Shown here piece after piece: positions 1 through 64,000 of a stretch of 64,000 nucleotides of DNA (position 1 is its first letter; each line of letters starts with the position of its first letter). The stretch spans positions 1,364,001-1,428,000 of the forward strand of contig JACPDN010000006.1 of the NCBI GenBank assembly GCA_016183985.1, in the 5' to 3' direction. Source of the DNA: Pseudomonadota bacterium. Lineage in GTDB: Bacteria > Pseudomonadota > Alphaproteobacteria > Dongiales > Dongiaceae. The notes beneath the pieces were generated by a model, which searched no databases, had not been told where the DNA came from, and saw nothing but the letters and a program-made list of their open reading frames with translations. The position numbers and the translations under genes were made by a program.

Positions 1-341
1 CCCTCGCGGGTCAGTTCATCGGCCGCCGTCATCAAAACTTCTTCGATGGCCGCATAGGCTGAGGGCGCACGGTCGAGAATCGCCGCCGTATAGGCGCCGG
101 GCCCATCGCGATACCGGTCGATCGCCGCCTGGAACAGGCGCTGTTTGTCGCCATAGGTCGCATAGATGCTGGATGGATTGAGGTCCATGGCGGCGCTGAG
201 GTCGTCCATCGACGCGCCCTCATAGCCGCGCTCCCAGAACAGCATCATCGCTTTCTCAAGCGCCGCCTCCGGATCGAAGCATTTCGGCCGGCCCCGGCCC
301 CGCTTCGGCATCTGCTCAAGTGACCCTTGAGTTTTTTCCAT
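1..341 (-). CDS. TetR/AcrR family transcriptional regulator (3' end cut off by window)
   Basis: Only the N-terminal 113 codons lie inside the window. They encode a typical TetR DNA-binding helix-turn-helix: a basic leader rich in Arg/Gly, then helices containing ERGYEGASMDDLSAAM and SSIYATYGDKQRLF, which is the usual TetR recognition-helix pattern. The ATG at 341-339 is chosen because it is the first in-frame Met. It sits inside a palindromic sequence that is repeated in front of the divergent MFS gene. The protein is probably an effector-responsive repressor of itself and of that transporter; the ligand-binding domain is outside the window, so the inducer cannot be guessed. Confidence 0.85.
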   Translation of the reverse strand, partial: MEKTQGSLEQMPKRGRGRPKCFDPEAALEKAMMLFWERGYEGASMDDLSAAMDLNPSSIYATYGDKQRLFQAAIDRYRDGPGAYTAAILDRAPSAYAAIEEVLMTAADELTRE

Positions 342-353
342 AACGGTCGTTCC
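340..353. promoter_or_regulatory. Putative TetR operator, copy 1
   Basis: The sequence ATAACGGTCGTTCC is an imperfect copy of the perfect inverted repeat found at 405-418. It overlaps the start codon of the tetR-like gene. Its placement suggests autorepression. Confidence 0.6.
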
Positions 354-404
354 AAAAATACCTTGACGCACGACAGGCCGCCGATTAACTCTCAGCGAAT
401 TATC

Positions 405-418
405 GGAACGGTCGTTCC
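405..418. promoter_or_regulatory. Putative TetR operator, copy 2
   Basis: GGAACGGTCGTTCC is an inverted repeat with arms GGAACG and CGTTCC around a two-base centre. It lies 31 bases before the MFS start, downstream of a weak TTGACG element at 363-368, where bound repressor would block transcription. Confidence 0.65.
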
Positions 419-449
419 ATAATCACAAACTTAGTGTGGGAAACAAGAA

Positions 450-1697
450 ATGGCAAGCCTCACCCCATCCACCGCCGGCCATGACCCGGCGGGAAAGCCC
501 GCCTCCACCCTCGCGGCCTGGCTCGCCGTCCTCTCCGTCGCCATCGGCGCCTTCGCGCTCGTCACCACCGAATTCCTGCCCGTAGGCCTGCTGCCCGCCA
601 TCGCCGCCGATCTCGGCATCACCGATGGGCAGGCAGGGCTGATGGTCACCATGCCCGGCATCCTCGCCGCCTTCGCCGCCCCGGCCGTGACCGTCGCCGC
701 CGGCAGGCTCGACCGGCGCTATGTGCTGCTCGGCTTCATGACGCTGCTCTTCATCTCCAATATCGCCGTCGCCTTCGCCGACAGTTTCCTAGCCCTCCTC
801 ATCGGCCGTCTGCTGCTCGGCATCGGTGTCGGCGGCTTCTGGGTCATCGGTGTCGCGGTGGGGCCGCGCCTGATGCCCTGGGCGGCGGTGCGCGCGACCT
901 CGCTCATTTTCGCCGGCGTCTCACTCGGCACCGTCGCCGGTGTGCCGGCGGGGTCGCTGGTGGGTGAGTTGATGGGCTGGCGCACGGCCTTCCAGGCGGC
1001 AGCGGGAATCGCGGTCCTGGTCTTCGCCGCGCAATTCTTCTTCCTGCCGCAACTCCCCACCGCGAAGGCGACGCGCATGCGCGACCTGCCGGTCCTCATC
1101 AAGGTGCCCAAGGCGCGCATCGGTCTCATCGCTACCTTGCTGCTCTTCACCGGGCAATTCGCGGCCTATACCTATATCTCGCCCTTCCTGATCGATATTT
1201 CCGGCATCAGCATCGGCAACGTCACTGCCCTGCTGCTGGTCTATGGCCTCACCGGCTTCATCGGCAATATCGGCGGTGGCTGGGTGGCGGCGCGCGACGT
1301 ACGCCTCGGGCTGATCGGCACTTCCGCTTTGCTGGGTCTTGCCATCCTCTCGCTGCCGCTCTTCGGCGCCGACAAGATTGCAGCCTCCGTCACAGTTGCC
1401 GTCTGGGGCCTCGCTTTCGGCGCCCTCCCCATCAGCATCCAGACCTGGATGTTCCGTGCAGCGCCTGAAGAACTCGAGACCGGCGCCGCCATCTTCGTCT
1501 CGGCGGCACAGGTAGCCCTGGCCGGCGGCGCGCTGGTCGGTGGTCTCTTCGTCGATCACCTCGGCGTGCCAAGCGCCATGTGGCTGGGCGCCGTCCTGTT
1601 CTTCGCCAATGTGCTGCTCATCGCCACCTTCGGCCGCGGCCCGATGGTGGTGCCCAGCCTTGCCCAACAGGGCCGCATCAAACAACCGGCGGAATAG
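450..1697 (+). CDS. MFS transporter, DHA1-type drug/sugar efflux family (AraJ/SotB-like)
   Basis: The 415-residue protein has about twelve hydrophobic segments. It carries the DHA1 signature: a first helix with FALVTTEFLPVGLLP, then motif A-like AGRLDRRYVLLG near residues 84-95, then a glycine-rich RLLLGIGVGGFW helix. This subgroup exports drugs or sugars by proton antiport across the inner membrane; the substrate here is unknown. The start follows a GGAAACAAG stretch. The gene is divergent from a TetR regulator and shares a repeated operator with it, so induction by the exported compound is the likely logic. Its stop abuts the end of the convergent histidine kinase gene. Confidence 0.9.
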   Translation: MASLTPSTAGHDPAGKPASTLAAWLAVLSVAIGAFALVTTEFLPVGLLPAIAADLGITDGQAGLMVTMPGILAAFAAPAVTVAAGRLDRRYVLLGFMTLLFISNIAVAFADSFLALLIGRLLLGIGVGGFWVIGVAVGPRLMPWAAVRATSLIFAGVSLGTVAGVPAGSLVGELMGWRTAFQAAAGIAVLVFAAQFFFLPQLPTAKATRMRDLPVLIKVPKARIGLIATLLLFTGQFAAYTYISPFLIDISGISIGNVTALLLVYGLTGFIGNIGGGWVAARDVRLGLIGTSALLGLAILSLPLFGADKIAASVTVAVWGLAFGALPISIQTWMFRAAPEELETGAAIFVSAAQVALAGGALVGGLFVDHLGVPSAMWLGAVLFFANVLLIATFGRGPMVVPSLAQQGRIKQPAE

Positions 1698-3053
1698 TCA
1701 GGCAATCCTCAAGCGGATCTCGGCGCGAAAGCCACCTGTGTCGCGGTTGGCCAGTGTCAGAGATCCGCCATAGGCCTCGATAAGTTCCCGCACGATCGCA
1801 AGGCCCAGACCTGTTCCAGCGACGCGTTCGTCGAGCCGCACGCCGCGCTTTCCCAATTCGGCGAGCGCTTCCGGCGGCACGCCTGGACCGTCATCCTCCA
1901 CCGTGACCAACGCCATGGCGCCGTCCTGTGCTGCGCGAATGCGCACGTCGCCCGACGCCCATTTCGCCGCATTGTCGACGAGATTGCCCAGCAGTTCGGC
2001 AAGGTCATGGGCATCGATTGCCGCAGGCGGCAGCGTTGTCGCAGCCACATCCCAGGTGCATTTCTCGCCTTGGGGCGAGCGTTTGATCGCCTCGACAATG
2101 CCCTTCAGCACCTTCACAAGATCGGCCGTCGCTTCCTGGCGCCGGCTGTTGGCGGCAACACGCACGCGGGCCAGTTCATGATCGACATGGCGCTGCATGG
2201 CCTTCACCAGCCCGTCGATCTCGCCCGCCATCTCCGCCTCGCCCTTGCGGCGCAGCTTCTCGGCATCGTGCGCAAGGATCGTGAGCGGCGTCTTCAGGCC
2301 ATGGGCCAGATCGGCGGCCCGCATGCGTGCCCGCTCCACCGCCTGATCCTGCACATCGAGGAGATCGTTGACCTCCGCCACCAGCGGCATGATCTCGTCG
2401 GGGAAATCGCGTTCCAGCCGGTGCGCGCGCCGCGTGCTGATGGCGGCAACGCCCTGGCGTACCGCTTCCAGGGGCTTCAACCCGACATTGACCTGCACCC
2501 AGGCCGCCGCCACCAGGATGAGCGCCAGCACCGACAAGGCTGGCGCAATATCTTCGACGAAATCGTCACGCGCATTATCAAGCTCGTGCTGATCGACCGC
2601 GACGACGATGCGTAAAGTCCGATCTCCGCCCGTTACCGGAAAGACGATCCGCCGCTCATAGGCATGGAGCATCTTGCCTTGCGGCCCGGTAAGCGCATAA
2701 CGCTGCGGATGGCCGATCGCACCTTCCGGCGCCGGCAAATCGAGCACGTAATCCCAGAGCGAACGCGAGCGCTGCGCATGTCCCTCCGCGTCGACGATCT
2801 GCCAATAAAGCCCGCTATAGGGCCGGTCGAAACGCGGATCGGCCAAAGCGCGATTGAGTGCCGGCGCACCATCGCCATCGAACGCGATCCCCGCCGCGAT
2901 CTGGTTGACGAAAGTATGCAGCTCGGCATTCACGCGCCGTTCGACGTGACGGTCGAACAGGGTGACGAGGCCAAACCCTGCCAGCACCAGCGCAAGGCCC
3001 ACCGAGACCGCCGCCGCCACCAGCAGCCGCAGGCGCAACGAGCGGCGCTTCAT
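1698..3053 (-). CDS. Two-component sensor histidine kinase
   Basis: The protein has 451 residues. There is an N-terminal membrane helix (about 10-32), a periplasmic sensor of roughly 130 residues and a second membrane helix near 170-190. The dimerisation/phosphoacceptor box LAHGLKTPL follows, with His at about 251. The ATPase lobe has the N box (GNLVDNAAKW, near 356-365), DDGPG and GTGLGLAIV. It is the last gene of a three-gene operon, starting inside an ATGA overlap with the response regulator. The PepSY protein encoded first may modulate or report on its sensor domain, by analogy with other PepSY-linked PhoQ-like systems; the signal is unknown. Confidence 0.92.
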   Translation of the reverse strand: MKRRSLRLRLLVAAAVSVGLALVLAGFGLVTLFDRHVERRVNAELHTFVNQIAAGIAFDGDGAPALNRALADPRFDRPYSGLYWQIVDAEGHAQRSRSLWDYVLDLPAPEGAIGHPQRYALTGPQGKMLHAYERRIVFPVTGGDRTLRIVVAVDQHELDNARDDFVEDIAPALSVLALILVAAAWVQVNVGLKPLEAVRQGVAAISTRRAHRLERDFPDEIMPLVAEVNDLLDVQDQAVERARMRAADLAHGLKTPLTILAHDAEKLRRKGEAEMAGEIDGLVKAMQRHVDHELARVRVAANSRRQEATADLVKVLKGIVEAIKRSPQGEKCTWDVAATTLPPAAIDAHDLAELLGNLVDNAAKWASGDVRIRAAQDGAMALVTVEDDGPGVPPEALAELGKRGVRLDERVAGTGLGLAIVRELIEAYGGSLTLANRDTGGFRAEIRLRIA

Positions 3054-3715
3054 GCCGCCGGACCGCCGACGATGTAGCCGAAGCCACGCCGCGTTTCGAT
3101 GATGTCGGCTTTGAGTTTCTTGCGCACGCGCCCGACCAGCACTTCGATCGCATTGCTGTCGCGCTCGAAATCCTGCGCATAGAGGTGCTCGGTCAACTCG
3201 ATCTGCGTCACCACGCGTCCCGCATGATGCATCAGATATGAAAGCAGCCGGTATTCCTGCGGCGACAGATTGATCGGCTGCTCGTCCTGTGTCACCCGCA
3301 TCTGCCGCGGATCGAGACAGAGCGTGCCAATGGTGATCACAGTATTCGCATTTCCCGCCGAACGGCGGATGATGGCCCTCAGCCGCGCCAGCAATTCCGC
3401 CATATGGAAGGGCTTGGGCAGATATTCATCGGCACCGCTGTCGATGCCCTCGACGCGCTCGCTCCAGCTGCCGCGCGCGGAGAGGATCAGGATCGGAAAG
3501 CGCCGGCCATTGGCGCGCCACTTCTTCAAGATGGAGAGGCCGTCCATGCCGGGAAGACCAAGGTCCAGCACCACCGCGTCATATTCCTCGGTGTCGCCCT
3601 TGAACCAGGCCTCCTCGCCTTGCCTCTCCGCATCGACGATATAGCCTGCCCCTTGCAATGCCTCGGCAACCTCGGCGGCGATGCGGGCGTCGTCCTCGAC
3701 CAGCAGCACTTTCAT
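3050..3715 (-). CDS. OmpR/PhoB-family response regulator
   Basis: The 221-residue protein has a receiver domain with the acidic pair VEDD, phosphoacceptor Asp at about 51 (VVLDLGLPGMDG) and the conserved Lys in LPKPF. The C-terminal winged helix shows the usual end RRGFGYIV. It overlaps the PepSY gene upstream and the kinase gene downstream by 4 bases each, so the three are translationally coupled. Direct CTGACAG-type repeats spaced by 11 bases upstream of the operon are plausible binding sites, since this family binds tandem half-sites one helical turn apart. Confidence 0.93.
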   Translation of the reverse strand: MKVLLVEDDARIAAEVAEALQGAGYIVDAERQGEEAWFKGDTEEYDAVVLDLGLPGMDGLSILKKWRANGRRFPILILSARGSWSERVEGIDSGADEYLPKPFHMAELLARLRAIIRRSAGNANTVITIGTLCLDPRQMRVTQDEQPINLSPQEYRLLSYLMHHAGRVVTQIELTEHLYAQDFERDSNAIEVLVGRVRKKLKADIIETRRGFGYIVGGPAA

Positions 3716-4074
3716 TCGTCGAATGCCACGTTGATCACATCGCCCGTCTTGGCGTCGACATCGACATCGCGCACGCGGCCATCCTCGCCGATCACCTCGA
3801 TCTCATAGATCCACTGCCCCTTCTTGCGCTCCAACTCGATCTCGACGATGTCGCCGGGGACATTCCCCTCGACCTTGGCGAGAACTGCGCTCAAAGGCAG
3901 GATTTCCTTCTTCTCCAAAGCCTGGCGCGCGACCTCCTGGTCGTCGGCCTCATCTTCCGTGCCTTGCGCAAGGGCATGGAGTGCCGGCGCCGTCAAAAGC
4001 GACAGGCCCAGCACAATCCCTGGGGCCAGCAAGCGCAATGTTATCGGCAACAGCGGCATGATAGGCGGGCTCAT
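3712..4074 (-). CDS. PepSY domain protein, exported
   Basis: From the Met at 4074 the protein has about 120 residues: a signal-peptide-like hydrophobic stretch ending near HALAQ, an acidic spacer and one PepSY-type domain with IVEIELERKKGQWIYEIEVIGEDG and a terminal DAKTGDVI. An in-frame Met at 4116 exists, but that start would put extra polar residues before the signal. It is the first gene of the operon with the response regulator and kinase. PepSY domains are thought to act as inhibitory or sensing modules in the periplasm; that role here is inference. Confidence 0.8.
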   Translation of the reverse strand: MSPPIMPLLPITLRLLAPGIVLGLSLLTAPALHALAQGTEDEADDQEVARQALEKKEILPLSAVLAKVEGNVPGDIVEIELERKKGQWIYEIEVIGEDGRVRDVDVDAKTGDVINVAFDE

Positions 4075-4116
4075 GGAAATATCGGTAGCATTTGAAGCCC
4101 TTGATGGCAAAACCAA

Positions 4117-4157
4117 GCTGACAGATCGCTGACAGCCCCGGTTACCCGGCTGTCAGC
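4117..4157. promoter_or_regulatory. Candidate response-regulator binding region in divergent promoter
   Basis: GCTGACAG occurs at 4117-4124 and again at 4128-4135, exactly 11 bases apart. The second copy extends to GCTGACAGCC (4128-4137), which has a perfect inverted partner GGCTGTCAGC at 4148-4157. The site lies between two divergent PepSY genes, one of which heads the response-regulator operon, as expected for an autoregulated OmpR-type system. Confidence 0.6.
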
Positions 4158-4228
4158 CCCGCCCCGCTAGTTTCTCCCGCATCGCGCCGCTGATTCCACG
4201 TCGGCGGCACAATATGAGGGAGAGCATC

Positions 4229-4525
4229 ATGTGGAAAACCATCAGCTCGGCCGCCATTTTCTTCGGCCTCAGCTCGCTTCCCGTGGCGGTCGGCCTTGCC
4301 GTCGCCAGCGACGATCATGTCTGCCGCGCGCCGCAGGGTGTTGCCGCCATGTCGCATGAAGCGGCGACGAAGTTCGGTGAGACGCTGGGCTACCGCATCG
4401 CCAAGATCGAAACCGAACATGGCTGCTATGAACTCTCCGGCACGGACAAGCACGGCGCCGAGATCGAACTGACGCTCAATCCCTATGACGGCAGTATCCT
4501 GAAGGATGCGGAGGCCGCGCAATGA
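4229..4525 (+). CDS. Small exported PepSY domain protein
   Basis: About 98 residues from the ATG at 4229, which is preceded by GAGGGAGAG; an earlier ATG at 4214 would place this ribosome-binding site inside the gene. A signal peptide ends near AVASDDH. It is followed by a short PepSY-like unit with a KIETEHGCYELSG strand pair and a terminal NPYDGSIL strand. Two cysteines, CRAP and HGCY, could form a disulfide in the periplasm. It is divergent from the PepSY-regulator-kinase operon across shared repeats and probably belongs to the same regulon. It overlaps the next gene by ATGA. Confidence 0.8.
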   Translation: MWKTISSAAIFFGLSSLPVAVGLAVASDDHVCRAPQGVAAMSHEAATKFGETLGYRIAKIETEHGCYELSGTDKHGAEIELTLNPYDGSILKDAEAAQ

Positions 4526-5826
4526 ACGCGCCCCTGCTTCGCCGCCTCGTCATCGATCACGACGGCCGCATCGGCCGCCCAGCCGATGCCTGGCGCGATT
4601 TCATCGCCAGCGAGCGCGCGCGCCTCATCACGGCGCCGTCGGAAGGCCTGGGCAGCGAGGCGCGTCGCCTCTTCCATACCCTCTCGCTCTACGATCAGCC
4701 GCGCCACCCCGCGGTGCCGATGCTTCACTGGCCGGTACTGAGGCAATTGGCACTCGCGGCCCATGCCGGCTATTGCCTCGCGCGCTTGAGCCATGCGGTG
4801 GCGCTGAAGCACGGCCGCTCGCCATGGCAGCAGGTAGCCGACATCGCCCGGCTTGCCTGGCATGAGGGGATCGACGCCCAGACCTATTACATGCAGGAAC
4901 TCTACAAGGCCGGCGGTGCCGGGCGCGCAACCCAGACATTGACCCGGTTCGAGACCAAGAATGGCCTCTTCACCGCACTCAAACGCCTGGCACCCCGCCA
5001 TGCCACCGAACGTCACCCGCTCGGCGACAAGCTCGCCTTTCACGCCCGCTGCCGCCAGCACCAGGTGCCGACGGCACCGGTCTATTTGAGCGCCATCCGC
5101 GGCCATCTCGCATTACTGGATGAAGGCCTCGGCGGGGACCGCGATCTCTTCGTGAAGCCGCGCCGCGGCAAGGGGGCTCGCGGCACGACCTTGCTGCGTT
5201 ATGCAGGCGACGGCACGTATCGCTTGGACGATGGGCGCAGCCTCACCCTCGACGCCTATCTCGCCGAGCTCGCAAACAGGTCACGCCGCCGCGACTATCT
5301 GCTGCAGCCGCGTCTCGTCAATCATCCCGATATCGCCGACCTCGCCACCGACTCGCTCATCGTCATCCGCGTCATCACCTGTCTCGATGCGGCGGGCGAA
5401 CCAAAGGTCACCCACGGCATGCTGCGCGTCATCGGCAAGCTGGAGCGTTCCTGGCACGACAGCACAGAATATGCAGCTCCCATCGATCTCGACTCCGGGC
5501 GCATGGGTGCCATGACGGGTGACAAGCTCGACGGCGCCCTTACCTGGCACGATCGCCATCCCTTGACCGGCGCCCCCGTCAACGGCCGCCTGTTCAACCA
5601 ATGGCCGGCAGTGCGGGCAGCAGCCCTTGCCGCCCACCGCGCCTTCACCGATCGCATCCTTTTGGGTTGGGACATCGCCGTGACGCCGGACGGCATTGTC
5701 ATCGTCGAAGGCAACGCCACGCCCGACGTCGCCTTCCTGCAACGCGTACACCGCGAACCGATCGGGCAAAGTCCGCTGGCGCCCTTGCTGCGGCAGCATC
5801 TCAAAAGGCTGGAGCGGCGGCACTGA
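4522..5826 (+). CDS. ATP-grasp domain protein, sugar-transfer-associated type
   Basis: The 434-residue protein has an N-terminal helical region of about 160 residues and a C-terminal ATP-grasp fold. Recognisable parts are the nucleotide-binding strand DLFVKPRRGKGARGTTLL, the strand LIVIRVITCLD and the metal-binding end LGWDIAVTPDGIVIVEGNATPD. The end resembles the family often annotated as sugar-transfer-associated ATP-grasp, whose ligation substrate is mostly unknown. It is coupled to the upstream PepSY gene by a 4-base overlap. A link to envelope polysaccharide modification under control of the neighbouring two-component system is inference. Confidence 0.75.
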   Translation: MNAPLLRRLVIDHDGRIGRPADAWRDFIASERARLITAPSEGLGSEARRLFHTLSLYDQPRHPAVPMLHWPVLRQLALAAHAGYCLARLSHAVALKHGRSPWQQVADIARLAWHEGIDAQTYYMQELYKAGGAGRATQTLTRFETKNGLFTALKRLAPRHATERHPLGDKLAFHARCRQHQVPTAPVYLSAIRGHLALLDEGLGGDRDLFVKPRRGKGARGTTLLRYAGDGTYRLDDGRSLTLDAYLAELANRSRRRDYLLQPRLVNHPDIADLATDSLIVIRVITCLDAAGEPKVTHGMLRVIGKLERSWHDSTEYAAPIDLDSGRMGAMTGDKLDGALTWHDRHPLTGAPVNGRLFNQWPAVRAAALAAHRAFTDRILLGWDIAVTPDGIVIVEGNATPDVAFLQRVHREPIGQSPLAPLLRQHLKRLERRH

Positions 5827-5832
5827 CTTATT

Positions 5833-5963
5833 TGTCATCCACCGCTCTAACATGTCATCCACCGCTCTAACATGTCATCCACCGCGAAGGCGGGGGATCC
5901 ACGAGTTTGCCGGCAACTGAAGAAAGCAACTCGTGGATGCCCCGGCCAAGCCGGGGCATGACA
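5833..5963. repeat. Intergenic palindromic repeat, family A (copy A1) with 20-bp tandem duplication
   Basis: The element runs from TGTCATCC to GCATGACA and contains long inverted arms around GGATCCACGAGTT and AACTCGTGGATGCC. Its first 20 bases (TGTCATCCACCGCTCTAACA) are present twice in tandem at 5833-5852 and 5853-5872, followed by a third start at 5873. It lies between convergent gene ends. Confidence 0.85.
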
Positions 5964-5988
5964 ACTTAATACAAGGGGGCCTATCCCC

Positions 5989-6993
5989 TCACACGCTCTC
6001 CCATTTCCCGCTCTTGGCCGCTTTGAACATCGCATCGACCACGCGCATGTTCTTGATCGCATCCTCGATCCCGAATTCCAATTGCGTCTCGCCGCGAATG
6101 GCTTTCGAGAACACCTCGCCCTGCAGCGTGTATTGATCGCAGGCAGGCATAACCTCGGTCACGATATTGGCGCCAGTCAAATCCGTGCCGTCATCGACGC
6201 GCAAGGTCGTCGTCTGATTGGGTGGTGCGTTGAAAGGGATCATCACCTCGGCCCGCGCCTTGGTCCCCAGGATCTGCACATGCTGGCGCGGCACCAATTG
6301 CGTCGCGGTCGAGAAAACGAGATGCTTGCCGCCCGGATATTCGGCCAGCGCCGAACTCAAGCGATCGGTCTTGAATTTCGGATCCCAATCGATCGCGGCG
6401 CTCACCCGCACCGGCTCGGCGCCGAAGACGAAGCGCGAGGTGACGATCGGGTAGCAGCCGATATCATAGAGCGCGCCGCCGCCGATATCGCCCATATTGC
6501 GCACATTGCCCGGGTCGACATTGTAATAGGAGAAGACCGAGGCAATGAGGCTCACCTCCCCCAACGCACCCGATTGCGCGAGTTCCCGCGCGCGGCGCCA
6601 TTGCGGGTGATAGCGTACCATGAAGGCCTCGGTGACGAGCTTGCCGGCTTTCTTGGCCGCCTCGGTCAGCTGCCCCGCTTCCGCCGCATTCATCGCAATG
6701 GGTTTCTCGCACAAGACATGCTTGCCGGCGCCGAGCGCCTGCAACGTCACCGGCACATGGAGATGGTTGGGCAGCGGGTTATAGACCGCCTCGATCTCCC
6801 TATCGGCGAGCAGCGCCTCATAACTGCCATAGGCCTTCGGGATGCCGAGCTTCGCCGCCACCTCCTTGGCGCGCGCTTCATCGCGCGACGCCAGGCCCAC
6901 GATCTCGACGCCCTTCGCGCGCAGCATCGCCGGAATCACTTTCTTCACGCCGATATCGGCGGTGCTGATGATGCCCCATTTGACCGGTTTCAT
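5989..6993 (-). CDS. Gfo/Idh/MocA family NAD(P)-dependent oxidoreductase
   Basis: The 334-residue protein starts with a Rossmann fold (VKWGIISTADIG). It carries the family motif CEKPIAMN, with the catalytic Lys near residue 97. The C-terminal substrate domain includes a GGALYDIGCYPI loop that bears the usual Asp-X-X-X-His/Tyr-like residues. Members oxidise sugars, cyclitols or related polyols; the substrate cannot be read here. An AAGGGA ribosome-binding site precedes the ATG. The racemase gene ends 18 bases upstream on the same strand, so the two probably form an operon. Confidence 0.9.
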   Translation of the reverse strand: MKPVKWGIISTADIGVKKVIPAMLRAKGVEIVGLASRDEARAKEVAAKLGIPKAYGSYEALLADREIEAVYNPLPNHLHVPVTLQALGAGKHVLCEKPIAMNAAEAGQLTEAAKKAGKLVTEAFMVRYHPQWRRARELAQSGALGEVSLIASVFSYYNVDPGNVRNMGDIGGGALYDIGCYPIVTSRFVFGAEPVRVSAAIDWDPKFKTDRLSSALAEYPGGKHLVFSTATQLVPRQHVQILGTKARAEVMIPFNAPPNQTTTLRVDDGTDLTGANIVTEVMPACDQYTLQGEVFSKAIRGETQLEFGIEDAIKNMRVVDAMFKAAKSGKWESV

Positions 6994-7011
6994 GGCTTGT
7001 CCCTTCTTTCG

Positions 7012-7707
7012 TTATTGCTGGAGGGCGCGCGCGAGTGCCGCCTCGGCATGAATCGTGGTGGTGTCGAACAATGGCACAGCGGAATCGTTCTCATCCACCA
7101 GCAGCATAATCTCGGTACAGCCCAGAATGATCGCTTGCGCCCCCTCGGCGATGAGCTTTGCCATCACGCCCCGGTAGGCCGCGCGCGATTCTGCCCGCAC
7201 GATGCCCTTCACCAGTTCCGAATAGATGATGTCGTGCACAATCTTGCGTCCCGCCGCGTCGGGAACCAGCACGTCGAGGTCGAATTTGTCGATGAGGCGC
7301 TGGCGATAGAAGGGCTGCTCCATGGTGAAGCCGGTGCCGAGCAGGCCGATGCGCGCGAAGCCCGCGGCTTTGATCGCAGCACCCGTGGGGTCGGCGATAT
7401 GGAGCAAGGGCGGCGTCACCGCCGCCTCGATGGCGCCCGCCATCCGGTGCATGGTGTTGGAACAGATCACCAGGAAATCGGCGCCACCCTTCTCCAGCCG
7501 CCGCGCCGCATCGATCATCGCCGCTTCCGCCGCATCCCAACGCCCGGCATGTTGCAAGGCCTCGATCTCGCCGAAATCGAAGGAATAGATCAACGAACGC
7601 GCTGAATGCACACCGCCGAGACGCGCTTGCGCCCCGCGATTGAGGATGCGGTAATATTCCGCGGTCGATTCCCACGAAAGCCCGCCGATAAGCCCGATCA
7701 GCCGCAT
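7012..7707 (-). CDS. Aspartate/glutamate racemase family protein
   Basis: The start at 7707 gives 231 residues beginning MRLIGLIGGLSWEST, the normal N-terminus of this family; an upstream in-frame extension to 7839 runs through a repeat fragment and is rejected. Both catalytic cysteines of cofactor-independent racemases are present: CSNTMHR (Cys near 82) and LGCTEI (Cys near 197). Such enzymes interconvert L- and D-aspartate or broader amino acids. The gene is transcribed ahead of the Gfo/Idh oxidoreductase. Confidence 0.88.
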   Translation of the reverse strand: MRLIGLIGGLSWESTAEYYRILNRGAQARLGGVHSARSLIYSFDFGEIEALQHAGRWDAAEAAMIDAARRLEKGGADFLVICSNTMHRMAGAIEAAVTPPLLHIADPTGAAIKAAGFARIGLLGTGFTMEQPFYRQRLIDKFDLDVLVPDAAGRKIVHDIIYSELVKGIVRAESRAAYRGVMAKLIAEGAQAIILGCTEIMLLVDENDSAVPLFDTTTIHAEAALARALQQ

Positions 7708-7772
7708 TTTCCCGCCTCGTCTCACCCAAATCGGCCCGCAGTGGATCACAGCGGGATAGCGCGTGCAATGCG

Positions 7773-7811
7773 GCCCCTCACCCCAACCGCTCTCTCCGGA
7801 GGGCGAGGAGG
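7773..7811. repeat. Fragment of intergenic repeat family B
   Basis: CCCCTCACCCCAACC followed by CTCTCCGGAGGGCGAGGAGG resembles one arm of the GC-rich family B elements seen complete elsewhere in the window. It lies between the divergent racemase and lipoprotein genes. Confidence 0.5.
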
Positions 7812-7890
7812 CGACCCGGCGGAGCGATTTCTCAGTCACATTTTCGTGTCCGCCCTAGGCTCGCGGAATTTTCTGCGCCACGATCTGCCG

Positions 7891-8391
7891 ATGAAGAAGA
7901 CACTCCTGGCGCTCAGCCTCCTCACCCTTGCCGCCTGCGGTTATAATTCCGCAAAGCCTGGCGGCATCGACGAATCCGTCACGGCTGCCATCAGCGCCGA
8001 GGATCAGGACGTCATCGTCGTCCACGTGCGCGATCCGCTGCCGGTGAAATCCGCGCAATTGATCGACCCCGCCGGCAAGGCCACCGAGGCCTTCGCCATC
8101 GATACCGACCGTGCCACCTATTCCGGCGGCAGCGGCATGCAACCCAATGTCGGCGTCGGTGTCACGGGTGGGTCGAATGGCGGCGTCTCGACCGGCATCG
8201 GCATCGGCTTCCCGCTCTTCGGTTCGGGCAGCGGCACGGCGACCCACCGCATCACCGAGAGCCAGATCCGCCTGCGCATTGCCGACATGGCGGCCTATCG
8301 CCTGGGCTGGCAGCATTACACGCTCGCCGTCGATCTCGACGACGGCGTCAATCGCCGTTCCTTCCAGATGATCCCACCGGCGCCTCGATAA
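7891..8391 (+). CDS. Putative lipoprotein of unknown function
   Basis: From the ATG at 7891 the protein has 166 residues. MKKTLLALSLLTLAACG is a clear lipoprotein signal with lipobox LAAC, so Cys17 should be lipidated. The mature part has a beta-rich region and a Gly/Ser-rich centre (GVGVTGGSNGGVSTGIGIG), then a domain with RITESQIRLRIADMAAYRLGW. I do not recognise the family. The reading frame is open upstream, but the lipobox fixes the start despite a weak ribosome-binding site. Confidence 0.75.
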   Translation: MKKTLLALSLLTLAACGYNSAKPGGIDESVTAAISAEDQDVIVVHVRDPLPVKSAQLIDPAGKATEAFAIDTDRATYSGGSGMQPNVGVGVTGGSNGGVSTGIGIGFPLFGSGSGTATHRITESQIRLRIADMAAYRLGWQHYTLAVDLDDGVNRRSFQMIPPAPR

Positions 8392-8402
8392 TTCCCAAAA
8401 AA

Positions 8403-8437
8403 CCCGTCATCCCCGGGACAAGGCCGGGGATGACGGG
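8403..8437. repeat. Intergenic palindrome, family A short form (copy A2)
   Basis: CCCGTCATCCCCGG at 8403-8416 pairs perfectly with CCGGGGATGACGGG at 8424-8437 around a 7-base loop. It lies between the convergent lipoprotein and tctA genes and could work as a bidirectional terminator. Confidence 0.8.
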
Positions 8438-8459
8438 ATGGGAAAAAGGCCGCCGGAAA

Positions 8460-9950
8460 CTAAGCCGCCGCCACTTTCCGCCGCCTCAGGACCGCCGGGC
8501 CGATGACGCAGGCCGCGGTGAGGATGAGCAGCAGCAGCGAAATGGGATGGGTCACGAAGACGCTCATATCCCCTTGCGCGATGGCATAGGCACGGCGGAA
8601 TTGTTCCTCCGCCATCGGCCCCAGGATGAGGCCCACGACCAAGGGCGCCACCGGATATTCGAACTGCCGCATCAGGAAGCCGACACCACCGATGCCGATG
8701 AGGAGCCATAGGTCGAAGATCGAATTCTTCAACGAATAGACGCCCAGCATCGACAAGACCATGATGCCGCCATAGAGCATGGGCCGCGGGATCAGCAGCA
8801 GCTTCGCCCACAAACCCACCAGCGGCAGATTCAAGACCAGCAACATCAGATTGCCGAGATAGAGGCTGGCGATCAGCGCCCAAACGAGGGTGCTGTTGCT
8901 GGTGAAGAGCAGCGGCCCCGGCTGGATGCCGTATTGCTGGAAGGCCGCCAGCAGAATGGCGGCCGTCGCCGAAGTCGGCAGGCCGAAGGAAAGCAGCGGC
9001 ACCAGCACGCCCGCGACCGCCGCGTTGTTGGCAGCTTCCGGCCCGGCCACCGCTTCGATGGCGCCTTGCCCGAATTCCTGCGGGCGCTTCGAAAGCCGCT
9101 TCTCGATGAGGTAAGAGAGGAAGGTCGGAATCTCGGTGCCGCCGGCCGGCAGCGCACCCAGCGGGAAGCCCAGCACCGTGCCGCGCAGCCACGGCTTCCA
9201 CGACCGGCTCCAATCCTCCTTCGACATCCAGAGGCTACCTGTGACGCTGGAGATCTCCTCCGGTCGCCGCGCCTCGCGGAAGGCCACATGGAACGCCTCG
9301 CCGAGCGCAAAGAGCCCCACCGCCACGACCACCACGTCGATACCGTCGAGCAGCGGCAGCAGGCCGAAGGTGAAGCGCGCCTGGCCCGTCTGCGTGTCGA
9401 TGCCGACAAGGCCGATGGCAAGGCCGATGAAGAGCGAGGTCATGCCCCGCAGGATCGATGAGCCCAAGAGGGCCGAGACCGTCACGAAAGCGAGCAGCAT
9501 CAGGCTGAAATATTCCGCCGGGCCGAACAGCAGCGCGATCTTCACCATGATCGGCGAGACGAAGCTGAGGCCGATGGTCGCCAGCGTGCCTGCGACGAAG
9601 GAGCCGATGGCGGCGGTCGCCAAGGCCGCCGCCGCGCGCCCCTTCTTCGCCATCACATGCCCGTCGATGGCGGTGACGATGGAACCCGTCTCGCCCGGCA
9701 CGTTGAGGAGGATCGAGGTGGTCGAGCTTCCATACATCGCGCCGTAATAAATGCCGCCGAAAATGATGAAGGCGGCGGTCGGGTCGAGGTGATAGGTGAC
9801 GGGGAGCAGCAGCGCGATGGTGAGCGCCGGGCCGATCCCCGGCAACACGCCGATCGCGGTGCCGAGTGTCACACCGACCAGCGACCACATCAGATGCGCC
9901 GGCGTGAACGCGACGGCAAAGCCCTGAAGAAGGGCGTCCAGAGTACCCAT
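8460..9950 (-). CDS. tctA: Tripartite tricarboxylate transporter, large membrane subunit TctA
   Basis: From the ATG at 9950 the protein has 496 residues with about twelve membrane segments. TctA signatures are [17 protein letters not shown] near the N-terminus, [23 protein letters not shown], and [20 protein letters not shown] further on. An upstream TTG at 9968 would overlap tctB, so the ATG is preferred. TctA forms the channel through which a carboxylate delivered by the periplasmic TctC is taken up using an ion gradient. It is the third gene of a tctC-tctB-tctA operon. Confidence 0.93.
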
Positions 9951-9954
9951 CGGG

Positions 9955-10437
9955 TCAATGCCCCCCAAGGATGAACTTGAAAATACCGGTCGGCAGGTTG
10001 AGCCCCAGCCCCTTGGTGAAACCGAAGAAGGCGATCAAGGCGACGGCAAGCCCCACCGCGACATGGCGCCAATCCCATTTGCCGGCAAAGCCGCGTGCCG
10101 TGAGCACGAAGATCGCCAGCGCCGCCGGAATGAAACCGAGCAGCTTATAGGTGAAGGCGCCGATGGCGAGGCCCGCCACCATCCATGCCAAGCTCGGCCA
10201 ATGGCCTTCATCGGCATGGCCTTCCAGATTGCTGGCGCGGTTCGGCCTGAAATGCGCGAGGCCCAGCAGGATGAGCCCACCGCCGATCAGCGCCGGAAAG
10301 AGGCGCGGCCCCAGGCTGTCTTGCCCGGGGAGCGTGCTGACGCTGAACGTGCCAAAGATGATACCGGCGCCCAGCGCCAGCAGGACGAGGCCGACGCCCC
10401 AACCCTGCCAGCGTTGCGCCTTGTTTTCAGTGTTCAC
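9955..10437 (-). CDS. tctB: Tripartite tricarboxylate transporter, small membrane subunit TctB
   Basis: The gene starts with GTG at 10437, overlapping the tctC stop in the sequence GTGA, and encodes 160 residues with four hydrophobic segments. TctB proteins are poorly conserved. The assignment rests on length, the opening segment [20 protein letters not shown] followed by [17 protein letters not shown] (typical of the family), and the position between tctC and tctA. A longer frame extends upstream into tctC but would not be used. Confidence 0.88.
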
Positions 10438-11423
10438 GAAACCAGACCGATTTCCTTGAGCACGGCGGTCACGCGGGTTTCTTCTTCCCCGAGGAAGGAG
10501 CTGAACGCATCGCCGGCGAGATAGGTATCCATCCAGCCTTTGGTCTCCAGCGTTTTCTTCCAGCCGTCGGATTTCACCATCGCATCGACGGCATCGAGCA
10601 GGGTCTTCTTGTCGGCATCGGCGAGCTCGCCGGCACCAAAGACGCCGCGCCAATTGGCAAGCTCGACATCGACACCCGCTTCCTTGAGCGTCGGCGCGTC
10701 GAGGCCGGCAAGGCGTTCCGGCGACGAAATGGCAAGCGCACGCAGCTCGCCCGCCTTGATCTGCGCTTCGAATTCACCGAGACCACTGACGCCGCAGGTG
10801 ACATGGCCACCGACAATGGCCGCCAGGGCCTCGCCGCCGCCCGAGAAGGCGACGTAGTTGAGCTTGGTCACATCGGCACCCACCGCCTTGGCGACGAGGC
10901 CGGCAAGGATATGGTCGGTGCCGCCCGCCGAACCGCCGCCCCAAGAGACGGCGCCGGTATCGGCCTTCAATTTCGCCGAGAGATCGGCCATCGTCTTCAG
11001 ATCGGACGCGGCCGGCACGACGATCACTTCATATTCGCCGGTGAGGCGCGCCAGCGGCGTCACGTCCTTCAAGGAGACCGGCGACTTGTTGGTGAGGATG
11101 GCGCCCAGCATGACGAGACCGCCCACGAGCACGGCCGACGCATCGCCCTTCCGATTGGCAAATTGCGCGAGGCCCACGGTGCCACCGGCGCCGGCCACGT
11201 TCTCGACCTGCACGGCCGAAACGATGCCCGCCCCCTGCAGCACTTCCTGCATCGAGCGCGCGGTCTGGTCCCAGCCGCCGCCGGGCTTGGCCGGCGCCAC
11301 GAGGGTCAATTGCTCGATCGCGGCGAACGCGTCGCGCGACAGCAGGGTGCCGATGCCGAAAGCGGTGACGGCAGCGAGAGCGGCACCGGTCTTCAGAACC
11401 TGGCGGCGCGAAAGTTCGTTCAT
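10434..11423 (-). CDS. tctC: Tripartite tricarboxylate transporter substrate-binding protein TctC (Bug family)
   Basis: From the ATG at 11423, preceded by GGGAGGA, the protein has 329 residues. The N-terminus [10 protein letters not shown] is a twin-arginine signal motif followed by a hydrophobic stretch ending at DAFAA. The mature protein has the Bug-family pattern: [18 protein letters not shown] near the N-terminus and [15 protein letters not shown] in the middle. It would capture a carboxylate in the periplasm and pass it to TctAB. The ligand is not predictable from sequence. Confidence 0.92.
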
Positions 11424-11550
11424 GGATTCCTCCCGAATGTATTGTCCAAGCATATCGGGCCGCTTCCCCAAGCAGCCCGCTGCTTATTTTTACGTTCGGT
11501 CAATGCGGGCGCTCTCCCCGCCGCATCGCCTTGACGGCAACATTACAGTC

Positions 11551-11576
11551 AAAAACTCCTCGGTCAACAATCGAGG
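11551..11576 (-). terminator. Probable intrinsic terminator after cysW
   Basis: On the minus strand CCTCG (11576-11572) and CGAGG (11562-11558) form a 5-bp stem around a 9-base loop, followed by AGTTTTT. It lies about 40 bases past the cysW stop and upstream of the tctC promoter region. Confidence 0.55.
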
Positions 11577-11618
11577 CCATCAACACTTCGTAGGGGTCGA
11601 AGATATTACCAACAAGGC

Positions 11619-12515
11619 CTAACGCTGCCGCTCCAGCCACAGCTTGCCACAGAGGCTGACCAGCGCCAGGAGGGTCAGGATGGTGGCGGCGGCAAAGGCG
11701 CCGACCGAACTGAAGTCGTTGAACAACAGTTCAATCTGCAGCGGCAAGGTATTGGTCTCGCCGCGGATGTTCCCTGAGACGACGGAGACGGCGCCGAATT
11801 CGCCCATAACGCGTGCGTTGCACAAAATAGCGCCATAGAGGAGGCCCCATTTCATGTTGGGGAGCGTCACGGTCAGGAAGGTCTTGAACCCGCTGGCCCC
11901 GAGCGAGAGCGCTGCCTCCTCATATTCATTCCCCTGCATCTGCATCACCGCGATGAGCTCGCGCGCGACGAAGGGCGAGGTGACGAAGAGCGACGCGAGT
12001 AAAATCGCCGGCACTGTGAACATGATCTGCACATCGGCGGCCTTGAGCAGCGGCCCCAGCAATCCCTGGCTGCCATAGAGGAAGAGATAGGCGACACCGG
12101 CCACGATCGGCGAGATCGAGAACGGAATCTCGATGATCGTGATGAGCAGCTTCTTGCCCTTGAACGAAAAGCGCGTGATCGCCCAGGCGGCGGCGATGCC
12201 GAATCCGGTATTGATCGGCACCACGACCACGGCCGTCAGCACGGTCAGCCAGATCGCATGCGCCGTGCTGCTTTCCGAGATCGCCTCCCAATAGGGGCCA
12301 AGGCCCAAGCGGAAGGCATGCGCGAAGATCACCGCGACCGGCAGCAACAGGAAGACGGCCCCCACCAACACCGCAAGGCCGATGAGAACGCGCCGGATGA
12401 CCGGCCCTTGGCCCACGCGGCGCCGATGCTTGCGCGCATTCTCATCGGCTGCGGCATGCGGGGCCGGCAGATCCGTGACGACGGCCGAGCCGATCGGCGA
12501 TGGGAACCCCGCCAT
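11619..12515 (-). CDS. cysW: Sulfate ABC transporter permease CysW
   Basis: The 298-residue protein has six membrane segments and a BPD-transport loop ([21 protein letters not shown]). The segment [31 protein letters not shown] is characteristic of CysW. The ATG at 12515 overlaps the cysT stop in TGATG; an upstream Met in frame is not needed. It forms the inner-membrane channel with CysT. No ATPase (CysA) is encoded next to it. Confidence 0.93.
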
Positions 12516-13372
12516 CAATCCCCCCGCACATAGCGCAAATGCCACAGCTGGATGGCATTGGTGATGAACAGCATGACAAAGGCGGCGAGCAGCATGACGG
12601 ACGCCAAGGCAGCGGCTGCGGGGTATTCGAACTCCTCAAGCCGGATGACCGCCAGCAGCGCCGTGATCTCCGTTTCCATCGGCAGATTGCCGGCGATGAA
12701 GATCACGGCCCCGAACTCGCCTAGGGACCGCGCGAAGCTGAGCGCGCAGCCGGCGATGAAGGCCGGCAGGATGCTGGGGAAGATGACGCGGGCGAAGATC
12801 TGCCAGTCATTGGCGCCGAGCATCACGCCCGCCTCTTCCGCTTCCGGGTCGAATTCTTCGAGGACCGGCTGCACCGTGCGCACGACGAAGGGCAGGCTGG
12901 TGAAAGCCATGGCGATGACGATGCCTGGCTGCGCATAGGCCAGTCTGATTCCCGCGCTTTCGAAGAACTGCCCGACCCAGCCATTGGGACCGAGAAGTGC
13001 CGTCAAGCTGATGCCGGCCACCGCCGTCGGCAGCGCGAAAGGCAGATCGACCAGTGCATCGAGCACGCGCCGCCCGGGGAATTCATAACTCACCAGCACC
13101 CAGGCCAGCAGCAGGCCGATCGCCGCATTGGCCAGGGCTGCCATCAGCGCCGATCCCACCGTAATCTTATAGGTCGCAACGGCCCGCGCACTTGAGATGA
13201 CGGCCCAGTATTCGGCGGCACTGAGGCCCGCCGCTTTGAGGATGAGCGCCAGAATCGGCAACAACACCACCACGCCGAGATAAGCGATGGTGATGCCCAT
13301 GGTAAGCCCGAAACCCGGAATGACATGACGCCGCCGATACGACCTCGGCGGCGTCATGGGGATCTCTGTCAT
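12515..13372 (-). CDS. cysT: Sulfate ABC transporter permease CysT (CysU)
   Basis: From the ATG at 13372 the protein has 285 residues and six membrane helices. Family motifs are VDLPFALPTAVAGISLTALLG, the EAA loop EEAGVMLGANDWQIFARVIFP and SFARSLGEFGAVIFIAGN, all close to known CysT proteins. GTG at 13405 and ATG at 13357 are alternative starts; none has a strong ribosome-binding site. It is the middle gene of sbp-cysT-cysW. Confidence 0.92.
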   Translation of the reverse strand: MTEIPMTPPRSYRRRHVIPGFGLTMGITIAYLGVVVLLPILALILKAAGLSAAEYWAVISSARAVATYKITVGSALMAALANAAIGLLLAWVLVSYEFPGRRVLDALVDLPFALPTAVAGISLTALLGPNGWVGQFFESAGIRLAYAQPGIVIAMAFTSLPFVVRTVQPVLEEFDPEAEEAGVMLGANDWQIFARVIFPSILPAFIAGCALSFARSLGEFGAVIFIAGNLPMETEITALLAVIRLEEFEYPAAAALASVMLLAAFVMLFITNAIQLWHLRYVRGD

Positions 13373-13447
13373 GCGACTACTCGAAGAAGATGACGCCTGC
13401 GACACGTTCTATAGAAGGCGTGGTTCGCATTAAAGGCCCCTCACCTC

Positions 13448-14473
13448 TTACTGATTCACGAACACCTGGTCCAGCAGACCGCCGCTGGCGAAATGCTCCT
13501 TGGCGACCTTGTCCCAGCCGCCGAAGACATCTTCCACCTTGACCAGTTTCACCGCCGGAAACTCCGCCGCGTGTTTCTTGGAGACCGCTTCATCGGTTGC
13601 GCGATAGGCGTGGCGCGCGATGATTTCCTGCGCTTCAGGCGTATAGAGGAAATTGAGATAGGCGGTCGAAACCTCGCGGCTGCCGCGCGCGTCGGCGACC
13701 TTGTCGACCACCGCCACCGGGAATTCCGCCAGCAGCGACAGGCTCGGTGTCACCGCATCGAACTTGTCGGGCCCGAATTCCTTGCGTGCCCCCTGCACTT
13801 CCGCTTCGAAGGTGATGAGCACGTCACCGATGCCACGCTCGACAAAGGTCGTCGTGGCGGCACGACCGCCGGTATCGAACACCGGCACGTTCGCAAAAAT
13901 CTTTTTGACGAACTCGGTCGCCTTCGCCTGATCGCCGCCGAACTTGTCGAGCGCATAGGCGGTCGCCGCGAGATAGGTATAGCGCGCATTGCCTGAGGTC
14001 TTCGGGTTCGGGAAGATCACCCTCACATCGTCGCGGGTGAGATCATCCCAATCCTTGATGTTCTTCGGATTGCCGGCGCGCACCAGGAACGAGGGCAGCG
14101 AATAGAAGGGCGATGCGCTGTTCGGAAATTTCGACTGCCAATCGGCGACGACCAGGTCGCCCTTCTTGTGCAGCGTCTCGACATCGGTCACCTGGTTGAA
14201 GGTGACGACATCCGCCTTCAACCCTTCCAGGATCGAACGCGCCTGCTTCGATGTGCCCCCATGGGATTGATTGACCGTGATGGTCTGGCCCGACTTCGCC
14301 TGCCATTCCTGCTGGAAGACAGGATTGAGATCGGCAAAGAGCTCGCGCCCCACGTCATAAGAGACGTTGAGAATCTCGGCCGGCTCCTCCGCATGCGCCT
14401 TCACGCCGCTCGCCAGCAGTCCCGTCAGCAACAACAGCCCCAGTCCGAGCCGCGCTAAATTTCGCAGTGTCAT
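13448..14473 (-). CDS. sbp: Periplasmic sulfate/thiosulfate-binding protein
   Basis: The 341-residue precursor has a signal peptide (TLRNLARLGLGLLLLTGLLAS) cleaved near KAHAEE. The mature protein shows the Sbp/CysP pattern: LNVSYDVGRELFADLN at the start, VNQSHGGTSKQARSILEGL in the anion site, FPNPKTSGNARYTYLAA and GDVLITFEAE. It delivers sulfate to CysTW. Expression is expected to respond to sulfur supply; the AT-rich region upstream may contain the promoter. Confidence 0.93.
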   Translation of the reverse strand: MTLRNLARLGLGLLLLTGLLASGVKAHAEEPAEILNVSYDVGRELFADLNPVFQQEWQAKSGQTITVNQSHGGTSKQARSILEGLKADVVTFNQVTDVETLHKKGDLVVADWQSKFPNSASPFYSLPSFLVRAGNPKNIKDWDDLTRDDVRVIFPNPKTSGNARYTYLAATAYALDKFGGDQAKATEFVKKIFANVPVFDTGGRAATTTFVERGIGDVLITFEAEVQGARKEFGPDKFDAVTPSLSLLAEFPVAVVDKVADARGSREVSTAYLNFLYTPEAQEIIARHAYRATDEAVSKKHAAEFPAVKLVKVEDVFGGWDKVAKEHFASGGLLDQVFVNQ

Positions 14474-14599
14474 AGTGTAAATCTCCGAAACTGAATTACA
14501 CAATGGATAATCACCCAACCCGGCATATTCAACTTAATCCTGCCGCTAAATGGGCGATAATATCTCGACTCGCTGTTAAAAATTCTCACGCATGGGATC

Positions 14600-14695
14600 G
14601 ATTTGCCGATTAACTATATGAATTATATATAATAATAATGAAGGCCTGTTACTCGTATATTTAACATAAATATATGCGCCAATTTCTTTCTCGCC
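14600..14695. other. AT-rich intergenic stretch upstream of sulfate operon
   Basis: This stretch is strikingly rich in A and T for this genome, with runs such as ATTATATATAATAATAATG and TATTTAACATAAATATATG. No gene is visible in it. It could hold the sulfate operon promoter, bind a nucleoid protein, or act as an UP-like element for the promoter at 14758; these are inferences. Confidence 0.5.
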
Positions 14696-14757
14696 ATCGA
14701 TCCCGATCGTGCTGGGGCATCCATGGGCCAGCGGACATATGAGTTCCTAATTTGTTC

Positions 14758-14786
14758 TTGACAAGACGCTAGGAATTTGATACTAG
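14758..14786 (+). promoter_or_regulatory. Strong sigma-70-like promoter
   Basis: A perfect TTGACA at 14758-14763 is followed after exactly 17 bases by TACTAG at 14781-14786. Transcription would begin near 14793. No convincing reading frame follows; the downstream DNA is rich in hairpins. Confidence 0.65.
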
Positions 14787-14792
14787 TAAGTC

Positions 14793-15125
14793 TGTGCACA
14801 CATCACCTCCGGTCCCCAGCCGGAGCCGCTCGGTTGTCTCGGCGCAAGCCCGTTTGGGCGCAGGCCGCCATATCGGCTCCTTCATACGGAGCAACCCAGG
14901 TTGCGGGTGAAAGCAGCCTCCCGGACCGGATGGATGAGCGGTCCCCCGCGAGTCCCGGGTCACAGGGCGCTCCCCTTGGGCTGCAGCGGTTCGCAGCCCC
15001 CGCCGGATCCGATGCGGTGACCGGATTCCCCTTCGATGCTGCAGGCAGCAGCACCCGTCACGGCCGAAACGCACGGCCGGCACAACTGCCCGAGCGGTGT
15101 CGCGTGGGGATCTTGAGAGGAAGAA
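14793..15125 (+). ncRNA. Candidate structured non-coding RNA, family not recognised
   Basis: About 330 GC-rich bases follow a near-consensus promoter. Several local hairpins are visible: CTCCGG/CCGGAG (14807-14812 with 14820-14825), GGGCTGC/GCAGCCC (14978-14984 with 14993-14999), TGCTGC/GCAGCA (15038-15043 with 15045-15050) and CGGCCG/CGGCCG (15061-15066 with 15074-15079). Short frames in the region have no ribosome-binding site and no familiar protein. The 3' end is set arbitrarily before a run of A and the next repeat, because no intrinsic terminator is obvious. I could not match it to tmRNA, RNase P RNA, SRP RNA or a riboswitch. Confidence 0.4.
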
Positions 15126-15160
15126 AAAAACGGAAATTGGATGGAGAAAGTCATCGCTAC

Positions 15161-15269
15161 CCCCCTCCCTAACCCTCCCCCTGAAGGGAGAGGGAATTGG
15201 AACGAGGTGGTCGGTGCGAGTTCGGTGAGAAAGCCCTCTCCCTTCAGGGGGAGGGTTAGGGAGAGGGGG
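15161..15269. repeat. Intergenic GC-rich palindromic repeat, family B (copy B1)
   Basis: The left arm CCCCCTCCCTAACCCTCCCC and the right arm (CTTCAGGGGGAGGG then TTAGGGAGAGGGGG) are inverted copies about 110 bases apart. Each has its own internal hairpin (CCCCCTGAAGGG and CCCTTCAGGGGG). It sits just past the mutS stop. Confidence 0.85.
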
Positions 15270-15282
15270 CGCCAAGTGACGG

Positions 15283-17955
15283 CTATTCGTTCAAAAGCCC
15301 GCGTAACCGATAAAGCTCCTCGAGCGCCGCGCGCGGAGAAAGCTCATCCGGATTGACCGCTTTCAGCCTCTCCTCGACCGCGCTTCCTTTGAAAAGCGCC
15401 GGCGCTGCCGGTGCTTGCACCGAGAACAGCGGCAGATCGTCGGCAAGGCGTGAGAGCGCACCCGCCTGCTCGCCTTTTTCCAAGACGCCCAGCACTTCCT
15501 CGGCGCGGTGGAGAGCGGCCGCCGGGAGCCCCGCAAGCTTGGCCACATGAATGCCATAGGAGCGGTCGGCAGCCCCCGGGCCGATCTCGTGCAGGAACTT
15601 CACTTCGCCCTGCCATTCCATCACCCGCATCGTATGCGGCTTCAATGCGGGCAATGTGCCGGCAAGATGTGTGAGTTCATGGTAATGCGTCGCGAACAGG
15701 GCCCGGCATTGATTGATCTCGTGGATATGCTCAAGGCAGGCCCAGGCGATGGAGAGGCCGTCGAAGGTCGCGGTCCCGCGACCGATTTCATCAAGGATGA
15801 CCAGCGAGCGCGGCGTGGCGCGGTTGAGGATCGCCGCCGTCTCCACCATCTCGACCATGAAGGTCGAGCGGCCCCGAGCCAGATCGTCAGCGGCGCCGAC
15901 ACGGCTGAACAGCCGGTCGACGACGCCGATCTTGGCAGCCTTCGCCGGCACGAAACTCCCCATCTGCGCCAGGATCGCGATGAGGGCGTTTTGCCTGAGA
16001 AACGTCGATTTACCGGCCATGTTCGGACCGGTCACCAGCCACAGCCGCCGGTCCGTGGAGAGGTCGCAATCATTGGCAACGAAGCTGCCACCTTGGGTCT
16101 TCGCGAGTGCTGCCTCGACCACCGGATGCCGGCCGCCGCTGATGACGAACTCGGCGCCGTCATCGATCTCGGGCCGCACCCAATCGCCTTCGCGCGCAAG
16201 TTCCGCCAAGGCGGCACCGACATCAATGAGGGCCAAGGCGCCGGCCGCCTTCGCGATCGGCTCGGCGCGCCCAGTCGTCTCGGCAACGAGATCGTCAAAC
16301 AGGCGCTGCTCCAAAGCTATCGCGCGGTCGCCGGCATGGACGATCTTGCTCTCCAGTTCGGCCAGTTCCCCGGTCGAGAAGCGCATCGCATTTGCCATGC
16401 TCTGGCGGTGGATGTAGCGCGCATCACCTTTCAGCTTGTCGGCATGGACCGGCGTCACCTCGATGTAATAGCCGATGACGTTGTTATGCCGGATCTTCAA
16501 GGCCGGAATGCCGGTCTCGTTCTTGAGACGCGCCTCCAGTTCCAGAATCAGTGTCCGCGAATCCTCGCGCAAGGATCGGTATTCGTCGAGCTCGGCGTGA
16601 TAGCCCTTGGCGATGAAACCGCCGTCGCGCGTCAGCAGTGGCAGATCTTCGGCGAGCGACCGCGCCAGACGATCCACCAATTCCACGTGATGGCCGAGAT
16701 CATTGGCCGCGGCACTCAGCAAGGCCGGAATGCCGGCGCTCTTGCCGTCGATCGATGCCCGGAAATCCGCCGTCGCCTTCAAGCCGTCGCGGATGCTGGC
16801 CAGATCGCGCGGCCCGCCGCGACCCGCCGTCAAGCGCGACAAGGCGCGCTCGAGATCCGGCACCCGCCGCAGCGCGTCGCGCAACCGGTCGCGGAGATCG
16901 TCTTCGCTCACGAGATATTGGATAAGGTCGAGCCGGGCGAGGATCGCCTCAGCATCCGTCAAAGGCGCCGACAGCCAATCGCCCAGCAAGCGCCCGCCGG
17001 CACCCGTGAGGCTGCGGTCGATGGTGGCCAGCAGCGATCCCTGCCGCTCGCCATTCAAGCTGCGGATGAGTTCGAGATTGCGCCGCGTCGCCGCGTCGAT
17101 CTCCATGAGCGCGCCGTCGACCACCTGGCGCGGCGCCGAGAGGCGCGGGATCTTGCCCTGCTGCGTGAGTTCCACGTAATCCAGCACGGCGCCGGCGGCA
17201 GCCACTTCGGCGCGGGTGAAGGCACCGAAGGCATCCAAGGTCGCGGTGCCGAGAAAATTGGTCAGGCGCTTCCTGGCATTGTCGCTGTCGAAGCGCGCGG
17301 AAGGGAGCGGCGACAGGCGCTTCTTGTAATCGGCGAAGAATTCAAAGAGCTCGGGCCGCGCCAGCAGCCGGTCGGCGATCAGAATCTCCGTGGGATCAAG
17401 CCGCGCCATGGCGGCGGCCAGATCGCGCTCGGAAACCTTCTGGACGAAGAAACTCCCCGTGGAGATATCGACCCAGGCAAGGCCCAGCTCGCCGCCCGCT
17501 TCGGTGACGGCGGCAAGGAAATTGTGCCGTCTTGCGTCGAGGAGCGCGTCCTCGGTCAAAGTACCCGGCGTCACGATGCGCGTCACCGCGCGCTTCACCA
17601 CCGATTTCGAACCGCGCTTCTTGGCTTCCGCCGGATCCTCGATCTGCTCGCAGACCGCGACCTTGAAACCCTGGCGCACCAGCTTCGACATATAGGCGTC
17701 ATGGGCATGCACGGGCACGCCGCACATCGGGATTTCTTCGCCAGCATGCCGCCCGCGCTTGGTGAGCGCGATGTCGAGAGCGGCGGCTGCCTTCACCGCA
17801 TCCTCGAAGAACATCTCGTAGAAATCGCCCATGCGATAGAACAGCAGCGCGTCCTGATGTTCGCGCTTGGCAGCCAGATACTGCGCCATCATCGGCGTCG
17901 CATCCGCCGATTCGCGCGCCCACATCGGGGTCTCAGTTGTGACCTGGCTGTCCAT
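15283..17955 (-). CDS. mutS: DNA mismatch repair protein MutS
   Basis: The 890-residue protein has all the MutS landmarks. The mismatch-recognition domain has the Phe-X-Glu motif in [12 protein letters not shown]. Connector, lever and clamp domains follow. The ATPase has Walker [11 protein letters not shown] near residue 640, Walker [17 protein letters not shown] and the FATHYHELT helix. It binds mispaired bases and recruits MutL. The Met at 17955 is chosen because the frame upstream of it runs through a family B repeat; the ribosome-binding site is weak. A complete antisense frame is an artefact of codon bias. Confidence 0.97.
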
Positions 17956-18005
17956 GGCGCTGAGGCTTACCACCGGCCCGGGGGATTCGCTAGGGCGGCG
18001 AGAGG

Positions 18006-18130
18006 CCCCCTCACCCCCACCCTCCCCCACGTAGGGGGGAGGGGGTCCCGCCGAGTTCGCAATTCAGATCGCGTTCAAACTGGATAGAGTTCCCTCCCCC
18101 CTACGTGGGGGAGGGTTAGGGAGAGGGGGA
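18006..18130. repeat. Intergenic GC-rich palindromic repeat, family B (copy B2)
   Basis: Arms with CCTCCCCCACGTAGGGGGGAGGG and its inverted partner CCCTCCCCCCTACGTGGGGGAGGG flank about 45 bases of middle sequence. The right arm continues into TTAGGGAGAGGGGG as in the other copies. It lies between potC and mutS. Confidence 0.85.
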
Positions 18131-18139
18131 TGTGAGGGT

Positions 18140-18970
18140 TCAGGCCGCCTTCCGCCGCATCCGGTCGGCGAGAATGACCAGCAGGATGCCCGGAATGAAG
18201 ACCACCGTGGCGATCGCCGGATAGAGCGGCGAGGAACCCGTGGCGATGCCGGAGAAGACGAAGGTCGGCAGCGTCCGCGTGGAACCCGCGAGGCTGTAGG
18301 TGAGGTAGAAATTGCCCCAGCTGAGCAGGAAGGCGAAGATGCCGGCGGAGAAGATGCCGGGCCAGAGCAGCGGCAGGGTCACATAGCGATAGACCTCGAA
18401 GGTCGTCGCACCGCAATCGCGCGCCGCATCTTCCAGGGTGGCGTCGAAATTGAACACCTGCACCGCCACGATCACCAGCGCGAAGGGCGTGATGTAGACG
18501 ACATGCCCGATGATCGCGGTGACGAGGCCGGTATTGAAATCGAAGGCGCGGCCGAGCACGGAGAACCACAGCAGCAGAACGATGCCGAGCAACAGCTGCG
18601 GGAAGGCGAGCGGTGCCGCACTCAGGCCGGTAAAGGGCAGGCGAAAGCGGAATTTGTAGCGCACGGCGACGATGGCGGCGGCCGAACCGATCACGGTCGC
18701 GAACACGGTCGCCACCACGGCGATGATGGTCGAGTTCCACAAGGCATCGCGCGCACCCGAATTCTCGAAGAGGGCGCCATACCATTTCAGCGACACGCCC
18801 TCGAACGGCAGGGTCGGATAGCGCCCTTCCTGGAACGAGAAGGCGATGAGCGTGAAGATCGGCACGTAGAAGAAGATGAGGACTGCGGCGACCGAGCCAT
18901 AAAGCAGCACGCCGGCAAGCTGCGCTTCGGTCTTGGCATTCATCCAGGGTGTGGGTGTCGGATATGCCAT
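18140..18970 (-). CDS. Polyamine-type ABC transporter permease (PotC-like)
   Basis: The 276-residue protein has six membrane helices. It carries a binding-protein-dependent permease loop (LEDAARDCGATTFEVYRYVTLP) and the PotC-like opening with FFYVPIFTLIAFSFQEGR. It begins 3 bases after the potB-like stop. The second helix region LPFTGLSAAPLAFPQLLLGIVLLLWF is typical of the PotC/PotI group. Substrates of this family are spermidine, putrescine or related cations; the exact ligand is not known. Confidence 0.9.
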   Translation of the reverse strand: MAYPTPTPWMNAKTEAQLAGVLLYGSVAAVLIFFYVPIFTLIAFSFQEGRYPTLPFEGVSLKWYGALFENSGARDALWNSTIIAVVATVFATVIGSAAAIVAVRYKFRFRLPFTGLSAAPLAFPQLLLGIVLLLWFSVLGRAFDFNTGLVTAIIGHVVYITPFALVIVAVQVFNFDATLEDAARDCGATTFEVYRYVTLPLLWPGIFSAGIFAFLLSWGNFYLTYSLAGSTRTLPTFVFSGIATGSSPLYPAIATVVFIPGILLVILADRMRRKAA

Positions 18971-18973
18971 GGC

Positions 18974-19846
18974 TCAGACCGGCCCCATATGCCGCTTCAG
19001 GGAATAGACCCGGTTGAAGAGGAGGACGACGAAGACCGCAACCGTCATCAACACCAGCGTCAAGGCGGCACCCAAGGGCCAGTTGACGCGTGTCTCGAAG
19101 GTCTGGCGGATGAGCTCGGCCGACATTGGCGACTTGCCGCCGCCCAGTACCTTGGGTTCCAGGAACACGCCGACCGCGAGCAGGAAGATGAGGACCGAGG
19201 CGGCCCAAATACCGGGCCTGGCCAAGGGCAAGGTCACTTCCCAGAAGGTGCGGAACTTGCTGGCACCCGCATCATAGGCGGCGAGGATCAGCGAGCGGTC
19301 GATGGCATCGATCGACAGATAGATGGTGAAGATCGCAAAGGAGAGCAGGTTATAGACCATGCCCAGCATCGTCGCCCAATCGGTGAAGAGGATATCGATT
19401 GTCGCCGGTGGAAAGCCCACCTGCTGCAGCAGGTAATTGGCGGCACCGTTCTTGTCGAGGAACAGCACCCAGCCGAAAGTCTTCAGCGTCGCGTCGGTCA
19501 GGAAGGCGAAGGTGATCAGCACCTTCACATGATCCTGGAAGGCACGCAGGCGCGTCGCCAGCGCATAAGCGACGGGAAAGGCGATGACCAGGCACAGGAT
19601 GACGCAGGTGATCGCCATGAAAAGGGTATGGCCGAGGATCGTCCAGTAATGCGGCTTGGTGAAGATGTCGGTCCAGGTGTCGAGCGACCAGGTCCAGGTC
19701 AACTGGAAATTCTTCGTGCGCTGGAAGGTCAGCGCCACCGTCATCAGGAGCGGCGCCAGGAAGAACGCCGTCTGCAGGATGACGCTGGGCAGCGCCTTTA
19801 CCAGCAGTTCCGGATCGCGCCAGGAACGATCGATCTCGCCGTTCAT
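18974..19846 (-). CDS. Polyamine-type ABC transporter permease (PotB-like)
   Basis: The 290-residue permease has six membrane helices and the loop LAAYDAGASKFRTFWEVTLPLARPG. The segment TDATLKTFGWVLFLDKNG differs somewhat from the E. coli LLRTYAW motif but occupies the same place. It overlaps the ATPase gene by ATGA and would pair with the PotC-like protein in the membrane. Confidence 0.9.
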   Translation of the reverse strand: MNGEIDRSWRDPELLVKALPSVILQTAFFLAPLLMTVALTFQRTKNFQLTWTWSLDTWTDIFTKPHYWTILGHTLFMAITCVILCLVIAFPVAYALATRLRAFQDHVKVLITFAFLTDATLKTFGWVLFLDKNGAANYLLQQVGFPPATIDILFTDWATMLGMVYNLLSFAIFTIYLSIDAIDRSLILAAYDAGASKFRTFWEVTLPLARPGIWAASVLIFLLAVGVFLEPKVLGGGKSPMSAELIRQTFETRVNWPLGAALTLVLMTVAVFVVLLFNRVYSLKRHMGPV

Positions 19847-20934
19847 GCCGCCACTCGCTCACGGAAGAGATAGATGTCGCGCTTGGGGAAGCCGAGGCGC
19901 AGCTTGTCGCCGATATCGGCCGGCTGCTTCGAGGCACCCGGCAGTTCGAAGATCAGCGGCGCGCCGCCCTCCGTATTGCTGCGGAACTGCACCGTGCCGC
20001 CCTTGCAGAAGATCTCGGTGATGGTGACGTCGATGGTGAAGTCGGCCACCTGCCCGCTTTCCAGCGGCGTGATGAGTTCGGGGCGCACCATCAGCAAGGC
20101 CGGGCCGTCGCCAAGACCCGGCGCCACATATTGCGCCGGCACGGTCGGATCCGCGGCGGTGAGGCCGGGTGCGCTCACCGCATTGCCCTTCACAGTGACG
20201 GCCAGCAGATTGGTATCGCCGATGAAGCCCGCCACGAATGAATCGGCCGGGCGATAATAGATGTCGTTGGGACCGCCCACCTGCAGGATCTCGCCGGAGC
20301 GCATGACGCAGATGCGATCGGCCAGCATGATCGCTTCTTCAAGATCATGGGTGACGTGCACGAAGGTGACGCCGACGCTGCGGTGGAGGCGCTTCAGTTC
20401 CGCCTGCAGCACCTTCTTCAATTTCACATCGAGCGCCGAGAGCGGTTCATCGAGGAGGAGGAGCTTTGGTTCCGAAATCATCGAGCGGGCGAGTGCTACG
20501 CGCTGCTGCTCGCCGCCGGAGAGCTGGCGGGGATAGCGCGTGAGATATTCGCGCTTCAACTGCATCAGCTCAATCATCGCCTCGACGCGTTTGGCGATGA
20601 TGGCGGGATCGACTTTGCGCAGCTTTAGCGGAAAGCCGATATTGTCGGCGACCGTCATATGCGGGAACAGTGCCAGCTTCTGGAATACCATCGAAGTGGG
20701 ACGCGCGGCGGCGGGCACGCCCAGCATCGGCTGGCCGGCGATGGAAAGACTGCCGCTATCCGGCTCTTCGAAGCCGGCGATCTGTTTCAAAAGCGTTGTC
20801 TTGCCGCAACCAGACGGGCCGACCAGGGCGATGAACTCGCCTTGTTGCACGCTGAGCGATACCCCTTTCAGCGCCTGATAGGCACCGAAGTTCTTCCGGA
20901 TGTCGCGGATTTCAAGGATCGGTTCGCCAGCCAT
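19843..20934 (-). CDS. Polyamine-type ABC transporter ATP-binding protein (PotA-like)
   Basis: From the ATG at 20934 the protein has 363 residues. The ABC domain has Walker A GPSGCGKTT, Q loop MVFQKLALFPHMTV, signature LSGGEQQRVALARS, Walker B LLLLDEPLSALD and the switch His in VHVTHDLEEA. A C-terminal TOBE domain follows (VRPELITPLESG). Two further ATGs upstream (20964, 20985) lie within a family A repeat, so the start nearest the conserved N-terminus is used. It powers uptake by the PotBC-like channel. Confidence 0.92.
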   Translation of the reverse strand: MAGEPILEIRDIRKNFGAYQALKGVSLSVQQGEFIALVGPSGCGKTTLLKQIAGFEEPDSGSLSIAGQPMLGVPAAARPTSMVFQKLALFPHMTVADNIGFPLKLRKVDPAIIAKRVEAMIELMQLKREYLTRYPRQLSGGEQQRVALARSMISEPKLLLLDEPLSALDVKLKKVLQAELKRLHRSVGVTFVHVTHDLEEAIMLADRICVMRSGEILQVGGPNDIYYRPADSFVAGFIGDTNLLAVTVKGNAVSAPGLTAADPTVPAQYVAPGLGDGPALLMVRPELITPLESGQVADFTIDVTITEIFCKGGTVQFRSNTEGGAPLIFELPGASKQPADIGDKLRLGFPKRDIYLFRERVAA

Positions 20935-20957
20935 TGTCCGTCGCTTTATCTCAACTG

Positions 20958-21053
20958 TTGTCATGGCCCGCTTCAGGCGAGCCATCCACGCGTTTGCGTG
21001 CCAATGAAGAAAGGCAATTCGTAGATGCCCCGGCCAAGCCGGGGCATGACAAA
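20958..21053. repeat. Intergenic palindromic repeat, family A (copy A3)
   Basis: TTGTCATGG at the left end and GGCATGACAA at the right end are inverted, with the conserved middle GCCATCCACG / GTAGATGCC. The left end touches the possible upstream start codons of the ATPase gene. Confidence 0.85.
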
Positions 21054-21081
21054 TTTGTCAGGGTGTTCGTTAGAAGATAAT

Positions 21082-21121
21082 CACCCCCGGACGGCCTGGG
21101 AAAGGCCTGAATCCGGGGGTG
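21082..21121 (-). terminator. Hairpin terminator or processing site after the potD-like gene
   Basis: CACCCCCGGA at 21082-21091 pairs perfectly with TCCGGGGGTG at 21112-21121. A smaller GGCC/GGCC hairpin lies inside. It is 24 bases past the binding-protein stop; a T-rich stretch follows on the minus strand but there is no long T run. It may stop part of the transcription before the rest of the operon. Confidence 0.6.
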
Positions 21122-21145
21122 AGGCATTAATCGACCGGTGCGGAC

Positions 21146-22327
21146 TTACTGCGCCGCGGCCAGTTCTTCCTGCCAGATCGCCAGCATCTCATCGATGTTG
21201 GGGGCGATGCGGTGCATCTGGGAATTATCCCAGGCGTGCCACATGTAATCGGTCTGCAGGATGCTCTTTTCCTCATCCGTGTAGAGCGCTTCCACCGCCT
21301 TGTTCGTCACCACGTTGCAGGTGGTGTCGAGCAGCGACAGGATGTGACCGGCTTCCTTGGAAACGACATGCTTCAGGAGCTTCTGGGCAAGCTCCGGCTG
21401 ATCGGTTTCCTTCACGATCGCCGTGGCTTCGACCCAGATGATGCCCTGCTTCAGGCCGTTCTTGGGGTCGGGCACGGTCGCAATGATGTTCTTGTGACCC
21501 TGCTTGCGCACGGCGGAAGTGAGGTAGGAACCGGCACCGATGCAGCCCAGCAGCGAACCGTCGAGCAGGCCCTTCTGCGCCTGCGTGAGATCGGCGACCA
21601 GCGTGCGCGTGTTCTTGAACATGGCGCGCAGCACCTTGCGCACTTCCTCGAGCGCCGCCGCATCCAGTTCCTGATAGGGGTCGATGCCGGCATGGAGCGC
21701 CATGGGCAGGATCGGCCAATCGCCCCAATCCATGACGCAGATCTTGTCCTTGTTCTTGGCATCAAAGACCGGATCGTAGGAACGCCAGGTATCGGGATCG
21801 GTGATATCGGTGTTGATGCACCCGCCGACCCAGCCCCAGCGCGTGGCGACGCCGATGGTCTTGCCCTCGCTCATCAAGGGCTCGAAGGGCGGCTTGAATT
21901 GGTCGTAGAAGGTTGCATAGACGTCGGCATAATCATCCGGGTTGAGTTCGAGCGCCAGGCCCGCCGGACCCATGCGCGTCACCCAGGGCATGTCGCTGGA
22001 AACCAGATCGATCTCGCGCGAGGCGCCGGCCTGTAGTTTCGCAAAACCGCCCGGCGAGTCCACGATCAGGTCGAAGGCGATGTCGACGTCATTCGCGGCC
22101 TTGAACGGATCGATGATGCGCGGGTCGTTATAACCTTCCCAGCACATATAGCTCATCTGCGAAGCGGCGCGCGCCGAGCGGCCGAAGGTGAGGCCGCTCA
22201 TCGCGGCGGCACCGGCCGCGGCACCCGCCGTCTTCAGCAGGCGGCGACGCGACATGCCTTCATCGTCAAGGCCCATCGCCTTGATCTGGTTCTGATAGAA
22301 TTTCGGTAGATCGCTATACCAGGACAT
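21146..22327 (-). CDS. Polyamine-type ABC transporter substrate-binding protein (PotD-like)
   Basis: The ATG at 22327 follows a strong AAGGGAGGT and gives 393 residues. The N-terminus has a twin-arginine motif (MSRRRLLKTAG, near residue 25 onwards) rather than a plain Sec signal. The mature protein has the PotD/PotF pattern: MCWEGYNDPRIIDPF near the start, DLVSSDMPWVTRM and TRWGWVGGCINTD. It delivers ligand to the PotABC-like proteins encoded downstream. A strong hairpin and a family A repeat separate it from them, which would raise binding protein relative to channel. Confidence 0.9.
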   Translation of the reverse strand: MSWYSDLPKFYQNQIKAMGLDDEGMSRRRLLKTAGAAAGAAAMSGLTFGRSARAASQMSYMCWEGYNDPRIIDPFKAANDVDIAFDLIVDSPGGFAKLQAGASREIDLVSSDMPWVTRMGPAGLALELNPDDYADVYATFYDQFKPPFEPLMSEGKTIGVATRWGWVGGCINTDITDPDTWRSYDPVFDAKNKDKICVMDWGDWPILPMALHAGIDPYQELDAAALEEVRKVLRAMFKNTRTLVADLTQAQKGLLDGSLLGCIGAGSYLTSAVRKQGHKNIIATVPDPKNGLKQGIIWVEATAIVKETDQPELAQKLLKHVVSKEAGHILSLLDTTCNVVTNKAVEALYTDEEKSILQTDYMWHAWDNSQMHRIAPNIDEMLAIWQEELAAAQ

Positions 22328-22487
22328 CCCAACCTCCCTTAGGTGAGTTGCGGGCGGCTGGATTTTTTGCGCATGCCGCATGCATGCGACTTCATGTGCC
22401 CCCGCGAAGCCGAACGCATACTGGCCCCTTTCCGCACATCTGGCGATATCCCCGGGGTGATAGCGGTTTCAGGATGTTCGCTACGCG

Positions 22488-22612
22488 CCCCCTCTCCCCC
22501 ACCCTCCCCCACGTTGGGGGGAGGGAGTTCGAGCGCGTGCGAACGCGATACCGAGATCAACCTGGATTTAGTCCCCTCCCCCCAACGTGGGGGAGGGTTA
22601 GGGAGAGGGGGG
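22488..22612. repeat. Intergenic GC-rich palindromic repeat, family B (copy B3)
   Basis: Left arm CCTCCCCCACGTTGGGGGGAGGG and inverted right arm CCCTCCCCCCAACGTGGGGGAGGG are nearly the same as copy B2, with a compensating change (CGTTG and CAACG) that keeps the pairing. Confidence 0.85.
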
Positions 22613-22614
22613 CC

Positions 22615-23409
22615 TTACCCCACGAAGCTCAGAAACGCGGCAAACAGCTCGGCCTGGGTCGAGAGGCCTAACTTCCGGTAGATGTTTTTGCGGTGCACCT
22701 TCACCGTTCCGGCAGAGATATCCAGCAGGTGGGCCACCGAGCCGGTGGAATGGCCCTGCAGGATCAATGAGACGATCTGGCGTTCGCGGTCCGAAAGCTG
22801 CTTGGCACCGAATTCGGTATAAGCGGCATTCACCTGCGCGGCATCACGGCTGCGCGGGCGCACCAGGCTCGCAGGTGCGGCAACGCTCGCCCAATGACGG
22901 GTGCAGAGGCCGGAAATCGCCGGCGCCAAGGCTTCCAAAAGATCCATGTCGGAACGCCCCAAGGCGGGACTCGCCTCCCAGCGCGCCAGCGACAGAACGC
23001 CCGTGGCATCGCCCAAGGGAAAGTAAAAGCCCACCTCCTCGCGGATGCCGGTGAGGCTGTAATGGGTGCGGAAATATTCGCTCTGGCGGAAGCGGTCAGG
23101 GGCGATATCACGGAGGCGATAGCAGCCCGATTGCACGCCCGCCGCCACCCGCTGGAAGAAGGGGTCGAGCACGTAAGGCGCCGCGCAATAGGCATTGATG
23201 ACCACCTGGCGCTGTGGATCGGGGAGTGTGTCGCCCAAGGCGAGCGGCCGGCCGGCGCCACGATAGGCAAAGACCATCAGGAAATCGAAATGGATGAGGC
23301 GCGTCACCGATTGCAGGAGACGCGGCCCGAAGCTCTCCTGATCCAGGTAGACGAGCATATCGGCGATGCCGCGGTTCCACTGTTCGAGGAGCTGGGTCGA
23401 GCGTGTCAT
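22615..23409 (-). CDS. LuxR-family transcriptional regulator
   Basis: The 264-residue protein has an N-terminal domain of about 190 residues, perhaps a GAF-like sensor, without an obvious autoinducer signature. The C-terminal LuxR helix-turn-helix is complete: LSDRERQIVSLILQGHS, then SAGTVKVHRKNIYRKLGL. The ATG at 23409 is used over a GTG at 23415. It lies upstream of, and in the same direction as, the polyamine-type operon, with a family B repeat between. Control of that operon or of the divergent alcohol dehydrogenase is possible but not shown. Confidence 0.88.
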   Translation of the reverse strand: MTRSTQLLEQWNRGIADMLVYLDQESFGPRLLQSVTRLIHFDFLMVFAYRGAGRPLALGDTLPDPQRQVVINAYCAAPYVLDPFFQRVAAGVQSGCYRLRDIAPDRFRQSEYFRTHYSLTGIREEVGFYFPLGDATGVLSLARWEASPALGRSDMDLLEALAPAISGLCTRHWASVAAPASLVRPRSRDAAQVNAAYTEFGAKQLSDRERQIVSLILQGHSTGSVAHLLDISAGTVKVHRKNIYRKLGLSTQAELFAAFLSFVG

Positions 23410-23588
23410 GGGCACGCGGCGCGACGCTACGGTCGTGGATTCCGGCGCTATTGCTTTGGAGATATGGGGTCGCGCGAGAGTCAGGGTCTATACTCCGGGT
23501 CATGCAGCGAAAGTGTCCGCCGCCGGGCTGTGAGAATGCCCAGCGCCGCGGAAGGCTGTCAATGTGACGAAAATTTCCGGAGGGGAAC

Positions 23589-24623
23589 ATGCAAGGGACC
23601 ATGAAGGCCGCCATCCAGCGCAAGGCCGGCACACCATTGAAGATCGAGACACTGCCGATCCCGCAGGCCGGCCCCGGCGAGATCCTGATCAAGGTGACGG
23701 CCTGTGGCGTGTGCCATTCCGACCTCCACGCTGTTGATGGCGACTGGACTCCCGGTCCCGTCCTGCCGCTCATTCCCGGCCATGAAGTGGCCGGCCATGT
23801 CGCGGCCATCGGCGCCGGTGTGAAGGGTTTCCGCCTGGGCGACGCCGTCGGCGTGCCATGGATGTACAGCGCCTGCGGCCAATGCGAATTCTGCCAGGCC
23901 GGCATGGAAACGATCTGCAAGGCCGGCGAGGCCAGCGGCTACACCAAGCCCGGCGGCTATGCCGAGTTCATGGTGGCCGATGCGAAGTTCGTGGCGAAAT
24001 TGCCCAAGACCGCCAACCTCTATGAGATAGCACCCATCCTCTGTGCCGGTGTTACCACCTATCGCGGCCTGAAGCGCACCAGGACGCGGCCGGGCAAGTG
24101 GATGACAATCTTCGGCATTGGCGGCCTCGGTCATATTGCCGTGCAATACGCTGTGGCGATGGGCATGCGCGTCATCGCGGTCGATGTCGACGATGCGAAG
24201 CTGAAGCTCGCCAAGCGCCTCGGCGCCGAGATGGTGGTGAACGCCAAGAAGGTCGACCCCGTTGCCGAGATCCAGGAGAAGATCGGCGGTAGCCATGGCG
24301 CGGTCGTCACCGCCGTCGCCCCGCAGGCTTTCGAGCAGGCGATCGGCGTGCTGCGCCCGGCGGGCACCGTTGCCTATATCGGCCTGCCCGGTGGCAAGTC
24401 CGACCAGATCCGCGCCTCGATCTCGCAGATCACCAATTGGGAATTGACCGTGACCGGCTCCAATGTCGGCACGCGCCTCGACCTCAACGAAGCGGTGGCG
24501 TTCGCCTTGAACGGATTGGTGAAGGCCAAGATCCAGAAGGCGCCGCTGACCCAGATCAACAAGATCTTCAATGACATGCGCCGCGGCAAGATCGTCGGCC
24601 GCATGGTGCTGGATATCGCGTAA
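23589..24623 (+). CDS. Zinc-dependent alcohol dehydrogenase (AdhP-like)
   Basis: The 344-residue protein is a medium-chain dehydrogenase. The catalytic zinc site shows GVCHSDLH (Cys near 42), GHE (His near 65) and a Cys in ILCAGVTTY. The structural zinc site has four Cys in CGQCEFCQAGMETIC (near 96-110). The NAD-binding motif is GIGGLGHIAVQ. It resembles propanol-preferring enzymes. A strong CGGAGGGG precedes the ATG. It is divergent from the LuxR gene. Confidence 0.93.
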   Translation: MQGTMKAAIQRKAGTPLKIETLPIPQAGPGEILIKVTACGVCHSDLHAVDGDWTPGPVLPLIPGHEVAGHVAAIGAGVKGFRLGDAVGVPWMYSACGQCEFCQAGMETICKAGEASGYTKPGGYAEFMVADAKFVAKLPKTANLYEIAPILCAGVTTYRGLKRTRTRPGKWMTIFGIGGLGHIAVQYAVAMGMRVIAVDVDDAKLKLAKRLGAEMVVNAKKVDPVAEIQEKIGGSHGAVVTAVAPQAFEQAIGVLRPAGTVAYIGLPGGKSDQIRASISQITNWELTVTGSNVGTRLDLNEAVAFALNGLVKAKIQKAPLTQINKIFNDMRRGKIVGRMVLDIA

Positions 24624-24654
24624 GGGCGATAGACGCGTTCATCGTCACAAAATG

Positions 24655-24735
24655 CCGTCATCCCCGGGCGAAGACCCGGGGATCCACTGCGGCAGTTGAG
24701 AGAGTGGATGCCCGGGTCAAGCCCGGGCATGACGG
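24655..24735. repeat. Intergenic palindromic repeat, family A (copy A4)
   Basis: CCGTCATCCCCGGG and CCCGGGCATGACGG bound the element. Each side also folds on itself, as in CCCCGGGCGAAGACCCGGGG. The middle has GGATCCACTGC and GAGTGGATGCC. Confidence 0.85.
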
Positions 24736-24891
24736 ATGAGTAGGTAGGCTGAGGTGGGTCGCCGCGTTCCACACCTCATTCCGCATCTATCCCCTGAGCG
24801 CTCACATCTTTGTTCTCAGCGGCGTTCCTCTTTAATTTCGCGGCGTTTCGTGCGAGCCTCTCCTGAAATAGGTCAGGGAGTTTGCCGGGTC

Positions 24892-27174
24892 ATGAGTACG
24901 AAGAAGCCGACGATCACCGAGGAAGATGCGCTGCAGTTCCATGTGAACGGGCGCCCGGGCAAGATCGAGATCATCGCCTCGAAGCCGCTGACCACCCAGC
25001 GCGATCTGAGCCTCGCCTACTCGCCCGGTGTCGCCTATCCCTGCCTCCACATCGCCAAGGATCCCAACACGGCCTATGACTATACGGCCAAGGGCAATCT
25101 GGTGGCGGTCATCTCGAACGGCACGGCGGTGCTGGGCCTCGGCGATCTGGGTGCCTTGGCCTCGAAGCCGGTGATGGAAGGGAAATCGGTCCTCTTCAAG
25201 CGCTTCGCCGATATCGATTCCATCGACCTTGAGGTCGATACCAAAGATGTGACCGAGTTCGTCAATTCGGTGCGCTATCTCGGCCCCAGCTTCGGCGGCA
25301 TTAACCTCGAAGACATCAAGGCACCGGAATGCTTCATCATCGAGCAGCAGCTGCGCGAGATGATGGACATCCCCGTCTTCCATGACGACCAGCACGGCAC
25401 CGCGATCATCGCTGCGGCCGGCCTCCTCAACGCGCTCCACCTCACGGGCCGTGACATCAAGGACGTGAAGCTGGTGGTGAACGGCGCCGGCGCCGCCTCG
25501 ATCGCCTGCGTCGAACTGGTGAAGGCCATGGGCCTGCCGCATGAGAATGCCATCCTGTGCGACACCAAGGGTGTCATCTATCAGGGCCGCACCGAGGGCA
25601 TGAACCAGTGGAAATCGGCCCATGCGGTCAGGACCAAGGCGCGATCGCTGGACGAGGCGATGAACGGCGCCGATGTCTTCCTCGGCTTGTCCGCCAAGGG
25701 CGCCGTAACCCCGGCCATGGTGAAGGCGATGGCGGCGAAGCCGATCATCTTCGCGATGGCGAATCCCGACCCCGAGATCACGCCGGAGGAAGTCTATGCG
25801 GTGCGCTCCGACGCCATCGTGGCGACGGGCCGCAGCGATTATGCGAACCAGGTCAATAACGTGCTGGGTTTCCCCTATATCTTCCGTGGGGCCCTCGACG
25901 TGCGGGCATCGACCATCAACGATGCGATGAAGATCGCCGCCGCCCATTCCATCGCGGCACTGGCGCGCGAGGACGTGCCGGATGAGGTCGACGCCGCCTA
26001 TTCCGGGCGCCGCCTGCGCTTCGGCCCGGAATACATCATTCCCGTGCCGTTCGATCCGCGCCTCATCACCCATGTGCCGCCGGCCGTCGCCAAGGCCGCG
26101 ATGGATAGCGGCGTCGCCCGGAAACCCATCATCGATATGGATGCCTATGTGGCGTCACTGGCCGGTCGTCTCGACCCTGCGGCAAATTCCCTGCAGCTCA
26201 TCTTCGAGCGTGTGCGCCATAACCCCAAGCGCGTCGTGTTCGCGGAAGGCGCGGAGGAGAAAGTCATCCGCGCCGCCATCGCCTATCGCTCGGCCGGCTA
26301 CGGCACGCCGGTCCTGGTCGGCCGCGGCGACCGCATCGCCGAAGTGATCAAGAGCCAAAGCCTGCACGACGCCGAAGGGCTGGAGGTGGTGAGCGCCGCG
26401 ACCACGCCGCACCGCCAGCATTATCACGACATGCTCTATGAGCGCCTGCAACGCAAAGGCATCTTGAGCCGCGACGTGCAGCGCATGGTCAATCAGGATC
26501 GCAACGTCTTTGCAGCCTCCATGGTGGCCGCCGGGCATGCCGATGCGATGGTGACGGGTGTGACGCGCAGCTTCAATGTCTGCCTCGACGACACCTTGCG
26601 CGTGATCGATCCGCGGCCGGGCCAGACCCTGATGGGCCTCACCATCCTGGTGGCCGGCGGCCGTACCGTGCTGCTGGCCGATACCAACGTCCACGAATTG
26701 CCTTCGGCCGAGCAGCTCGCCGATTTCGCCGTGCAGACGGCGGCGATCGCCCGGCAATTGGGCCATGAGCCGCGCGTCGCCCTCCTCTCCTTCTCCAATT
26801 TCGGCAACCCGCCGCGCGAGAAGGCGGTGCGCATCCGCGAAGCTGTGCTGGTCCTCGACCAGCGCCGCGTCGATTTCGAATATGAAGGCGAGATGCAGGC
26901 GAATGTCGCCCTGAATTATGGCCTGATGAAGGAGCTCTATCCCTTCACCAGGCTTTCAGGCCCAGCCAATATCCTGATCATGCCGGCGCTGCATTCGGCG
27001 AACATCGCGGCGAAGCTGATGCAGGAATTGGGCGGCACCTCCTTCGGACCAGTCCTCGTTGGCCTTTCGAAACCGGTGCAGATCGTCCAGACGGGTGCCA
27101 CGGTCAACGAGCTGGTGACGGCAGCGGCCTTTGCGTCGCTCGCCACCAGTCCCTTGAGCACGATGCATCGGTGA
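24892..27174 (+). CDS. maeB: NADP-dependent malic enzyme with C-terminal phosphotransacetylase-like domain
   Basis: The 760-residue protein is the bacterial MaeB two-domain form. The N-terminal part (about 1-430) is malic enzyme: [11 protein letters not shown], the metal site [10 protein letters not shown] and the NADP motif [11 protein letters not shown]. The C-terminal part resembles phosphotransacetylase ([27 protein letters not shown]), which in this family serves allosteric regulation by acetyl-CoA rather than catalysis. The enzyme turns malate into pyruvate, CO2 and NADPH. The ATG at 24892 is used; the open frame before it has no family resemblance. Confidence 0.95.
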
Positions 27175-27261
27175 GGCAAAAGACGGCGTTTCGTCACGTT
27201 GCATTGTGCCGGAAGGCTTGTCAGATTCGTTTGAGCTGAACCCCGCCCGATAGGTGGAACG

Positions 27262-27777
27262 ATGGCCCAGATCGACAGTCTCTTGGCTCCCGTTTCGGCG
27301 AAGGATCGCTTTGCGCTCATCGAGTTGCTGATCGATGCGGTGGATGGCGGGGCGGCGGTGGGTTTCGTGCCGCCCTTGACCGAGGGTGAGGCCGGCGCGT
27401 TCTGGGACAAGGCCATTGCCGATCTCGGTCATCGCACAGTTCTGGTGGCCCGCGATGAGGTGGGCCGCATCCTCGGCGCCGTGCAGCTCATTCCGTCCTT
27501 GTGGCCGAGCCAGCTGCACAGGGCCGAGATCGCAAAGCTGCTGGTGCATAATGCGCATCGGCGGCACGGCCTGGGCCGTGCGCTGATGCTGGCCGCGGAA
27601 GTGCAAGCCAAGCGCCTTGGCCGCACGCTCATCACCCTCGATGCGCGGCGCGGCGATCCGGTCGTCGATCTCTATGGCAGTCTCGGCTTTGTCGAGGTCG
27701 GCATCGTTCCGCGCTATGCCAGGAATGGCCAAGGTGTGCTCGAAGATAATGTCGTGTTCTACAAAGAGCTGGGATAA
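27262..27777 (+). CDS. GNAT family N-acetyltransferase
   Basis: The 171-residue protein has the GNAT fold: a strand pair TVLVARDEVGRILGAVQLIP, the acetyl-CoA loop VHNAHRRHGLGRALMLAAE (R-X-X-G-X-G/A type) and a C-terminal LYGSLGFVEVGIVPRYA. Substrate is unknown. AGGTGG precedes the ATG. The gene follows maeB in the same direction by 87 bases. Confidence 0.88.
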   Translation: MAQIDSLLAPVSAKDRFALIELLIDAVDGGAAVGFVPPLTEGEAGAFWDKAIADLGHRTVLVARDEVGRILGAVQLIPSLWPSQLHRAEIAKLLVHNAHRRHGLGRALMLAAEVQAKRLGRTLITLDARRGDPVVDLYGSLGFVEVGIVPRYARNGQGVLEDNVVFYKELG

Positions 27778-27789
27778 AGCGGTTCCTTC

Positions 27790-27827
27790 CTTCCCCGTCG
27801 TCATGCCCGGGCGTGACGACGGGGAAG
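27790..27827. repeat. Perfect intergenic hairpin, family A minimal form (copy A5)
   Basis: CTTCCCCGTCGTCA at 27790-27803 is perfectly complementary to TGACGACGGGGAAG at 27814-27827, with a 10-base GC loop. It directly follows the acetyltransferase stop and may terminate transcription. Confidence 0.8.
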
Positions 27828-27871
27828 AGGGAGTGAATGCCTAGGCGTCGGCGTCGCGCTGTGGGGGATGG

Positions 27872-28924
27872 ATGCAAAGCATCTTGCGCATCATTCTGCT
27901 GGTGGTGATCGCGTGCGTCGCCATTCTTGGTCTGTTGATCTATATCCCCTTCGCCAAGGAGGGTGCCTCCTGGAGTGATCTGCCGATCTTCGCTGGCTTC
28001 GTTGGTGTGGCGTTGGTTCTGGCCTATCTCTGGTGGTGGGCGTCCGGCCGCAGGCTCGGGCGCGCGATGATCGGCTGGATGATCCTCCTGCCGCCGCTGG
28101 CGGCGCACGGATCTACCGCGATCCTGCTGGCAATGGCGCGGATCGAAGGCCGGCAGTTCGCCAGTTCCGTCAGGATCGAAAACTATCGGGAACAGCCGAT
28201 CAATTGGCCGGGTTTCGACGGTCCGGTCGGCATGGAAGTTTCGCTGGAACTGCATCATGCGGTTGGCATCGATGCCATTCTCTTGGCGCCGGAGCTGCAT
28301 TTCGGCCCTTTGCCGGAAGTCCCAGGCGACAATTTGAGCGCGACACTGACCGGTGGCAGCGGCTACCTGAAGAATTATTATCTGCCGCAGCCGCTGGGCG
28401 ACCTCACGCTGCTGAAGCCGGTCCTGTTTCAACGGGTCTTTGAAAATCGCCCGCCGGCCGATCCGGCCTATCGATGGTATGCGTCCTTCAGGCTTGCGCC
28501 ATCAGGCAAAACGGACCTCACCTACTTTCTGCTGCCCGGAACGATCGACTACCTGCCGGCGCGCAATCGCATTTGCCTCAACAGCCGCAGTGTCGGCGTG
28601 CCGATTTGCGCCGCGGATGAGGATCCGGGGAGCGGCTGCGCGTCACCCAACTATCCGCCGATAACCGACCCCATTTATGCGCTGGGCCAGGATTTGTCGG
28701 CGCTTTGGATGGCAGCAGGTTCGCACGACATGATCGTCGATCTCAGCGCGCCGCTGACTTCCGTCTTGCGTCAGCACAGCCGTTTGCAATCGAACCCGGC
28801 CGAATGGACTGCCATTCAGAAGCGCCTGGAGCCGGACGGCCTGGCCCGAGCAGGCTATCGGCTTTGCCCGGCAGGCGACGATTCGCATACCGCTTTGCGC
28901 AGCTGTTATTGCAAGGCCAATTAG
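27872..28924 (+). CDS. Membrane protein of unknown function
   Basis: The 350-residue protein starts with three hydrophobic segments (about 4-25, 38-58 and 65-87), followed by a largely beta, probably periplasmic domain. Six cysteines cluster in the last 130 residues, including SVGVPICAADEDPGSGCASP and SCYCKAN at the end, which suggests disulfides. I do not recognise the family. Two ATGs are close together (27868 and 27872); the second is in frame. Confidence 0.7.
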   Translation: MQSILRIILLVVIACVAILGLLIYIPFAKEGASWSDLPIFAGFVGVALVLAYLWWWASGRRLGRAMIGWMILLPPLAAHGSTAILLAMARIEGRQFASSVRIENYREQPINWPGFDGPVGMEVSLELHHAVGIDAILLAPELHFGPLPEVPGDNLSATLTGGSGYLKNYYLPQPLGDLTLLKPVLFQRVFENRPPADPAYRWYASFRLAPSGKTDLTYFLLPGTIDYLPARNRICLNSRSVGVPICAADEDPGSGCASPNYPPITDPIYALGQDLSALWMAAGSHDMIVDLSAPLTSVLRQHSRLQSNPAEWTAIQKRLEPDGLARAGYRLCPAGDDSHTALRSCYCKAN

Positions 28925-28943
28925 GCGCCGATGGAGATGGGGG

Positions 28944-29564
28944 CTATAGCACGCTCTGCGGGACGCCGGTCATGCGTTCCATCAGCCAGCGGCGGAATTG
29001 CAGCAGGGCCTGCACGGTGGGGCCGAGGGCGAGGGCAATGACGAGCGTGCCGAAGCCGACCGTGCCACCGAGGAAGAAGCCGATGACGAGCGCTGCCACT
29101 TCGACGATGGTGCGCGAGAGGCGGATCGAGAATTCAAACTTCTTATTGAGGCCCACCATCACGCCGTCGCGGGGCCCCGTGCCGAGGCGCGCCGGCAGAT
29201 AAAGCGCGCTGCCCACCGCCATCAGGACGATGCCGCCCAGCATGAAGCTCCAGCGGATGACGATATTGTCCGGCGTCTCGATGATCTTGAGGAAGAACTC
29301 GGCCGAGGGGCCGATCACCAGCGCATTGAGGATGGTGCCGATACCGGGCTTCATGCGCAGCGGAATCCACAGCAGCAAGACACCGATCGAGGTCACGAGC
29401 CCCGCCCAGCCGATGCCGATCCCGAGGTGAAACCCTAGGCCCTGGTGGAAGACATCCCAGGGCGAGAGGCCGAGATCGGCCCGCACCTGCAAGGCCACGG
29501 CCAGGCCCCAGATGACGAAGCCGATAAGGAGCGGCAGAAGTCGCTTCAGCAACAGGTCGGTCAT
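28944..29564 (-). CDS. YczE-like integral membrane protein
   Basis: The 206-residue protein has five or six membrane segments and the motif LGLSPWDVFHQGLG near residue 30, followed by LGTGPRDGVMVGL in the second half. This repeated G/S-PWDV/PRDG pattern is typical of the YczE/YitT-like group, whose function is not settled. The Met at 29564 is used; a longer frame begins at 29624. It is convergent with the preceding membrane protein. Confidence 0.8.
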   Translation of the reverse strand: MTDLLLKRLLPLLIGFVIWGLAVALQVRADLGLSPWDVFHQGLGFHLGIGIGWAGLVTSIGVLLLWIPLRMKPGIGTILNALVIGPSAEFFLKIIETPDNIVIRWSFMLGGIVLMAVGSALYLPARLGTGPRDGVMVGLNKKFEFSIRLSRTIVEVAALVIGFFLGGTVGFGTLVIALALGPTVQALLQFRRWLMERMTGVPQSVL

Positions 29565-29697
29565 GTGATGGTCGGAGCCCCTGATATTCCTCCTCTGCTT
29601 AGGAGAGGTCGAGGCAACTGGCAACCGGGGATGTGCGCAACCCCCTCATGCAGCCCGCAATGTCTGGCAACAATCGGCAGATGGACGCGAGCGAAAC

Positions 29698-30264
29698 TCA
29701 GCCGGTTTCGAGTTCGCTGTCCCAGTAAAGAAAATCCCGCCAACTCTGGTGGAGATAGTTTGGCGGGAAGGCGCGGCCGTTTTCCTGAAGCTCGAATGTC
29801 GTAGGTTGGATCGGCCGCCTTTTCGGGAACATGCCGACCTGATGCGGCAATTTGCTTCCCTTACGAAGGTTGCAGCCCTGGCAGGCCGCGACGACGTTCT
29901 GCCAGGAGGTGCGCCCACCACGGGCGCGCGGCACGACATGGTCGAAGGTCAGATCATGGGCCGCCGAATGCCGTCCACAATACTGGCAGCGGAAACGATC
30001 GCGCAGGAAAACGTTGAACCGGGTGAAGGCGGGACGCCGTTCCTGCGGCACATATTCTTTGAGCGAAATAACGGAAGGTAGCCGCATGGCGAGGCTGGGG
30101 CTGTGCACCATCTCGTCATATTCGGAAAGGATGTTCACGCGCTCCAGGAACACGGCCTTGACCACTTCCTGCCAGGGCCACAGAGACAGCGGGAAGTAGC
30201 TCAACGGCCGGAAATCGGCGTTGAGTACAAGGGCCGGACATGCCTCGGGCGAGGCCATCATCAT
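29698..30264 (-). CDS. HNH endonuclease
   Basis: The 188-residue protein has an HNH fold with two zinc-knuckle pairs (CQYC and CQGC) around the active segment LTFDHVVPRARGGRTSWQNVVAAC. His of FDH is the general base and Asn of WQN the second H-N-H residue. The N-terminal half (LVLNADFRPLSYFPLSLWPWQEVVKAV) is the helper region seen in a widespread stand-alone HNH family. No restriction or phage partner is near; its cellular role is uncertain. Confidence 0.9.
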   Translation of the reverse strand: MMMASPEACPALVLNADFRPLSYFPLSLWPWQEVVKAVFLERVNILSEYDEMVHSPSLAMRLPSVISLKEYVPQERRPAFTRFNVFLRDRFRCQYCGRHSAAHDLTFDHVVPRARGGRTSWQNVVAACQGCNLRKGSKLPHQVGMFPKRRPIQPTTFELQENGRAFPPNYLHQSWRDFLYWDSELETG

Positions 30265-30437
30265 GCCAACTCCCGCATTGCCTAAAGGCCTAACGGGTCT
30301 CCGCGATCATGCGGGAACCCGCACGCCAACGATTAAGGAATAGCTGGGACGGAGAGAAAACTCAAGATGTAGCGGTTGAACGGGTGTGATCTTTCACGAT
30401 CTTGTCATTCCGCCCCCGTTCATACGCAAACTATGCC

Positions 30438-30467
30438 GTCATCCCCGGGACTTCGCCCGGGGATGAC
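30438..30467. repeat. Intergenic hairpin, family A minimal form (copy A6)
   Basis: GTCATCCCCGGG at 30438-30449 pairs perfectly with CCCGGGGATGAC at 30456-30467 over a 6-base loop. It lies 10 bases beyond the esterase stop and may act as terminator. Confidence 0.8.
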
Positions 30468-30477
30468 GATGTGGGTC

Positions 30478-31161
30478 TCAGTGATGATGATGCCCGTGGT
30501 CGTGATGTTTGCACATCAGTTGATGCAGCATCGAGGCGCAGAGTTCGAGGCCGCGCTGGTCGATGGAATGCGGCAGGCCCGGGCGGCCTTCGGCATGGAC
30601 CTGGACGCCCTGGGCCTTCAGGGCCGCCTCAGCCTCGCCCATCGCCTGGAACGGCAGAACCTCGTCGGCCATGCCATGAACGAGGAGCACCGGCGGCTTA
30701 GACTTCAATTCGGCGCCGAGCAATTCAGGCGCCACCAGCATGCCGGAATAGCCGACGATGCCGGCCACCGGATTGGCGCGGCGGAGGCCCACATGGAGCG
30801 CCATCATGGTGCCCTGGCTGAAACCCACCAGCGCCAGATCCGCCTCGGTGAGGCCGCGGGACGAGAGAACCTCGTCAAGATAGGCGTCGAGGATGGGCGC
30901 GGCTTCACGGGCGCCCTTCAGACGGTTGGCGGCACTGCGTTCCTCGAGGCCGAACCATTGATAGCCACCGAACGGGTTGATCTCGCAAGGGTAAGGCGCA
31001 TTGGGCGAGAGGAACTCGGCCTCCGGCAAGGCTGGCGCCAGATAGGGTGCGAGGCTGATGAGGTCGTCGCCATTGGAGCCGTAGCCATGCAGGAACACCA
31101 CCACCTGCTCCGGCTTCGAGCCATTGAGGGGCGGATGCGAGGGACCGTCGAGCTTGACCAT
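30478..31161 (-). CDS. Carboxylesterase/phospholipase-type alpha/beta hydrolase with His-rich tail
   Basis: The 227-residue protein is a small alpha/beta hydrolase of the YpfH/EstB type. HGYGSNGDDL near residue 25 forms the oxyanion region. The nucleophile is in GFSQG, the acid in HGMADEVLPF and the base in GLPHSID. The last eleven residues, CKHHDHGHHHH, contain seven His and one Cys, far beyond the normal family end. The tail may bind metal. Substrates are likely short-chain esters; this is inference. Confidence 0.9.
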   Translation of the reverse strand: MVKLDGPSHPPLNGSKPEQVVVFLHGYGSNGDDLISLAPYLAPALPEAEFLSPNAPYPCEINPFGGYQWFGLEERSAANRLKGAREAAPILDAYLDEVLSSRGLTEADLALVGFSQGTMMALHVGLRRANPVAGIVGYSGMLVAPELLGAELKSKPPVLLVHGMADEVLPFQAMGEAEAALKAQGVQVHAEGRPGLPHSIDQRGLELCASMLHQLMCKHHDHGHHHH

Positions 31162-31253
31162 AGAATAAGGGCTTTCACGTGAGGGAGGTTGACGCCCTCA
31201 ATATCAGGCAAAAGCCAAGGCGGCAAATGGGCACGGCCGGGATGGTGCCCGCC

Positions 31254-32129
31254 TTATTCCGGCAGCGGGATGAATTCGTGCTCGCCCCGGATGGGCAGGC
31301 CGAACTGGTTGCGGCGCCAATCCGCCTTGGCCTGTTCGATGCGCTCCTGCGAGGAGGAGACGAAGTTCCAATAGATGTGGCGCGGGCCGTCGAGCGGCTC
31401 GCCGCCCAGCACCACGAAGCGCGCTGGCGTCAACGCCTTGATGACGATCTCGCCGGGGCCGAAGGCCAGCAGACGGCCCTGCTCATAGGCCGCCCCATCG
31501 ATCTCGACCGTGCCTTCGATGAAATAGGCGGCGCGTTCCTCGTAGGCGGCATCGAGGCAATAGGTGGCGCCGGCTTTCAGGGTGACATCGCCATAAAAGA
31601 GCGGCGAGTGCGTGGCGACCGGCGAGACGAGATCGTCGATGGTGCCGGCGATGACCTTGAGGCCGATGCCCTCGCCCGACATTTCCGGAAGTTGCGCCGT
31701 GCCGTAATGGGCGAAGGCGGGCTCGACCTCCTCGTCTTTTTTCGGCAGAGCGACCCAGGATTGCAGGCCGTAAAGATCCTGCGGGCGTTTGCGCAAGTCG
31801 GCATCCGAGCGTTCGGAATGCACGATGCCACGGCCCGCGGTCATCCAATTGACGTCGCCAGGATTGATCGCAAGCTCCGTCCCCAGCGAATCGCGATGCA
31901 CGATCGAGCCCTTCAAGAGATAGGTCACGGTCGAGAGCCCGATATGGGGATGCGGGCGCACATCCATGCCCTTTCCCGCCGGCAGCGTCACCGGACCGAA
32001 CTGGTCGAGGAAGACGAAGGGGCCGACCATGCGCCGCTCGGCCACGGGCAGCACGCGCATGACCGAGAAATCGCCGATATCGCGCAGACGCGGCACGACG
32101 ATGTTCTGGATGGGGGCCGGTTGGGTCAT
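31254..32129 (-). CDS. Pirin family protein
   Basis: The 291-residue protein is a bicupin pirin. The N-terminal cupin has the metal motif DVRPHPHIGLSTVTYLLKGSIVHRDSLG and TAGRGIVHSE. The C-terminal cupin lies beyond residue 170. Some pirins oxidise quercetin and others act as redox-responsive co-regulators. A strong AAGGAGA precedes the ATG at 32129, which overlaps the stop of the LysR gene by ATGA; the LysR protein is therefore likely to control it. Confidence 0.92.
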   Translation of the reverse strand: MTQPAPIQNIVVPRLRDIGDFSVMRVLPVAERRMVGPFVFLDQFGPVTLPAGKGMDVRPHPHIGLSTVTYLLKGSIVHRDSLGTELAINPGDVNWMTAGRGIVHSERSDADLRKRPQDLYGLQSWVALPKKDEEVEPAFAHYGTAQLPEMSGEGIGLKVIAGTIDDLVSPVATHSPLFYGDVTLKAGATYCLDAAYEERAAYFIEGTVEIDGAAYEQGRLLAFGPGEIVIKALTPARFVVLGGEPLDGPRHIYWNFVSSSQERIEQAKADWRRNQFGLPIRGEHEFIPLPE

Positions 32130-33049
32130 GCGTTCTCCTTGTTCTTGTCGGCGGCGGCTTCGCTCTTCAACCAATCGCGCAAGATCGCGATCTCGCGCCG
32201 CCGGGCCATGTGTTCCGGGCAGACGAAATAATAGCCGAGATCGCTTTTGAGGCGCAGCGGGAAAGGCGCCACCAGTTTCCGGGCGGCGACGAGATCCTGC
32301 ACGGCGGTGGTGTTCCCTAAGAAAACGCCCTGGCCGGAGAGTGCTGCTTCGAGCACGACGAGGCTGTCGTTGAAATGAAGGCCGCTCTTGGCGTCGACCG
32401 CGCGGGCACCGGCAGCCGTCAGCCAGTCCTGCCAATTGGGCCAGCTGCCAAGCCTGGTCGACCAATCATTGTGCAGCAAGGTGTGATGCTTGAGATCGTC
32501 CGGCACTTTGAGCGGATGCGGGCCCCGCAGCAATTTGGGACTGCAGACGGGGAAGAGTTCTTCCGACAGCAGGAAATGCGCATCGAGGCCCGGGAATTTG
32601 CCGATGCCAAAGCGCAAAGCCGCATCGACCTGGTCGCGGGCGAAATCGCTGTAGCGGCGATTGGCATCGAGCAGCAGATCGACGCTGCCTGGCAGCGCCC
32701 GGTAGCGCGGCAGGCGGCCGATGAGCCAGCTGGCGGCGAGCGTGGGATCGACACTCAAGCGGATCTGCGGGGTGGCCTGGTGCTCGCGCATCTGTTTCAC
32801 GGCCTCGGCGAGCAGCCGGAAGGCCGCTTGCAAGGTGTCGCTGCCCGCCTCGCCCGTTTCGGTGAGTTCCAGCGCGTTGCCGCGCCGGCGGATGAGCGGG
32901 CGCCCGAGATCGGCTTCGAGCGCCTTCACCTGCTGGCTCACGGCGGCCGGCGTCACATGCAGCTCGGCAGCAGCCGCGCGCACGCTGCCCAACCGCGCCA
33001 CCGCCTCGAAGGCGCGCAAGGCGGGCAGCATCGGCATCCTTTCGACCAT
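32126..33049 (-). CDS. LysR-family transcriptional regulator (GcvA-like)
   Basis: The 307-residue protein has an N-terminal winged helix (LRAFEAVARLGSVRAAAAELHVTPAAVSQQVKALE) and a C-terminal effector domain with LSVDPTLAASWLIGRLPRYR, the GcvA-like pattern. CAGGAG lies upstream of the ATG. It is translationally coupled to the pirin gene, an unusual same-strand layout for a LysR gene and its likely target. Confidence 0.9.
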   Translation of the reverse strand: MVERMPMLPALRAFEAVARLGSVRAAAAELHVTPAAVSQQVKALEADLGRPLIRRRGNALELTETGEAGSDTLQAAFRLLAEAVKQMREHQATPQIRLSVDPTLAASWLIGRLPRYRALPGSVDLLLDANRRYSDFARDQVDAALRFGIGKFPGLDAHFLLSEELFPVCSPKLLRGPHPLKVPDDLKHHTLLHNDWSTRLGSWPNWQDWLTAAGARAVDAKSGLHFNDSLVVLEAALSGQGVFLGNTTAVQDLVAARKLVAPFPLRLKSDLGYYFVCPEHMARRREIAILRDWLKSEAAADKNKENA

Positions 33050-33197
33050 TCCAGCTCCTGTTAATTCTAGCTTAATCCGCTTGGTACGGAGTCTAAGCTG
33101 ACTTATCGGCCTTCTTGCCCAATATAGCCAGTATCAGGTCGTTTCGGAACCGGCAACAGCGTGAAGCGACCCTTAACCCGACTTTAGGAGAGCCATC

Positions 33198-33458
33198 ATG
33201 CAGAGCGATTGGGATTCATTGTTTTTCACCTACCGGCCCCATGCCGACCAGCAGCCCCATGAGAAGCACCTGCTGGCCGATATCGGCCTGGTCCGCACCA
33301 TCGATGGCGGCCTCGCCTTGGCCGAAGACCCGACGCACCGGGTCTATCCCGGCGGCCAGAGCCTATGGCAGCGGGTCGGCGGCGCGTTACGCCGGGCGGG
33401 CTTCGCCTTCAGGCCGGCTGCGCCGAACGAGACAAGTGCGGCAGGGCATCGGCGATGA
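33198..33458 (+). CDS. Small protein of unknown function
   Basis: The 86-residue frame has a strong ribosome-binding site (TTAGGAGAGCC) before the ATG. The composition is that of a real soluble protein: MQSDWDSLFFTYRPHAD, then EKHLLADIGLVRTIDGGLALAEDP. I do not recognise the family. Its last 50 bases overlap the end of the convergent ABC transporter gene, which may limit the length of its true C-terminus. Confidence 0.6.
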   Translation: MQSDWDSLFFTYRPHADQQPHEKHLLADIGLVRTIDGGLALAEDPTHRVYPGGQSLWQRVGGALRRAGFAFRPAAPNETSAAGHRR

Positions 33459-34353
33459 GGTGGTATTTCACATTGGCGTTGGAGGCGGTGCGATAGAAGG
33501 TGAGCAACTGGTCCCAGGGATCGGCCACCTTCTGGAAGCCGGTGATGAAGACGATCAATGTGGAAACCTCCACCTCGCCCTTGATCACCAGCCAGCCGCC
33601 GACCGAGAGAACGATGAGCGGCGCCAGCGCATCGAGAAAATTGCCGAAGAAGGTGAGGAAGAACTTCACCCGGTAGACGGCGAGCCGCGTGCGGAAAGCG
33701 CCGGTGACGAGGCGATGGAAGCGGCGCCGGAATCTCGGCTCGCCATGCCGGTCGAAATCGCTGGCGACAATGGTGTCGCCCATCTTGCGCAGGAGCCGCG
33801 CATGGATATTGCCCCAGCGGTTGATGCGCCGCTGCCCCAGCGGCACCACGAAGAGCTGCGGCAGATAGAGCACAATGGCAAAAAGGGCGATGCGCGGCTC
33901 GACCCAGATGAGATAGCCCATGGCGGAAAAGGCTGTGCCGACCTGCAGCAAGGGGAAGGAGACGCTGTCGCCGACGAAGCCCGCGAGATCCTCGACCTCG
34001 GCCGCCACAATCGAGACCACGGCGCCCTGCTTGACCGGGTGATCGCCATTCAGCTTCTGCGTGCCGTCGAAAATGACATGGCGCAGATGCCGCGCCACCT
34101 CCTCCACCATATAGCCGCGATAGACGTTGAGGAGGTATTTGAGCCCGCCCTGCAACAACAGGACGCCGAGATAGGCGGCGGCGAGCAAGAGCAGGAGATT
34201 CACGGCGCGGCTGTGGATGGCATCATCGACGATGCGGCGCTGCAATTCGAGCGGCAGGGTGGTGAGCAGCGAGACGAAGATGGTGAGCCCGCAGAGCAGG
34301 ATCTGCCGCCTGCCGCTGGCCTGCCAGATGAAGACGAGAAGCGAACGCGGCAT
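33409..34353 (-). CDS. ABC exporter transmembrane-domain protein lacking an ATPase domain
   Basis: The 314-residue protein matches the type I exporter membrane domain: LLCGLTIFVSLLTTLPLELQRRIVDDAI at the first helix, the coupling region RYGEE-like VEEVARHLRHVIFDG, and six membrane segments. The frame stops soon after the last helix, so the usual 240-residue nucleotide-binding domain is missing and no ATPase gene is adjacent. It could pair with an ATPase elsewhere or be a decayed exporter. The ATG at 34353 has AGGA upstream. Confidence 0.8.
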   Translation of the reverse strand: MPRSLLVFIWQASGRRQILLCGLTIFVSLLTTLPLELQRRIVDDAIHSRAVNLLLLLAAAYLGVLLLQGGLKYLLNVYRGYMVEEVARHLRHVIFDGTQKLNGDHPVKQGAVVSIVAAEVEDLAGFVGDSVSFPLLQVGTAFSAMGYLIWVEPRIALFAIVLYLPQLFVVPLGQRRINRWGNIHARLLRKMGDTIVASDFDRHGEPRFRRRFHRLVTGAFRTRLAVYRVKFFLTFFGNFLDALAPLIVLSVGGWLVIKGEVEVSTLIVFITGFQKVADPWDQLLTFYRTASNANVKYHLIADALPHLSRSAQPA

Positions 34354-34443
34354 GTTCCGATCCTGACTTTCTTTCGATCCTGGCAGCAGTCTAGCTTGGC
34401 CTCGCGGCCGCCGCTTGCCTTCGCTCAGCCTGCGGCAATTCGC

Positions 34444-35307
34444 TCAAGACGACCTCGCCGCGGCAAGCTCGGCGCGGATACAGGCGGCCAGGGCCTGGGC
34501 CGGGGCGGTGAGCGGCGCCACCTCCGGCCGGGCAAGAACCACGCGCTGGCGCACGCGGGTATCCTTCAACGCGACGCGGGCGATCTTCTTGCCGTCATAG
34601 GCGAGGTCGGAAGCCGGCCGCGTCACCAGCACCGAGATGCCGTGACCGTTGGCGACGAGGCCCAATACCATTTCCAGCGACCGCGTGCGATGGGCGATGC
34701 GCGGCTCGATCCCCTCGGCGCGAAAGACGGAGAGCAGGAAGTCGCGGCTCAAAGGAAGATCGACCAGGATGAAGGGCTCACTGGCGAGGGCCGCGACCGA
34801 TACCGATTTCGCCTTCGCCAGGCGATGGCCGGCGGGGAGCAGCGCGTAGGGCTTCAGTTCCGCCACCGTTTCCGTGGCGATGCGGGCGCCCATCTCGACG
34901 TCATAGGAAAGGGCGAGTTCGATCCGGCCGGCGGCGAGATGTTGGTTCATTTCGTTGAGATCCGCCTCAACCGGCTGCACGGTGACGCGCGGGTAATCCC
35001 GCGCCATGCGCTTCAGGATCCCCGGCACATATTGCGGGCCCAAGGTCGTGAAATAGCCGAAGGCGACATGGCCCGCAGGTTCGCCACCGCCGGGGGCTGC
35101 CTCGAAAGCCGCGAGGCGTGCCACAAGCCCGCGCGCCTCGCCCAGCTTGCGCTGGCCGAAGGGGGTGAGCACGAGGCCCTTGGCCGGCTGGCGCTGGAAC
35201 AGTGGCTGGCCAAGGATTTCCTCAAGCGCCTTCACGGCGATCGAGACTGACGGCTGCGAGAGGTTGAGCACGCGGGCGGCGCCCGCCGTGCTGCCGGCCT
35301 CGGCCAC
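34444..35307 (-). CDS. LysR-family transcriptional regulator with non-canonical or lost start codon
   Basis: From the first canonical start (GTG at 35307) the protein has 287 residues. The helix-turn-helix begins at once with AEAGSTAGAARVLNLSQPSVSIAVKALEE, so helix 1 is missing. In the same frame, codons 35340-35308 encode ISLRHIRAYLA, which is exactly the missing LysR N-terminus, but the only start-like codons there are ATC (35340-35338), ATA (35346-35344) and CTG (35334-35332), and a TAG stop lies at 35358-35356. Either an unusual start is used or the ATG was lost by mutation. The effector domain looks intact. It is divergent from the CoA-transferase gene, its probable target. Confidence 0.8.
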   Translation of the reverse strand: MAEAGSTAGAARVLNLSQPSVSIAVKALEEILGQPLFQRQPAKGLVLTPFGQRKLGEARGLVARLAAFEAAPGGGEPAGHVAFGYFTTLGPQYVPGILKRMARDYPRVTVQPVEADLNEMNQHLAAGRIELALSYDVEMGARIATETVAELKPYALLPAGHRLAKAKSVSVAALASEPFILVDLPLSRDFLLSVFRAEGIEPRIAHRTRSLEMVLGLVANGHGISVLVTRPASDLAYDGKKIARVALKDTRVRQRVVLARPEVAPLTAPAQALAACIRAELAAARSS

Positions 35308-35443
35308 CGCGAGATAGGCCCGGATATGACGCAGCGAGATAGATATAGCTGATGCCTATACTGAAAATTAGAAAGCAGTATTTTTCCTTATATCCCGTTC
35401 CGCCGATCATGACGAGGTGAATAAGCCTCCTGACGGTGTCGAT

Positions 35444-36604
35444 ATGAAACCCGGTCCCTTAAGCGGTATCCGCATCCTCGACCTCACCCGCGTGCTGTCC
35501 GGCCCCTATTGCACGGCGCTCCTCGCCGATCTCGGCGCCGAGGTGGTGAAGCTGGAGAGCCCAGGCGGCGATGACTACCGCCATGTCGGTCCCTTCCGTG
35601 ACGGGGAGAGCGCTTTGTTCCAATTGGTCAACCGCAACAAGCTGGGCTTGATGCTGGACCTCAAAGATCCCGCAGATCAGCACCTGGCGCGGGCGTTGGC
35701 AGTCAAGGCGGATGTCGTGGTGGAGAATTTCCGGCCCGGGGTCGCGGCCCGGTTGGGCCTTGGCTATGAGGATCTCGCCCGCGACAATCCGGGTCTCATC
35801 TATGCCAGCATCTCCGGTTTTGGGCAGAAGGGGACCAAGGCCGACCTCCCCGCTTTCGATCTGGTGGCGCAGGCGATGTCCGGCCTGATGGCGATGACGG
35901 GCAGCGCCGATGGCCCGCCCACCAAGGCCGGCGATTCCTTCGGCGATCTTGCCGCCGGGCTGTTTGCGTCCTGGTCGATCCTCGCCGCGTTGGTGGAGCG
36001 GCAACGCAATGGCAAGGGGCGGCGCCTTGACATCGCCATGGTGGACAGCCTGGTGGCACTGCTGCCGACCGCCATGGCGCAGTTCATGTTCGGAAAAACG
36101 CCGCCGATGCGCAGCGGCAACCGGCATCCCTTGTCGACACCCTTCGGTGCGTTTCCGGCGCGCGATGGGCATCTCGTCATCTGCGTGCTCAACAATGGAC
36201 AGTTCGCCAGGCTTGCCGGCTGCATCGGCCAGCCGGCATTCGCGACCGATCCGCGTTTTGCCAGCGATGCTTTGCGAACCGAGAACGAGCCAGTGCTGCG
36301 GCAGGCGATCGAGGCATGGCTGGCACATATCGATGTGGCCGCTGCGGTGGCGACGCTGAGTGCCGCCGGCATTCCGGCCTCTGGCATTGAGGCGGCAGCC
36401 GATGTCTTCAACGGCGCCCATGTCGCCCTGCGCGGGCTGATGCCGCAGGTGATGCATCCGACACTCGGGCCGATCCCGGTGATGGAACAACCGGTGCATT
36501 TCAGCGGCCTGGCGCGTGGAGCGCAGCAGCCGGCGCCATCGCTGGGTCAGCACAATGCGGAGATACTGGAACGCTGGCTGGGAAAGGAAGAGGTGCGCGC
36601 ATGA
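35444..36604 (+). CDS. CaiB/BaiF-type (family III) CoA transferase
   Basis: The 386-residue protein opens with PLSGIRILDLTRVLSGPYCTALLADLGAEVVKLE, the family N-terminus. It contains the catalytic Asp in AFDLVAQAMSGLM. Enzymes of this family move CoA between carboxylic acids, for example from succinyl-CoA. The ATG at 35444 fits the family length; a GTG at 35417 is an alternative. The stop overlaps the acyl-CoA dehydrogenase start (ATGA), so the pair likely activates and then oxidises one organic acid. Confidence 0.9.
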   Translation: MKPGPLSGIRILDLTRVLSGPYCTALLADLGAEVVKLESPGGDDYRHVGPFRDGESALFQLVNRNKLGLMLDLKDPADQHLARALAVKADVVVENFRPGVAARLGLGYEDLARDNPGLIYASISGFGQKGTKADLPAFDLVAQAMSGLMAMTGSADGPPTKAGDSFGDLAAGLFASWSILAALVERQRNGKGRRLDIAMVDSLVALLPTAMAQFMFGKTPPMRSGNRHPLSTPFGAFPARDGHLVICVLNNGQFARLAGCIGQPAFATDPRFASDALRTENEPVLRQAIEAWLAHIDVAAAVATLSAAGIPASGIEAAADVFNGAHVALRGLMPQVMHPTLGPIPVMEQPVHFSGLARGAQQPAPSLGQHNAEILERWLGKEEVRA

Positions 36605-37737
36605 GTAGGACCTTGAACGCGGATGAGGCTGCGGCATGCGACTCCATCCGCCGCGTTTGTGCCGATGTCTTGGCACCGGCGGCAGCGGAGGTCGACGAGA
36701 CATCCTCTTTCCCCCAAGCGCAATTGGCAGCACTGGCGGAGCTCGGCGTGTGGGGGCTCAATCTGCCGGACGCTTGGGGTGGGCCGGGCCTGTCGGCCAT
36801 GGCGCTTGCGGCCGGAGTTGAAGCGGTTGCCGGCTCTTGCGCCAGCACGGCCTCGGCGCTCACCGCGCATTATCTTGCGACCGATGCCATCCTCATCGGT
36901 GGCGATGATGATTTGCGGCGGCGCTTCCTGCCCGAGGCTGCCACCGGCCGCAAGCTCGGCGCCTTTGCGCTGACCGAGCCGCGCGCCGGGTCGAACCCCG
37001 CCGACATGCGCTGCCGGGCAGTGCGGGAGGGCCACTCCTATCACCTCAGCGGGACCAAGCATTTCATTTCGAATGGCGGGATTGCCGATTTCATCGTCGT
37101 CTTTGCGGTGACCGACCCAACCGCCGCCCATAAAGGCATTTCCGCTTTCGTGGTCGAGAAGGGCATGGGCTTCACCGCGTCACCGCCGGAAAAGACCATG
37201 GGGCTTAAAGGCGGGCATGTGTTCGAACTCAATTTCGATACCCAGGTGCCGGAAGCCAATCGCATCGGCGCCGAGGGGAGCGGTTTCCGCACGGCGATGA
37301 AGGTCTTGGACAATGGCCGCGTCGAGGTCTCGGCGATGTGCCTGGGGATCGCGCAGGCAGCGCTCGATGCCGCCACCCACTGGGCCGGCGAGCGGCAGGT
37401 GGGCGGGATGCCTCTTGCCGAGTATCAGGGCATCCAATGGATGATTGCCGATATGGCGACGCAGTTGCGGGCGGCACGGCTGCTCACGCAAGACGCGGCA
37501 GCGAAGCGGGCGAGCGGTGTGCGCTTCTCGCTTGAGGCCGCCATGGCGAAGCTCTTTGCCTCGGAGACCGCCGGCAAGGTCGCCGATCTCGCTTTGCAGA
37601 TTCATGGCGGCTACGGCTATACGCGCGGGCTGCCTTTGGAGCGGCATGCGCGGGATCTCAGGATCATGCGCATCTATGAGGGGTCGTCGGAGATTCAGCG
37701 CACGATCATCGCCCGCCATTTGCTGCAAACGCATTGA
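36601..37737 (+). CDS. Acyl-CoA dehydrogenase
   Basis: The 378-residue flavoprotein has the three-domain pattern: a helical N-terminus, a middle domain with FALTEPRAGSNPADM and GTKHFISNGGIADF (FAD and substrate contacts), and a C-terminal helical domain ending HGGYGYTRGLPLERHARDLRIMRIYEGSSEIQR. The Glu of RIYEG is the catalytic base. It introduces a 2,3-double bond into the CoA thioester probably made by the upstream transferase. Confidence 0.93.
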   Translation: MSRTLNADEAAACDSIRRVCADVLAPAAAEVDETSSFPQAQLAALAELGVWGLNLPDAWGGPGLSAMALAAGVEAVAGSCASTASALTAHYLATDAILIGGDDDLRRRFLPEAATGRKLGAFALTEPRAGSNPADMRCRAVREGHSYHLSGTKHFISNGGIADFIVVFAVTDPTAAHKGISAFVVEKGMGFTASPPEKTMGLKGGHVFELNFDTQVPEANRIGAEGSGFRTAMKVLDNGRVEVSAMCLGIAQAALDAATHWAGERQVGGMPLAEYQGIQWMIADMATQLRAARLLTQDAAAKRASGVRFSLEAAMAKLFASETAGKVADLALQIHGGYGYTRGLPLERHARDLRIMRIYEGSSEIQRTIIARHLLQTH

Positions 37738-37861
37738 GCGATAAGGGATTTTTACGCGCTCAAGAATATTTTGTCGGACAAATGCGAAGCTGATAAGGTC
37801 CGGCCCGAGGCGGCCATTCGCGCCCCCGATTTCACGAGCAAATTCTCAGGAGACCTCCCCC

Positions 37862-39310
37862 ATGATCCATGCCCAGAACTTCATCGCCGGCGCCTGGAGC
37901 AAAGCGGCCAACGCATCCAAGGACATCAACCCCTCCAACACCGGCGACGTGGTGGGCGAGTTCCCGCAAGCCTCGGCCGCCGATGCCGAGACGGCGATCG
38001 CCGCGGCAAAGGCCGCCTTCCCCGCCTGGTCGCGCTCGACCGTGCAGCAGCGCCATGACGTCTTGAAGAAGATCGGCGACGAGATCATGGCCCGCAAGGA
38101 CGAGCTGGGCCGCCTGCTGTCGCGCGAGGAAGGCAAGACCCTGGTCGAGGGCATCGGCGAGACGGCGCGCGCCGGCCAGATCTTCCTGTTCTTCGCCGGC
38201 GAGTGCCTGCGCCAGGCCGGTGAGAAGCTGGGCTCGGTGCGCCCGGGCGTCGATGTCGAGATCACGCGCGAGCCGCTGGGTGTCATCGGCCTCATCACGC
38301 CGTGGAATTTCCCGATCGCCATTCCGGCCTGGAAGATCGCGCCGGCCTTGGCCTATGGCAATTGCGTCGTCTTCAAGCCGGCCGATCTGGTGCCGGGCTC
38401 GGCCCATGCGCTTTCCGAGATCATCGCGCGCGCCGGCCTCCCCGCTGGCGTCTTCAACCTGGTCATGGGTCGCGGTTCGGTCGTCGGCGAGGCGATGCTG
38501 AAGCATAAGGATGTGAACGCCATCTCCTTCACCGGCTCGGTCGGCACCGGCCGCAAGATCGCCGCGACCTGCGTCGGCACCGATCCGATGAAGAAGATCC
38601 AGTTGGAAATGGGCGGCAAGAATCCGATGGTGGTTCTCGATGACGCCGATTTGAAGATCGCCGTCGAGGCCTGCGTCAACGGCGCCTTCTTCTCGACCGG
38701 CCAACGCTGCACCGCCTCCTCGCGCTTCATCGTCACGGAAGGCATCCACGACAAGTTCGTGAATGCGATGACTGAGCGGATGAAGGGCCTGGTGATCGAC
38801 GACGCGCTGAAGGACGGCACGCATATCGGCCCGGTGGTCGACCAGTCGCAGCTCGACCAGGATCTCAACTACATCAAGATCGGCCGTGATGAAGGTGCCA
38901 AGCTGGTGGCGGGCGGTGAGCTCCTCAACCGCGCGACACCTGGCTTCTATCTGTCGCCCGCCCTCTTCACCGAGGTCGGCAACAACATGCGCATCGCGCG
39001 CGAAGAAATCTTCGGCCCCGTCGCCACCGTGACGCGCGTGAAGGATTACGAGACGGCGCTGGCCACCGCCAACGACACCGAATTCGGCCTGTCGTCCGGC
39101 ATCTGCACCAGCTCGCTGAAATACGCCAACCACTTCAAGCGCAATGCCGAAGCCGGCATGGTGATGGTCAATCTGCCGACCGCCGGCGTCGACTATCACG
39201 TGCCGTTCGGCGGCCGTAAGGGCTCCAGCTACGGCCCGCGCGAACAGGGCCGCTACGCCGCCGAATTCTACACGACGGTGAAGACGGCCTACACCTTCGA
39301 CGGCAACTGA
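37862..39310 (+). CDS. NAD(P)-dependent aldehyde dehydrogenase, 2-oxoglutarate semialdehyde type
   Basis: The 482-residue protein has the aldehyde dehydrogenase motifs: ITPWNFPIAIPAWKIAPAL (cofactor), FTGSVGTGRKIA, the general base Glu in QLEMGGKNP and the nucleophile Cys in TGQRCTASSRF. Its close resemblance in the substrate region is to alpha-ketoglutaric semialdehyde dehydrogenases that finish sugar-acid or hydroxyproline breakdown; succinate semialdehyde is an alternative. CAGGAG precedes the ATG. A strong intrinsic terminator follows. Confidence 0.9.
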   Translation: MIHAQNFIAGAWSKAANASKDINPSNTGDVVGEFPQASAADAETAIAAAKAAFPAWSRSTVQQRHDVLKKIGDEIMARKDELGRLLSREEGKTLVEGIGETARAGQIFLFFAGECLRQAGEKLGSVRPGVDVEITREPLGVIGLITPWNFPIAIPAWKIAPALAYGNCVVFKPADLVPGSAHALSEIIARAGLPAGVFNLVMGRGSVVGEAMLKHKDVNAISFTGSVGTGRKIAATCVGTDPMKKIQLEMGGKNPMVVLDDADLKIAVEACVNGAFFSTGQRCTASSRFIVTEGIHDKFVNAMTERMKGLVIDDALKDGTHIGPVVDQSQLDQDLNYIKIGRDEGAKLVAGGELLNRATPGFYLSPALFTEVGNNMRIAREEIFGPVATVTRVKDYETALATANDTEFGLSSGICTSSLKYANHFKRNAEAGMVMVNLPTAGVDYHVPFGGRKGSSYGPREQGRYAAEFYTTVKTAYTFDGN

Positions 39311-39335
39311 GCCGGCAAGGATATCGGATGCAAGC

Positions 39336-39372
39336 GGGGCGGCGATGCAAATCGCCGCCCCGTTTCGTTTTC
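39336..39372 (+). terminator. Intrinsic terminator of the aldehyde dehydrogenase gene
   Basis: GGGGCGGCGAT (39336-39346) and ATCGCCGCCCC (39351-39361) form a perfect 11-bp stem with a GCAA tetraloop, followed by GTTTCGTTTTC. It is one of the clearest terminators in the window. Confidence 0.9.
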
Positions 39373-40360
39373 AGACTTGGACCGGCTTCCAAACATCGGC
39401 CGCGATGCGGGCGAAATTGCCGCCGGTGATGCCGGCGATGTCGGCAGCGCTGTAGCCGCGGGCTTTCATGCCGGCGACAAGGGACGGGATGACCTCAATC
39501 GGTGCGAAGGCCATCGGTGCGCCGGGATATTGGCGAGGCGGCCAGTATTGCTTGGCGCGGGGGCCGAGCGCTTCTTCCGACAGCGCATCGTCCGGCTGAC
39601 AATCGAGAATGCTGTCGAGGCCGAGGCCGACATGGCGCGCGCCGACGCGCTCGCACATGTAATCGACATGGGCAAGGATGCGCTCGGCGGTATCGCCATC
39701 CCCTAAGAACAGTCCCACGCCATTGATGCCGATGACGCCGCCCTGTTCGGCACAGGCCTTGATCTGATCGTCCTGGATATTGCGCTCGTGATCGTGCAGC
39801 GCCCTGGCATTCGAATGCGAGAAGACGACGGGCGCCGATGAGCGTTCCATCAACTCCATGCTGGTCCGGTGGCTGCAATGGCTGGCATCGACCACCATGC
39901 CGACGCGGTTCATCTCATTCACCACGGCACGACCGAAAGCGGTGAGGCCCTGATTGCCGTCATGGCAGCCGCCACCCACCAGATTGTTGCGGTTGTAGAC
40001 GAACAGCATCTGCCGCACGCCGAGGCGGTAATAGAAATCGACCATGCCGAGATCGCCGTTGAGGGAATCGGCGCCTTCGATGTCGAAGGAGACCGCGAGC
40101 TTGCCGCCCTTCTTCGCCGCGACGACGTCGGCAAAATCATTCACCAGCACAAAACGGTCGGTGTTCTGGCGCAGCCAGTGGCGATAGCCGGACAAGGCCT
40201 CGACCGATTTGGTCCAGGGCTCGACGTCATAGCCGATGTTGACCGAGACGAAATCCACGCCGGATTTGGCCCAGCGCGACAGCTCGTCGAGATCCCCTGG
40301 CTGCATGAAGGCAAAGCCGGCATGGCTGTCCCAGACAAGATTGGTGGCGGCGTCGTTCAT
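39371..40360 (-). CDS. Membrane dipeptidase family (M19) peptidase
   Basis: The 329-residue protein matches renal-dipeptidase-like enzymes: SFDIEGADSL (bridging Glu), VVDASHCSHRT, VVFSHSNARAL and HVGLGLDSILD supply metal ligands. The first metal motif is WDSHAGF instead of the usual H-X-D, so one classical ligand (Asp) is absent; a subset of bacterial members shares this. The usual reaction is hydrolysis of dipeptides, including D-amino-acid ones. AGGGGA precedes the ATG. Confidence 0.88.
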   Translation of the reverse strand: MNDAATNLVWDSHAGFAFMQPGDLDELSRWAKSGVDFVSVNIGYDVEPWTKSVEALSGYRHWLRQNTDRFVLVNDFADVVAAKKGGKLAVSFDIEGADSLNGDLGMVDFYYRLGVRQMLFVYNRNNLVGGGCHDGNQGLTAFGRAVVNEMNRVGMVVDASHCSHRTSMELMERSSAPVVFSHSNARALHDHERNIQDDQIKACAEQGGVIGINGVGLFLGDGDTAERILAHVDYMCERVGARHVGLGLDSILDCQPDDALSEEALGPRAKQYWPPRQYPGAPMAFAPIEVIPSLVAGMKARGYSAADIAGITGGNFARIAADVWKPVQV

Positions 40361-40512
40361 GATGTCCCCTGCGTGAAGCGGCGGCCGAGCCTAATCCGGT
40401 CGATGCCTACAGTCACGCCCTCTCCTTTTCTCCGCCGGAACCAAAGTCGGGATTGCCGCGTTATGCCAACCGAACGCCCGTCAGCGGGCCACATCCATTC
40501 GGGAGAATTGTC

Positions 40513-40686
40513 ATGACCGACAAGAACGCGGTTTCGCGACAGCTCGTGCTTGCCCTTTGTGCCGCTTTGATGATTCCGGCACTTGCCGCCTGCAACACCG
40601 TGAAGGGCGCCGGCAAGGATATCGAGAAGGGCGGCGAGGCGATCCAGAACGGCGCCGAGAATGTCCAGGAAGACATGCAGAACTGA
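40513..40686 (+). CDS. Entericidin A/B-like small lipoprotein
   Basis: The 57-residue protein has a signal with lipobox LAAC, and the short mature part CNTVKGAGKDIEKGGEAIQN is the entericidin signature. Such lipoproteins sit in the envelope and in enterobacteria form a toxin/antidote pair linked to stress lysis; only one member is present here. GGGAGA precedes the ATG. Confidence 0.88.
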   Translation: MTDKNAVSRQLVLALCAALMIPALAACNTVKGAGKDIEKGGEAIQNGAENVQEDMQN

Positions 40687-40700
40687 GCGTTGTCTCATGC

Positions 40701-40791
40701 GTCATCCCCCGGCTTGGCCGGGGGATCCACGAATTGCTTTCGTAATGTTGCCGGCAAACACAGTAGATGGCCCGCCTTCGCGGGCCATGAC
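40701..40791. repeat. Intergenic palindromic repeat, family A (copy A7)
   Basis: GTCATCCCCCGGCTTGGCCGGGGG on the left and GGCCCGCCTTCGCGGGCCATGAC on the right are separate hairpins whose outer ends GTCAT and ATGAC pair. The middle contains GGATCCACGAATTGC and is less symmetrical than in other copies. Confidence 0.8.
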
Positions 40792-40806
40792 GGCAAAAGA
40801 GAAAGC

Positions 40807-41718
40807 CTACCCCACCAGATCCCAGCGTGGGCGGGGGCCGAAATGCTCCAGCATGAAGTCGATGAAGGCCCTGACCTTGGGCGAGAGATGCCGTGAATGC
40901 GGATAGACCGCATAGATCGCGGCATCCGTCGGCACGTAGTCACTCAAGATCGAAACCAGACCCGCATTCTGCAGATCGGCACCGACGATGAAGCTCGGTA
41001 GATAGGTGATGCCGACGCCGTCGAGGGCGGCGGTGCGCAGCACGTCGCCATTATTGGCGTGGAGATGCCCCGCGATCTGCACGGGCCAAGGTGAGCCATC
41101 GGGCTTCTGCAGGCGCCATTCGGGGGTGAGGCTGTTGGTCGAATAGCAGAGGCAATTGTGCTGCTTCAGCTCCTCCGGCGTGTTCGGCGTGCCGCGTTTT
41201 TCGAGATATGAGGGGCTGGCACAGAGGATCATGCGGAAGGGCGCGATCTTGCGCGCGACCAGGCTCGATTCGGCAAGTCGTCCGACGCGGATCGAGACAT
41301 CGAAGCCTTCGTCGATGAGATCGACATAGCGGTCGTTCAAGGAGAGATCGAGCTCCACCTCCGGAAAGCGCGCGAGGAAGCGACCGACAGCGGGGGCGAC
41401 ATGCAGGATGCCGAAGCTCATCGGCGCACTGACGCGCAAGCGCCCGCGTGGCGCCACGGTGCTTTGGCTGACTGCCGCATTTGCTTCGTCGATCTCGCTC
41501 AAGATGCGCGTCACCTGCTCATGATAGGCGCGGCCCTCTTCGGTGAGGGTAAGGGAGCGCGTCGTCCGCTGCAGCAGGCGCACGCCGAGATGGGCCTCGA
41601 GATCGGAGATCTGGCGGCTTACTAGCGATTTCGAGCTGCGCAGGCGCCGCGCCGCTTCGGAAAAGGATTTGGTCTCCGCCACCTTGACGAAGGCCTCCAT
41701 GGTAGCCAGCCGATCCAT
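40807..41718 (-). CDS. LysR-family transcriptional regulator
   Basis: The 303-residue protein begins MDRLATMEAFVKVAETKSFSEAARRL, then SKSLVSRQISDLEAHLGVRLLQRTTRSL, a standard LysR helix-turn-helix. The effector domain follows. AAGGAG precedes the ATG at 41718; an open frame further upstream is not used. It is divergent from the isochorismatase-type hydrolase gene and probably controls it, through the inverted repeat between them. Confidence 0.93.
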   Translation of the reverse strand: MDRLATMEAFVKVAETKSFSEAARRLRSSKSLVSRQISDLEAHLGVRLLQRTTRSLTLTEEGRAYHEQVTRILSEIDEANAAVSQSTVAPRGRLRVSAPMSFGILHVAPAVGRFLARFPEVELDLSLNDRYVDLIDEGFDVSIRVGRLAESSLVARKIAPFRMILCASPSYLEKRGTPNTPEELKQHNCLCYSTNSLTPEWRLQKPDGSPWPVQIAGHLHANNGDVLRTAALDGVGITYLPSFIVGADLQNAGLVSILSDYVPTDAAIYAVYPHSRHLSPKVRAFIDFMLEHFGPRPRWDLVG

Positions 41719-41730
41719 TGTCGCTCCTTC

Positions 41731-41766
41731 TGCAACAGTCTTTTGAAATGATACATGATTGTTGCA
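41731..41766. promoter_or_regulatory. Candidate LysR binding site in divergent promoter
   Basis: TGCAACA at 41731-41737 and TGTTGCA at 41760-41766 are perfect inverted copies flanking an AT-rich 22-base centre, between the LysR gene and the hydrolase gene. The centre-to-centre distance of 29 bases is nearly three helical turns. Confidence 0.5.
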
Positions 41767-41852
41767 CCAGCAGGTCAAGCGTAAGTTTCCCTCCAGAGCC
41801 GACACGGTTCTCGAAACAAACCCAACCGACTGAAAAACATGGAGAATTTACG

Positions 41853-42536
41853 ATGACGAACCAGAATGTGCCGACCGCCCGCCCCGTTCCGGCCAAGACT
41901 CTGATCAACGGTGCCGACCACACCCTGATCATGATCGACCATCAGTCACAGATGACCTTCGCCACCAAGTCGATCGACACCACGCTCCTGCGCAACAACG
42001 CCGCGCTGGTTGCCCATGCCGCCGCCGAGTTCAAGGTGCCCACCATTCTCACCACCGTCGCCGAGAAGAGCTTTTCCGGCCCGATGTTCCAGGAAATCAA
42101 GGACGCCTTCCCCGGCGCCGAGATCATCGACCGCACCAGCATGAACACCTGGGAAGACCCGCGCATCGCCGAACGCGTGAACAAGATCGGCAAGGGCCGC
42201 ATCGTTCTCGCGGGTCTCTGGACCAGCGTCTGCATCGTCGGCCCGGCGCTCTCTGCACTCGACCAAGGCTTCGAGGTCTATGTGATCACGGATGCCAGTG
42301 GCGATATCACCGAGGAAGCGCATAACCAGGCCGTCGCCCGCATGATCCAGGCCGGTGCGAGGCCCATGACGGCGCTCCAATACCTCCTCGAATTGCAGCG
42401 CGACTGGGCCCGCACCGAGACCTACGACCAGACGACGAAGACCGCGCAGAAATATGGTGGCGCCTATGGCATCGGCATCACCTACGCCAAGGCGATGCTG
42501 GGCGAACATGCCAGCGAAGCGGGTGCGGGGCACTGA
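41853..42536 (+). CDS. Isochorismatase-family cysteine hydrolase
   Basis: The 227-residue protein has the catalytic triad pattern of this family: Asp in LIMIDHQSQM (near 29), a Lys in the strand after ILTTVAEKS and Cys in GLWTSVCIVGP (near 127). Family members hydrolyse amides or vinyl ethers (nicotinamidase, isochorismatase, others). GGAG lies upstream of the ATG. It leads a same-strand set with XapX, amidohydrolase and DUF1275 genes. Confidence 0.9.
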   Translation: MTNQNVPTARPVPAKTLINGADHTLIMIDHQSQMTFATKSIDTTLLRNNAALVAHAAAEFKVPTILTTVAEKSFSGPMFQEIKDAFPGAEIIDRTSMNTWEDPRIAERVNKIGKGRIVLAGLWTSVCIVGPALSALDQGFEVYVITDASGDITEEAHNQAVARMIQAGARPMTALQYLLELQRDWARTETYDQTTKTAQKYGGAYGIGITYAKAMLGEHASEAGAGH

Positions 42537-42548
42537 GCCAAGGCCTTA

Positions 42549-42660
42549 CCCCCCTCCCCGCCCCTCCCCCTCAAGGGGGGAGGGAGTTTCTACCGAGTAA
42601 TCTGCGCCAACCTCGCTCTTAATCCTCTCCCCCCTTGAGGGGGAGAGTTAGAGAGGGGGG
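42549..42660. repeat. Intergenic GC-rich palindromic repeat, family B (copy B4)
   Basis: CCCCTCCCCCTCAAGGGGGGAGGG and CCTCTCCCCCCTTGAGGGGGAGAG are inverted arms. The right end GTTAGAGAGGGGGG matches the ends of the other copies with small changes. It lies between the hydrolase and XapX genes. Confidence 0.85.
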
Positions 42661-42688
42661 TGTCTCTCAAACGCCGCGGAGCCCACCC

Positions 42689-42904
42689 ATGAAACCCTAT
42701 CTCATCTCCCTCGCAATTGGTCTGGCTGTGGGCGTTCTCTATGCGGCGCTCAAGGTCCGCTCTCCCGCACCGCCGGCCATCGCGCTCATCGGCCTGCTTG
42801 GCATGCTGATCGGCGAGCAGCTTCTTCCCCTCACCTTGCGCTATATACTGCCCCCTGCAAGCGCCGACGAAGCCAACAGCAGCGCCAGCCAAAGCCAAGA
42901 ATAA
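42689..42904 (+). CDS. XapX domain small membrane protein
   Basis: The 71-residue protein has two membrane helices: ISLAIGLAVGVLYAALKVRSPAPPAIALIGLLGMLIGEQ is the complete XapX motif. These small proteins were named for co-occurrence with a xanthosine operon but are widespread with hydrolases and their function is unknown. The start at 42689 removes a non-conserved extension in the preceding repeat. Confidence 0.88.
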   Translation: MKPYLISLAIGLAVGVLYAALKVRSPAPPAIALIGLLGMLIGEQLLPLTLRYILPPASADEANSSASQSQE

Positions 42905-42927
42905 ACCGAACCGACAGGAACCCCGCC

Positions 42928-44778
42928 ATGCAGCCCGATCTCATCCTCCTTAACGGCAAGTTCTCAACCCTCGACCGCGCCAATCCGAATCCGGAGGCCG
43001 TCGCCATCACGGACGGCAAATTCAGCGCGGTTGGCGATGCAAAAGACATCATGGCGACGAAAGGCCCGAAGACGGAGGTGATCGATCTCGGCGGGCGCCG
43101 CGCCATTCCGGGGCTCATCGACAGCCATCTCCACATCATCCGCGGCGGCCTCAATTACAATATGGAACTGCGCTGGGACGGCGTGCCGTCCTTGGCCGAT
43201 GCCATGGCGATGCTGAAGCGCCAGGCGGAGGTGACACCGCCGCCGCATTGGGTGCGCGTGGTGGGTGGCTTCACCGAGCATCAATTCGCCGAGAAGCGCC
43301 TGCCCACCATCGCCGAGATAAATGCCGCCGCACCTGACACACCGGTCTTCATCCTGCATCTTTATGATCGGGCGCTGCTCAATGCGGCCGCCTTGCGGGC
43401 CGTCGGCTATACCAAGGACACGCCGAACCCGCCGGGCGGCGAGATCCAGCGGGACGCACAAGGCAATCCCACCGGCCTGCTGCTCGCCAAGCCGAATGCG
43501 ATGATCCTCTATGCGACGCTCGCCAAGGGACCGAAGCTCGCACCCGAGCAACAGATCAACTCGACACGGCATTTCATGCGCGAGCTCAACCGGCTGGGTG
43601 TCACCAGCGTCATCGATGCGGGCGGCGGCTTCCAGAACTATCCGGATGATTACGACGTCATCGAGAAGCTGCACAAAAACGGCGAGATGACCCTGCGCAT
43701 CGCCTATAATCTCTTCACCCAGAAGAAGGGCGAGGAAGTCGCCGATTTCGACCGCTGGACCAAGATGGTCAAGGCGGACCAGGGCGACGATCTCTACCGC
43801 GTCAATGGGGCGGGCGAGATGCTGGTGTTCTCGGCGGCCGATTTCGAGGATTTCCGCGAGGCGCGGCCAGACCTCGATGCCGGTATGGAAGGCGAATTGG
43901 AACGCGTCGTGCGGCTGCTCGCTGAGCGCAACTTCCCCTGGCGCCTGCATGCCACCTATAACGAGACCATCGACCGCGCGCTCGATGTGTTCGAGAAGGT
44001 TCATCGCGACACGCCGATCGACAAGCTGCACTGGTTCTTCGACCATGCCGAGACCATCACCGACCGCAATATCGACCGCATCGCGAAACTGGGCGGCGGC
44101 ATCGCCGTGCAGCACCGCATGGCGTTTCAGGGCGAATACTTCGTTGAGCGCTATGGCGCCAAGGCAGCCGAAGCGACACCGCCGATCAAGCGCATGCTGG
44201 CGGCGGGTGTGCCGGTCGGTGCCGGCACCGATGCGACGCGTGTTGCCTCCTATAACCCCTGGGTGTCGCTCTCCTGGCTGGTGACGGGGAAGACCGTGGG
44301 CGGGTTGCGGCTCTACCCCACGGCCAACCGCATGGACCGGCTGGAGGCGTTGCGCCTGTGGACCGAGGCCAACACCTGGTTCTCCCGCGAGGAAGGCAAG
44401 AAGGGCCGCATCGAAGTGGGCGCGCTCGCCGATCTTGCCGTGCTGTCGGGTGATTTCCTCACCGTAGCCGAGGATGACATCGCGCATCTCTCATCCGTCC
44501 TCACCTTGCTCGGCGGCAAGATCGTGCACGGTGCCGGCGATTTCTCGAAGCTTGCCCCCGCTTTGCCGGCGCCGACGCCGGACTGGTCGCCGGTGAAACT
44601 CTTCGGCGGCTATCAGGATCGAGCCGCGCCCAAATTCCAGAAAGTGTCAGTCAGCTGCGGTTGCGCCAACAATTGCAACGTCCACGGCCACGACCACGCC
44701 CAGGCTTGGGCCGCCAACGTGCCGGTCTCGGGCAACGAGTTCTGGGGCGCGTTGGGGTGCGGATGTTGGGCGGTGTGA
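42928..44778 (+). CDS. Amidohydrolase family protein (YtcJ-like) with Cys/His-rich tail
   Basis: The 616-residue protein opens like YtcJ amidohydrolases: LILLNGKFSTLDRANP, then PGLIDSHLHIIRGG with the metal-binding His pair, and later FDHAETIT and GAGTDATRVASYNPW. It should hydrolyse an amide or related bond with a bound metal; the substrate is unknown. Beyond the family end, about 40 residues contain SCGCANNCNVHGHDHAQ and ALGCGCWAV, with six Cys and three His, which may bind a further metal. It follows XapX by 23 bases. Confidence 0.88.
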   Translation: MQPDLILLNGKFSTLDRANPNPEAVAITDGKFSAVGDAKDIMATKGPKTEVIDLGGRRAIPGLIDSHLHIIRGGLNYNMELRWDGVPSLADAMAMLKRQAEVTPPPHWVRVVGGFTEHQFAEKRLPTIAEINAAAPDTPVFILHLYDRALLNAAALRAVGYTKDTPNPPGGEIQRDAQGNPTGLLLAKPNAMILYATLAKGPKLAPEQQINSTRHFMRELNRLGVTSVIDAGGGFQNYPDDYDVIEKLHKNGEMTLRIAYNLFTQKKGEEVADFDRWTKMVKADQGDDLYRVNGAGEMLVFSAADFEDFREARPDLDAGMEGELERVVRLLAERNFPWRLHATYNETIDRALDVFEKVHRDTPIDKLHWFFDHAETITDRNIDRIAKLGGGIAVQHRMAFQGEYFVERYGAKAAEATPPIKRMLAAGVPVGAGTDATRVASYNPWVSLSWLVTGKTVGGLRLYPTANRMDRLEALRLWTEANTWFSREEGKKGRIEVGALADLAVLSGDFLTVAEDDIAHLSSVLTLLGGKIVHGAGDFSKLAPALPAPTPDWSPVKLFGGYQDRAAPKFQKVSVSCGCANNCNVHGHDHAQAWAANVPVSGNEFWGALGCGCWAV

Positions 44779-44796
44779 GGTTGCCCGGTTTTATTT

Positions 44797-44892
44797 TTCG
44801 TCATGCCCGGGCTTGACCCGGGCATCGGTCCGCAACTGAAGGACAGCGCCCAGTCGAACCCGATCCCCGGGTCAAGCCCGGGGATGACGAAA
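44797..44892. repeat. Intergenic palindromic repeat, family A (copy A8)
   Basis: TTTCGTCAT at the left and ATGACGAAA at the right bound the copy. The left hairpin is GCCCGGGCTTGACCCGGGC and the right hairpin CCCCGGGTCAAGCCCGGGG, themselves inverted copies of each other. Confidence 0.85.
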
Positions 44893-44914
44893 TAGAAAGG
44901 ACGGAGACCAAACC

Positions 44915-45589
44915 ATGTCCCCCTATCTTGGCCCTTTGCGGGCTTTCACGGCGGGCTTTGTCGATACCACCGGCTTCGTCGCCTTGTTCGGTCTGTTCAC
45001 CGCGCATGTGACCGGCAACTTCGTGCTAATCGGCGCGTCGATTGCCGAGTTTCATGGCGGAATCATCGCCAAGCTGATCGCCTTGCCGGTCTTCATCATC
45101 GTCGTCGCGCTGACTCATCTTTACGTGATGCAGCGCCAGCGCCGAACGGCTGGTCCGGTCGCCTCCATTACGCTGTTCGAGGGCCTTTTCCTCGCGGCCT
45201 TCATGGCAGCCGGTCTGTCGCTGACACCGGACGATCATGCCGACAGCCTGCCGGCAATCGCCACCGGCATGCTGGGTGTTGCCGCCATGGCGATCCAGAA
45301 CGCCGGCGCGCGATCGGTCTTTGCGGCGCTTGCACCCACCACGGTGATGACCGGCAATGTGACGCAGATCGTCATCGACACGGTCGACCTGATCACCACG
45401 CCGGCCAAGGCTACCGACGCCAAGGCGCGGTTGAAGAAAATGCTGCCGCCGGTCCTGGCTTTCGCAATCGGCGCCCTGGCCGGCGGCTTGGGTTATGTGC
45501 ATGTCGGTTTCTGGTCGCTCCTCCTGCCGCTCCTTGCCGTCATGACGACATGGCTGTTACTGCGCAATGCCGCGCGGCAACCCGCTTGA
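44915..45589 (+). CDS. YoaK-family (DUF1275) membrane protein
   Basis: The 224-residue protein has six membrane segments and the family opening AFTAGFVDTTGFVALFGLFTAHVTGNFVLIG. A second characteristic stretch is AMAIQNAGARSVFAALAPTTVMTGNVTQ. Its function is unknown; it often occurs near hydrolases. Its last 50 bases overlap the 3' end of the opposing ThrRS-like gene. Confidence 0.9.
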   Translation: MSPYLGPLRAFTAGFVDTTGFVALFGLFTAHVTGNFVLIGASIAEFHGGIIAKLIALPVFIIVVALTHLYVMQRQRRTAGPVASITLFEGLFLAAFMAAGLSLTPDDHADSLPAIATGMLGVAAMAIQNAGARSVFAALAPTTVMTGNVTQIVIDTVDLITTPAKATDAKARLKKMLPPVLAFAIGALAGGLGYVHVGFWSLLLPLLAVMTTWLLLRNAARQPA

Positions 45590-46757
45590 TCCAGGCGCCG
45601 GCTTCGCGCAAGGGGAGATCGGTGCGCACATCGTCGGCAAGTGTCCGCAGGCTGACGCGGCACTTCTCCGCTTCCCGCGCGCCGACGACGCCCAGGACCG
45701 GCACGCCACGTTCGCGCCAGCTGACGATCTTCCGCGGCAGCGTTTCGTTGCTGGCGTCGATGGCGACCCGGTAGCCTTCGGATTCAAGCTGGATCGCCGC
45801 CTCCTCGGCATAGCCCAGGTACTGATCCGAGACGGCGGCGATCAAGACCTGGTCAGGCGCCAGCCACAGCGGCAAACGCCCCTGGCAATGCTCCAGCAGC
45901 ATGCCTATGAAGCGCTCAAGACTGCCGAGCACCGCGTGATGGACCATGATCGGCACCGCGCGATTGCCGTCTTCGTCGATGTAATGGGCGCCGAGTTTTT
46001 CCGGCAGCACCAAATCGAGCTGCACCGTGCCGCATTGCCAGCGGCGCCCCAAGCGATCTTCCAGGCTGAATTCGAGCTTCGGCCCATAGAACGCGCCCTC
46101 GCCCGGTTGAGCGACGAAATCGAGGCCGGCACCGCGCGCCGCGTTCTGCAGCACGCGTTCGGCCGTATCCCATAATTCCTCGCTGCCCTCGCGCTCTGCC
46201 GGCCGCGTCGAGAAGGCGACGCCGAAATTGGCAAAACCGAAATCGCGATAAACTGCGCGCAACAGCTGCGAAAAGCGCTTCACCTCGTCAATGATCTGGT
46301 CCATGCGGCAGAGCACATGCGCATCGTCCTGCACGAAGGCGCGCGTGCGCATGAGGCCCATCAGCGCGCCCGAAGGCTCGTTGCGATGGCAGGCGCCAAA
46401 CTCGGCGTACCGCAAGGGCAGATCGCGATAGGACCGCAGGCGCGCGTTGAACACCTGCAGATGCCCCGGGCAGCTCATCGGCTTCACCGCGAATTGCCGC
46501 TCGCCATCCTCGAGTGCAAACATATTGGGGCCGAATTTCTGCCAATGGCCGCTCTTCTCCCATAGGCCACGCGCCAGGATCTGCGGCGTCTTGATCTCCT
46601 GGAAGCCGGCGGCTTTCATGCGGCGGCGGATGTAATCCTCGATCAGGCGGTAGAGCGCCCAACCCCTGGGATGCCAGAAGACCATGCCCGGCCCTTCTTC
46701 CTGGAAGTGGAAGAGGTCCAGCCTCTGGCCAATACTTCGATGATCGAACGCGTCCAT
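45540..46757 (-). CDS. Minimal threonyl-tRNA synthetase paralogue (no TGS or editing domain)
   Basis: At 405 residues it is far shorter than standard ThrRS (about 640) and lacks the N-terminal TGS and editing domains. The class II core is complete: motif 2 region EFGACHRNEPSGALMGLMRTRAF, zinc ligands in MSCPGH, QDDAHVLC and MVHHAVLGS, and motif 3 SLERFIGMLLEH. A C-terminal anticodon-binding domain follows (LIAAVSDQYLGYAEE). The usual Arg in the MIHR segment is His here. It presumably charges tRNA-Thr without editing, or acts on another acceptor, alongside a full-length ThrRS elsewhere (not seen). An attenuator-like leader precedes it. Confidence 0.88.
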   Translation of the reverse strand: MDAFDHRSIGQRLDLFHFQEEGPGMVFWHPRGWALYRLIEDYIRRRMKAAGFQEIKTPQILARGLWEKSGHWQKFGPNMFALEDGERQFAVKPMSCPGHLQVFNARLRSYRDLPLRYAEFGACHRNEPSGALMGLMRTRAFVQDDAHVLCRMDQIIDEVKRFSQLLRAVYRDFGFANFGVAFSTRPAEREGSEELWDTAERVLQNAARGAGLDFVAQPGEGAFYGPKLEFSLEDRLGRRWQCGTVQLDLVLPEKLGAHYIDEDGNRAVPIMVHHAVLGSLERFIGMLLEHCQGRLPLWLAPDQVLIAAVSDQYLGYAEEAAIQLESEGYRVAIDASNETLPRKIVSWRERGVPVLGVVGAREAEKCRVSLRTLADDVRTDLPLREAGAWIKRVAARHCAVTAMSS

Positions 46758-46804
46758 GTCAGTCTCCGTGCGTCTTGAACTCTGGAACAGACGGACGGAG
46801 GCAT

Positions 46805-46837
46805 AATGAAAAAGCCCCGTCCGGAACCGGCGGGGCC
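46805..46837 (-). terminator. Attenuator terminator ahead of the ThrRS-like gene
   Basis: On the minus strand GCCCCGCCGG and CCGGACGGGGC form a GC-rich stem (one bulged base) around TT, followed by five T then C (46813-46808). It lies between the leader peptide stop at 46866 and the synthetase start at 46757, where termination would switch off the downstream gene. Confidence 0.85.
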
Positions 46838-46865
46838 TTGGGTAGTCGTCAGATCGCGCGTTAAA

Positions 46866-46946
46866 TCAGCACAAGCCAACACCCCTCGGCCGCCGGTCGG
46901 CGGTCCAGGTAGTGGTTACTTGTTGATGTTTACGCATCTGGCTCAT
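46866..46946 (-). CDS. Threonine-rich leader peptide (transcription attenuator)
   Basis: A 26-codon frame begins with ATG at 46946 and ends with TGA at 46866. Codons 11-15 read ACC ACT ACC TGG ACC: Thr-Thr-Thr-Trp-Thr. It is followed by an intrinsic terminator and then the ThrRS-like gene. The DNA after the Thr codons contains GGCGG and GGGG segments that could pair with the GC-rich 5' arm of the terminator to make an antiterminator. Ribosome stalling at Thr codons when charged tRNA-Thr is low would let transcription continue. No clear ribosome-binding site is visible, which weakens the case a little. Confidence 0.7.
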   Translation of the reverse strand: MSQMRKHQQVTTTWTADRRPRGVGLC

Positions 46947-46980
46947 GGCGTTGGAGACTAAGGGTGGCGGCGGCGGCGTG

Positions 46981-47457
46981 TCAAGCTGCCGCACCCCGAT
47001 AGGCCGCCTCGATGGTGGGCAGATCGAGCTTGATCATGCCCCAAACCGCTTGCAGCACGCGGTTGCGCCTGGCCTCGTCCGGGTCGTTCAGCATGTCTTC
47101 GAGTGCCGCCGGGACAACCTGCCAGGAGAGGCCCCATTTATCCTTCACCCAGCCGCAAGCCTGTTCCCTGCCACCGTTTTTCAGAATCGTATTCCAGACG
47201 CGGTCGATCTCCTTCTGGTCTTCGCACCTGACCCAAAGCGAGACGGCTTCGGTGAGCTTGAAGGTTGGGCCGGCATTCAGTGCGCGATATTGCTGGCCGT
47301 CCAGCGTGAAGAGAATGCCATAGAGATTTTTCGCGCGGTCGAAATGCATGATGCTGTCGATCTTCGAGTTCGGAATGAGGGCGGTGTAGAACGTCACCGC
47401 TTCCTCGGCATTGTCATCGAACCACAGATGCGTGGTGACCTTCTGCGAACTGGCCAT
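46981..47457 (-). CDS. VOC family protein, PhnB-like
   Basis: The 158-residue protein has the glyoxalase/bleomycin-resistance fold with the PhnB opening VTTHLWFDDNAEEAVTFYTALIPNSK and the end segment GWVKDKWGLSWQVVPAAL. Such proteins are sometimes labelled 3-demethylubiquinone methyltransferase, but that assignment is not trustworthy. The reaction is unknown. It follows the SRPBCC gene on the same strand with a family A repeat between. Confidence 0.88.
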   Translation of the reverse strand: MASSQKVTTHLWFDDNAEEAVTFYTALIPNSKIDSIMHFDRAKNLYGILFTLDGQQYRALNAGPTFKLTEAVSLWVRCEDQKEIDRVWNTILKNGGREQACGWVKDKWGLSWQVVPAALEDMLNDPDEARRNRVLQAVWGMIKLDLPTIEAAYRGAAA

Positions 47458-47492
47458 GGGAGATTCTCCTGGGTTTTCTCTTTACCTAATTC

Positions 47493-47598
47493 CATCATCC
47501 CCGGGCGAAGTCCCGGGGATCCACTGGTGCCGTTGAGAGACTGGATGCCGGCCAGCCGACGCATGTCGGCATTCGCCGACTGGGCCCGGGCATGACGG
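47493..47598. repeat. Intergenic palindromic repeat, family A (copy A9), with inserted mini-repeat
   Basis: ATCATCCCCGGG and CCCGGGCATGACGG bound the element. Its right half is interrupted at 47551-47583 by GCCAGCCGACGCATGTCGGC followed by ATTCGCCGACTGG. A related stretch sits inside family B copy B5. Confidence 0.8.
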
Positions 47599-47617
47599 TT
47601 GGGGGTAAGGCGCTGCC

Positions 47618-48100
47618 TCACATCTTCTTTGCCAGGGCCTCAAGCTGGGTGGCGACGATGCCCCAGCCATCGTGGAACCCCATCTTCTCGTGCTCGGCAC
47701 GCGCTTCCGGCGACCAGTGGCGAGCCACGGCGCGGTAGCGGGTCTTGCCACCTTCGTCGGCGAAGGTGACGGTCGCCACCATGAAGGGCCGCTCGGACGG
47801 GGTCCAGGCATCGACGAAGGCGTCGGTGAAGACGATCTTCTCGTTGGGCACGATCTCGAGGAAGATGCCGCGATTGGGGAATTCCTGCCCCTCCGGCCCC
47901 TTGATCAGGAAATAGGATTTGCCGCCCGGCCGCACGTCGATTTCGACATCGGCCACAGTCCAGGGTTTGGGGCAGAACCATTCAGGATAGGTACTGCCAT
48001 CGGTCCAGAGCTTGAACAGCTTCTCGCGCGGCGCGTCGAGCAGGCGGTCGAGCACCAGCTCGCGGTCGTTGGTCTCGATTTTCTTCGGTTGGGCACTCAT
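47618..48100 (-). CDS. SRPBCC (AHSA1-type) domain protein
   Basis: The 160-residue protein is a START/Bet v1-like AHSA1 domain: LVLDRLLDAPREKLFKLWTD, PEWFCPKPWTVADVEIDVRPGG and HEKMGFHDGWGIVATQLEAL. Members bind hydrophobic ligands or modulate chaperones; this stand-alone type is usually found with an ArsR or TetR regulator, as here. It starts 12 bases after the TetR stop on the same strand. Confidence 0.9.
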   Translation of the reverse strand: MSAQPKKIETNDRELVLDRLLDAPREKLFKLWTDGSTYPEWFCPKPWTVADVEIDVRPGGKSYFLIKGPEGQEFPNRGIFLEIVPNEKIVFTDAFVDAWTPSERPFMVATVTFADEGGKTRYRAVARHWSPEARAEHEKMGFHDGWGIVATQLEALAKKM

Positions 48101-48112
48101 GAACTTCCTCCG

Positions 48113-48751
48113 TCAGGGTTTCTTCGTTGGGAAAAGGCATTCGAGATAATTGATGAGGTGATCGAGATTGCCGTGGGCAATGGCGGCACCATGCTTGGCC
48201 TTGGCGAAGATGAACGAGCCCTGGATCACCGCCTGGGTATGAAAGGCGAGGCTCTCGGCCGACCATTGCGGATGGAGCCCTTCTTCGGCGATCGCAGCCT
48301 CGATATCCCGCTGCACCATCCGCGCATGATCGCTCATATGCCGGTCGCACGCTGTCCGAATAACGGGGTGCGAGTCATAAGCCTCCTGCACCATGGTCCC
48401 GAGCAGGCAGGTATATTCGGCCAAGGCACCGCTCATGATCGCCTGGCGGAAGCGGACATAGCCGATGACCCGGTCGCGCGCGCGCGGCAGGGAGCGATAT
48501 GGCGCCACCGAAAAAATCCCGTCGGCCATCGCGGCGAAATGATCAGCGGCGGCCACGGCCAACTCTTCCTTGCTGGCGAAATGGTGGAAAAAGGCACCCT
48601 TGGTGACGCCCGCCGCGCGGCAGATGTCGTCGACCGTCGAGGCGGCATATCCCTGCTCGCGGATCACCATCATGGCGGCATCGAGCAGCCGGGTGCGCGC
48701 CTCGCCCCGCGTTAAGCGGCTATTCTCGTTTGATTTTTTTGGCTCGCGCAT
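48113..48751 (-). CDS. TetR-family transcriptional regulator
   Basis: The 212-residue protein begins with a TetR helix-turn-helix (ARTRLLDAAMMVIREQGYAASTVDDICRAAGVTKGAFFHHFASKEEL). The C-terminal domain contains LAEYTCLLGTMVQEAY, as in a TetR_C family that binds small lipophilic compounds. The ATG at 48751 has AGGAAG upstream; a longer open frame is rejected. It heads an operon with the SRPBCC and VOC genes. Confidence 0.92.
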   Translation of the reverse strand: MREPKKSNENSRLTRGEARTRLLDAAMMVIREQGYAASTVDDICRAAGVTKGAFFHHFASKEELAVAAADHFAAMADGIFSVAPYRSLPRARDRVIGYVRFRQAIMSGALAEYTCLLGTMVQEAYDSHPVIRTACDRHMSDHARMVQRDIEAAIAEEGLHPQWSAESLAFHTQAVIQGSFIFAKAKHGAAIAHGNLDHLINYLECLFPTKKP

Positions 48752-48790
48752 GGGTTTCTTCCTGGCTGCCCGCTTGATCGAGATGATACA

Positions 48791-48806
48791 TACCAACTGG
48801 TCGGTA
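48791..48806. promoter_or_regulatory. Probable TetR operator
   Basis: TACCAACTGGTCGGTA fits the palindrome TACC-N-AC-NN-GT-N-GGTA typical of TetR-family operators. It lies 39 bases before the regulator start, so the gene is probably autoregulated. Confidence 0.7.
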
Positions 48807-48844
48807 CTTTCGTCAATTGGAAAAATCTCCGAATGGGAAAAGAC

Positions 48845-48901
48845 CTTGCCAGCTGGCTGGCGGGCCTGAAAAACTTGCCAGCTGCCTGGCGGGCCTGAAA
48901 A
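48845..48901. repeat. Two tandem copies of a 28-29 bp repeat
   Basis: CTTGCCAGCTGGCTGGCGGG plus CCTGAAAAA at 48845-48873 is followed by a near-identical copy at 48874-48901 with one substitution (GGCTGG to GCCTGG). Both contain a CCAGCTG core. The repeat is between the TetR gene and the LysE gene. Confidence 0.85.
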
Positions 48902-48946
48902 CCTGTGCCGTGCCGAGCATCCGCGTCGTTTAGGAGCAACCAAGCT

Positions 48947-49558
48947 GTGACACCCGAATTCCTGCTCACCTCGCTCATCATCGTCGCTTCGCCGGGGACG
49001 GGCGTCATCTACACGCTGGCGGCTGGGCTCTCACGCGGTCGGCGGGCGAGTGTCGTGGCGGCCTTCGGTTGCACGCTCGGCATCGTGCCGCATCTCGCCG
49101 CAGCGATCCTGGGGCTTGCCGCCCTGCTCCATACCAGTGCGCTGGCCTTCAACGCGGTGAAATATCTGGGTGTGGCCTATCTGCTCTACATGGCCTGGAT
49201 GACCTGGCGGGAACGAGGGAGCTTGAACCTCACCCGCGAGATCGGCGCGCGCTCGGCGCTTCAAGTGACGGTCGAAGCGGTGCTGATCAACATCCTCAAC
49301 CCGAAGCTCTCGATCTTCTTCTTCGCCTTCCTGCCGCAATTCATCGCCGCCGATGCGGCGCAGCCGATGGCGGCGATGCTGGAGCTCTCCGGGATCTTCA
49401 TGGCGATGACCTTCGTCGTCTTCGCGCTCTATGGCATCGCCGCCGCCGCCGCCCGCGACCACATCCTCAGCCGCCCCAGAGTCATGGCCTGGATGCGCCG
49501 GACCTTCGCCGCCGCCTTCGTGGCCCTGGGCGCCAAGCTCGCTTTCGCCGAGCGCTGA
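48947..49558 (+). CDS. LysE/RhtB family amino-acid exporter
   Basis: From the GTG at 48947, preceded by TAGGAG, the protein has 203 residues and six membrane segments. The opening EFLLTSLIIVASPGTGVIYTLAAGLSRG and the stretch EAVLINILNPKLSIFFFAFLPQFI are the family hallmarks. It would export amino acids or homoserine-lactone-like compounds. An ATG at 48905 is the alternative start. It is divergent from the TetR gene across the tandem repeats. Confidence 0.9.
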   Translation: MTPEFLLTSLIIVASPGTGVIYTLAAGLSRGRRASVVAAFGCTLGIVPHLAAAILGLAALLHTSALAFNAVKYLGVAYLLYMAWMTWRERGSLNLTREIGARSALQVTVEAVLINILNPKLSIFFFAFLPQFIAADAAQPMAAMLELSGIFMAMTFVVFALYGIAAAAARDHILSRPRVMAWMRRTFAAAFVALGAKLAFAER

Positions 49559-49568
49559 GCGGCGCGCC

Positions 49569-50219
49569 TCACCCTTTCGGATAGACGACGTCCGGCAGAT
49601 GTGTGGCGACGAAGGCAGGTCTTGCCTCGAGCCGCCGATGCAAGGCGTCGAGTGCCGGATAACGCCCGTCAGGCAGCAGATCGGCATTGGTCATTTTGAG
49701 ATAGCGGAGCAGGCAACCGGTGGTGATCTCGGCCTGAATCGGCGCATCCGCCCCCGGCTCCACCGCGCGCGCCGCCCGCAAAGCCGCCCAATCGATATCC
49801 GCCAAGGCGGCAATGGCGCCCTCGGCCTGTATCCGCAGCCGCGCCATCCATTCCGGCCAGCGATAGGCCTCGGGCCGGATGATGCGTTCATAGGCGACGG
49901 CCCCAGCCTTGTCGATGGCGCCGCAGGCCAGGGCAATCACCTGCAGCTCCCGCCGCCGTGCTGCACCCCGTGGCGCCAGCAGCGCACGGTCGGCACCCAC
50001 CTCTTCATCCAACCAATCGAGAATGGCCGCAGAATCGATCAGCACCTCACCGCCACCCAGAATGAGCGAGGGAATGCGCGCCAACGGATTGGTCTTGCGC
50101 ATGTCATCGAAATCCCCAAACACCGAGCGCCGGTCGTGACGGTAATCGAACCCCAACTCCCGCAGCGAAATCGCCACGCGGCGGACATAGGGGGAATCAT
50201 ATTGGCCGACGAGGATCAT
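49569..50219 (-). CDS. Glutathione S-transferase family protein
   Basis: The 216-residue protein has a thioredoxin-like N-domain (LVGQYDSPYVRRVAISLRELG, with the Ser/Tyr region that activates glutathione; NPLARIPSLILGGGEVLIDSAAILDWLDE) and a helical C-domain. It resembles the beta/YfcF-like bacterial classes. The start at 50219 is preceded by the stop of the low-GC gene only 14 bases away, so it may be read through from there. Confidence 0.88.
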   Translation of the reverse strand: MILVGQYDSPYVRRVAISLRELGFDYRHDRRSVFGDFDDMRKTNPLARIPSLILGGGEVLIDSAAILDWLDEEVGADRALLAPRGAARRRELQVIALACGAIDKAGAVAYERIIRPEAYRWPEWMARLRIQAEGAIAALADIDWAALRAARAVEPGADAPIQAEITTGCLLRYLKMTNADLLPDGRYPALDALHRRLEARPAFVATHLPDVVYPKG

Positions 50220-50233
50220 GGCGTACCTCACGC

Positions 50234-52330
50234 TTAAAGCCATATTCTCGCCAATCTATTTCGGATTCTCCGCCCCAATTGCGAAGCCGGACGAAATCGA
50301 ACTAACTCCATGAACGATGCTACGTTCACCAACGCCAATATAATAGATATTGCCCAAAAAGAATTTGATGGCTCATTCCGCCATTGCAGATAAAGCGCAC
50401 AAGAAGTCGCTGACAAAAATAGCAGTACCGAAATCAACTTACCCCAAAAAACCATCCTGTCTGCCTTGGCGTAAGCTGAAGTCTCCCGATCTAGCCGCAG
50501 GCGATCTTCGGTTTCTCTCGCGGCTTCGTTTCGTGCCTGCTGAATCGCACTCTCAATCGCCCTTTGCTTTTCGGCCTCATAGTTGGCACGAGCCTGTTCG
50601 GCTTCTTGCGCTAGCTTACTATATTCAAGTGCGGCCGCTGCTCGTTCGACCTCAATTTGCGCATCCTTCTCATCTAGCGCTCGCGTATTCTCTTGCTCCG
50701 CACGCTGTAGGATTTCGACCATATTGAGTTCGCGAACAATCGCCGAGTCTCCGAAACTTTCCTCTTGTGCGATCCTTCGCGCGGCTTGCAAAACAAACGC
50801 ATTGCGCGAATTTTTTCCAAACTCCTCGATATCGCCTGTGACCTTTTCAATTCCCTCGCGAAAGTGCCTAAACCATTCTTGATCAGGTCGAAATGCGGCG
50901 TAGCAGTTAGACAATAGTTCTCTTCCCGCTTTGTCAGGTTCTAGTCCCTGATCTTTCATCAACCACGCGATGGTCGCGATTTGCCCGACGCTCAATACTG
51001 GAGGGCAGTGATGCGGCTGAATCACACCTTGCTGAATTAGGTATCTGCGAGAACTTTGCGCCAGGAATTTGTTAGTAGTTACAAAAACGAAACCACAGGC
51101 GGCAAGATCGCGCGTATGAAGGCGCTTTCTTAGGCGCATTACCGTGCCAAGATACTTCGCGTCATTTTCGCGATTGTGAAAACCGTAGTTGCGTCGATTT
51201 GCCAGGGCTTGCTGCTTTAGATGCTCGGCGAATCCCCGTTCATCAATCTGATATTTCGCGTTATCCAGCGCATCTTTCTCGAGGTTCTCGGCTGGAAAAA
51301 CATTCTGCGCGGCCAATCGGTCGGGGAAGGAGTTCTGCAACATTCTGATATGCGTCATCGTAACGTCGCCATTACTGATCGCCTCAGCTGTCTCTCCCTC
51401 TAGCTCGCGGCCCGTGTCTTTGATGTGGATAAGCGTGTCCAATATTCCTGCTACCTCTGTTTCATTGCCAGAGAAGTAGTAGATTTGAAAGCCTAGATCC
51501 TGCAGATACCTAGTCAATTCATCTGTTGCAGTTTTAAAAAGGCGACCAGAACACCCGAGTAATCTAAGTAGGACTGCGGTGTCGTAAAAAACGATGACCG
51601 GGTTCTTTAGTTCAATGGCGCCAATCTCTGACACGGAGGATATGAACTCCTCAACGAGCACACCCATAAAGATATTGAGGATCTTTCTAAATGAAATTGG
51701 GTTCTTGTCGTGCAGGCTCTTGACAAACGCACCGACAATTGCGTGCTCCACCTTTGCAGGATCGAGCAGAACACCCTTTACATTTGCAAACTTTGAGTCT
51801 GTCTTTGCAGTTCGAGTTTTTAGGAACGAAACCAATGCATCGTCCCAATTGCCCGACGGAGGTTCAATGGTGAATCCAACTTCTTTCGCATATGCAGATA
51901 GCTCTGCACTAACTTCATCAAATTCGGTTTCTATTTCACTTTTCAGTACATCGAAGCGGTTCTCTTGCTGTTTTGCAAAGTAAGCGCGGACGTTCCGATT
52001 GTATTCAACATAGCCGGCATTCTTTAAGGCCGGCAGCAATTGCTCAATCGCATACAATGGGATATCGAAGCCAAAGCTGGCCTTCAGGCTATGCTGTATG
52101 CCGTCTACTGTCACTTGGCTCCCTACAATTGTGTTGAGGTAGGGGGCGATAAATGGAGTCAAGCAGTCCAACGCATCTCGGATCGGATTTGAACTGATCT
52201 CCGTCTGCTTGAAAGCCGCGTAAAGAAATGCATACGCCTTTGCTTCTCGATCAGCTCCTTGCAAATCGAGAATCGCTTCAATCCCAATCTTCTGTGGCAA
52301 ATTTTCCTGTAGCATCATGGACGCCCCCAT
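50234..52330 (-). CDS. PIN-like domain protein with coiled coil and C-terminal membrane helices; unknown function
   Basis: The 698-residue protein has visibly lower GC than the rest of the window and more A/T-rich codons. Parts seen: a winged-helix-like segment near 73-120 (FGFDIPLYAIEQLLPALKNAG); a PIN-like core with VIVFYDTAVLLRLLG (Asp250), SGNETEV (Glu290/292), ENDAKYL (Asp390) and FVFVTTNKFL (near 414-422); a charged coiled coil at about 535-615; and two membrane helices near 627-649 and 657-677. PIN folds cut RNA with clustered acidic residues; that assignment is inference from motif order. Starts at 52318 and 52315 are alternatives. No toxin-antitoxin partner or mobility gene is adjacent. 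Confidence 0.7.
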   Translation of the reverse strand: MGASMMLQENLPQKIGIEAILDLQGADREAKAYAFLYAAFKQTEISSNPIRDALDCLTPFIAPYLNTIVGSQVTVDGIQHSLKASFGFDIPLYAIEQLLPALKNAGYVEYNRNVRAYFAKQQENRFDVLKSEIETEFDEVSAELSAYAKEVGFTIEPPSGNWDDALVSFLKTRTAKTDSKFANVKGVLLDPAKVEHAIVGAFVKSLHDKNPISFRKILNIFMGVLVEEFISSVSEIGAIELKNPVIVFYDTAVLLRLLGCSGRLFKTATDELTRYLQDLGFQIYYFSGNETEVAGILDTLIHIKDTGRELEGETAEAISNGDVTMTHIRMLQNSFPDRLAAQNVFPAENLEKDALDNAKYQIDERGFAEHLKQQALANRRNYGFHNRENDAKYLGTVMRLRKRLHTRDLAACGFVFVTTNKFLAQSSRRYLIQQGVIQPHHCPPVLSVGQIATIAWLMKDQGLEPDKAGRELLSNCYAAFRPDQEWFRHFREGIEKVTGDIEEFGKNSRNAFVLQAARRIAQEESFGDSAIVRELNMVEILQRAEQENTRALDEKDAQIEVERAAAALEYSKLAQEAEQARANYEAEKQRAIESAIQQARNEAARETEDRLRLDRETSAYAKADRMVFWGKLISVLLFLSATSCALYLQWRNEPSNSFWAISIILALVNVASFMELVRFRPASQLGRRIRNRLARIWL

Positions 52331-52560
52331 GCAGTGCTGGCCACAAATGGCCCGAATAATAGCTTATCGGAAACATGAGCAACTAAAACGTAAAAATAGC
52401 TGATTACCTGGAAATTACGACTTTTATATACCCGCAACGGGACGCATGCGGGTCGACGTGCTGCGCTATACCGCTTAAAAAATGCGCGGGAGACTGAACA
52501 TGCCGTCGTGTTGGCAGATCTGTACAGATGGCGTACCCAAGACCTGCAGTTCAATAGGCC

Positions 52561-53298
52561 CTACACCAAATGCTGCCCCCCGGTGAGGAAGATCTCGGTC
52601 CCCGTCACATAAGCGAAATCAGGGCCGCAGAGTTGGAAGATGACGCCGGCGACTTCGGCCGGGGTGCCCATGCGGCCCATGGGAATCCTGGGGATGAGGG
52701 CTTCGTATTCGGGGCCGATCATGGCGGTTTCGATTTCGCCGGGGGCGATGGCATTGACGCGCACACCCAGCGGCGCGAATTCGCCGGCCATTTCGCGGGT
52801 GAGGCCTGAGAGTGCCGCTTTCGAGGTTGAGTAAGCGGAGCCTGCGAAGGGGTGGATCGAGTGCCCGGCAATCGAGGTGATGTTGACGATCGAACCCTTG
52901 CCCTTGGCGAGCGGCTTGGCGAAGCCCTTGGCGAGTTGCACGGGGGCGAAGAGGTTGAGCTCGTAGACCTCGCGCCAGGCGGCGATTTCGCCGTTCAATG
53001 TGCCGAGGCGTTCCTTGAACGAGGTCTTAGGCGATATGGCCGCGTTGTTGATAAGGGCGTGCACGGGGGCGCCGTCCAGCACCTTCAAGGCTTCCTCGAC
53101 GAAGCGCGGCGCGTCCTCGGGCTTGGCGAGATCCACCGTGATGTGATGCGCCCAGTTGGGGTCGCGCTTGCATTCCTCCGGCACCGCTTCGCGCGAGCAG
53201 GTGATGATGCGCCAGCCTTCCGACGAGAAGCGTTGCACGGTGGCGTGGCCGATGCCGCGGCTGGCGCCGGTCAGAATCACGGTCTTTCTGTCGGTCAT
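52561..53298 (-). CDS. Short-chain dehydrogenase/reductase
   Basis: The 245-residue protein has the SDR motifs: TGASRGIG for NAD(P) near residue 10, NNAAI in the middle, the catalytic Ser in NITSIAGHS, and YSTSK with Tyr and Lys. The C-terminus has AIAPGEIETAM and VTGTEIFLTGGQHLV. It reduces or oxidises an unknown alcohol/ketone. The Met at 53298 is used; the upstream extension reaches into the CDF gene. Confidence 0.92.
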   Translation of the reverse strand: MTDRKTVILTGASRGIGHATVQRFSSEGWRIITCSREAVPEECKRDPNWAHHITVDLAKPEDAPRFVEEALKVLDGAPVHALINNAAISPKTSFKERLGTLNGEIAAWREVYELNLFAPVQLAKGFAKPLAKGKGSIVNITSIAGHSIHPFAGSAYSTSKAALSGLTREMAGEFAPLGVRVNAIAPGEIETAMIGPEYEALIPRIPMGRMGTPAEVAGVIFQLCGPDFAYVTGTEIFLTGGQHLV

Positions 53299-53329
53299 GT
53301 TCTTCTTGATCCTTGTTGGAATTTGCCGC

Positions 53330-54322
53330 TCACGCCCGCTTCTCGTCGGCATCCAAGAGCTCGACGCGGGCCGCTTCCCTGGCATCCGGCCGCGTCTGGT
53401 CCATGCGCGCCTTGATATCCTGACGGCGTGTCACCACGGAATGCGGATCCTGGTGGATGATGATCTCGGCGCCGGGGAAGGCATCGTGCAGCCTGTCCTC
53501 GACCGCATCCGAAATGCGATGCGCCTCGATGAGCGAGATGTCGTCGGGGAGTTCGAGGTGGAACTGGATGAAGCGGTCCTGGCCGGCGATGCGGGTGCGC
53601 AGGTCATGGAGGTTCACCGCGTCGGGATGCGCCCGCACGATTTCCATGATGCGGCGGCGCGCATCGTTGTCCATCTCGCGGTCCATCAGCATGTCGAAGC
53701 TCTGCCGCCCGATCGAGATCGCCGTCCAGGCGATATAGAAGGCGACGATCAGGCCGAACAGGGGATCGGTCCACCACAAGCCGAATTGCGCCGAAATCAG
53801 CAGGGCCGCGATGACGCTGATATTGACCAGGAAGTCGCTGGTGTAATGCGTCGAATCCGCCTGGATGGCGACCGAGCCGGTCTTCTTCACCACATGGCGC
53901 TGCAGCAGGATGAGGGCGCCCGTGACCGCGATCGACAATACCATGACGGCGATGCCGAGGCCCGGCTTCTCGACCGGTTTGGGATGCAGGAAATGGTCAT
54001 AGACCTCGAGCAGCAGCAGGAGCGAGGAGCCGAGAATGAAGGCCACCTGCATGAGGCCGGCGAGCGGCTCCGCCTTGCCATGGCCGAAGCGGTGTTCGGC
54101 ATCGGCCGGCTGCAGCGCGTGGCGCACGGCGAGGAGATTGACGAAGGACGCCGCCATGTCGAGCGCGGAATCGAACAGCGTCGACAAGAGGCTGACCGAC
54201 CCGGTCGCTAGATAGGCATAGAATTTGAGGCCGATCATCACAAAGGCCGCCACCACCGCCGCCGTCGAGGCAAGGCGCATCAGCTTGGCCGCGTGTTCTC
54301 GGGTGATGGGGGCTGTGGTCAT
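53330..54322 (-). CDS. Cation diffusion facilitator family metal exporter (FieF-like)
   Basis: The 330-residue protein has six membrane segments and a cytosolic C-terminal ferredoxin-like domain. Metal sites are visible as DSALD in helix 2 and HYTSD in helix 5, the D-X-X-X-D and H-X-X-X-D pair of FieF, plus HRFGHGKAEPL between helices 2 and 3. It should export zinc or iron in exchange for protons. It lies 31 bases upstream of the SDR gene, same strand. Confidence 0.93.
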   Translation of the reverse strand: MTTAPITREHAAKLMRLASTAAVVAAFVMIGLKFYAYLATGSVSLLSTLFDSALDMAASFVNLLAVRHALQPADAEHRFGHGKAEPLAGLMQVAFILGSSLLLLLEVYDHFLHPKPVEKPGLGIAVMVLSIAVTGALILLQRHVVKKTGSVAIQADSTHYTSDFLVNISVIAALLISAQFGLWWTDPLFGLIVAFYIAWTAISIGRQSFDMLMDREMDNDARRRIMEIVRAHPDAVNLHDLRTRIAGQDRFIQFHLELPDDISLIEAHRISDAVEDRLHDAFPGAEIIIHQDPHSVVTRRQDIKARMDQTRPDAREAARVELLDADEKRA

Positions 54323-54353
54323 GGGTGGCTCTCCGGGCGAGAGTCATCGCCTC

Positions 54354-54490
54354 GCCCCCCACCCAACCCTCCCCCTAAAGGGAGAGGGTTTTTTGGCCCG
54401 GTTCGCCACAACAACCTCGCTCTAATTCCCTCTCCCTTTAGGGGGAGGGCCAGCCGACGAAGGTCGGCATTCGGCTCCCGGGTGGGGGGC
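54354..54490. repeat. Intergenic GC-rich palindromic repeat, family B (copy B5), with inserted mini-repeat
   Basis: CCCTCCCCCTAAAGGGAGAGGG on the left and CCCTCTCCCTTTAGGGGGAGGG on the right pair. The right arm is interrupted at 54449-54480 by GCCAGCCGACGAAGGTCGGC and ATTCGGCTCCCG before finishing GGGTGGGGGG. The insert is closely related to that in copy A9. Confidence 0.8.
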
Positions 54491-54521
54491 GGTGCCAGTC
54501 TCGTTCTCACCACACCGTTCC

Positions 54522-55172
54522 TCACGGATAAAGCTTCTCCGTCACCCAGGCGCTGCCCCATGTCGTTCCCGGCGCCGGCGTGTAGACGAGCCGGTCGTGG
54601 AGGCGGAAGGGGCGGTCTTCCCAGAATTCGATGTAAGTGGGCCTGATGCGCAGGCCCGACCAATGCGGCGGGCGCGGGATGGTACCGATGGGGTGCTTTG
54701 CCGTGAAGAGCGCCACGCGCTTTTCGAGGTCGAAGCGGTTCTGCATCGGGCGGGACTGGATCGAAGCCCAGGCGCCGAGCTGGCTGGAGCGCGGGCGCGA
54801 ATGGTAATAGTCGTCGGCCTCCTGGTCGCTCACCACCTCGACATGGCCCTCGACACGTATCTGACGGCGCAAGGACTTCCAATGCAGCACGATGGCGGCC
54901 TTCTTCGTCGCCAATATCTGCGTGCCCTTCTTGCTTTCGAAATTGGTGTAGAAGACGAAGCCCTGCTCGTCCCAATCCTTCAAGAGAACCATGCGCACCG
55001 AGGGCATGCCGTCGGTGCCGACGGTCGCCAAGGCCATGCCGTTGGGGTCGTTGGGCTCGGTGGCCTCGGCCTCCTTGAACCAGGCGGCAAATTTCTGAAA
55101 CGGCTCACCCCAGGGATGGCGGGCTTCCGTGTCCAAGGCGCCGCCGGCCTCGTCAACAACACTGTCGGTCAT
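54522..55172 (-). CDS. pdxH: Pyridoxamine 5'-phosphate oxidase
   Basis: The 216-residue protein is a complete Pdx[42 protein letters not shown] binds FMN, followed by [28 protein letters not shown] and the ending [23 protein letters not shown], close to the canonical W-X-X-X-R-L-X-P terminus. It oxidises pyridoxamine or pyridoxine phosphate to pyridoxal phosphate. The start at 55172 fits known lengths; the earlier open frame is not conserved. Confidence 0.96.
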
Positions 55173-55293
55173 GATCTTGCTTCCATCACAATACGTTGAC
55201 TGCATTCTATAGCATTGAATTCGGAACGGGTTGACGCCATTTTCGTTGCGATTGCGGTGCCGATTCACGTGCCATTTTGACACAGGTTCCCAG

Positions 55294-55803
55294 ATGCCGA
55301 CGCAAAGCCTTACCCGTTCTATTGCCAAACCGATCAGCCTGTTGCTGGTGGCAAGCCTTGCCTTGCCGCTTGGCGCCTGTTCGTCCAATTCCTATGGCGG
55401 ATCGTCGCAGAATACCGGCACGGTGCTGGGGGCGCTGGGCGGCGCAGCGGCGGGTGCCGCGATCGGCGGCAAGGATAATTGGTGGTGGGCGGCGGGCCTC
55501 GGCGCGCTTGCGGGCGGTGTCGTCGGCAACCAGGTCGGCGCCTATCTCGACGCCCGAGACCAGCAGCGCTCGTACCAGAACGCCAATTACGCGCTCAACA
55601 AGGTGCCGGATGGGCAGAAGGCGACCTGGTCCAATCCGCAGAACCAAACGAGCGGTTACACGAAGCCCATAGAGACGACAAAAACCGCTTCGGGCCAGAC
55701 CTGCCGCGAGTTCCAGACCGGTGTGACAGCGCAGGGACAAAGCAGCACCGGTACCGGCACGGCCTGTCGCCAGCCTGATGGCACTTGGAAAATCATCCGC
55801 TAA
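55294..55803 (+). CDS. Glycine-zipper lipoprotein (RT0821/Lpp0805-like surface antigen type)
   Basis: The 169-residue protein has a signal with lipobox LGAC, and the mature part opens CSSNSYGG. A glycine-zipper region follows ([36 protein letters not shown]), then a polar domain with TCREFQTGV and [11 protein letters not shown], two Cys likely joined. It is an outer-membrane or periplasmic surface protein of the 17-kDa rickettsial type; role unknown. It is divergent from pdxH. Confidence 0.85.
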
Positions 55804-55849
55804 CCCCTATTTTTCGCCATGATGATCATTTCTCGTGGCGGAAAATTTC

Positions 55850-56782
55850 ATGCCGGATCCCTATAAGACGCTCGGCGTCGGCCGCCTCGCCACGGCGGAC
55901 GAGATCAAGAAGGCTTATCGCAAGCTGGCGAAGAAGCTGCATCCCGACGTCAATCCCGGCGACAAGAAGGTCGAGACCCAGTTCAAGGAGATCACGGCCG
56001 CCTATGACATGCTCTCGGATGCCGAGAAGCGCCGGAAATATGATCGCGGTGAGCTCGACGATAACGGCAATCCGCGCCCGGGTGCGGGCTTCCATGCCGG
56101 CAATCCCTGGGGTGCCGCACGCGGTACCGGCGGGCAACAAGGCCGCGCCCGCACGGCCAAGGACTTTGGGCTAGACGAAGAAGACAATGACGAGATCTTC
56201 AAGGACTTTTTCGGCTTCGGCCGCGGTCGCGCCAATTTCAAGATGCGCGGCGCCGACGTCACCTATCGGCTGGAAGTCGATTTCCTCGACGCGGCGTTAG
56301 GGGCAAAGAAGCGCGTCAACCTCACCGACGGCAAGACGATCGACGTGACGCTGCCGGCAGGAACTGAGGACGGCGCGCAGCTGCGCCTCAAGGGCCAGGG
56401 CATGCCCGGCCAGGGCGGCGCCGCCAATGGCGATGCCTTCGTCGAGGTCAGCGTCAAGGCGCATCCCTATTTCGAGCGCGACGGGTTCGACATTCTGCTC
56501 GAATGCCCGATCAGCTTGCAGGAGGCGGTGCTGGGCGGCACCATTGAAGTGCCGACCATCGACGGCCGCGTCGCCTTGAAAGTACCCGTGGGCAGCAATT
56601 CCGGCACCCAATTGCGCCTGAAGGGCAAGGGGCTCACCAACGCCAAGACCAAGCAGCGTGGCGATCAATATGTGCGCTTCGTCGTGACCCTGCCTAAGAA
56701 TGTCGATGCCGATCTCGAAAAGGCGATCCGCGAGTGGGCGAAGCAGCACAGCTACGATGTGCGGGCGAAGTTCACTTCTTGA
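55850..56782 (+). CDS. DnaJ-class molecular chaperone, CbpA-like
   Basis: The 310-residue protein has an N-terminal J domain with HPD at residues 31-33, a Gly/Asp linker and two C-terminal substrate domains (GQGMPGQGGAANGDAFVEVSVKAHPYFERDG and LKGKGL). There is no zinc finger, as in CbpA. It would stimulate DnaK. ATG at 55850 has GGCGGA upstream; GTG at 55835 is an alternative. Its stop overlaps the convergent EamA gene by 11 bases. Confidence 0.93.
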   Translation: MPDPYKTLGVGRLATADEIKKAYRKLAKKLHPDVNPGDKKVETQFKEITAAYDMLSDAEKRRKYDRGELDDNGNPRPGAGFHAGNPWGAARGTGGQQGRARTAKDFGLDEEDNDEIFKDFFGFGRGRANFKMRGADVTYRLEVDFLDAALGAKKRVNLTDGKTIDVTLPAGTEDGAQLRLKGQGMPGQGGAANGDAFVEVSVKAHPYFERDGFDILLECPISLQEAVLGGTIEVPTIDGRVALKVPVGSNSGTQLRLKGKGLTNAKTKQRGDQYVRFVVTLPKNVDADLEKAIREWAKQHSYDVRAKFTS

Positions 56783-57683
56783 GATTCACGAGAGCGACGC
56801 CGCCAAGGGCCAGCACGCCGCCGACGATCCCGAGCAAGCTCGGTGTTTCGCCGAGCCACAGGAAGCCGATGAGGGTCGCCACCGGCGGCACGCAGTACAT
56901 GAAATTGGAGGCGCGGCTCGCCGGCATTTTCGACAGCACGATCGCCCAGGTGCCATAGGCGACGAGGCTCGGCACGATCCCCAGATAAACCGCCGACCAG
57001 ATCGCCTCGTTGGTGGCCAGCGGCGCCTGTTCGAGCACGCCAGGCAAAGCCGGCGCCAGCAGCACCGCGCCGATGATCATGTTCCAGGCCGAAACGGTGA
57101 GCGGCCTGTGCCGCTGGAACAAGGGTTTCTGCACGATGGTCGAGATCGAATTGCAGAAAGCCGAGCCCAGGATCAGCAGGGCACCGAGATCGATCTTCAT
57201 CTCCGACCCTTCGCCCAGCGCGATGAGCCCGATGCCGGCGAAGGAGAGGAACGTCCCGGCCCAGGCCCATTTTCCGAAACGCTCGCTTAAGAAAACGATC
57301 GCGAACAAGGCGGTGATGATCGGGTTGACGTTGATGATGAAGCTCGCCGGTCCCGCCGAGACCGTCTGCTCACCGATATTGAGGAGGATCGTGTAGAGGA
57401 AGACGAAGAACAGGCCGCCGGTCGCAAAGCGCCAGATTTCGCCGAGCTTTGGGAGCGCCGGGCGGGTCGCGATGAGGAAGAGGGCTGCCGGCAAGGCGGC
57501 GATGGCAAAGCGCGCGGCACCAAGTTCCACCGGGCCGAAACCGGTGAGGCCGGCGCGGATCGCTGGAAAGGCCGAGGCCCAGGCAAGGATGGTCACGAAA
57601 AGGGCGCCGAAAGTGCCCCGGGAGAGGCCCGTTTCGGCCCCCAAAGCGGGCGGTTTTCCAGCCGAAATTGCGGTGTTCGTCAT
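56772..57683 (-). CDS. EamA/DMT family transporter
   Basis: The 303-residue protein has ten membrane helices in two EamA repeats; the first has LAWASAFPAIRAGLTGFGPVELGAARF and NIGEQTVSAGPASFIINVNPIITALFA, the second AFCNSISTIVQKPLF and SRASNFMYCVPPVATLIGFL. It exports metabolites or drugs. Start at 57683 is chosen over 57695. It is divergent from a LysR gene that probably regulates it. Confidence 0.9.
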   Translation of the reverse strand: MTNTAISAGKPPALGAETGLSRGTFGALFVTILAWASAFPAIRAGLTGFGPVELGAARFAIAALPAALFLIATRPALPKLGEIWRFATGGLFFVFLYTILLNIGEQTVSAGPASFIINVNPIITALFAIVFLSERFGKWAWAGTFLSFAGIGLIALGEGSEMKIDLGALLILGSAFCNSISTIVQKPLFQRHRPLTVSAWNMIIGAVLLAPALPGVLEQAPLATNEAIWSAVYLGIVPSLVAYGTWAIVLSKMPASRASNFMYCVPPVATLIGFLWLGETPSLLGIVGGVLALGGVALVNLKK

Positions 57684-57773
57684 CTCAAAACCCATCCTGA
57701 TGCCTGTCGTCCGGACACTCTCGCGGAGTGCGAGCTCCTTGACAAACGAACATTTCACCCTTCAGCTGTGAGC

Positions 57774-58697
57774 ATGTATCACAGCTCTCTTCCCCCTCTC
57801 GACACCCTGCGCGCCTTCGAGGCGGCGGCCCGCGGCGGCTCCTTTTCGGCCGCCGCCAGCACCCTCAACCTCACCCATGGCGCCATCAGCCGGCAGATCG
57901 CCAAGCTCGAACACTGGTTGGGTCTCAGGGTCTTCGACCGCCAGGCGCGCGGCGTCAGCCTGACGCCTGAGGGCCAGCGGCTTTACTTGCGGACCAACGA
58001 GGCCTTCGCGCTCATCGCCGACACGTCAGAGCGGTGGACCGAGCAGCGTGGGTCAGCGGTGGTGCGCCTCTCCTCCATCCCATCGGTCTGCGGATTGTGG
58101 CTGATGCCGCGGTTGAAGCGCTTCGAGGGCGGCAAGCCATCCTTGCGCATCACATTGTCGGTCGAGCATCGCCATGTCGATCTCGCGGATGAAGGCATCG
58201 ACCTTGCGATCCGCTGCGGGCGGGGTGCCATTCCCGATCGTATCTCGATGCAGCTGTTCGAGGAGCAATGCTACCCGCTCGCCTCGCCGGAACTGGCACG
58301 CGAAATCGCGCCCCATGGCGATGCGGCGCGCCTCCTCGATCACACGCTGATCCATGATTCGGACGCCACTGGTTGGCGCGCCTGGTTCAGCGCACAGGGC
58401 CTCGATTTTCGCCCGCGCGCGCATGACCGGCGCTTCGAAGATTATAACCTTGTTCTCGACGCGGCCATGAGCGGGCTCGGCATCGCGCTGGCCCGGCCGC
58501 CACTCGCAGAAAGCCTCGTCAAGCAAGGAAAACTCGTCGCCCTCGACAAGCGCACGGTCATCAACCCGTCATCCTATTGGCTGGACCGCCCGCATGGCGC
58601 GATGCGCGATGCCGCGCGCGCGCTTGCACGGCGCATCGGCCACGAGGCGGGGCTCGGCGCGGATGTGATCGCAGGATTCGTCAACGACGCGCGTTGA
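57774..58697 (+). CDS. LysR-family transcriptional regulator (GcvA-like)
   Basis: The 307-residue protein has PLDTLRAFEAAARGGSFSAAASTLNLTHGAISRQIAKLE as helix-turn-helix and the GcvA-like effector domain start VVRLSSIPSVCGLWLMPRLKRF. The ATG at 57774 is preferred to GTG at 57768; both have a weak ribosome-binding site. Only 90 bases separate it from the divergent EamA transporter gene, its likely target. Confidence 0.92.
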   Translation: MYHSSLPPLDTLRAFEAAARGGSFSAAASTLNLTHGAISRQIAKLEHWLGLRVFDRQARGVSLTPEGQRLYLRTNEAFALIADTSERWTEQRGSAVVRLSSIPSVCGLWLMPRLKRFEGGKPSLRITLSVEHRHVDLADEGIDLAIRCGRGAIPDRISMQLFEEQCYPLASPELAREIAPHGDAARLLDHTLIHDSDATGWRAWFSAQGLDFRPRAHDRRFEDYNLVLDAAMSGLGIALARPPLAESLVKQGKLVALDKRTVINPSSYWLDRPHGAMRDAARALARRIGHEAGLGADVIAGFVNDAR

Positions 58698-59016
58698 ACT
58701 GCTATGCGTTTGGGCAGCAGCGGCAACTTTCAGCACAATTCGTAAGCGCTTTTCCCCGCATGTCACATATCGATGTGAAAAGTGCGAAGCCTGAAAGAAA
58801 TGCACTAGCGCGGTGAGATGTTTGTGAGGTATCGGAGAAATTGCCGGGAACAAATCGCATGAAGCGCGATTAGGCACAACGGCACAGAGCACGCGTTTAT
58901 TCCGAAAATTCGTTCGCAAGAAACGTCGGAAGCAGATGGCGGCAAGGATGGATGGGACGAGGCAGAAATTTTCTGCCGCAGAATTGGACAACCGTCAGGG
59001 GCGATAGGGAAAGACC
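58698..59016. other. Non-coding stretch before small membrane peptide gene
   Basis: No convincing gene is present in these 319 bases. A palindrome GGCAGAAATTTTCTGCC lies at 58961-58977, shortly before the peptide gene and could be an operator or a short hairpin. Composition is slightly richer in A/T than flanking genes. Confidence 0.5.
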
Positions 59017-59106
59017 ATGACCAATGTGACCATGGTGGCATTCTGGGTCGCTTCTCTGCTTTTCCTGGGTGGCGGATTACTCGCCCTCAGCGTCTTCGCG
59101 CTCTAA
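59017..59106 (+). CDS. 29-residue single-span membrane peptide
   Basis: The frame ATG (59017) to TAA (59106) encodes MTNVTMVAFWVASLLFLGGG followed by LLALSVFAL. Nearly the whole peptide after residue 5 is one hydrophobic helix. A fair ribosome-binding site (TAGGGAAAG) is 5-8 bases before the ATG, and the region around has no competing gene. Small one-span peptides often regulate a membrane partner; none is indicated here. Confidence 0.55.
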   Translation: MTNVTMVAFWVASLLFLGGGLLALSVFAL

Positions 59107-59324
59107 AAAGGGCACGGGACGAGGCAAGGAAACGATCTCGATAGCAACCACCGGCAAGATCTTGGCCGGCATAGCCTTCCGCGCGCGGGCCGAAAGCGGC
59201 CGCCGCGGTAAGCGGCTGTCCAGCACTTTTGGTTTTGACGCCCTTCTTGCCTAAAGAAGCGGCACCCTTCAAAGATATCTCCGCTGCAAAATCAACACCG
59301 ACGCCATTTGGGAGCGGTCGCATC

Positions 59325-59978
59325 ATGTGCGGGCGATTCGTGCAGAAGAAGCCGGTCAGCGAGCTGGAGAGCTTCTTCGACATCAAAGGCCCGCTGCCCA
59401 ATTTCGAGCCACGCTACAACGTGGCACCGACGCAAGAGGTGGCGGTCGTCGTGATGGGGCCGTTGCACCGCCAGATCGCAATCAAGAAATGGGGCCTCAT
59501 CCCCGCCTGGTCGAAAGAGGGCAAGGCGGAATTCGCCACCTTCAATGCGCGGGCGGAATCGGTGCGGGAGAAACCCACCTACGCCCGAGCCTTTCAGCAG
59601 CGTCGCTGCATCGTGCCGGCCGACGGCTTCTACGAATGGACCGGACCGAAAGGTGCCAAGGTTCCGCATCTTTTCGAACGCGTGGATGGCGCGCCGCTGG
59701 CCCTTGCCGGTCTCCATGAGACCTGGCGCTCAAAGGACGGCAAGGAGCAGATTCAATCCTTCACCATCGTCGTCACCGCCGCCAATCGCTGGATGTCCTT
59801 CTATCACGAGCGCATGCCGGTGATTCTGGAAGCCGCAGATTTCGATACCTGGCTCAAAGGTACGCCGAATGAAGCGGCACCCCTGATGCACGCGGCAGCG
59901 GAAGGTGCGCTGAAGGAACGCGTGGTTTCGACGCTGGTCAATAATGTGAAGAACGAAGGGCCGGAATTGGTGGGCTAA
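59325..59978 (+). CDS. SOS-response-associated peptidase YedK/HMCES
   Basis: The 217-residue protein begins MCGRF, so the N-terminal Met is removed to expose the catalytic Cys2. NARAES contains the active Asn and Glu, and HERMPVIL the active His. The family shields abasic sites in single-stranded DNA by a covalent bond. The start is fixed by Cys2; the open frame upstream is not used. Confidence 0.95.
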   Translation: MCGRFVQKKPVSELESFFDIKGPLPNFEPRYNVAPTQEVAVVVMGPLHRQIAIKKWGLIPAWSKEGKAEFATFNARAESVREKPTYARAFQQRRCIVPADGFYEWTGPKGAKVPHLFERVDGAPLALAGLHETWRSKDGKEQIQSFTIVVTAANRWMSFYHERMPVILEAADFDTWLKGTPNEAAPLMHAAAEGALKERVVSTLVNNVKNEGPELVG

Positions 59979-60337
59979 GCGGTCTTGCGCTACCCCGCCC
60001 TTTCCTGCGGCATGCAATCGCCGAGGTGACCTTGCGGCTGCTGCTGCAGGCCCGGGGCATTTCCTGCACGATCGCCTTTCCAGCCGCGCGGCCGATGATG
60101 CCGATTGTCCGGCGTATGGTGACGTTGCTGGTGGAAAGTCCCGAAAAGGGCCGGCCAAACCCCAGGCAACAGCTTCAACACAGCCAATCTTCACCACCCG
60201 TTAACACTTCGCTTGCCACACTTCCGCGTGTTGGTGACGGCACTGGCGCAACCCCCAATTGATCTATGGTTAAGATTGGAGGGGGTTAAGATCGGGACAG
60301 CGCCGGTTCCAGGGTGAGCGAAAAGGTGACGGCCAAA
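59979..60337. other. Intergenic region with tandem GGTTAAGAT sites
   Basis: No reliable gene is seen; a 78-codon frame at 60026-60262 has no recognisable features. GGTTAAGATTGG at 60268-60279 and GGTTAAGATCGG at 60284-60295 are direct repeats with a 16-base period just upstream of the PAS gene and may bind a regulator. Confidence 0.5.
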
Positions 60338-60874
60338 ATGGGTGCCGATTTCGTCAAACCGGATCGAGCGTCGTTCAAGCTGATCGATACGGAAGCGCCG
60401 AGCTTCCGTTCGTTGCGCGCCGATGCGCTTTACCGTTATTGGCAGTCGCGCCGCGAGGACGCGTTGCCGACGCGCGCAGATATCGACCCGGCCGAGATCA
60501 AATCGCTGCTGCCTTATGTGCTGATCGTCGACATTCATCGCAACCCATTCCGCATCTATTACCGGCTGGTCGGCACGGCCGTCGTGCATTTCTCAGGGCT
60601 GGATTTCACCGGCACCTTCCTTGACGAACTGGCCTTCGACATCTGCGCCACGCAGGATCTGGTCGATGCCTACCGCATCGTCTGCGACAAGCGGCAGCCC
60701 GGTATCGGCATGGCCTTTGCCCAGCTCAATCACCAGACGGCGCTGGATGTCGAATATGTGATCTGCCCGCTCGCCAATGCCGCGAGCGAGATATCGCAAT
60801 GCCTGGTCCTGGAGGATTATGTCGCCAAGGAAGGCATGGATATCGGGCGTCTGCGCCTCGCCCGCCAAGCGTAG
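60338..60874 (+). CDS. PAS domain protein (PF07310-like)
   Basis: From the ATG at 60338 the protein has 178 residues, almost all one PAS-like domain: RADALYRYWQSRREDALPTRADIDPAEIKSLLPYVLIVDI, RNPFRIYYRLVGTAVVHFSGLDFTG and DVEYVICPLANAASE. This family is abundant in alphaproteobacteria and has no output domain; ligand and partner are unknown. AAGGTGA precedes this start; a GTG at 60314 is the alternative. Confidence 0.85.
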   Translation: MGADFVKPDRASFKLIDTEAPSFRSLRADALYRYWQSRREDALPTRADIDPAEIKSLLPYVLIVDIHRNPFRIYYRLVGTAVVHFSGLDFTGTFLDELAFDICATQDLVDAYRIVCDKRQPGIGMAFAQLNHQTALDVEYVICPLANAASEISQCLVLEDYVAKEGMDIGRLRLARQA

Positions 60875-61018
60875 CCAGCCAGCGCAAATTCCGGGAGCGC
60901 CTGCCCTGCCCGGTGCCGATGCTTGAAGCGTGGCCGTTTTCACCTAAATCTAAGGCAGACCTGCAACCGACCAAATCCCCCCGCGTCATTTCAGCCACAA
61001 GCGAGAAAGGCGGGCAGT

Positions 61019-61369
61019 ATGAAGCGATCAGCCAGATACATTGTCCTTGCCGCCCTTTTGGCGGCGCTGGGCGCACTTGGACCGGCTTTCGCCGATAGTG
61101 GCCAGCTGCGCGATCCAACACGGTGCGGGACCGGCCCCGCCAATTGCACCAAGCTGCCGCCCATGGGGAACGACACGCGGCGCAATGAGCCGCGCGGGCC
61201 ATCGAGCGAGCCCCGGCATAGGCTCAAAGACAGGCCGAGCCTGATGCATACGTCGCCACTGCCGAGCGAGGGTCTGCAACGCAATCTCGATTCACCGGGT
61301 TCCACAGGCCTCGACAAGGGTTCCACCGGCATCACGCAATATCCGCGCAGGAAATCGGTCGGGCACTGA
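61019..61369 (+). CDS. Small secreted proline-rich protein
   Basis: The 116-residue precursor has a signal peptide (MKRSARYIVLAALLAALGA) cleaved near AFADSG. The mature part is basic and rich in Pro, Ser and Arg with two Cys (TRCGTGPANC), and looks disordered. AGGCGG is close to the ATG. I do not recognise the family. It is the first of three small exported proteins encoded in a row. Confidence 0.65.
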   Translation: MKRSARYIVLAALLAALGALGPAFADSGQLRDPTRCGTGPANCTKLPPMGNDTRRNEPRGPSSEPRHRLKDRPSLMHTSPLPSEGLQRNLDSPGSTGLDKGSTGITQYPRRKSVGH

Positions 61370-61495
61370 CCCCGTGCGTTAACCTTAATTGGTCAGAAGA
61401 TAGCGGCATCACCCTGGAACCGGCCCCGCAGCAACCCCGTTTCTTCCATTGAGGCGCCCGACGCTCGAAGGGCGATTTTCGGTGGAGGTTTCGTG

Positions 61496-61804
61496 ATGCG
61501 AATGCGACATCTCGTGATCGGAACGATGTTGCTGCTGGGTGGCCTGAATACAAATGCCGCCGCCGCTGATGGCGAGCTCGACGCCGCCCATGTTCTCAAT
61601 ATAAGCGCCCGGGCCAATGCCGCCGTCACACCATCGGTTTCGGAGCAGGAAGCAAAGCTTTGGATTCTCAATTCCGGCTATGATCAGGTATCCGGCTTAG
61701 TGGCGGTCGGCCCCGGCATCTATCAGGGCACGGCGCTGTCGAATGGCGACACATATGACGTGGTGGTGGATTCCGCCGGCAATGTGCTGGGCGTCAAAGA
61801 ATAG
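61496..61804 (+). CDS. Small secreted protein, PepSY-like fold
   Basis: The 102-residue precursor has a signal peptide ending near NAAAADG. The mature 78 residues have a helix (SEQEAKLWILNSGYDQVSGLVAV) and strands (YQGTALSNGDTYDVVVDSAGNVLGV), the helix-plus-hairpin pattern of PepSY-type modules. GGTGGAGG lies upstream of the ATG at 61496. Its end overlaps the next frame by 23 bases. Confidence 0.7.
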   Translation: MRMRHLVIGTMLLLGGLNTNAAAADGELDAAHVLNISARANAAVTPSVSEQEAKLWILNSGYDQVSGLVAVGPGIYQGTALSNGDTYDVVVDSAGNVLGVKE

Positions 61805-62114
61805 AAAATCGAGGTGGCGGGTTTGGCTCGCCGCCGCTCTGCTGCCGTTTCTGTTTTCGCCCGCAGCAGCTTTCGCACAAAACAATACGGGCTATCCCAG
61901 CGGCACCAAATGCGGCGACCTCATCGAGCCGCGACGTTCTGCTTGCAAGGATGCCTTCGATCCGCGCCCCAACCCGCGCGAGACCATCAACCGGCCGCCG
62001 TCAAAAGCCGTGACACCACCAAAGGCGCAGTCCCTGGGGCAAGATGCCTTTCCGACCAATCCCAAAATATCAAACACCGTACCGCCACCGATTCTGAAGA
62101 AACAGCATCAGTGA
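61782..62114 (+). CDS. Small secreted Pro-rich protein
   Basis: From the ATG at 61782 the precursor has 110 residues. A basic start (KNRKSRWR) precedes a hydrophobic signal (VWLAAALLPFLFSPAAAFA) cleaved before QNNTG. The mature part has two Cys (TKCGDLIEPRRSACKD) and a Pro-rich disordered tail. It overlaps the previous gene by 23 bases and the convergent phosphatase gene by 7. No ribosome-binding site is clear; translational coupling is likely. Confidence 0.6.
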   Translation: MCWASKNRKSRWRVWLAAALLPFLFSPAAAFAQNNTGYPSGTKCGDLIEPRRSACKDAFDPRPNPRETINRPPSKAVTPPKAQSLGQDAFPTNPKISNTVPPPILKKQHQ

Positions 62115-63076
62115 GAAAGGGTGTCGTCTGATCGATGCGGATGATGCGCACCGAGCAAGCTGGTCCCTTCGGCATCGCCGATAATGACCGGACGGTGCCA
62201 TTGCCGCAGTTCGGGTATGCGGCCCTCCGGCGCCGCAGGTGGTTCGAAATGACTGAAGGGCTGCCATCGCCGATCGGCATAGGTGAGAATCTCACCCCTG
62301 GCGGCCGCCACCAAGGCGAGGCCGCCGGCAATATCCCAGATGTTCGGCCGTTCGAAGCGCGCTACGCGCAGCAATCCCGCCGCCACGAAGGCGCATTCGA
62401 TCGCGGCCGAGCCGGTCTTCCTGACCTCCCATGGCAAATCCACATCCGGCACCGCTTGCGGCTCACCCGCCAGGCGCCGGCGAATGCCGGGATTGAGGCG
62501 CGGACGCAAGGCTTCGCCATCGAAACAGACATCGCCGCCGAGGCAGGCATGATAGATGCCGGCATAGAGCGCGTGGCTGGCCGAGCACCAGATCGCCCCC
62601 GCGATCGGCCGGCCGCGATGCAGGACGCCGATCGAGGCGGCGAAAAGTGGAAAGCCGTTGATGAAATTCGTGGTGCCGTCGATCGGATCGATCGCCCAGA
62701 GGAAATCGCTTTCGCGGCCCGAGGAATCCCTGATCTCCTCACCCAGAATGTCATGGGTGGGGAAGGTTTCGGCAAGACGCATGCGGATCATGCGCTCGAC
62801 ATTCTGGTCGACCTCAGAGACCGGATCGCGGAAGAGATTGATCGGCCGCACCGTTTTTGCCGCCTGCTCGACCACCTTCACCGGGTCCACCGCCTTGTAG
62901 CGGATGGTGACGGCGCGGCCCAATTGCTGCACAATTTCGCTACCGGCAAGATGCGCCAAATCGACCGCCATCTGTTCGATCTTGCGCAATAATTCCGCGT
63001 CGAGATCCGGGATGCCATCCGCCGCCGCAGCGACGGGATCGACGCCCGGATCGCCACGCACCAGATGGATGCTCAT
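62108..63076 (-). CDS. Inositol monophosphatase family protein
   Basis: The 322-residue protein has the metal and catalytic motifs of this family: ILGEEIRD, WAIDPIDGTTNFINGFPLFAASIGV and NIWDIAGGLALVAAARG. It hydrolyses a phosphate monoester (inositol-1-phosphate, histidinol-phosphate or 3'-phosphoadenosine-type substrates are possible). About 30 extra residues at each end are not conserved. The start overlaps the stop of the kinase-like gene by ATGA, so both are in one operon. Confidence 0.92.
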   Translation of the reverse strand: MSIHLVRGDPGVDPVAAAADGIPDLDAELLRKIEQMAVDLAHLAGSEIVQQLGRAVTIRYKAVDPVKVVEQAAKTVRPINLFRDPVSEVDQNVERMIRMRLAETFPTHDILGEEIRDSSGRESDFLWAIDPIDGTTNFINGFPLFAASIGVLHRGRPIAGAIWCSASHALYAGIYHACLGGDVCFDGEALRPRLNPGIRRRLAGEPQAVPDVDLPWEVRKTGSAAIECAFVAAGLLRVARFERPNIWDIAGGLALVAAARGEILTYADRRWQPFSHFEPPAAPEGRIPELRQWHRPVIIGDAEGTSLLGAHHPHRSDDTLSH

Positions 63077-64000
63077 GGCCGTATCTCCGATTGTTCCGGG
63101 TCTAGATTGGTTGGTGGGGAAGGTGCTGCGCGGTCGCGGTCAGACGGCACCAATATATCCAGCCGCTCGGCCAGAAGCTCAACGCTGACGACGCCAGCAC
63201 GATCGCCGGCATGGCTTGGCGTCTCCGGCGCGAAATCGTCGATGCGCAGCGGATCGTCCCGCCAGTCGATCTCGATCCGCCGCGCACGCGTCGCCTTAAG
63301 TGGCGGAACCTCGCTCGCACCGGCATCGATCCAATTGAGCACCGCCGCGCGCTGGTCGGGAGCGATCGTCACCACGTCGAAATATCCATCGCCGAGATCT
63401 GCACCCGGTGCCAGGCACAGGCGCGAGCCGGCATGCTGGATATTCATCGCTTCCATCAGCAGCAGCGGCCCCGGGCATTGGGCGCCGTCGAGCCAGATGC
63501 GCGAGTGCAGCGGCTCGGCATGGAGGAGCGCATGACGAAAGGCCTCGCGCCCCAAGCGGATGCTGTCGGCGGGGGAAACGCCATCGGTCTTGAATTGCAG
63601 GATGGTCTTGGCAAGGGGGCCGAGGCCCACCGCTTCGACGAAGCGCGTCTCGCCCCAGGGTCCGCTGACGCGGCCGATATCGAGCTGACGGTGCTCGGCA
63701 TGACGCCAGGCCGTGACGATCTCGTTCCCTGATCCCGGCTGTGCCGGATCAACGATGCCTAGCGATTGCGCGATATTGTTCGCTGTGCCGAGCGGCACGA
63801 TGGCGATGGCGCGCTTCTGGAACGGGAGCTTGGCCAGAATACGCGCGACCGTGCCGTCGCCGCCCGCCAGTACCACCATGTCGCTAGGGCCGGCAAGGCA
63901 GCGGTCGAGTTCCGGATCATGCGACGCACAATGATGCACCTTGAGGCCGCCGGCTTCAAGCGCCGTGGTGAGCTCGTCAGGGCTGATATGCCCTGTACCC
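63073..64000 (-). CDS. Diacylglycerol/lipid kinase family protein (5' end beyond window)
   Basis: The 309 codons inside the window include the nucleotide motif LAGGDGTVARILAKL and PLGTANNIAQSLG of DAGK-type lipid kinases, followed by a beta-sandwich C-domain (GDGYFDVVTIAP). The frame is open to the window edge, so the N-terminus is missing. It probably phosphorylates a lipid such as diacylglycerol or sphingosine-type alcohol. It is translated just before the phosphatase-family gene. Confidence 0.9.
   Translation of the reverse strand, partial: GTGHISPDELTTALEAGGLKVHHCASHDPELDRCLAGPSDMVVLAGGDGTVARILAKLPFQKRAIAIVPLGTANNIAQSLGIVDPAQPGSGNEIVTAWRHAEHRQLDIGRVSGPWGETRFVEAVGLGPLAKTILQFKTDGVSPADSIRLGREAFRHALLHAEPLHSRIWLDGAQCPGPLLLMEAMNIQHAGSRLCLAPGADLGDGYFDVVTIAPDQRAAVLNWIDAGASEVPPLKATRARRIEIDWRDDPLRIDDFAPETPSHAGDRAGVVSVELLAERLDILVPSDRDRAAPSPPTNLDPEQSEIRP

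Follow-up and report, generated by a model that had tools for sequence, protein, structure and literature searches.

We analysed a window of 64,000 nucleotides of alphaproteobacterial DNA (family Dongiaceae; contig JACPDN010000006.1), that is, the whole stretch that includes the locus described here. On its minus strand, a gene for a short threonyl-tRNA synthetase (ThrRS) is preceded by a small, threonine-rich open reading frame (ORF) and a GC-rich hairpin. The parts of the locus, in 5' to 3' order, are as follows.

46981-47457, minus strand: upstream gene, same strand as the short ThrRS gene, ending at 46981
46979..46984, minus strand: -35 element TTGACA of a promoter predicted from sequence
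46956..46961, minus strand: predicted -10 element TTAGTC, 17 nt from TTGACA
46866..46946, minus strand: leader peptide ORF MSQMRKHQQVTTTWTADRRPRGVGLC, 26 codons, stop included
46902..46916, minus strand: control codons ACC ACT ACC TGG ACC (Thr Thr Thr Trp Thr)
46890..46903, minus strand: hairpin 1:2, CCGCC-GACC-GGCGG, overlapping the last Thr codon of the leader
46890..46896, minus strand: antiterminator 5' element CCGGCGG
46827..46833, minus strand: antiterminator 3' element CCGCCGG, within the 5' arm of the terminator
46809..46837, minus strand: intrinsic terminator GGCCCCGCCGG-TTCC-GGACGGGGC plus TTTTT (stem 46837-46814, T5 46813-46809)
45540..46757, minus strand: short ThrRS gene (thrS2), 405 amino acids, catalytic core and anticodon-binding domain

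The locus thus has both the control-codon cluster and the intrinsic terminator of a leader-peptide attenuator. An earlier note on this DNA had described a 26-codon leader with the run Thr-Thr-Thr-Trp-Thr, and this leader is present at 46946-46866 on the minus strand, with the run at codons 11-15 (ACC ACT ACC at codons 11-13, TGG at codon 14, ACC at codon 15). The GC-rich terminator with its T5 follows as claimed, but 28 nt rather than 29 separate it from the leader stop; 51 nt lie between the T5 and the ThrRS ATG. The observation of a leader and terminator ahead of a short ThrRS gene is therefore confirmed. The spacing of the promoter elements predicts that transcription starts about 0 to 4 nt 5' of the leader ATG (46946). 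Because TTGACA and TTAGTC sit so near this ATG, the leader mRNA is predicted to be almost leaderless. A generic promoter scan reported no promoter. TTGACN is found 35 to 39 nt 5' of the leader ATG in 19 of 20 tabulated relatives, the remaining one (L034) having TTTACA, and the -10 element TTAGTC is the same in all three copies from the window's genus.

Pfam found only tRNA-synt_2b and HGTP_anticodon in the 405-residue protein. Neither the TGS nor the editing domain that ThrRSs usually have at the N terminus is present, as the earlier note had proposed from the translation. The protein scores 464 bits against the NCBIfam model thrS, for which the cut-off is 384. The zinc ligands C334, H385, and H511 are invariant in all 21 short ThrRSs that were compared, as are R363, Q381, D383, Y462, and R520. 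E458, another active-site position, is present in the window but varies among the short enzymes (E in 17, D in 3, Q in 1). By its class II core, its anticodon-binding domain, and its zinc ligands, the protein appears to be a bacterial ThrRS. Its closest solved relatives are ThrRS chains in the PDB, among them 1EVK, the Escherichia coli enzyme (PMC11252418).

The same genome also encodes a full-length ThrRS, which is 54% identical to the short one in the core. In a tree with 52 full-length cores, the 21 short enzymes formed one group (100/100), a result that carries the tool's warning of long branches meeting. A quick tree to which two betaproteobacterial short enzymes were added still placed all 23 in one group. 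Full-length ThrRSs from the window's family fell with named alphaproteobacterial ones, and beta- and gammaproteobacterial full-length enzymes formed a separate group. Searched with a loose cut-off, all 16 genomes with a short ThrRS that are at least 90% complete also have a full-length ThrRS. G245 and G349, searched at E 1e-150 only, are outside these 16, and in the incomplete genomes G400 (72%) and G427 (78%) only the short ThrRS was detected.

Several substitutions mark the short enzymes as a group. In the anticodon domain, position 583 is R in 52/52 full-length enzymes and V, A, H, or L in 21/21 short ones, and position 589 is K or R in full-length enzymes and G, A, or H in short ones. Beside the zinc ligands, R512 (next to H511) is replaced by H in 20/21 and N333 (next to C334) by S in 21/21. 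Together with the variable E458 and the long branches in the tree, these changes raise the possibility that the attenuator is real but that the short protein serves a different purpose by activating threonine or some other amino acid, its recognition of tRNA having weakened. Truncated synthetase paralogues with other tasks are known (PMC4787780). We nevertheless think such a role unlikely. The short enzymes retain E600 and R609 along with the zinc ligands and the residues of the catalytic core, and a Thr leader suits a product that charges tRNA(Thr). Further, proteins encoded in the flanks match in only 3 pairs across 13 groups, two of these pairs lying inside one subclade, so the short ThrRS gene sits in varied places and no shared pathway shows. 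Aminoacylation of tRNA(Thr) is the putative function that we favor for the short enzyme.

A search of 385 genomes sampled from the window's class with E values up to 1e-150 gave 12 genomes with a match, of which 11 were short ThrRSs and one was full-length (L040); family-level searches contributed nine further short ThrRSs. The short form occurs in 3 of 17 genomes of the window's own family (an order-level search returned the same 17 genomes) and in 9/18, 2/39, and 4/10 genomes of three other families. Another, L192, was first found by a covariance model and is present in one of the four genomes of its family. A search of a plasmid collection added three candidates from Burkholderiaceae; the two that were opened (L224 and L225) are both short, and the third, from Caballeronia SBC1 (H3), is outside the set. 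We therefore opened 23 short-ThrRS genes, 21 from the window's class and 2 from Betaproteobacteria. A genome_contigs scan with the window ThrRS recognised no short ThrRS among the best 80 of 581 relatives: 79 of the 80 have an open frame of at least 120 residues 5' of the core, and L114 lies at a contig end. Viral contigs held no relative of the window ThrRS in a search that reaches close relatives only. Four further candidates (L142, L148, L166, and L168) were dropped as contig-edge or full-length genes.

We then asked whether the leader and terminator amount to more than chance. The terminator hairpin alone (-20.6 kcal/mol) is ordinary for its composition (z -0.94; 38/200 shuffles were equally stable). 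A consensus terminator scan of the window flagged an overlapping stem at 46828-46813, but it returned 6 sites against 3.2 expected by shuffling, and so this match is no evidence alone. The simple hairpin test in our survey of small ORFs missed the terminator of this leader, whose stem has a bulge. Scanned with Rfam, the whole window gave no match at the gathering score, the Thr_leader and T-box families included. The entire leader, on the other hand, is more stable than its shuffles (z -4.0, 0/200), and at least four Thr within five codons occur in only 3 of 496 ATG-started ORFs of 15 to 45 codons in the window, the leader ORF among them.

The decisive evidence comes from conservation. At 23/23 opened short-ThrRS genes we found a Thr-codon leader, a GGCGG located 3' of those codons, and a terminator that is nearly the same throughout, with leader peptides of 24 to 29 amino acids and the terminator 23 to 29 nt 3' of the leader stop. 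Retention of the Thr cluster and terminator in orthologues was the test that the earlier note had set beforehand, and both were kept in every leader. In the two same-genus orthologues, whose proteins are 94% and 89% identical to that of the window, promoter, leader, and terminator are all kept. Among these copies, the leader ORF shows silent third-position changes (CGT/CGC, GTA/GTT, ACT/ACG) with the Thr run preserved. GGCGG is invariant in nucleotides yet is read in two leader reading frames (16/20 and 4/20 relatives), as expected of an RNA element. These data bear on the alternative that assigns the terminator to the upstream gene (46981-47457) and treats the Thr-rich ORF as accidental. The same-strand gene does end close by, at 46981, and the hairpin alone is unexceptional. 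However, in L004 the sequence 5' of the promoter diverges and conservation begins at the promoter, and the retention of leader and terminator in 23/23 loci refutes a chance ORF in practice, leaving it a negligible probability.

The details of the leader vary. Its Thr codons range from nine consecutive ones in L224 to the sparse ILTVATIKVT of the L037 group (5 genes), and five leaders (L037, L122, and L124-L126) have merely three or four, dispersed. The T run is poor in the terminators of several relatives, and apart from its Thr run the leader peptide varies from group to group.

On the strength of these sequence comparisons, we consider it very probable that the leader is a ribosome-mediated transcription attenuator, which would make an auxiliary, editing-free ThrRS when Thr-tRNA is scarce. 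Transcription would begin at or immediately before the leader ATG. When Thr-tRNA(Thr) is plentiful, the ribosome would pass the Thr codons and reach the stop, and hairpin 1:2 (CCGCC/GGCGG) could form. A ribosome at the leader stop would also mask the flank that would otherwise lengthen the antiterminator. The terminator would then form, and RNA polymerase would halt before thrS2. With too little charged tRNA(Thr), the ribosome would pause on the Thr codons and mask CCGCC; the freed GGCGG could pair with CCGCCGG in the nascent 5' arm of the terminator, and thrS2 would be transcribed. The short ThrRS, which has neither a TGS nor an editing domain, would act as a reserve enzyme if the housekeeping ThrRS, or the supply of threonine itself, failed.

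The pairing at the center of this proposal is consistent with the sequence, CCGCCGG (46827..46833) being the perfect complement of CCGGCGG (46890..46896). Every leader is able to fold into hairpin 1:2, an antiterminator (2:3) that joins GGCGG and its flank to the terminator 5' arm and the flank of that arm, and the terminator (3:4). We examined the switch by folding, codon-position, and duplex tests on 20 relatives (L192, L224, and L225 were left out), using a nascent model in which the transcript was cut before the 3' arm of the terminator and a ribosome was placed on codons. When the ribosome occupied the initial Thr codon of the cluster, the antiterminator had a probability above 0.5 in 20/20 relatives (mean, 0.98), compared with 8/20 for nascent transcripts without a ribosome. 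In nascent transcripts, then, ribosome stalling at the control codons is predicted to favor the antiterminator. With the ribosome at the leader stop, the antiterminator still exceeded 0.5 in 11/20, more than the model wants. In complete transcripts, even with a stalled ribosome, most relatives have the terminator as their prevailing structure at equilibrium (mean probability, 0.74-0.91), and without a ribosome L123 and L125 do not favor the terminator. The comparison of folds with and without a ribosome that the earlier note had suggested thus bears out the stall effect in nascent transcripts but not, for the most part, in complete ones. Because the terminator mostly wins at equilibrium, the switch must be kinetic, acting during transcription. 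The window leader is among the better ones in predicted switching: a ribosome in the middle of the cluster gave 0.85 for the antiterminator and 0.14 for the terminator, and one at the stop gave 1.00 for the terminator.

The placement of the Thr codons can be set against the same model. Among 100 Thr codons, 75 sit 10 to 4 codons 5' of GGCGG, positions at which a ribosome permits the antiterminator in 17-20 of the 20 relatives. Another 18 are at -3 from GGCGG, where a stall would cover GGCGG and the antiterminator is permitted in none. Ribosome positions 5' of the Thr codons likewise permit it in 13-17 of the 20.

The native antiterminator duplex was stronger than the mean of GGCGG-preserving shuffles in 20/20 relatives and singly significant at 5% or better in 8/20; the window, at 35/300, is among the other 12. 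In a species-swap control, the native duplex was above the mean swap in 10/13 groups and beat 66% of swaps on average. This control is modest: it was strong for L036, L123, and the L037 group, which points to clear co-evolution in some groups only, and the window reached only 52%. The competing stem of GGCGG with the preceding segment (hairpin 1:2) folds in 20/20 and is also visible by eye in L192 and L224, being weak in L225. Its closing pair changes on both sides, appearing as A-U, C-G, or U-A depending on the relative. RNAalifold recovered the terminator alone, with little covariation. The core of the predicted antiterminator, which corresponds to the pairing of GGCGG with the terminator 5' arm proposed in the earlier note, thus appears solid, and its extension is partly supported. 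Overall, these comparisons support that note's interpretation of the leader as an attenuator.

Leader-peptide attenuation of synthetases is already known, as is a predicted thrS Thr leader in Streptomyces lividans. The use of attenuation for a synthetase, which the earlier note called notable for a short ThrRS, thus has precedents in pheST, trpRS1, hisS*, and the S. lividans leader. In E. coli, pheST has a leader-peptide attenuator (the pheM leader) before a synthetase operon that encodes the housekeeping PheRS, with no paralogue. Bacillus subtilis thrZ encodes a full-length ThrRS and differs from the window system in its control, a T-box that senses uncharged tRNA directly, with no leader peptide. 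Streptomyces trpRS1 is reportedly switched on when indolmycin blocks the housekeeping enzyme, and its product is said to be antibiotic resistant. As a second ThrRS gene with a leader terminator (PMC3997798), thrZ seems to be the closest known system in function. The closest in logic is probably trpRS1 of Streptomyces coelicolor, an auxiliary gene placed under ribosome-mediated attenuation by the title of Vecchione and Sello (2010; listed in PMC4787780). Both trpRS1 and thrS2 add a second synthetase to the housekeeping one and place it under an on-demand attenuator whose control codons specify the enzyme's amino acid, but trpRS1 encodes a TrpRS in an actinobacterium, whereas the window system has a proteobacterial ThrRS with neither TGS and editing domains nor a known resistance residue.

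The parallel with trpRS1 suggests a different trigger for the same switch, namely, a ThrRS inhibitor such as borrelidin or obafluorin, with the short ThrRS as an inducible antibiotic-insensitive enzyme. Its patchy distribution over the five families counted above, its occurrence in Betaproteobacteria, its coexistence with a normal ThrRS, and regulation through tRNA charging would all fit this trigger. Against it, the known resistance positions taken from PMC11252418 and PMC4389257 are kept (G463 and H309 in 21/21 short enzymes, L489 in 20/21); other positions of the borrelidin site were checked in part. We regard an inhibitor as a possible but rather improbable trigger, and we favor scarcity of charged tRNA(Thr) as the condition to which the switch responds.

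Other precedents share single features with the window system. The thrL ORF before S. lividans thrS is likewise a predicted threonine leader peptide on a leaderless transcript, but it has 18 amino acids and two Thr, its authors call termination unclear, and the account of it in PMC8079986 describes no short paralogue. For hisS* and hisZ of bacilli, a leader-peptide attenuator is predicted before a synthetase paralogue (PMC2965389), but for histidine and in Firmicutes. The second ThrRS of the Anabaena T1/T2 pair is stress induced and edits poorly (PMC4787780); it differs in being zinc responsive and in having an editing domain, though an impaired one. In Sinorhizobium meliloti, the RNA of the alphaproteobacterial attenuator rnTrpL starts at the leader-ORF ATG (PMC7298713), but it serves tryptophan biosynthesis and has a 14-amino-acid leader. 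The near-leaderless layout shared with rnTrpL raises the further possibility that our locus mainly yields a terminated small RNA and a leader peptide with functions in trans, like rnTrpL/peTrpL. The variation of the leader peptide between groups, its Thr run apart, speaks against this, and we consider it very unlikely; the 23 loci, having been picked by their short ThrRS (L192 by the RNA model first), give no basis for saying that such leaders are absent from other sites. A switch acting in cis on thrS2 remains our preferred reading.

Among the literature matches listed, none described a short ThrRS under a Thr-leader switch. As far as we found, what is new is a clade of editing-free ThrRSs with its own conserved switch and the spread of that clade to Betaproteobacteria. 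This conserved ThrRS case joins the few synthetases under leader-peptide attenuation and offers a compact proteobacterial counterpart of thrZ and trpRS1. It also raises the testable question of why a ThrRS without a proofreading domain should be induced exactly when threonine is short. There are signs that the short ThrRS has been transferred together with its switch, including to Betaproteobacteria. It is conceivable, though we consider it improbable, that promoter, near-leaderless leader, attenuator, and editing-free ThrRS move as a unit between Alpha- and Betaproteobacteria as a portable emergency cassette. Since the enzyme lacks an editing domain and its synthesis would be confined to times of Thr-tRNA scarcity, it might load serine on tRNA(Thr) during starvation. 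If so, such regulated mistranslation would keep ribosomes moving under threonine starvation.

Thr leaders are not confined to the short ThrRS genes with which the earlier note had linked them, as full-length thrS genes of other families also carry them. None of the 14 full-length partner genes scanned (of 15 listed) has a Thr leader with a terminator. In genomes without a short ThrRS, full-length thrS has a Thr leader in 0/12, 1/5, 0/4, and 6/22 cases, by family; one of the last six is doubtful, and the match at L145 begins inside an open frame. Small Thr-rich ORFs precede 16 of 136 full-length thrS genes scanned, and in 10 more the upstream sequence was too short; those at L081, L096, and L111 look spurious. 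Eight full-length thrS genes with a Thr-rich leader (L130, L143, L144, L149, L156, L165, L211, and L042) were all found by the covariance model. Upstream of betaproteobacterial full-length thrS at L050, L061, L084, L109, and L112 lies a small ORF, MTPRT(T/S)T.., with a T-rich stretch after it, possibly a separate Thr attenuator. On two Acetobacteraceae plasmids (L226 and L227; thrS annotated only in the latter), a ThrRS frame adjoins a Fur-type regulator and folE, an arrangement recalling zinc-limitation control.

The covariance model built from the short-ThrRS leaders (R1) matched 114 of 385 genomes at E values up to 0.01, many of them by the terminator alone; it does not find L050, L112, L002, L019, L020, L226, L227, or L228. 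The next 29 matches opened comprised 15 asd loci, 3 dapA loci (one beside asd), 2 ThrRS genes (one short, one full-length), 2 related ABC ATPases, and 8 without an assigned gene. The asd (aspartate-semialdehyde dehydrogenase) leaders (L191, L193, L195-L197, L200, L203, L204, L206, L208, L210, L212, L214, L216, and L217) contain Thr as well as Lys codons, although sparsely in L206 and L212, which fits the shared Lys/Thr pathway. In Sinorhizobium, a small ORF that contains six Thr and three Lys codons and precedes a gene labelled "aspartate dehydrogenase" has been published (PMC10117765); it may correspond to these asd leaders. One RNA layout thus seems to serve different amino acids in this class, before asd, dapA, and full-length thrS. 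The model thereby ties the short-ThrRS switch to an attenuator design that appears to be shared within the class, with other control codons.

Similar leaders with terminators lie directly before dapA at L215 and L218, with no clear control codons, and the same type precedes the related ABC-transporter ATPase genes at L205 and L219, again with no clear control codon. In L194, L199, L201, L202, and L207, MTR or MSR is encoded just 5' of the hairpin (MTRSGG in L199 and L202, MSRSGG in L207).
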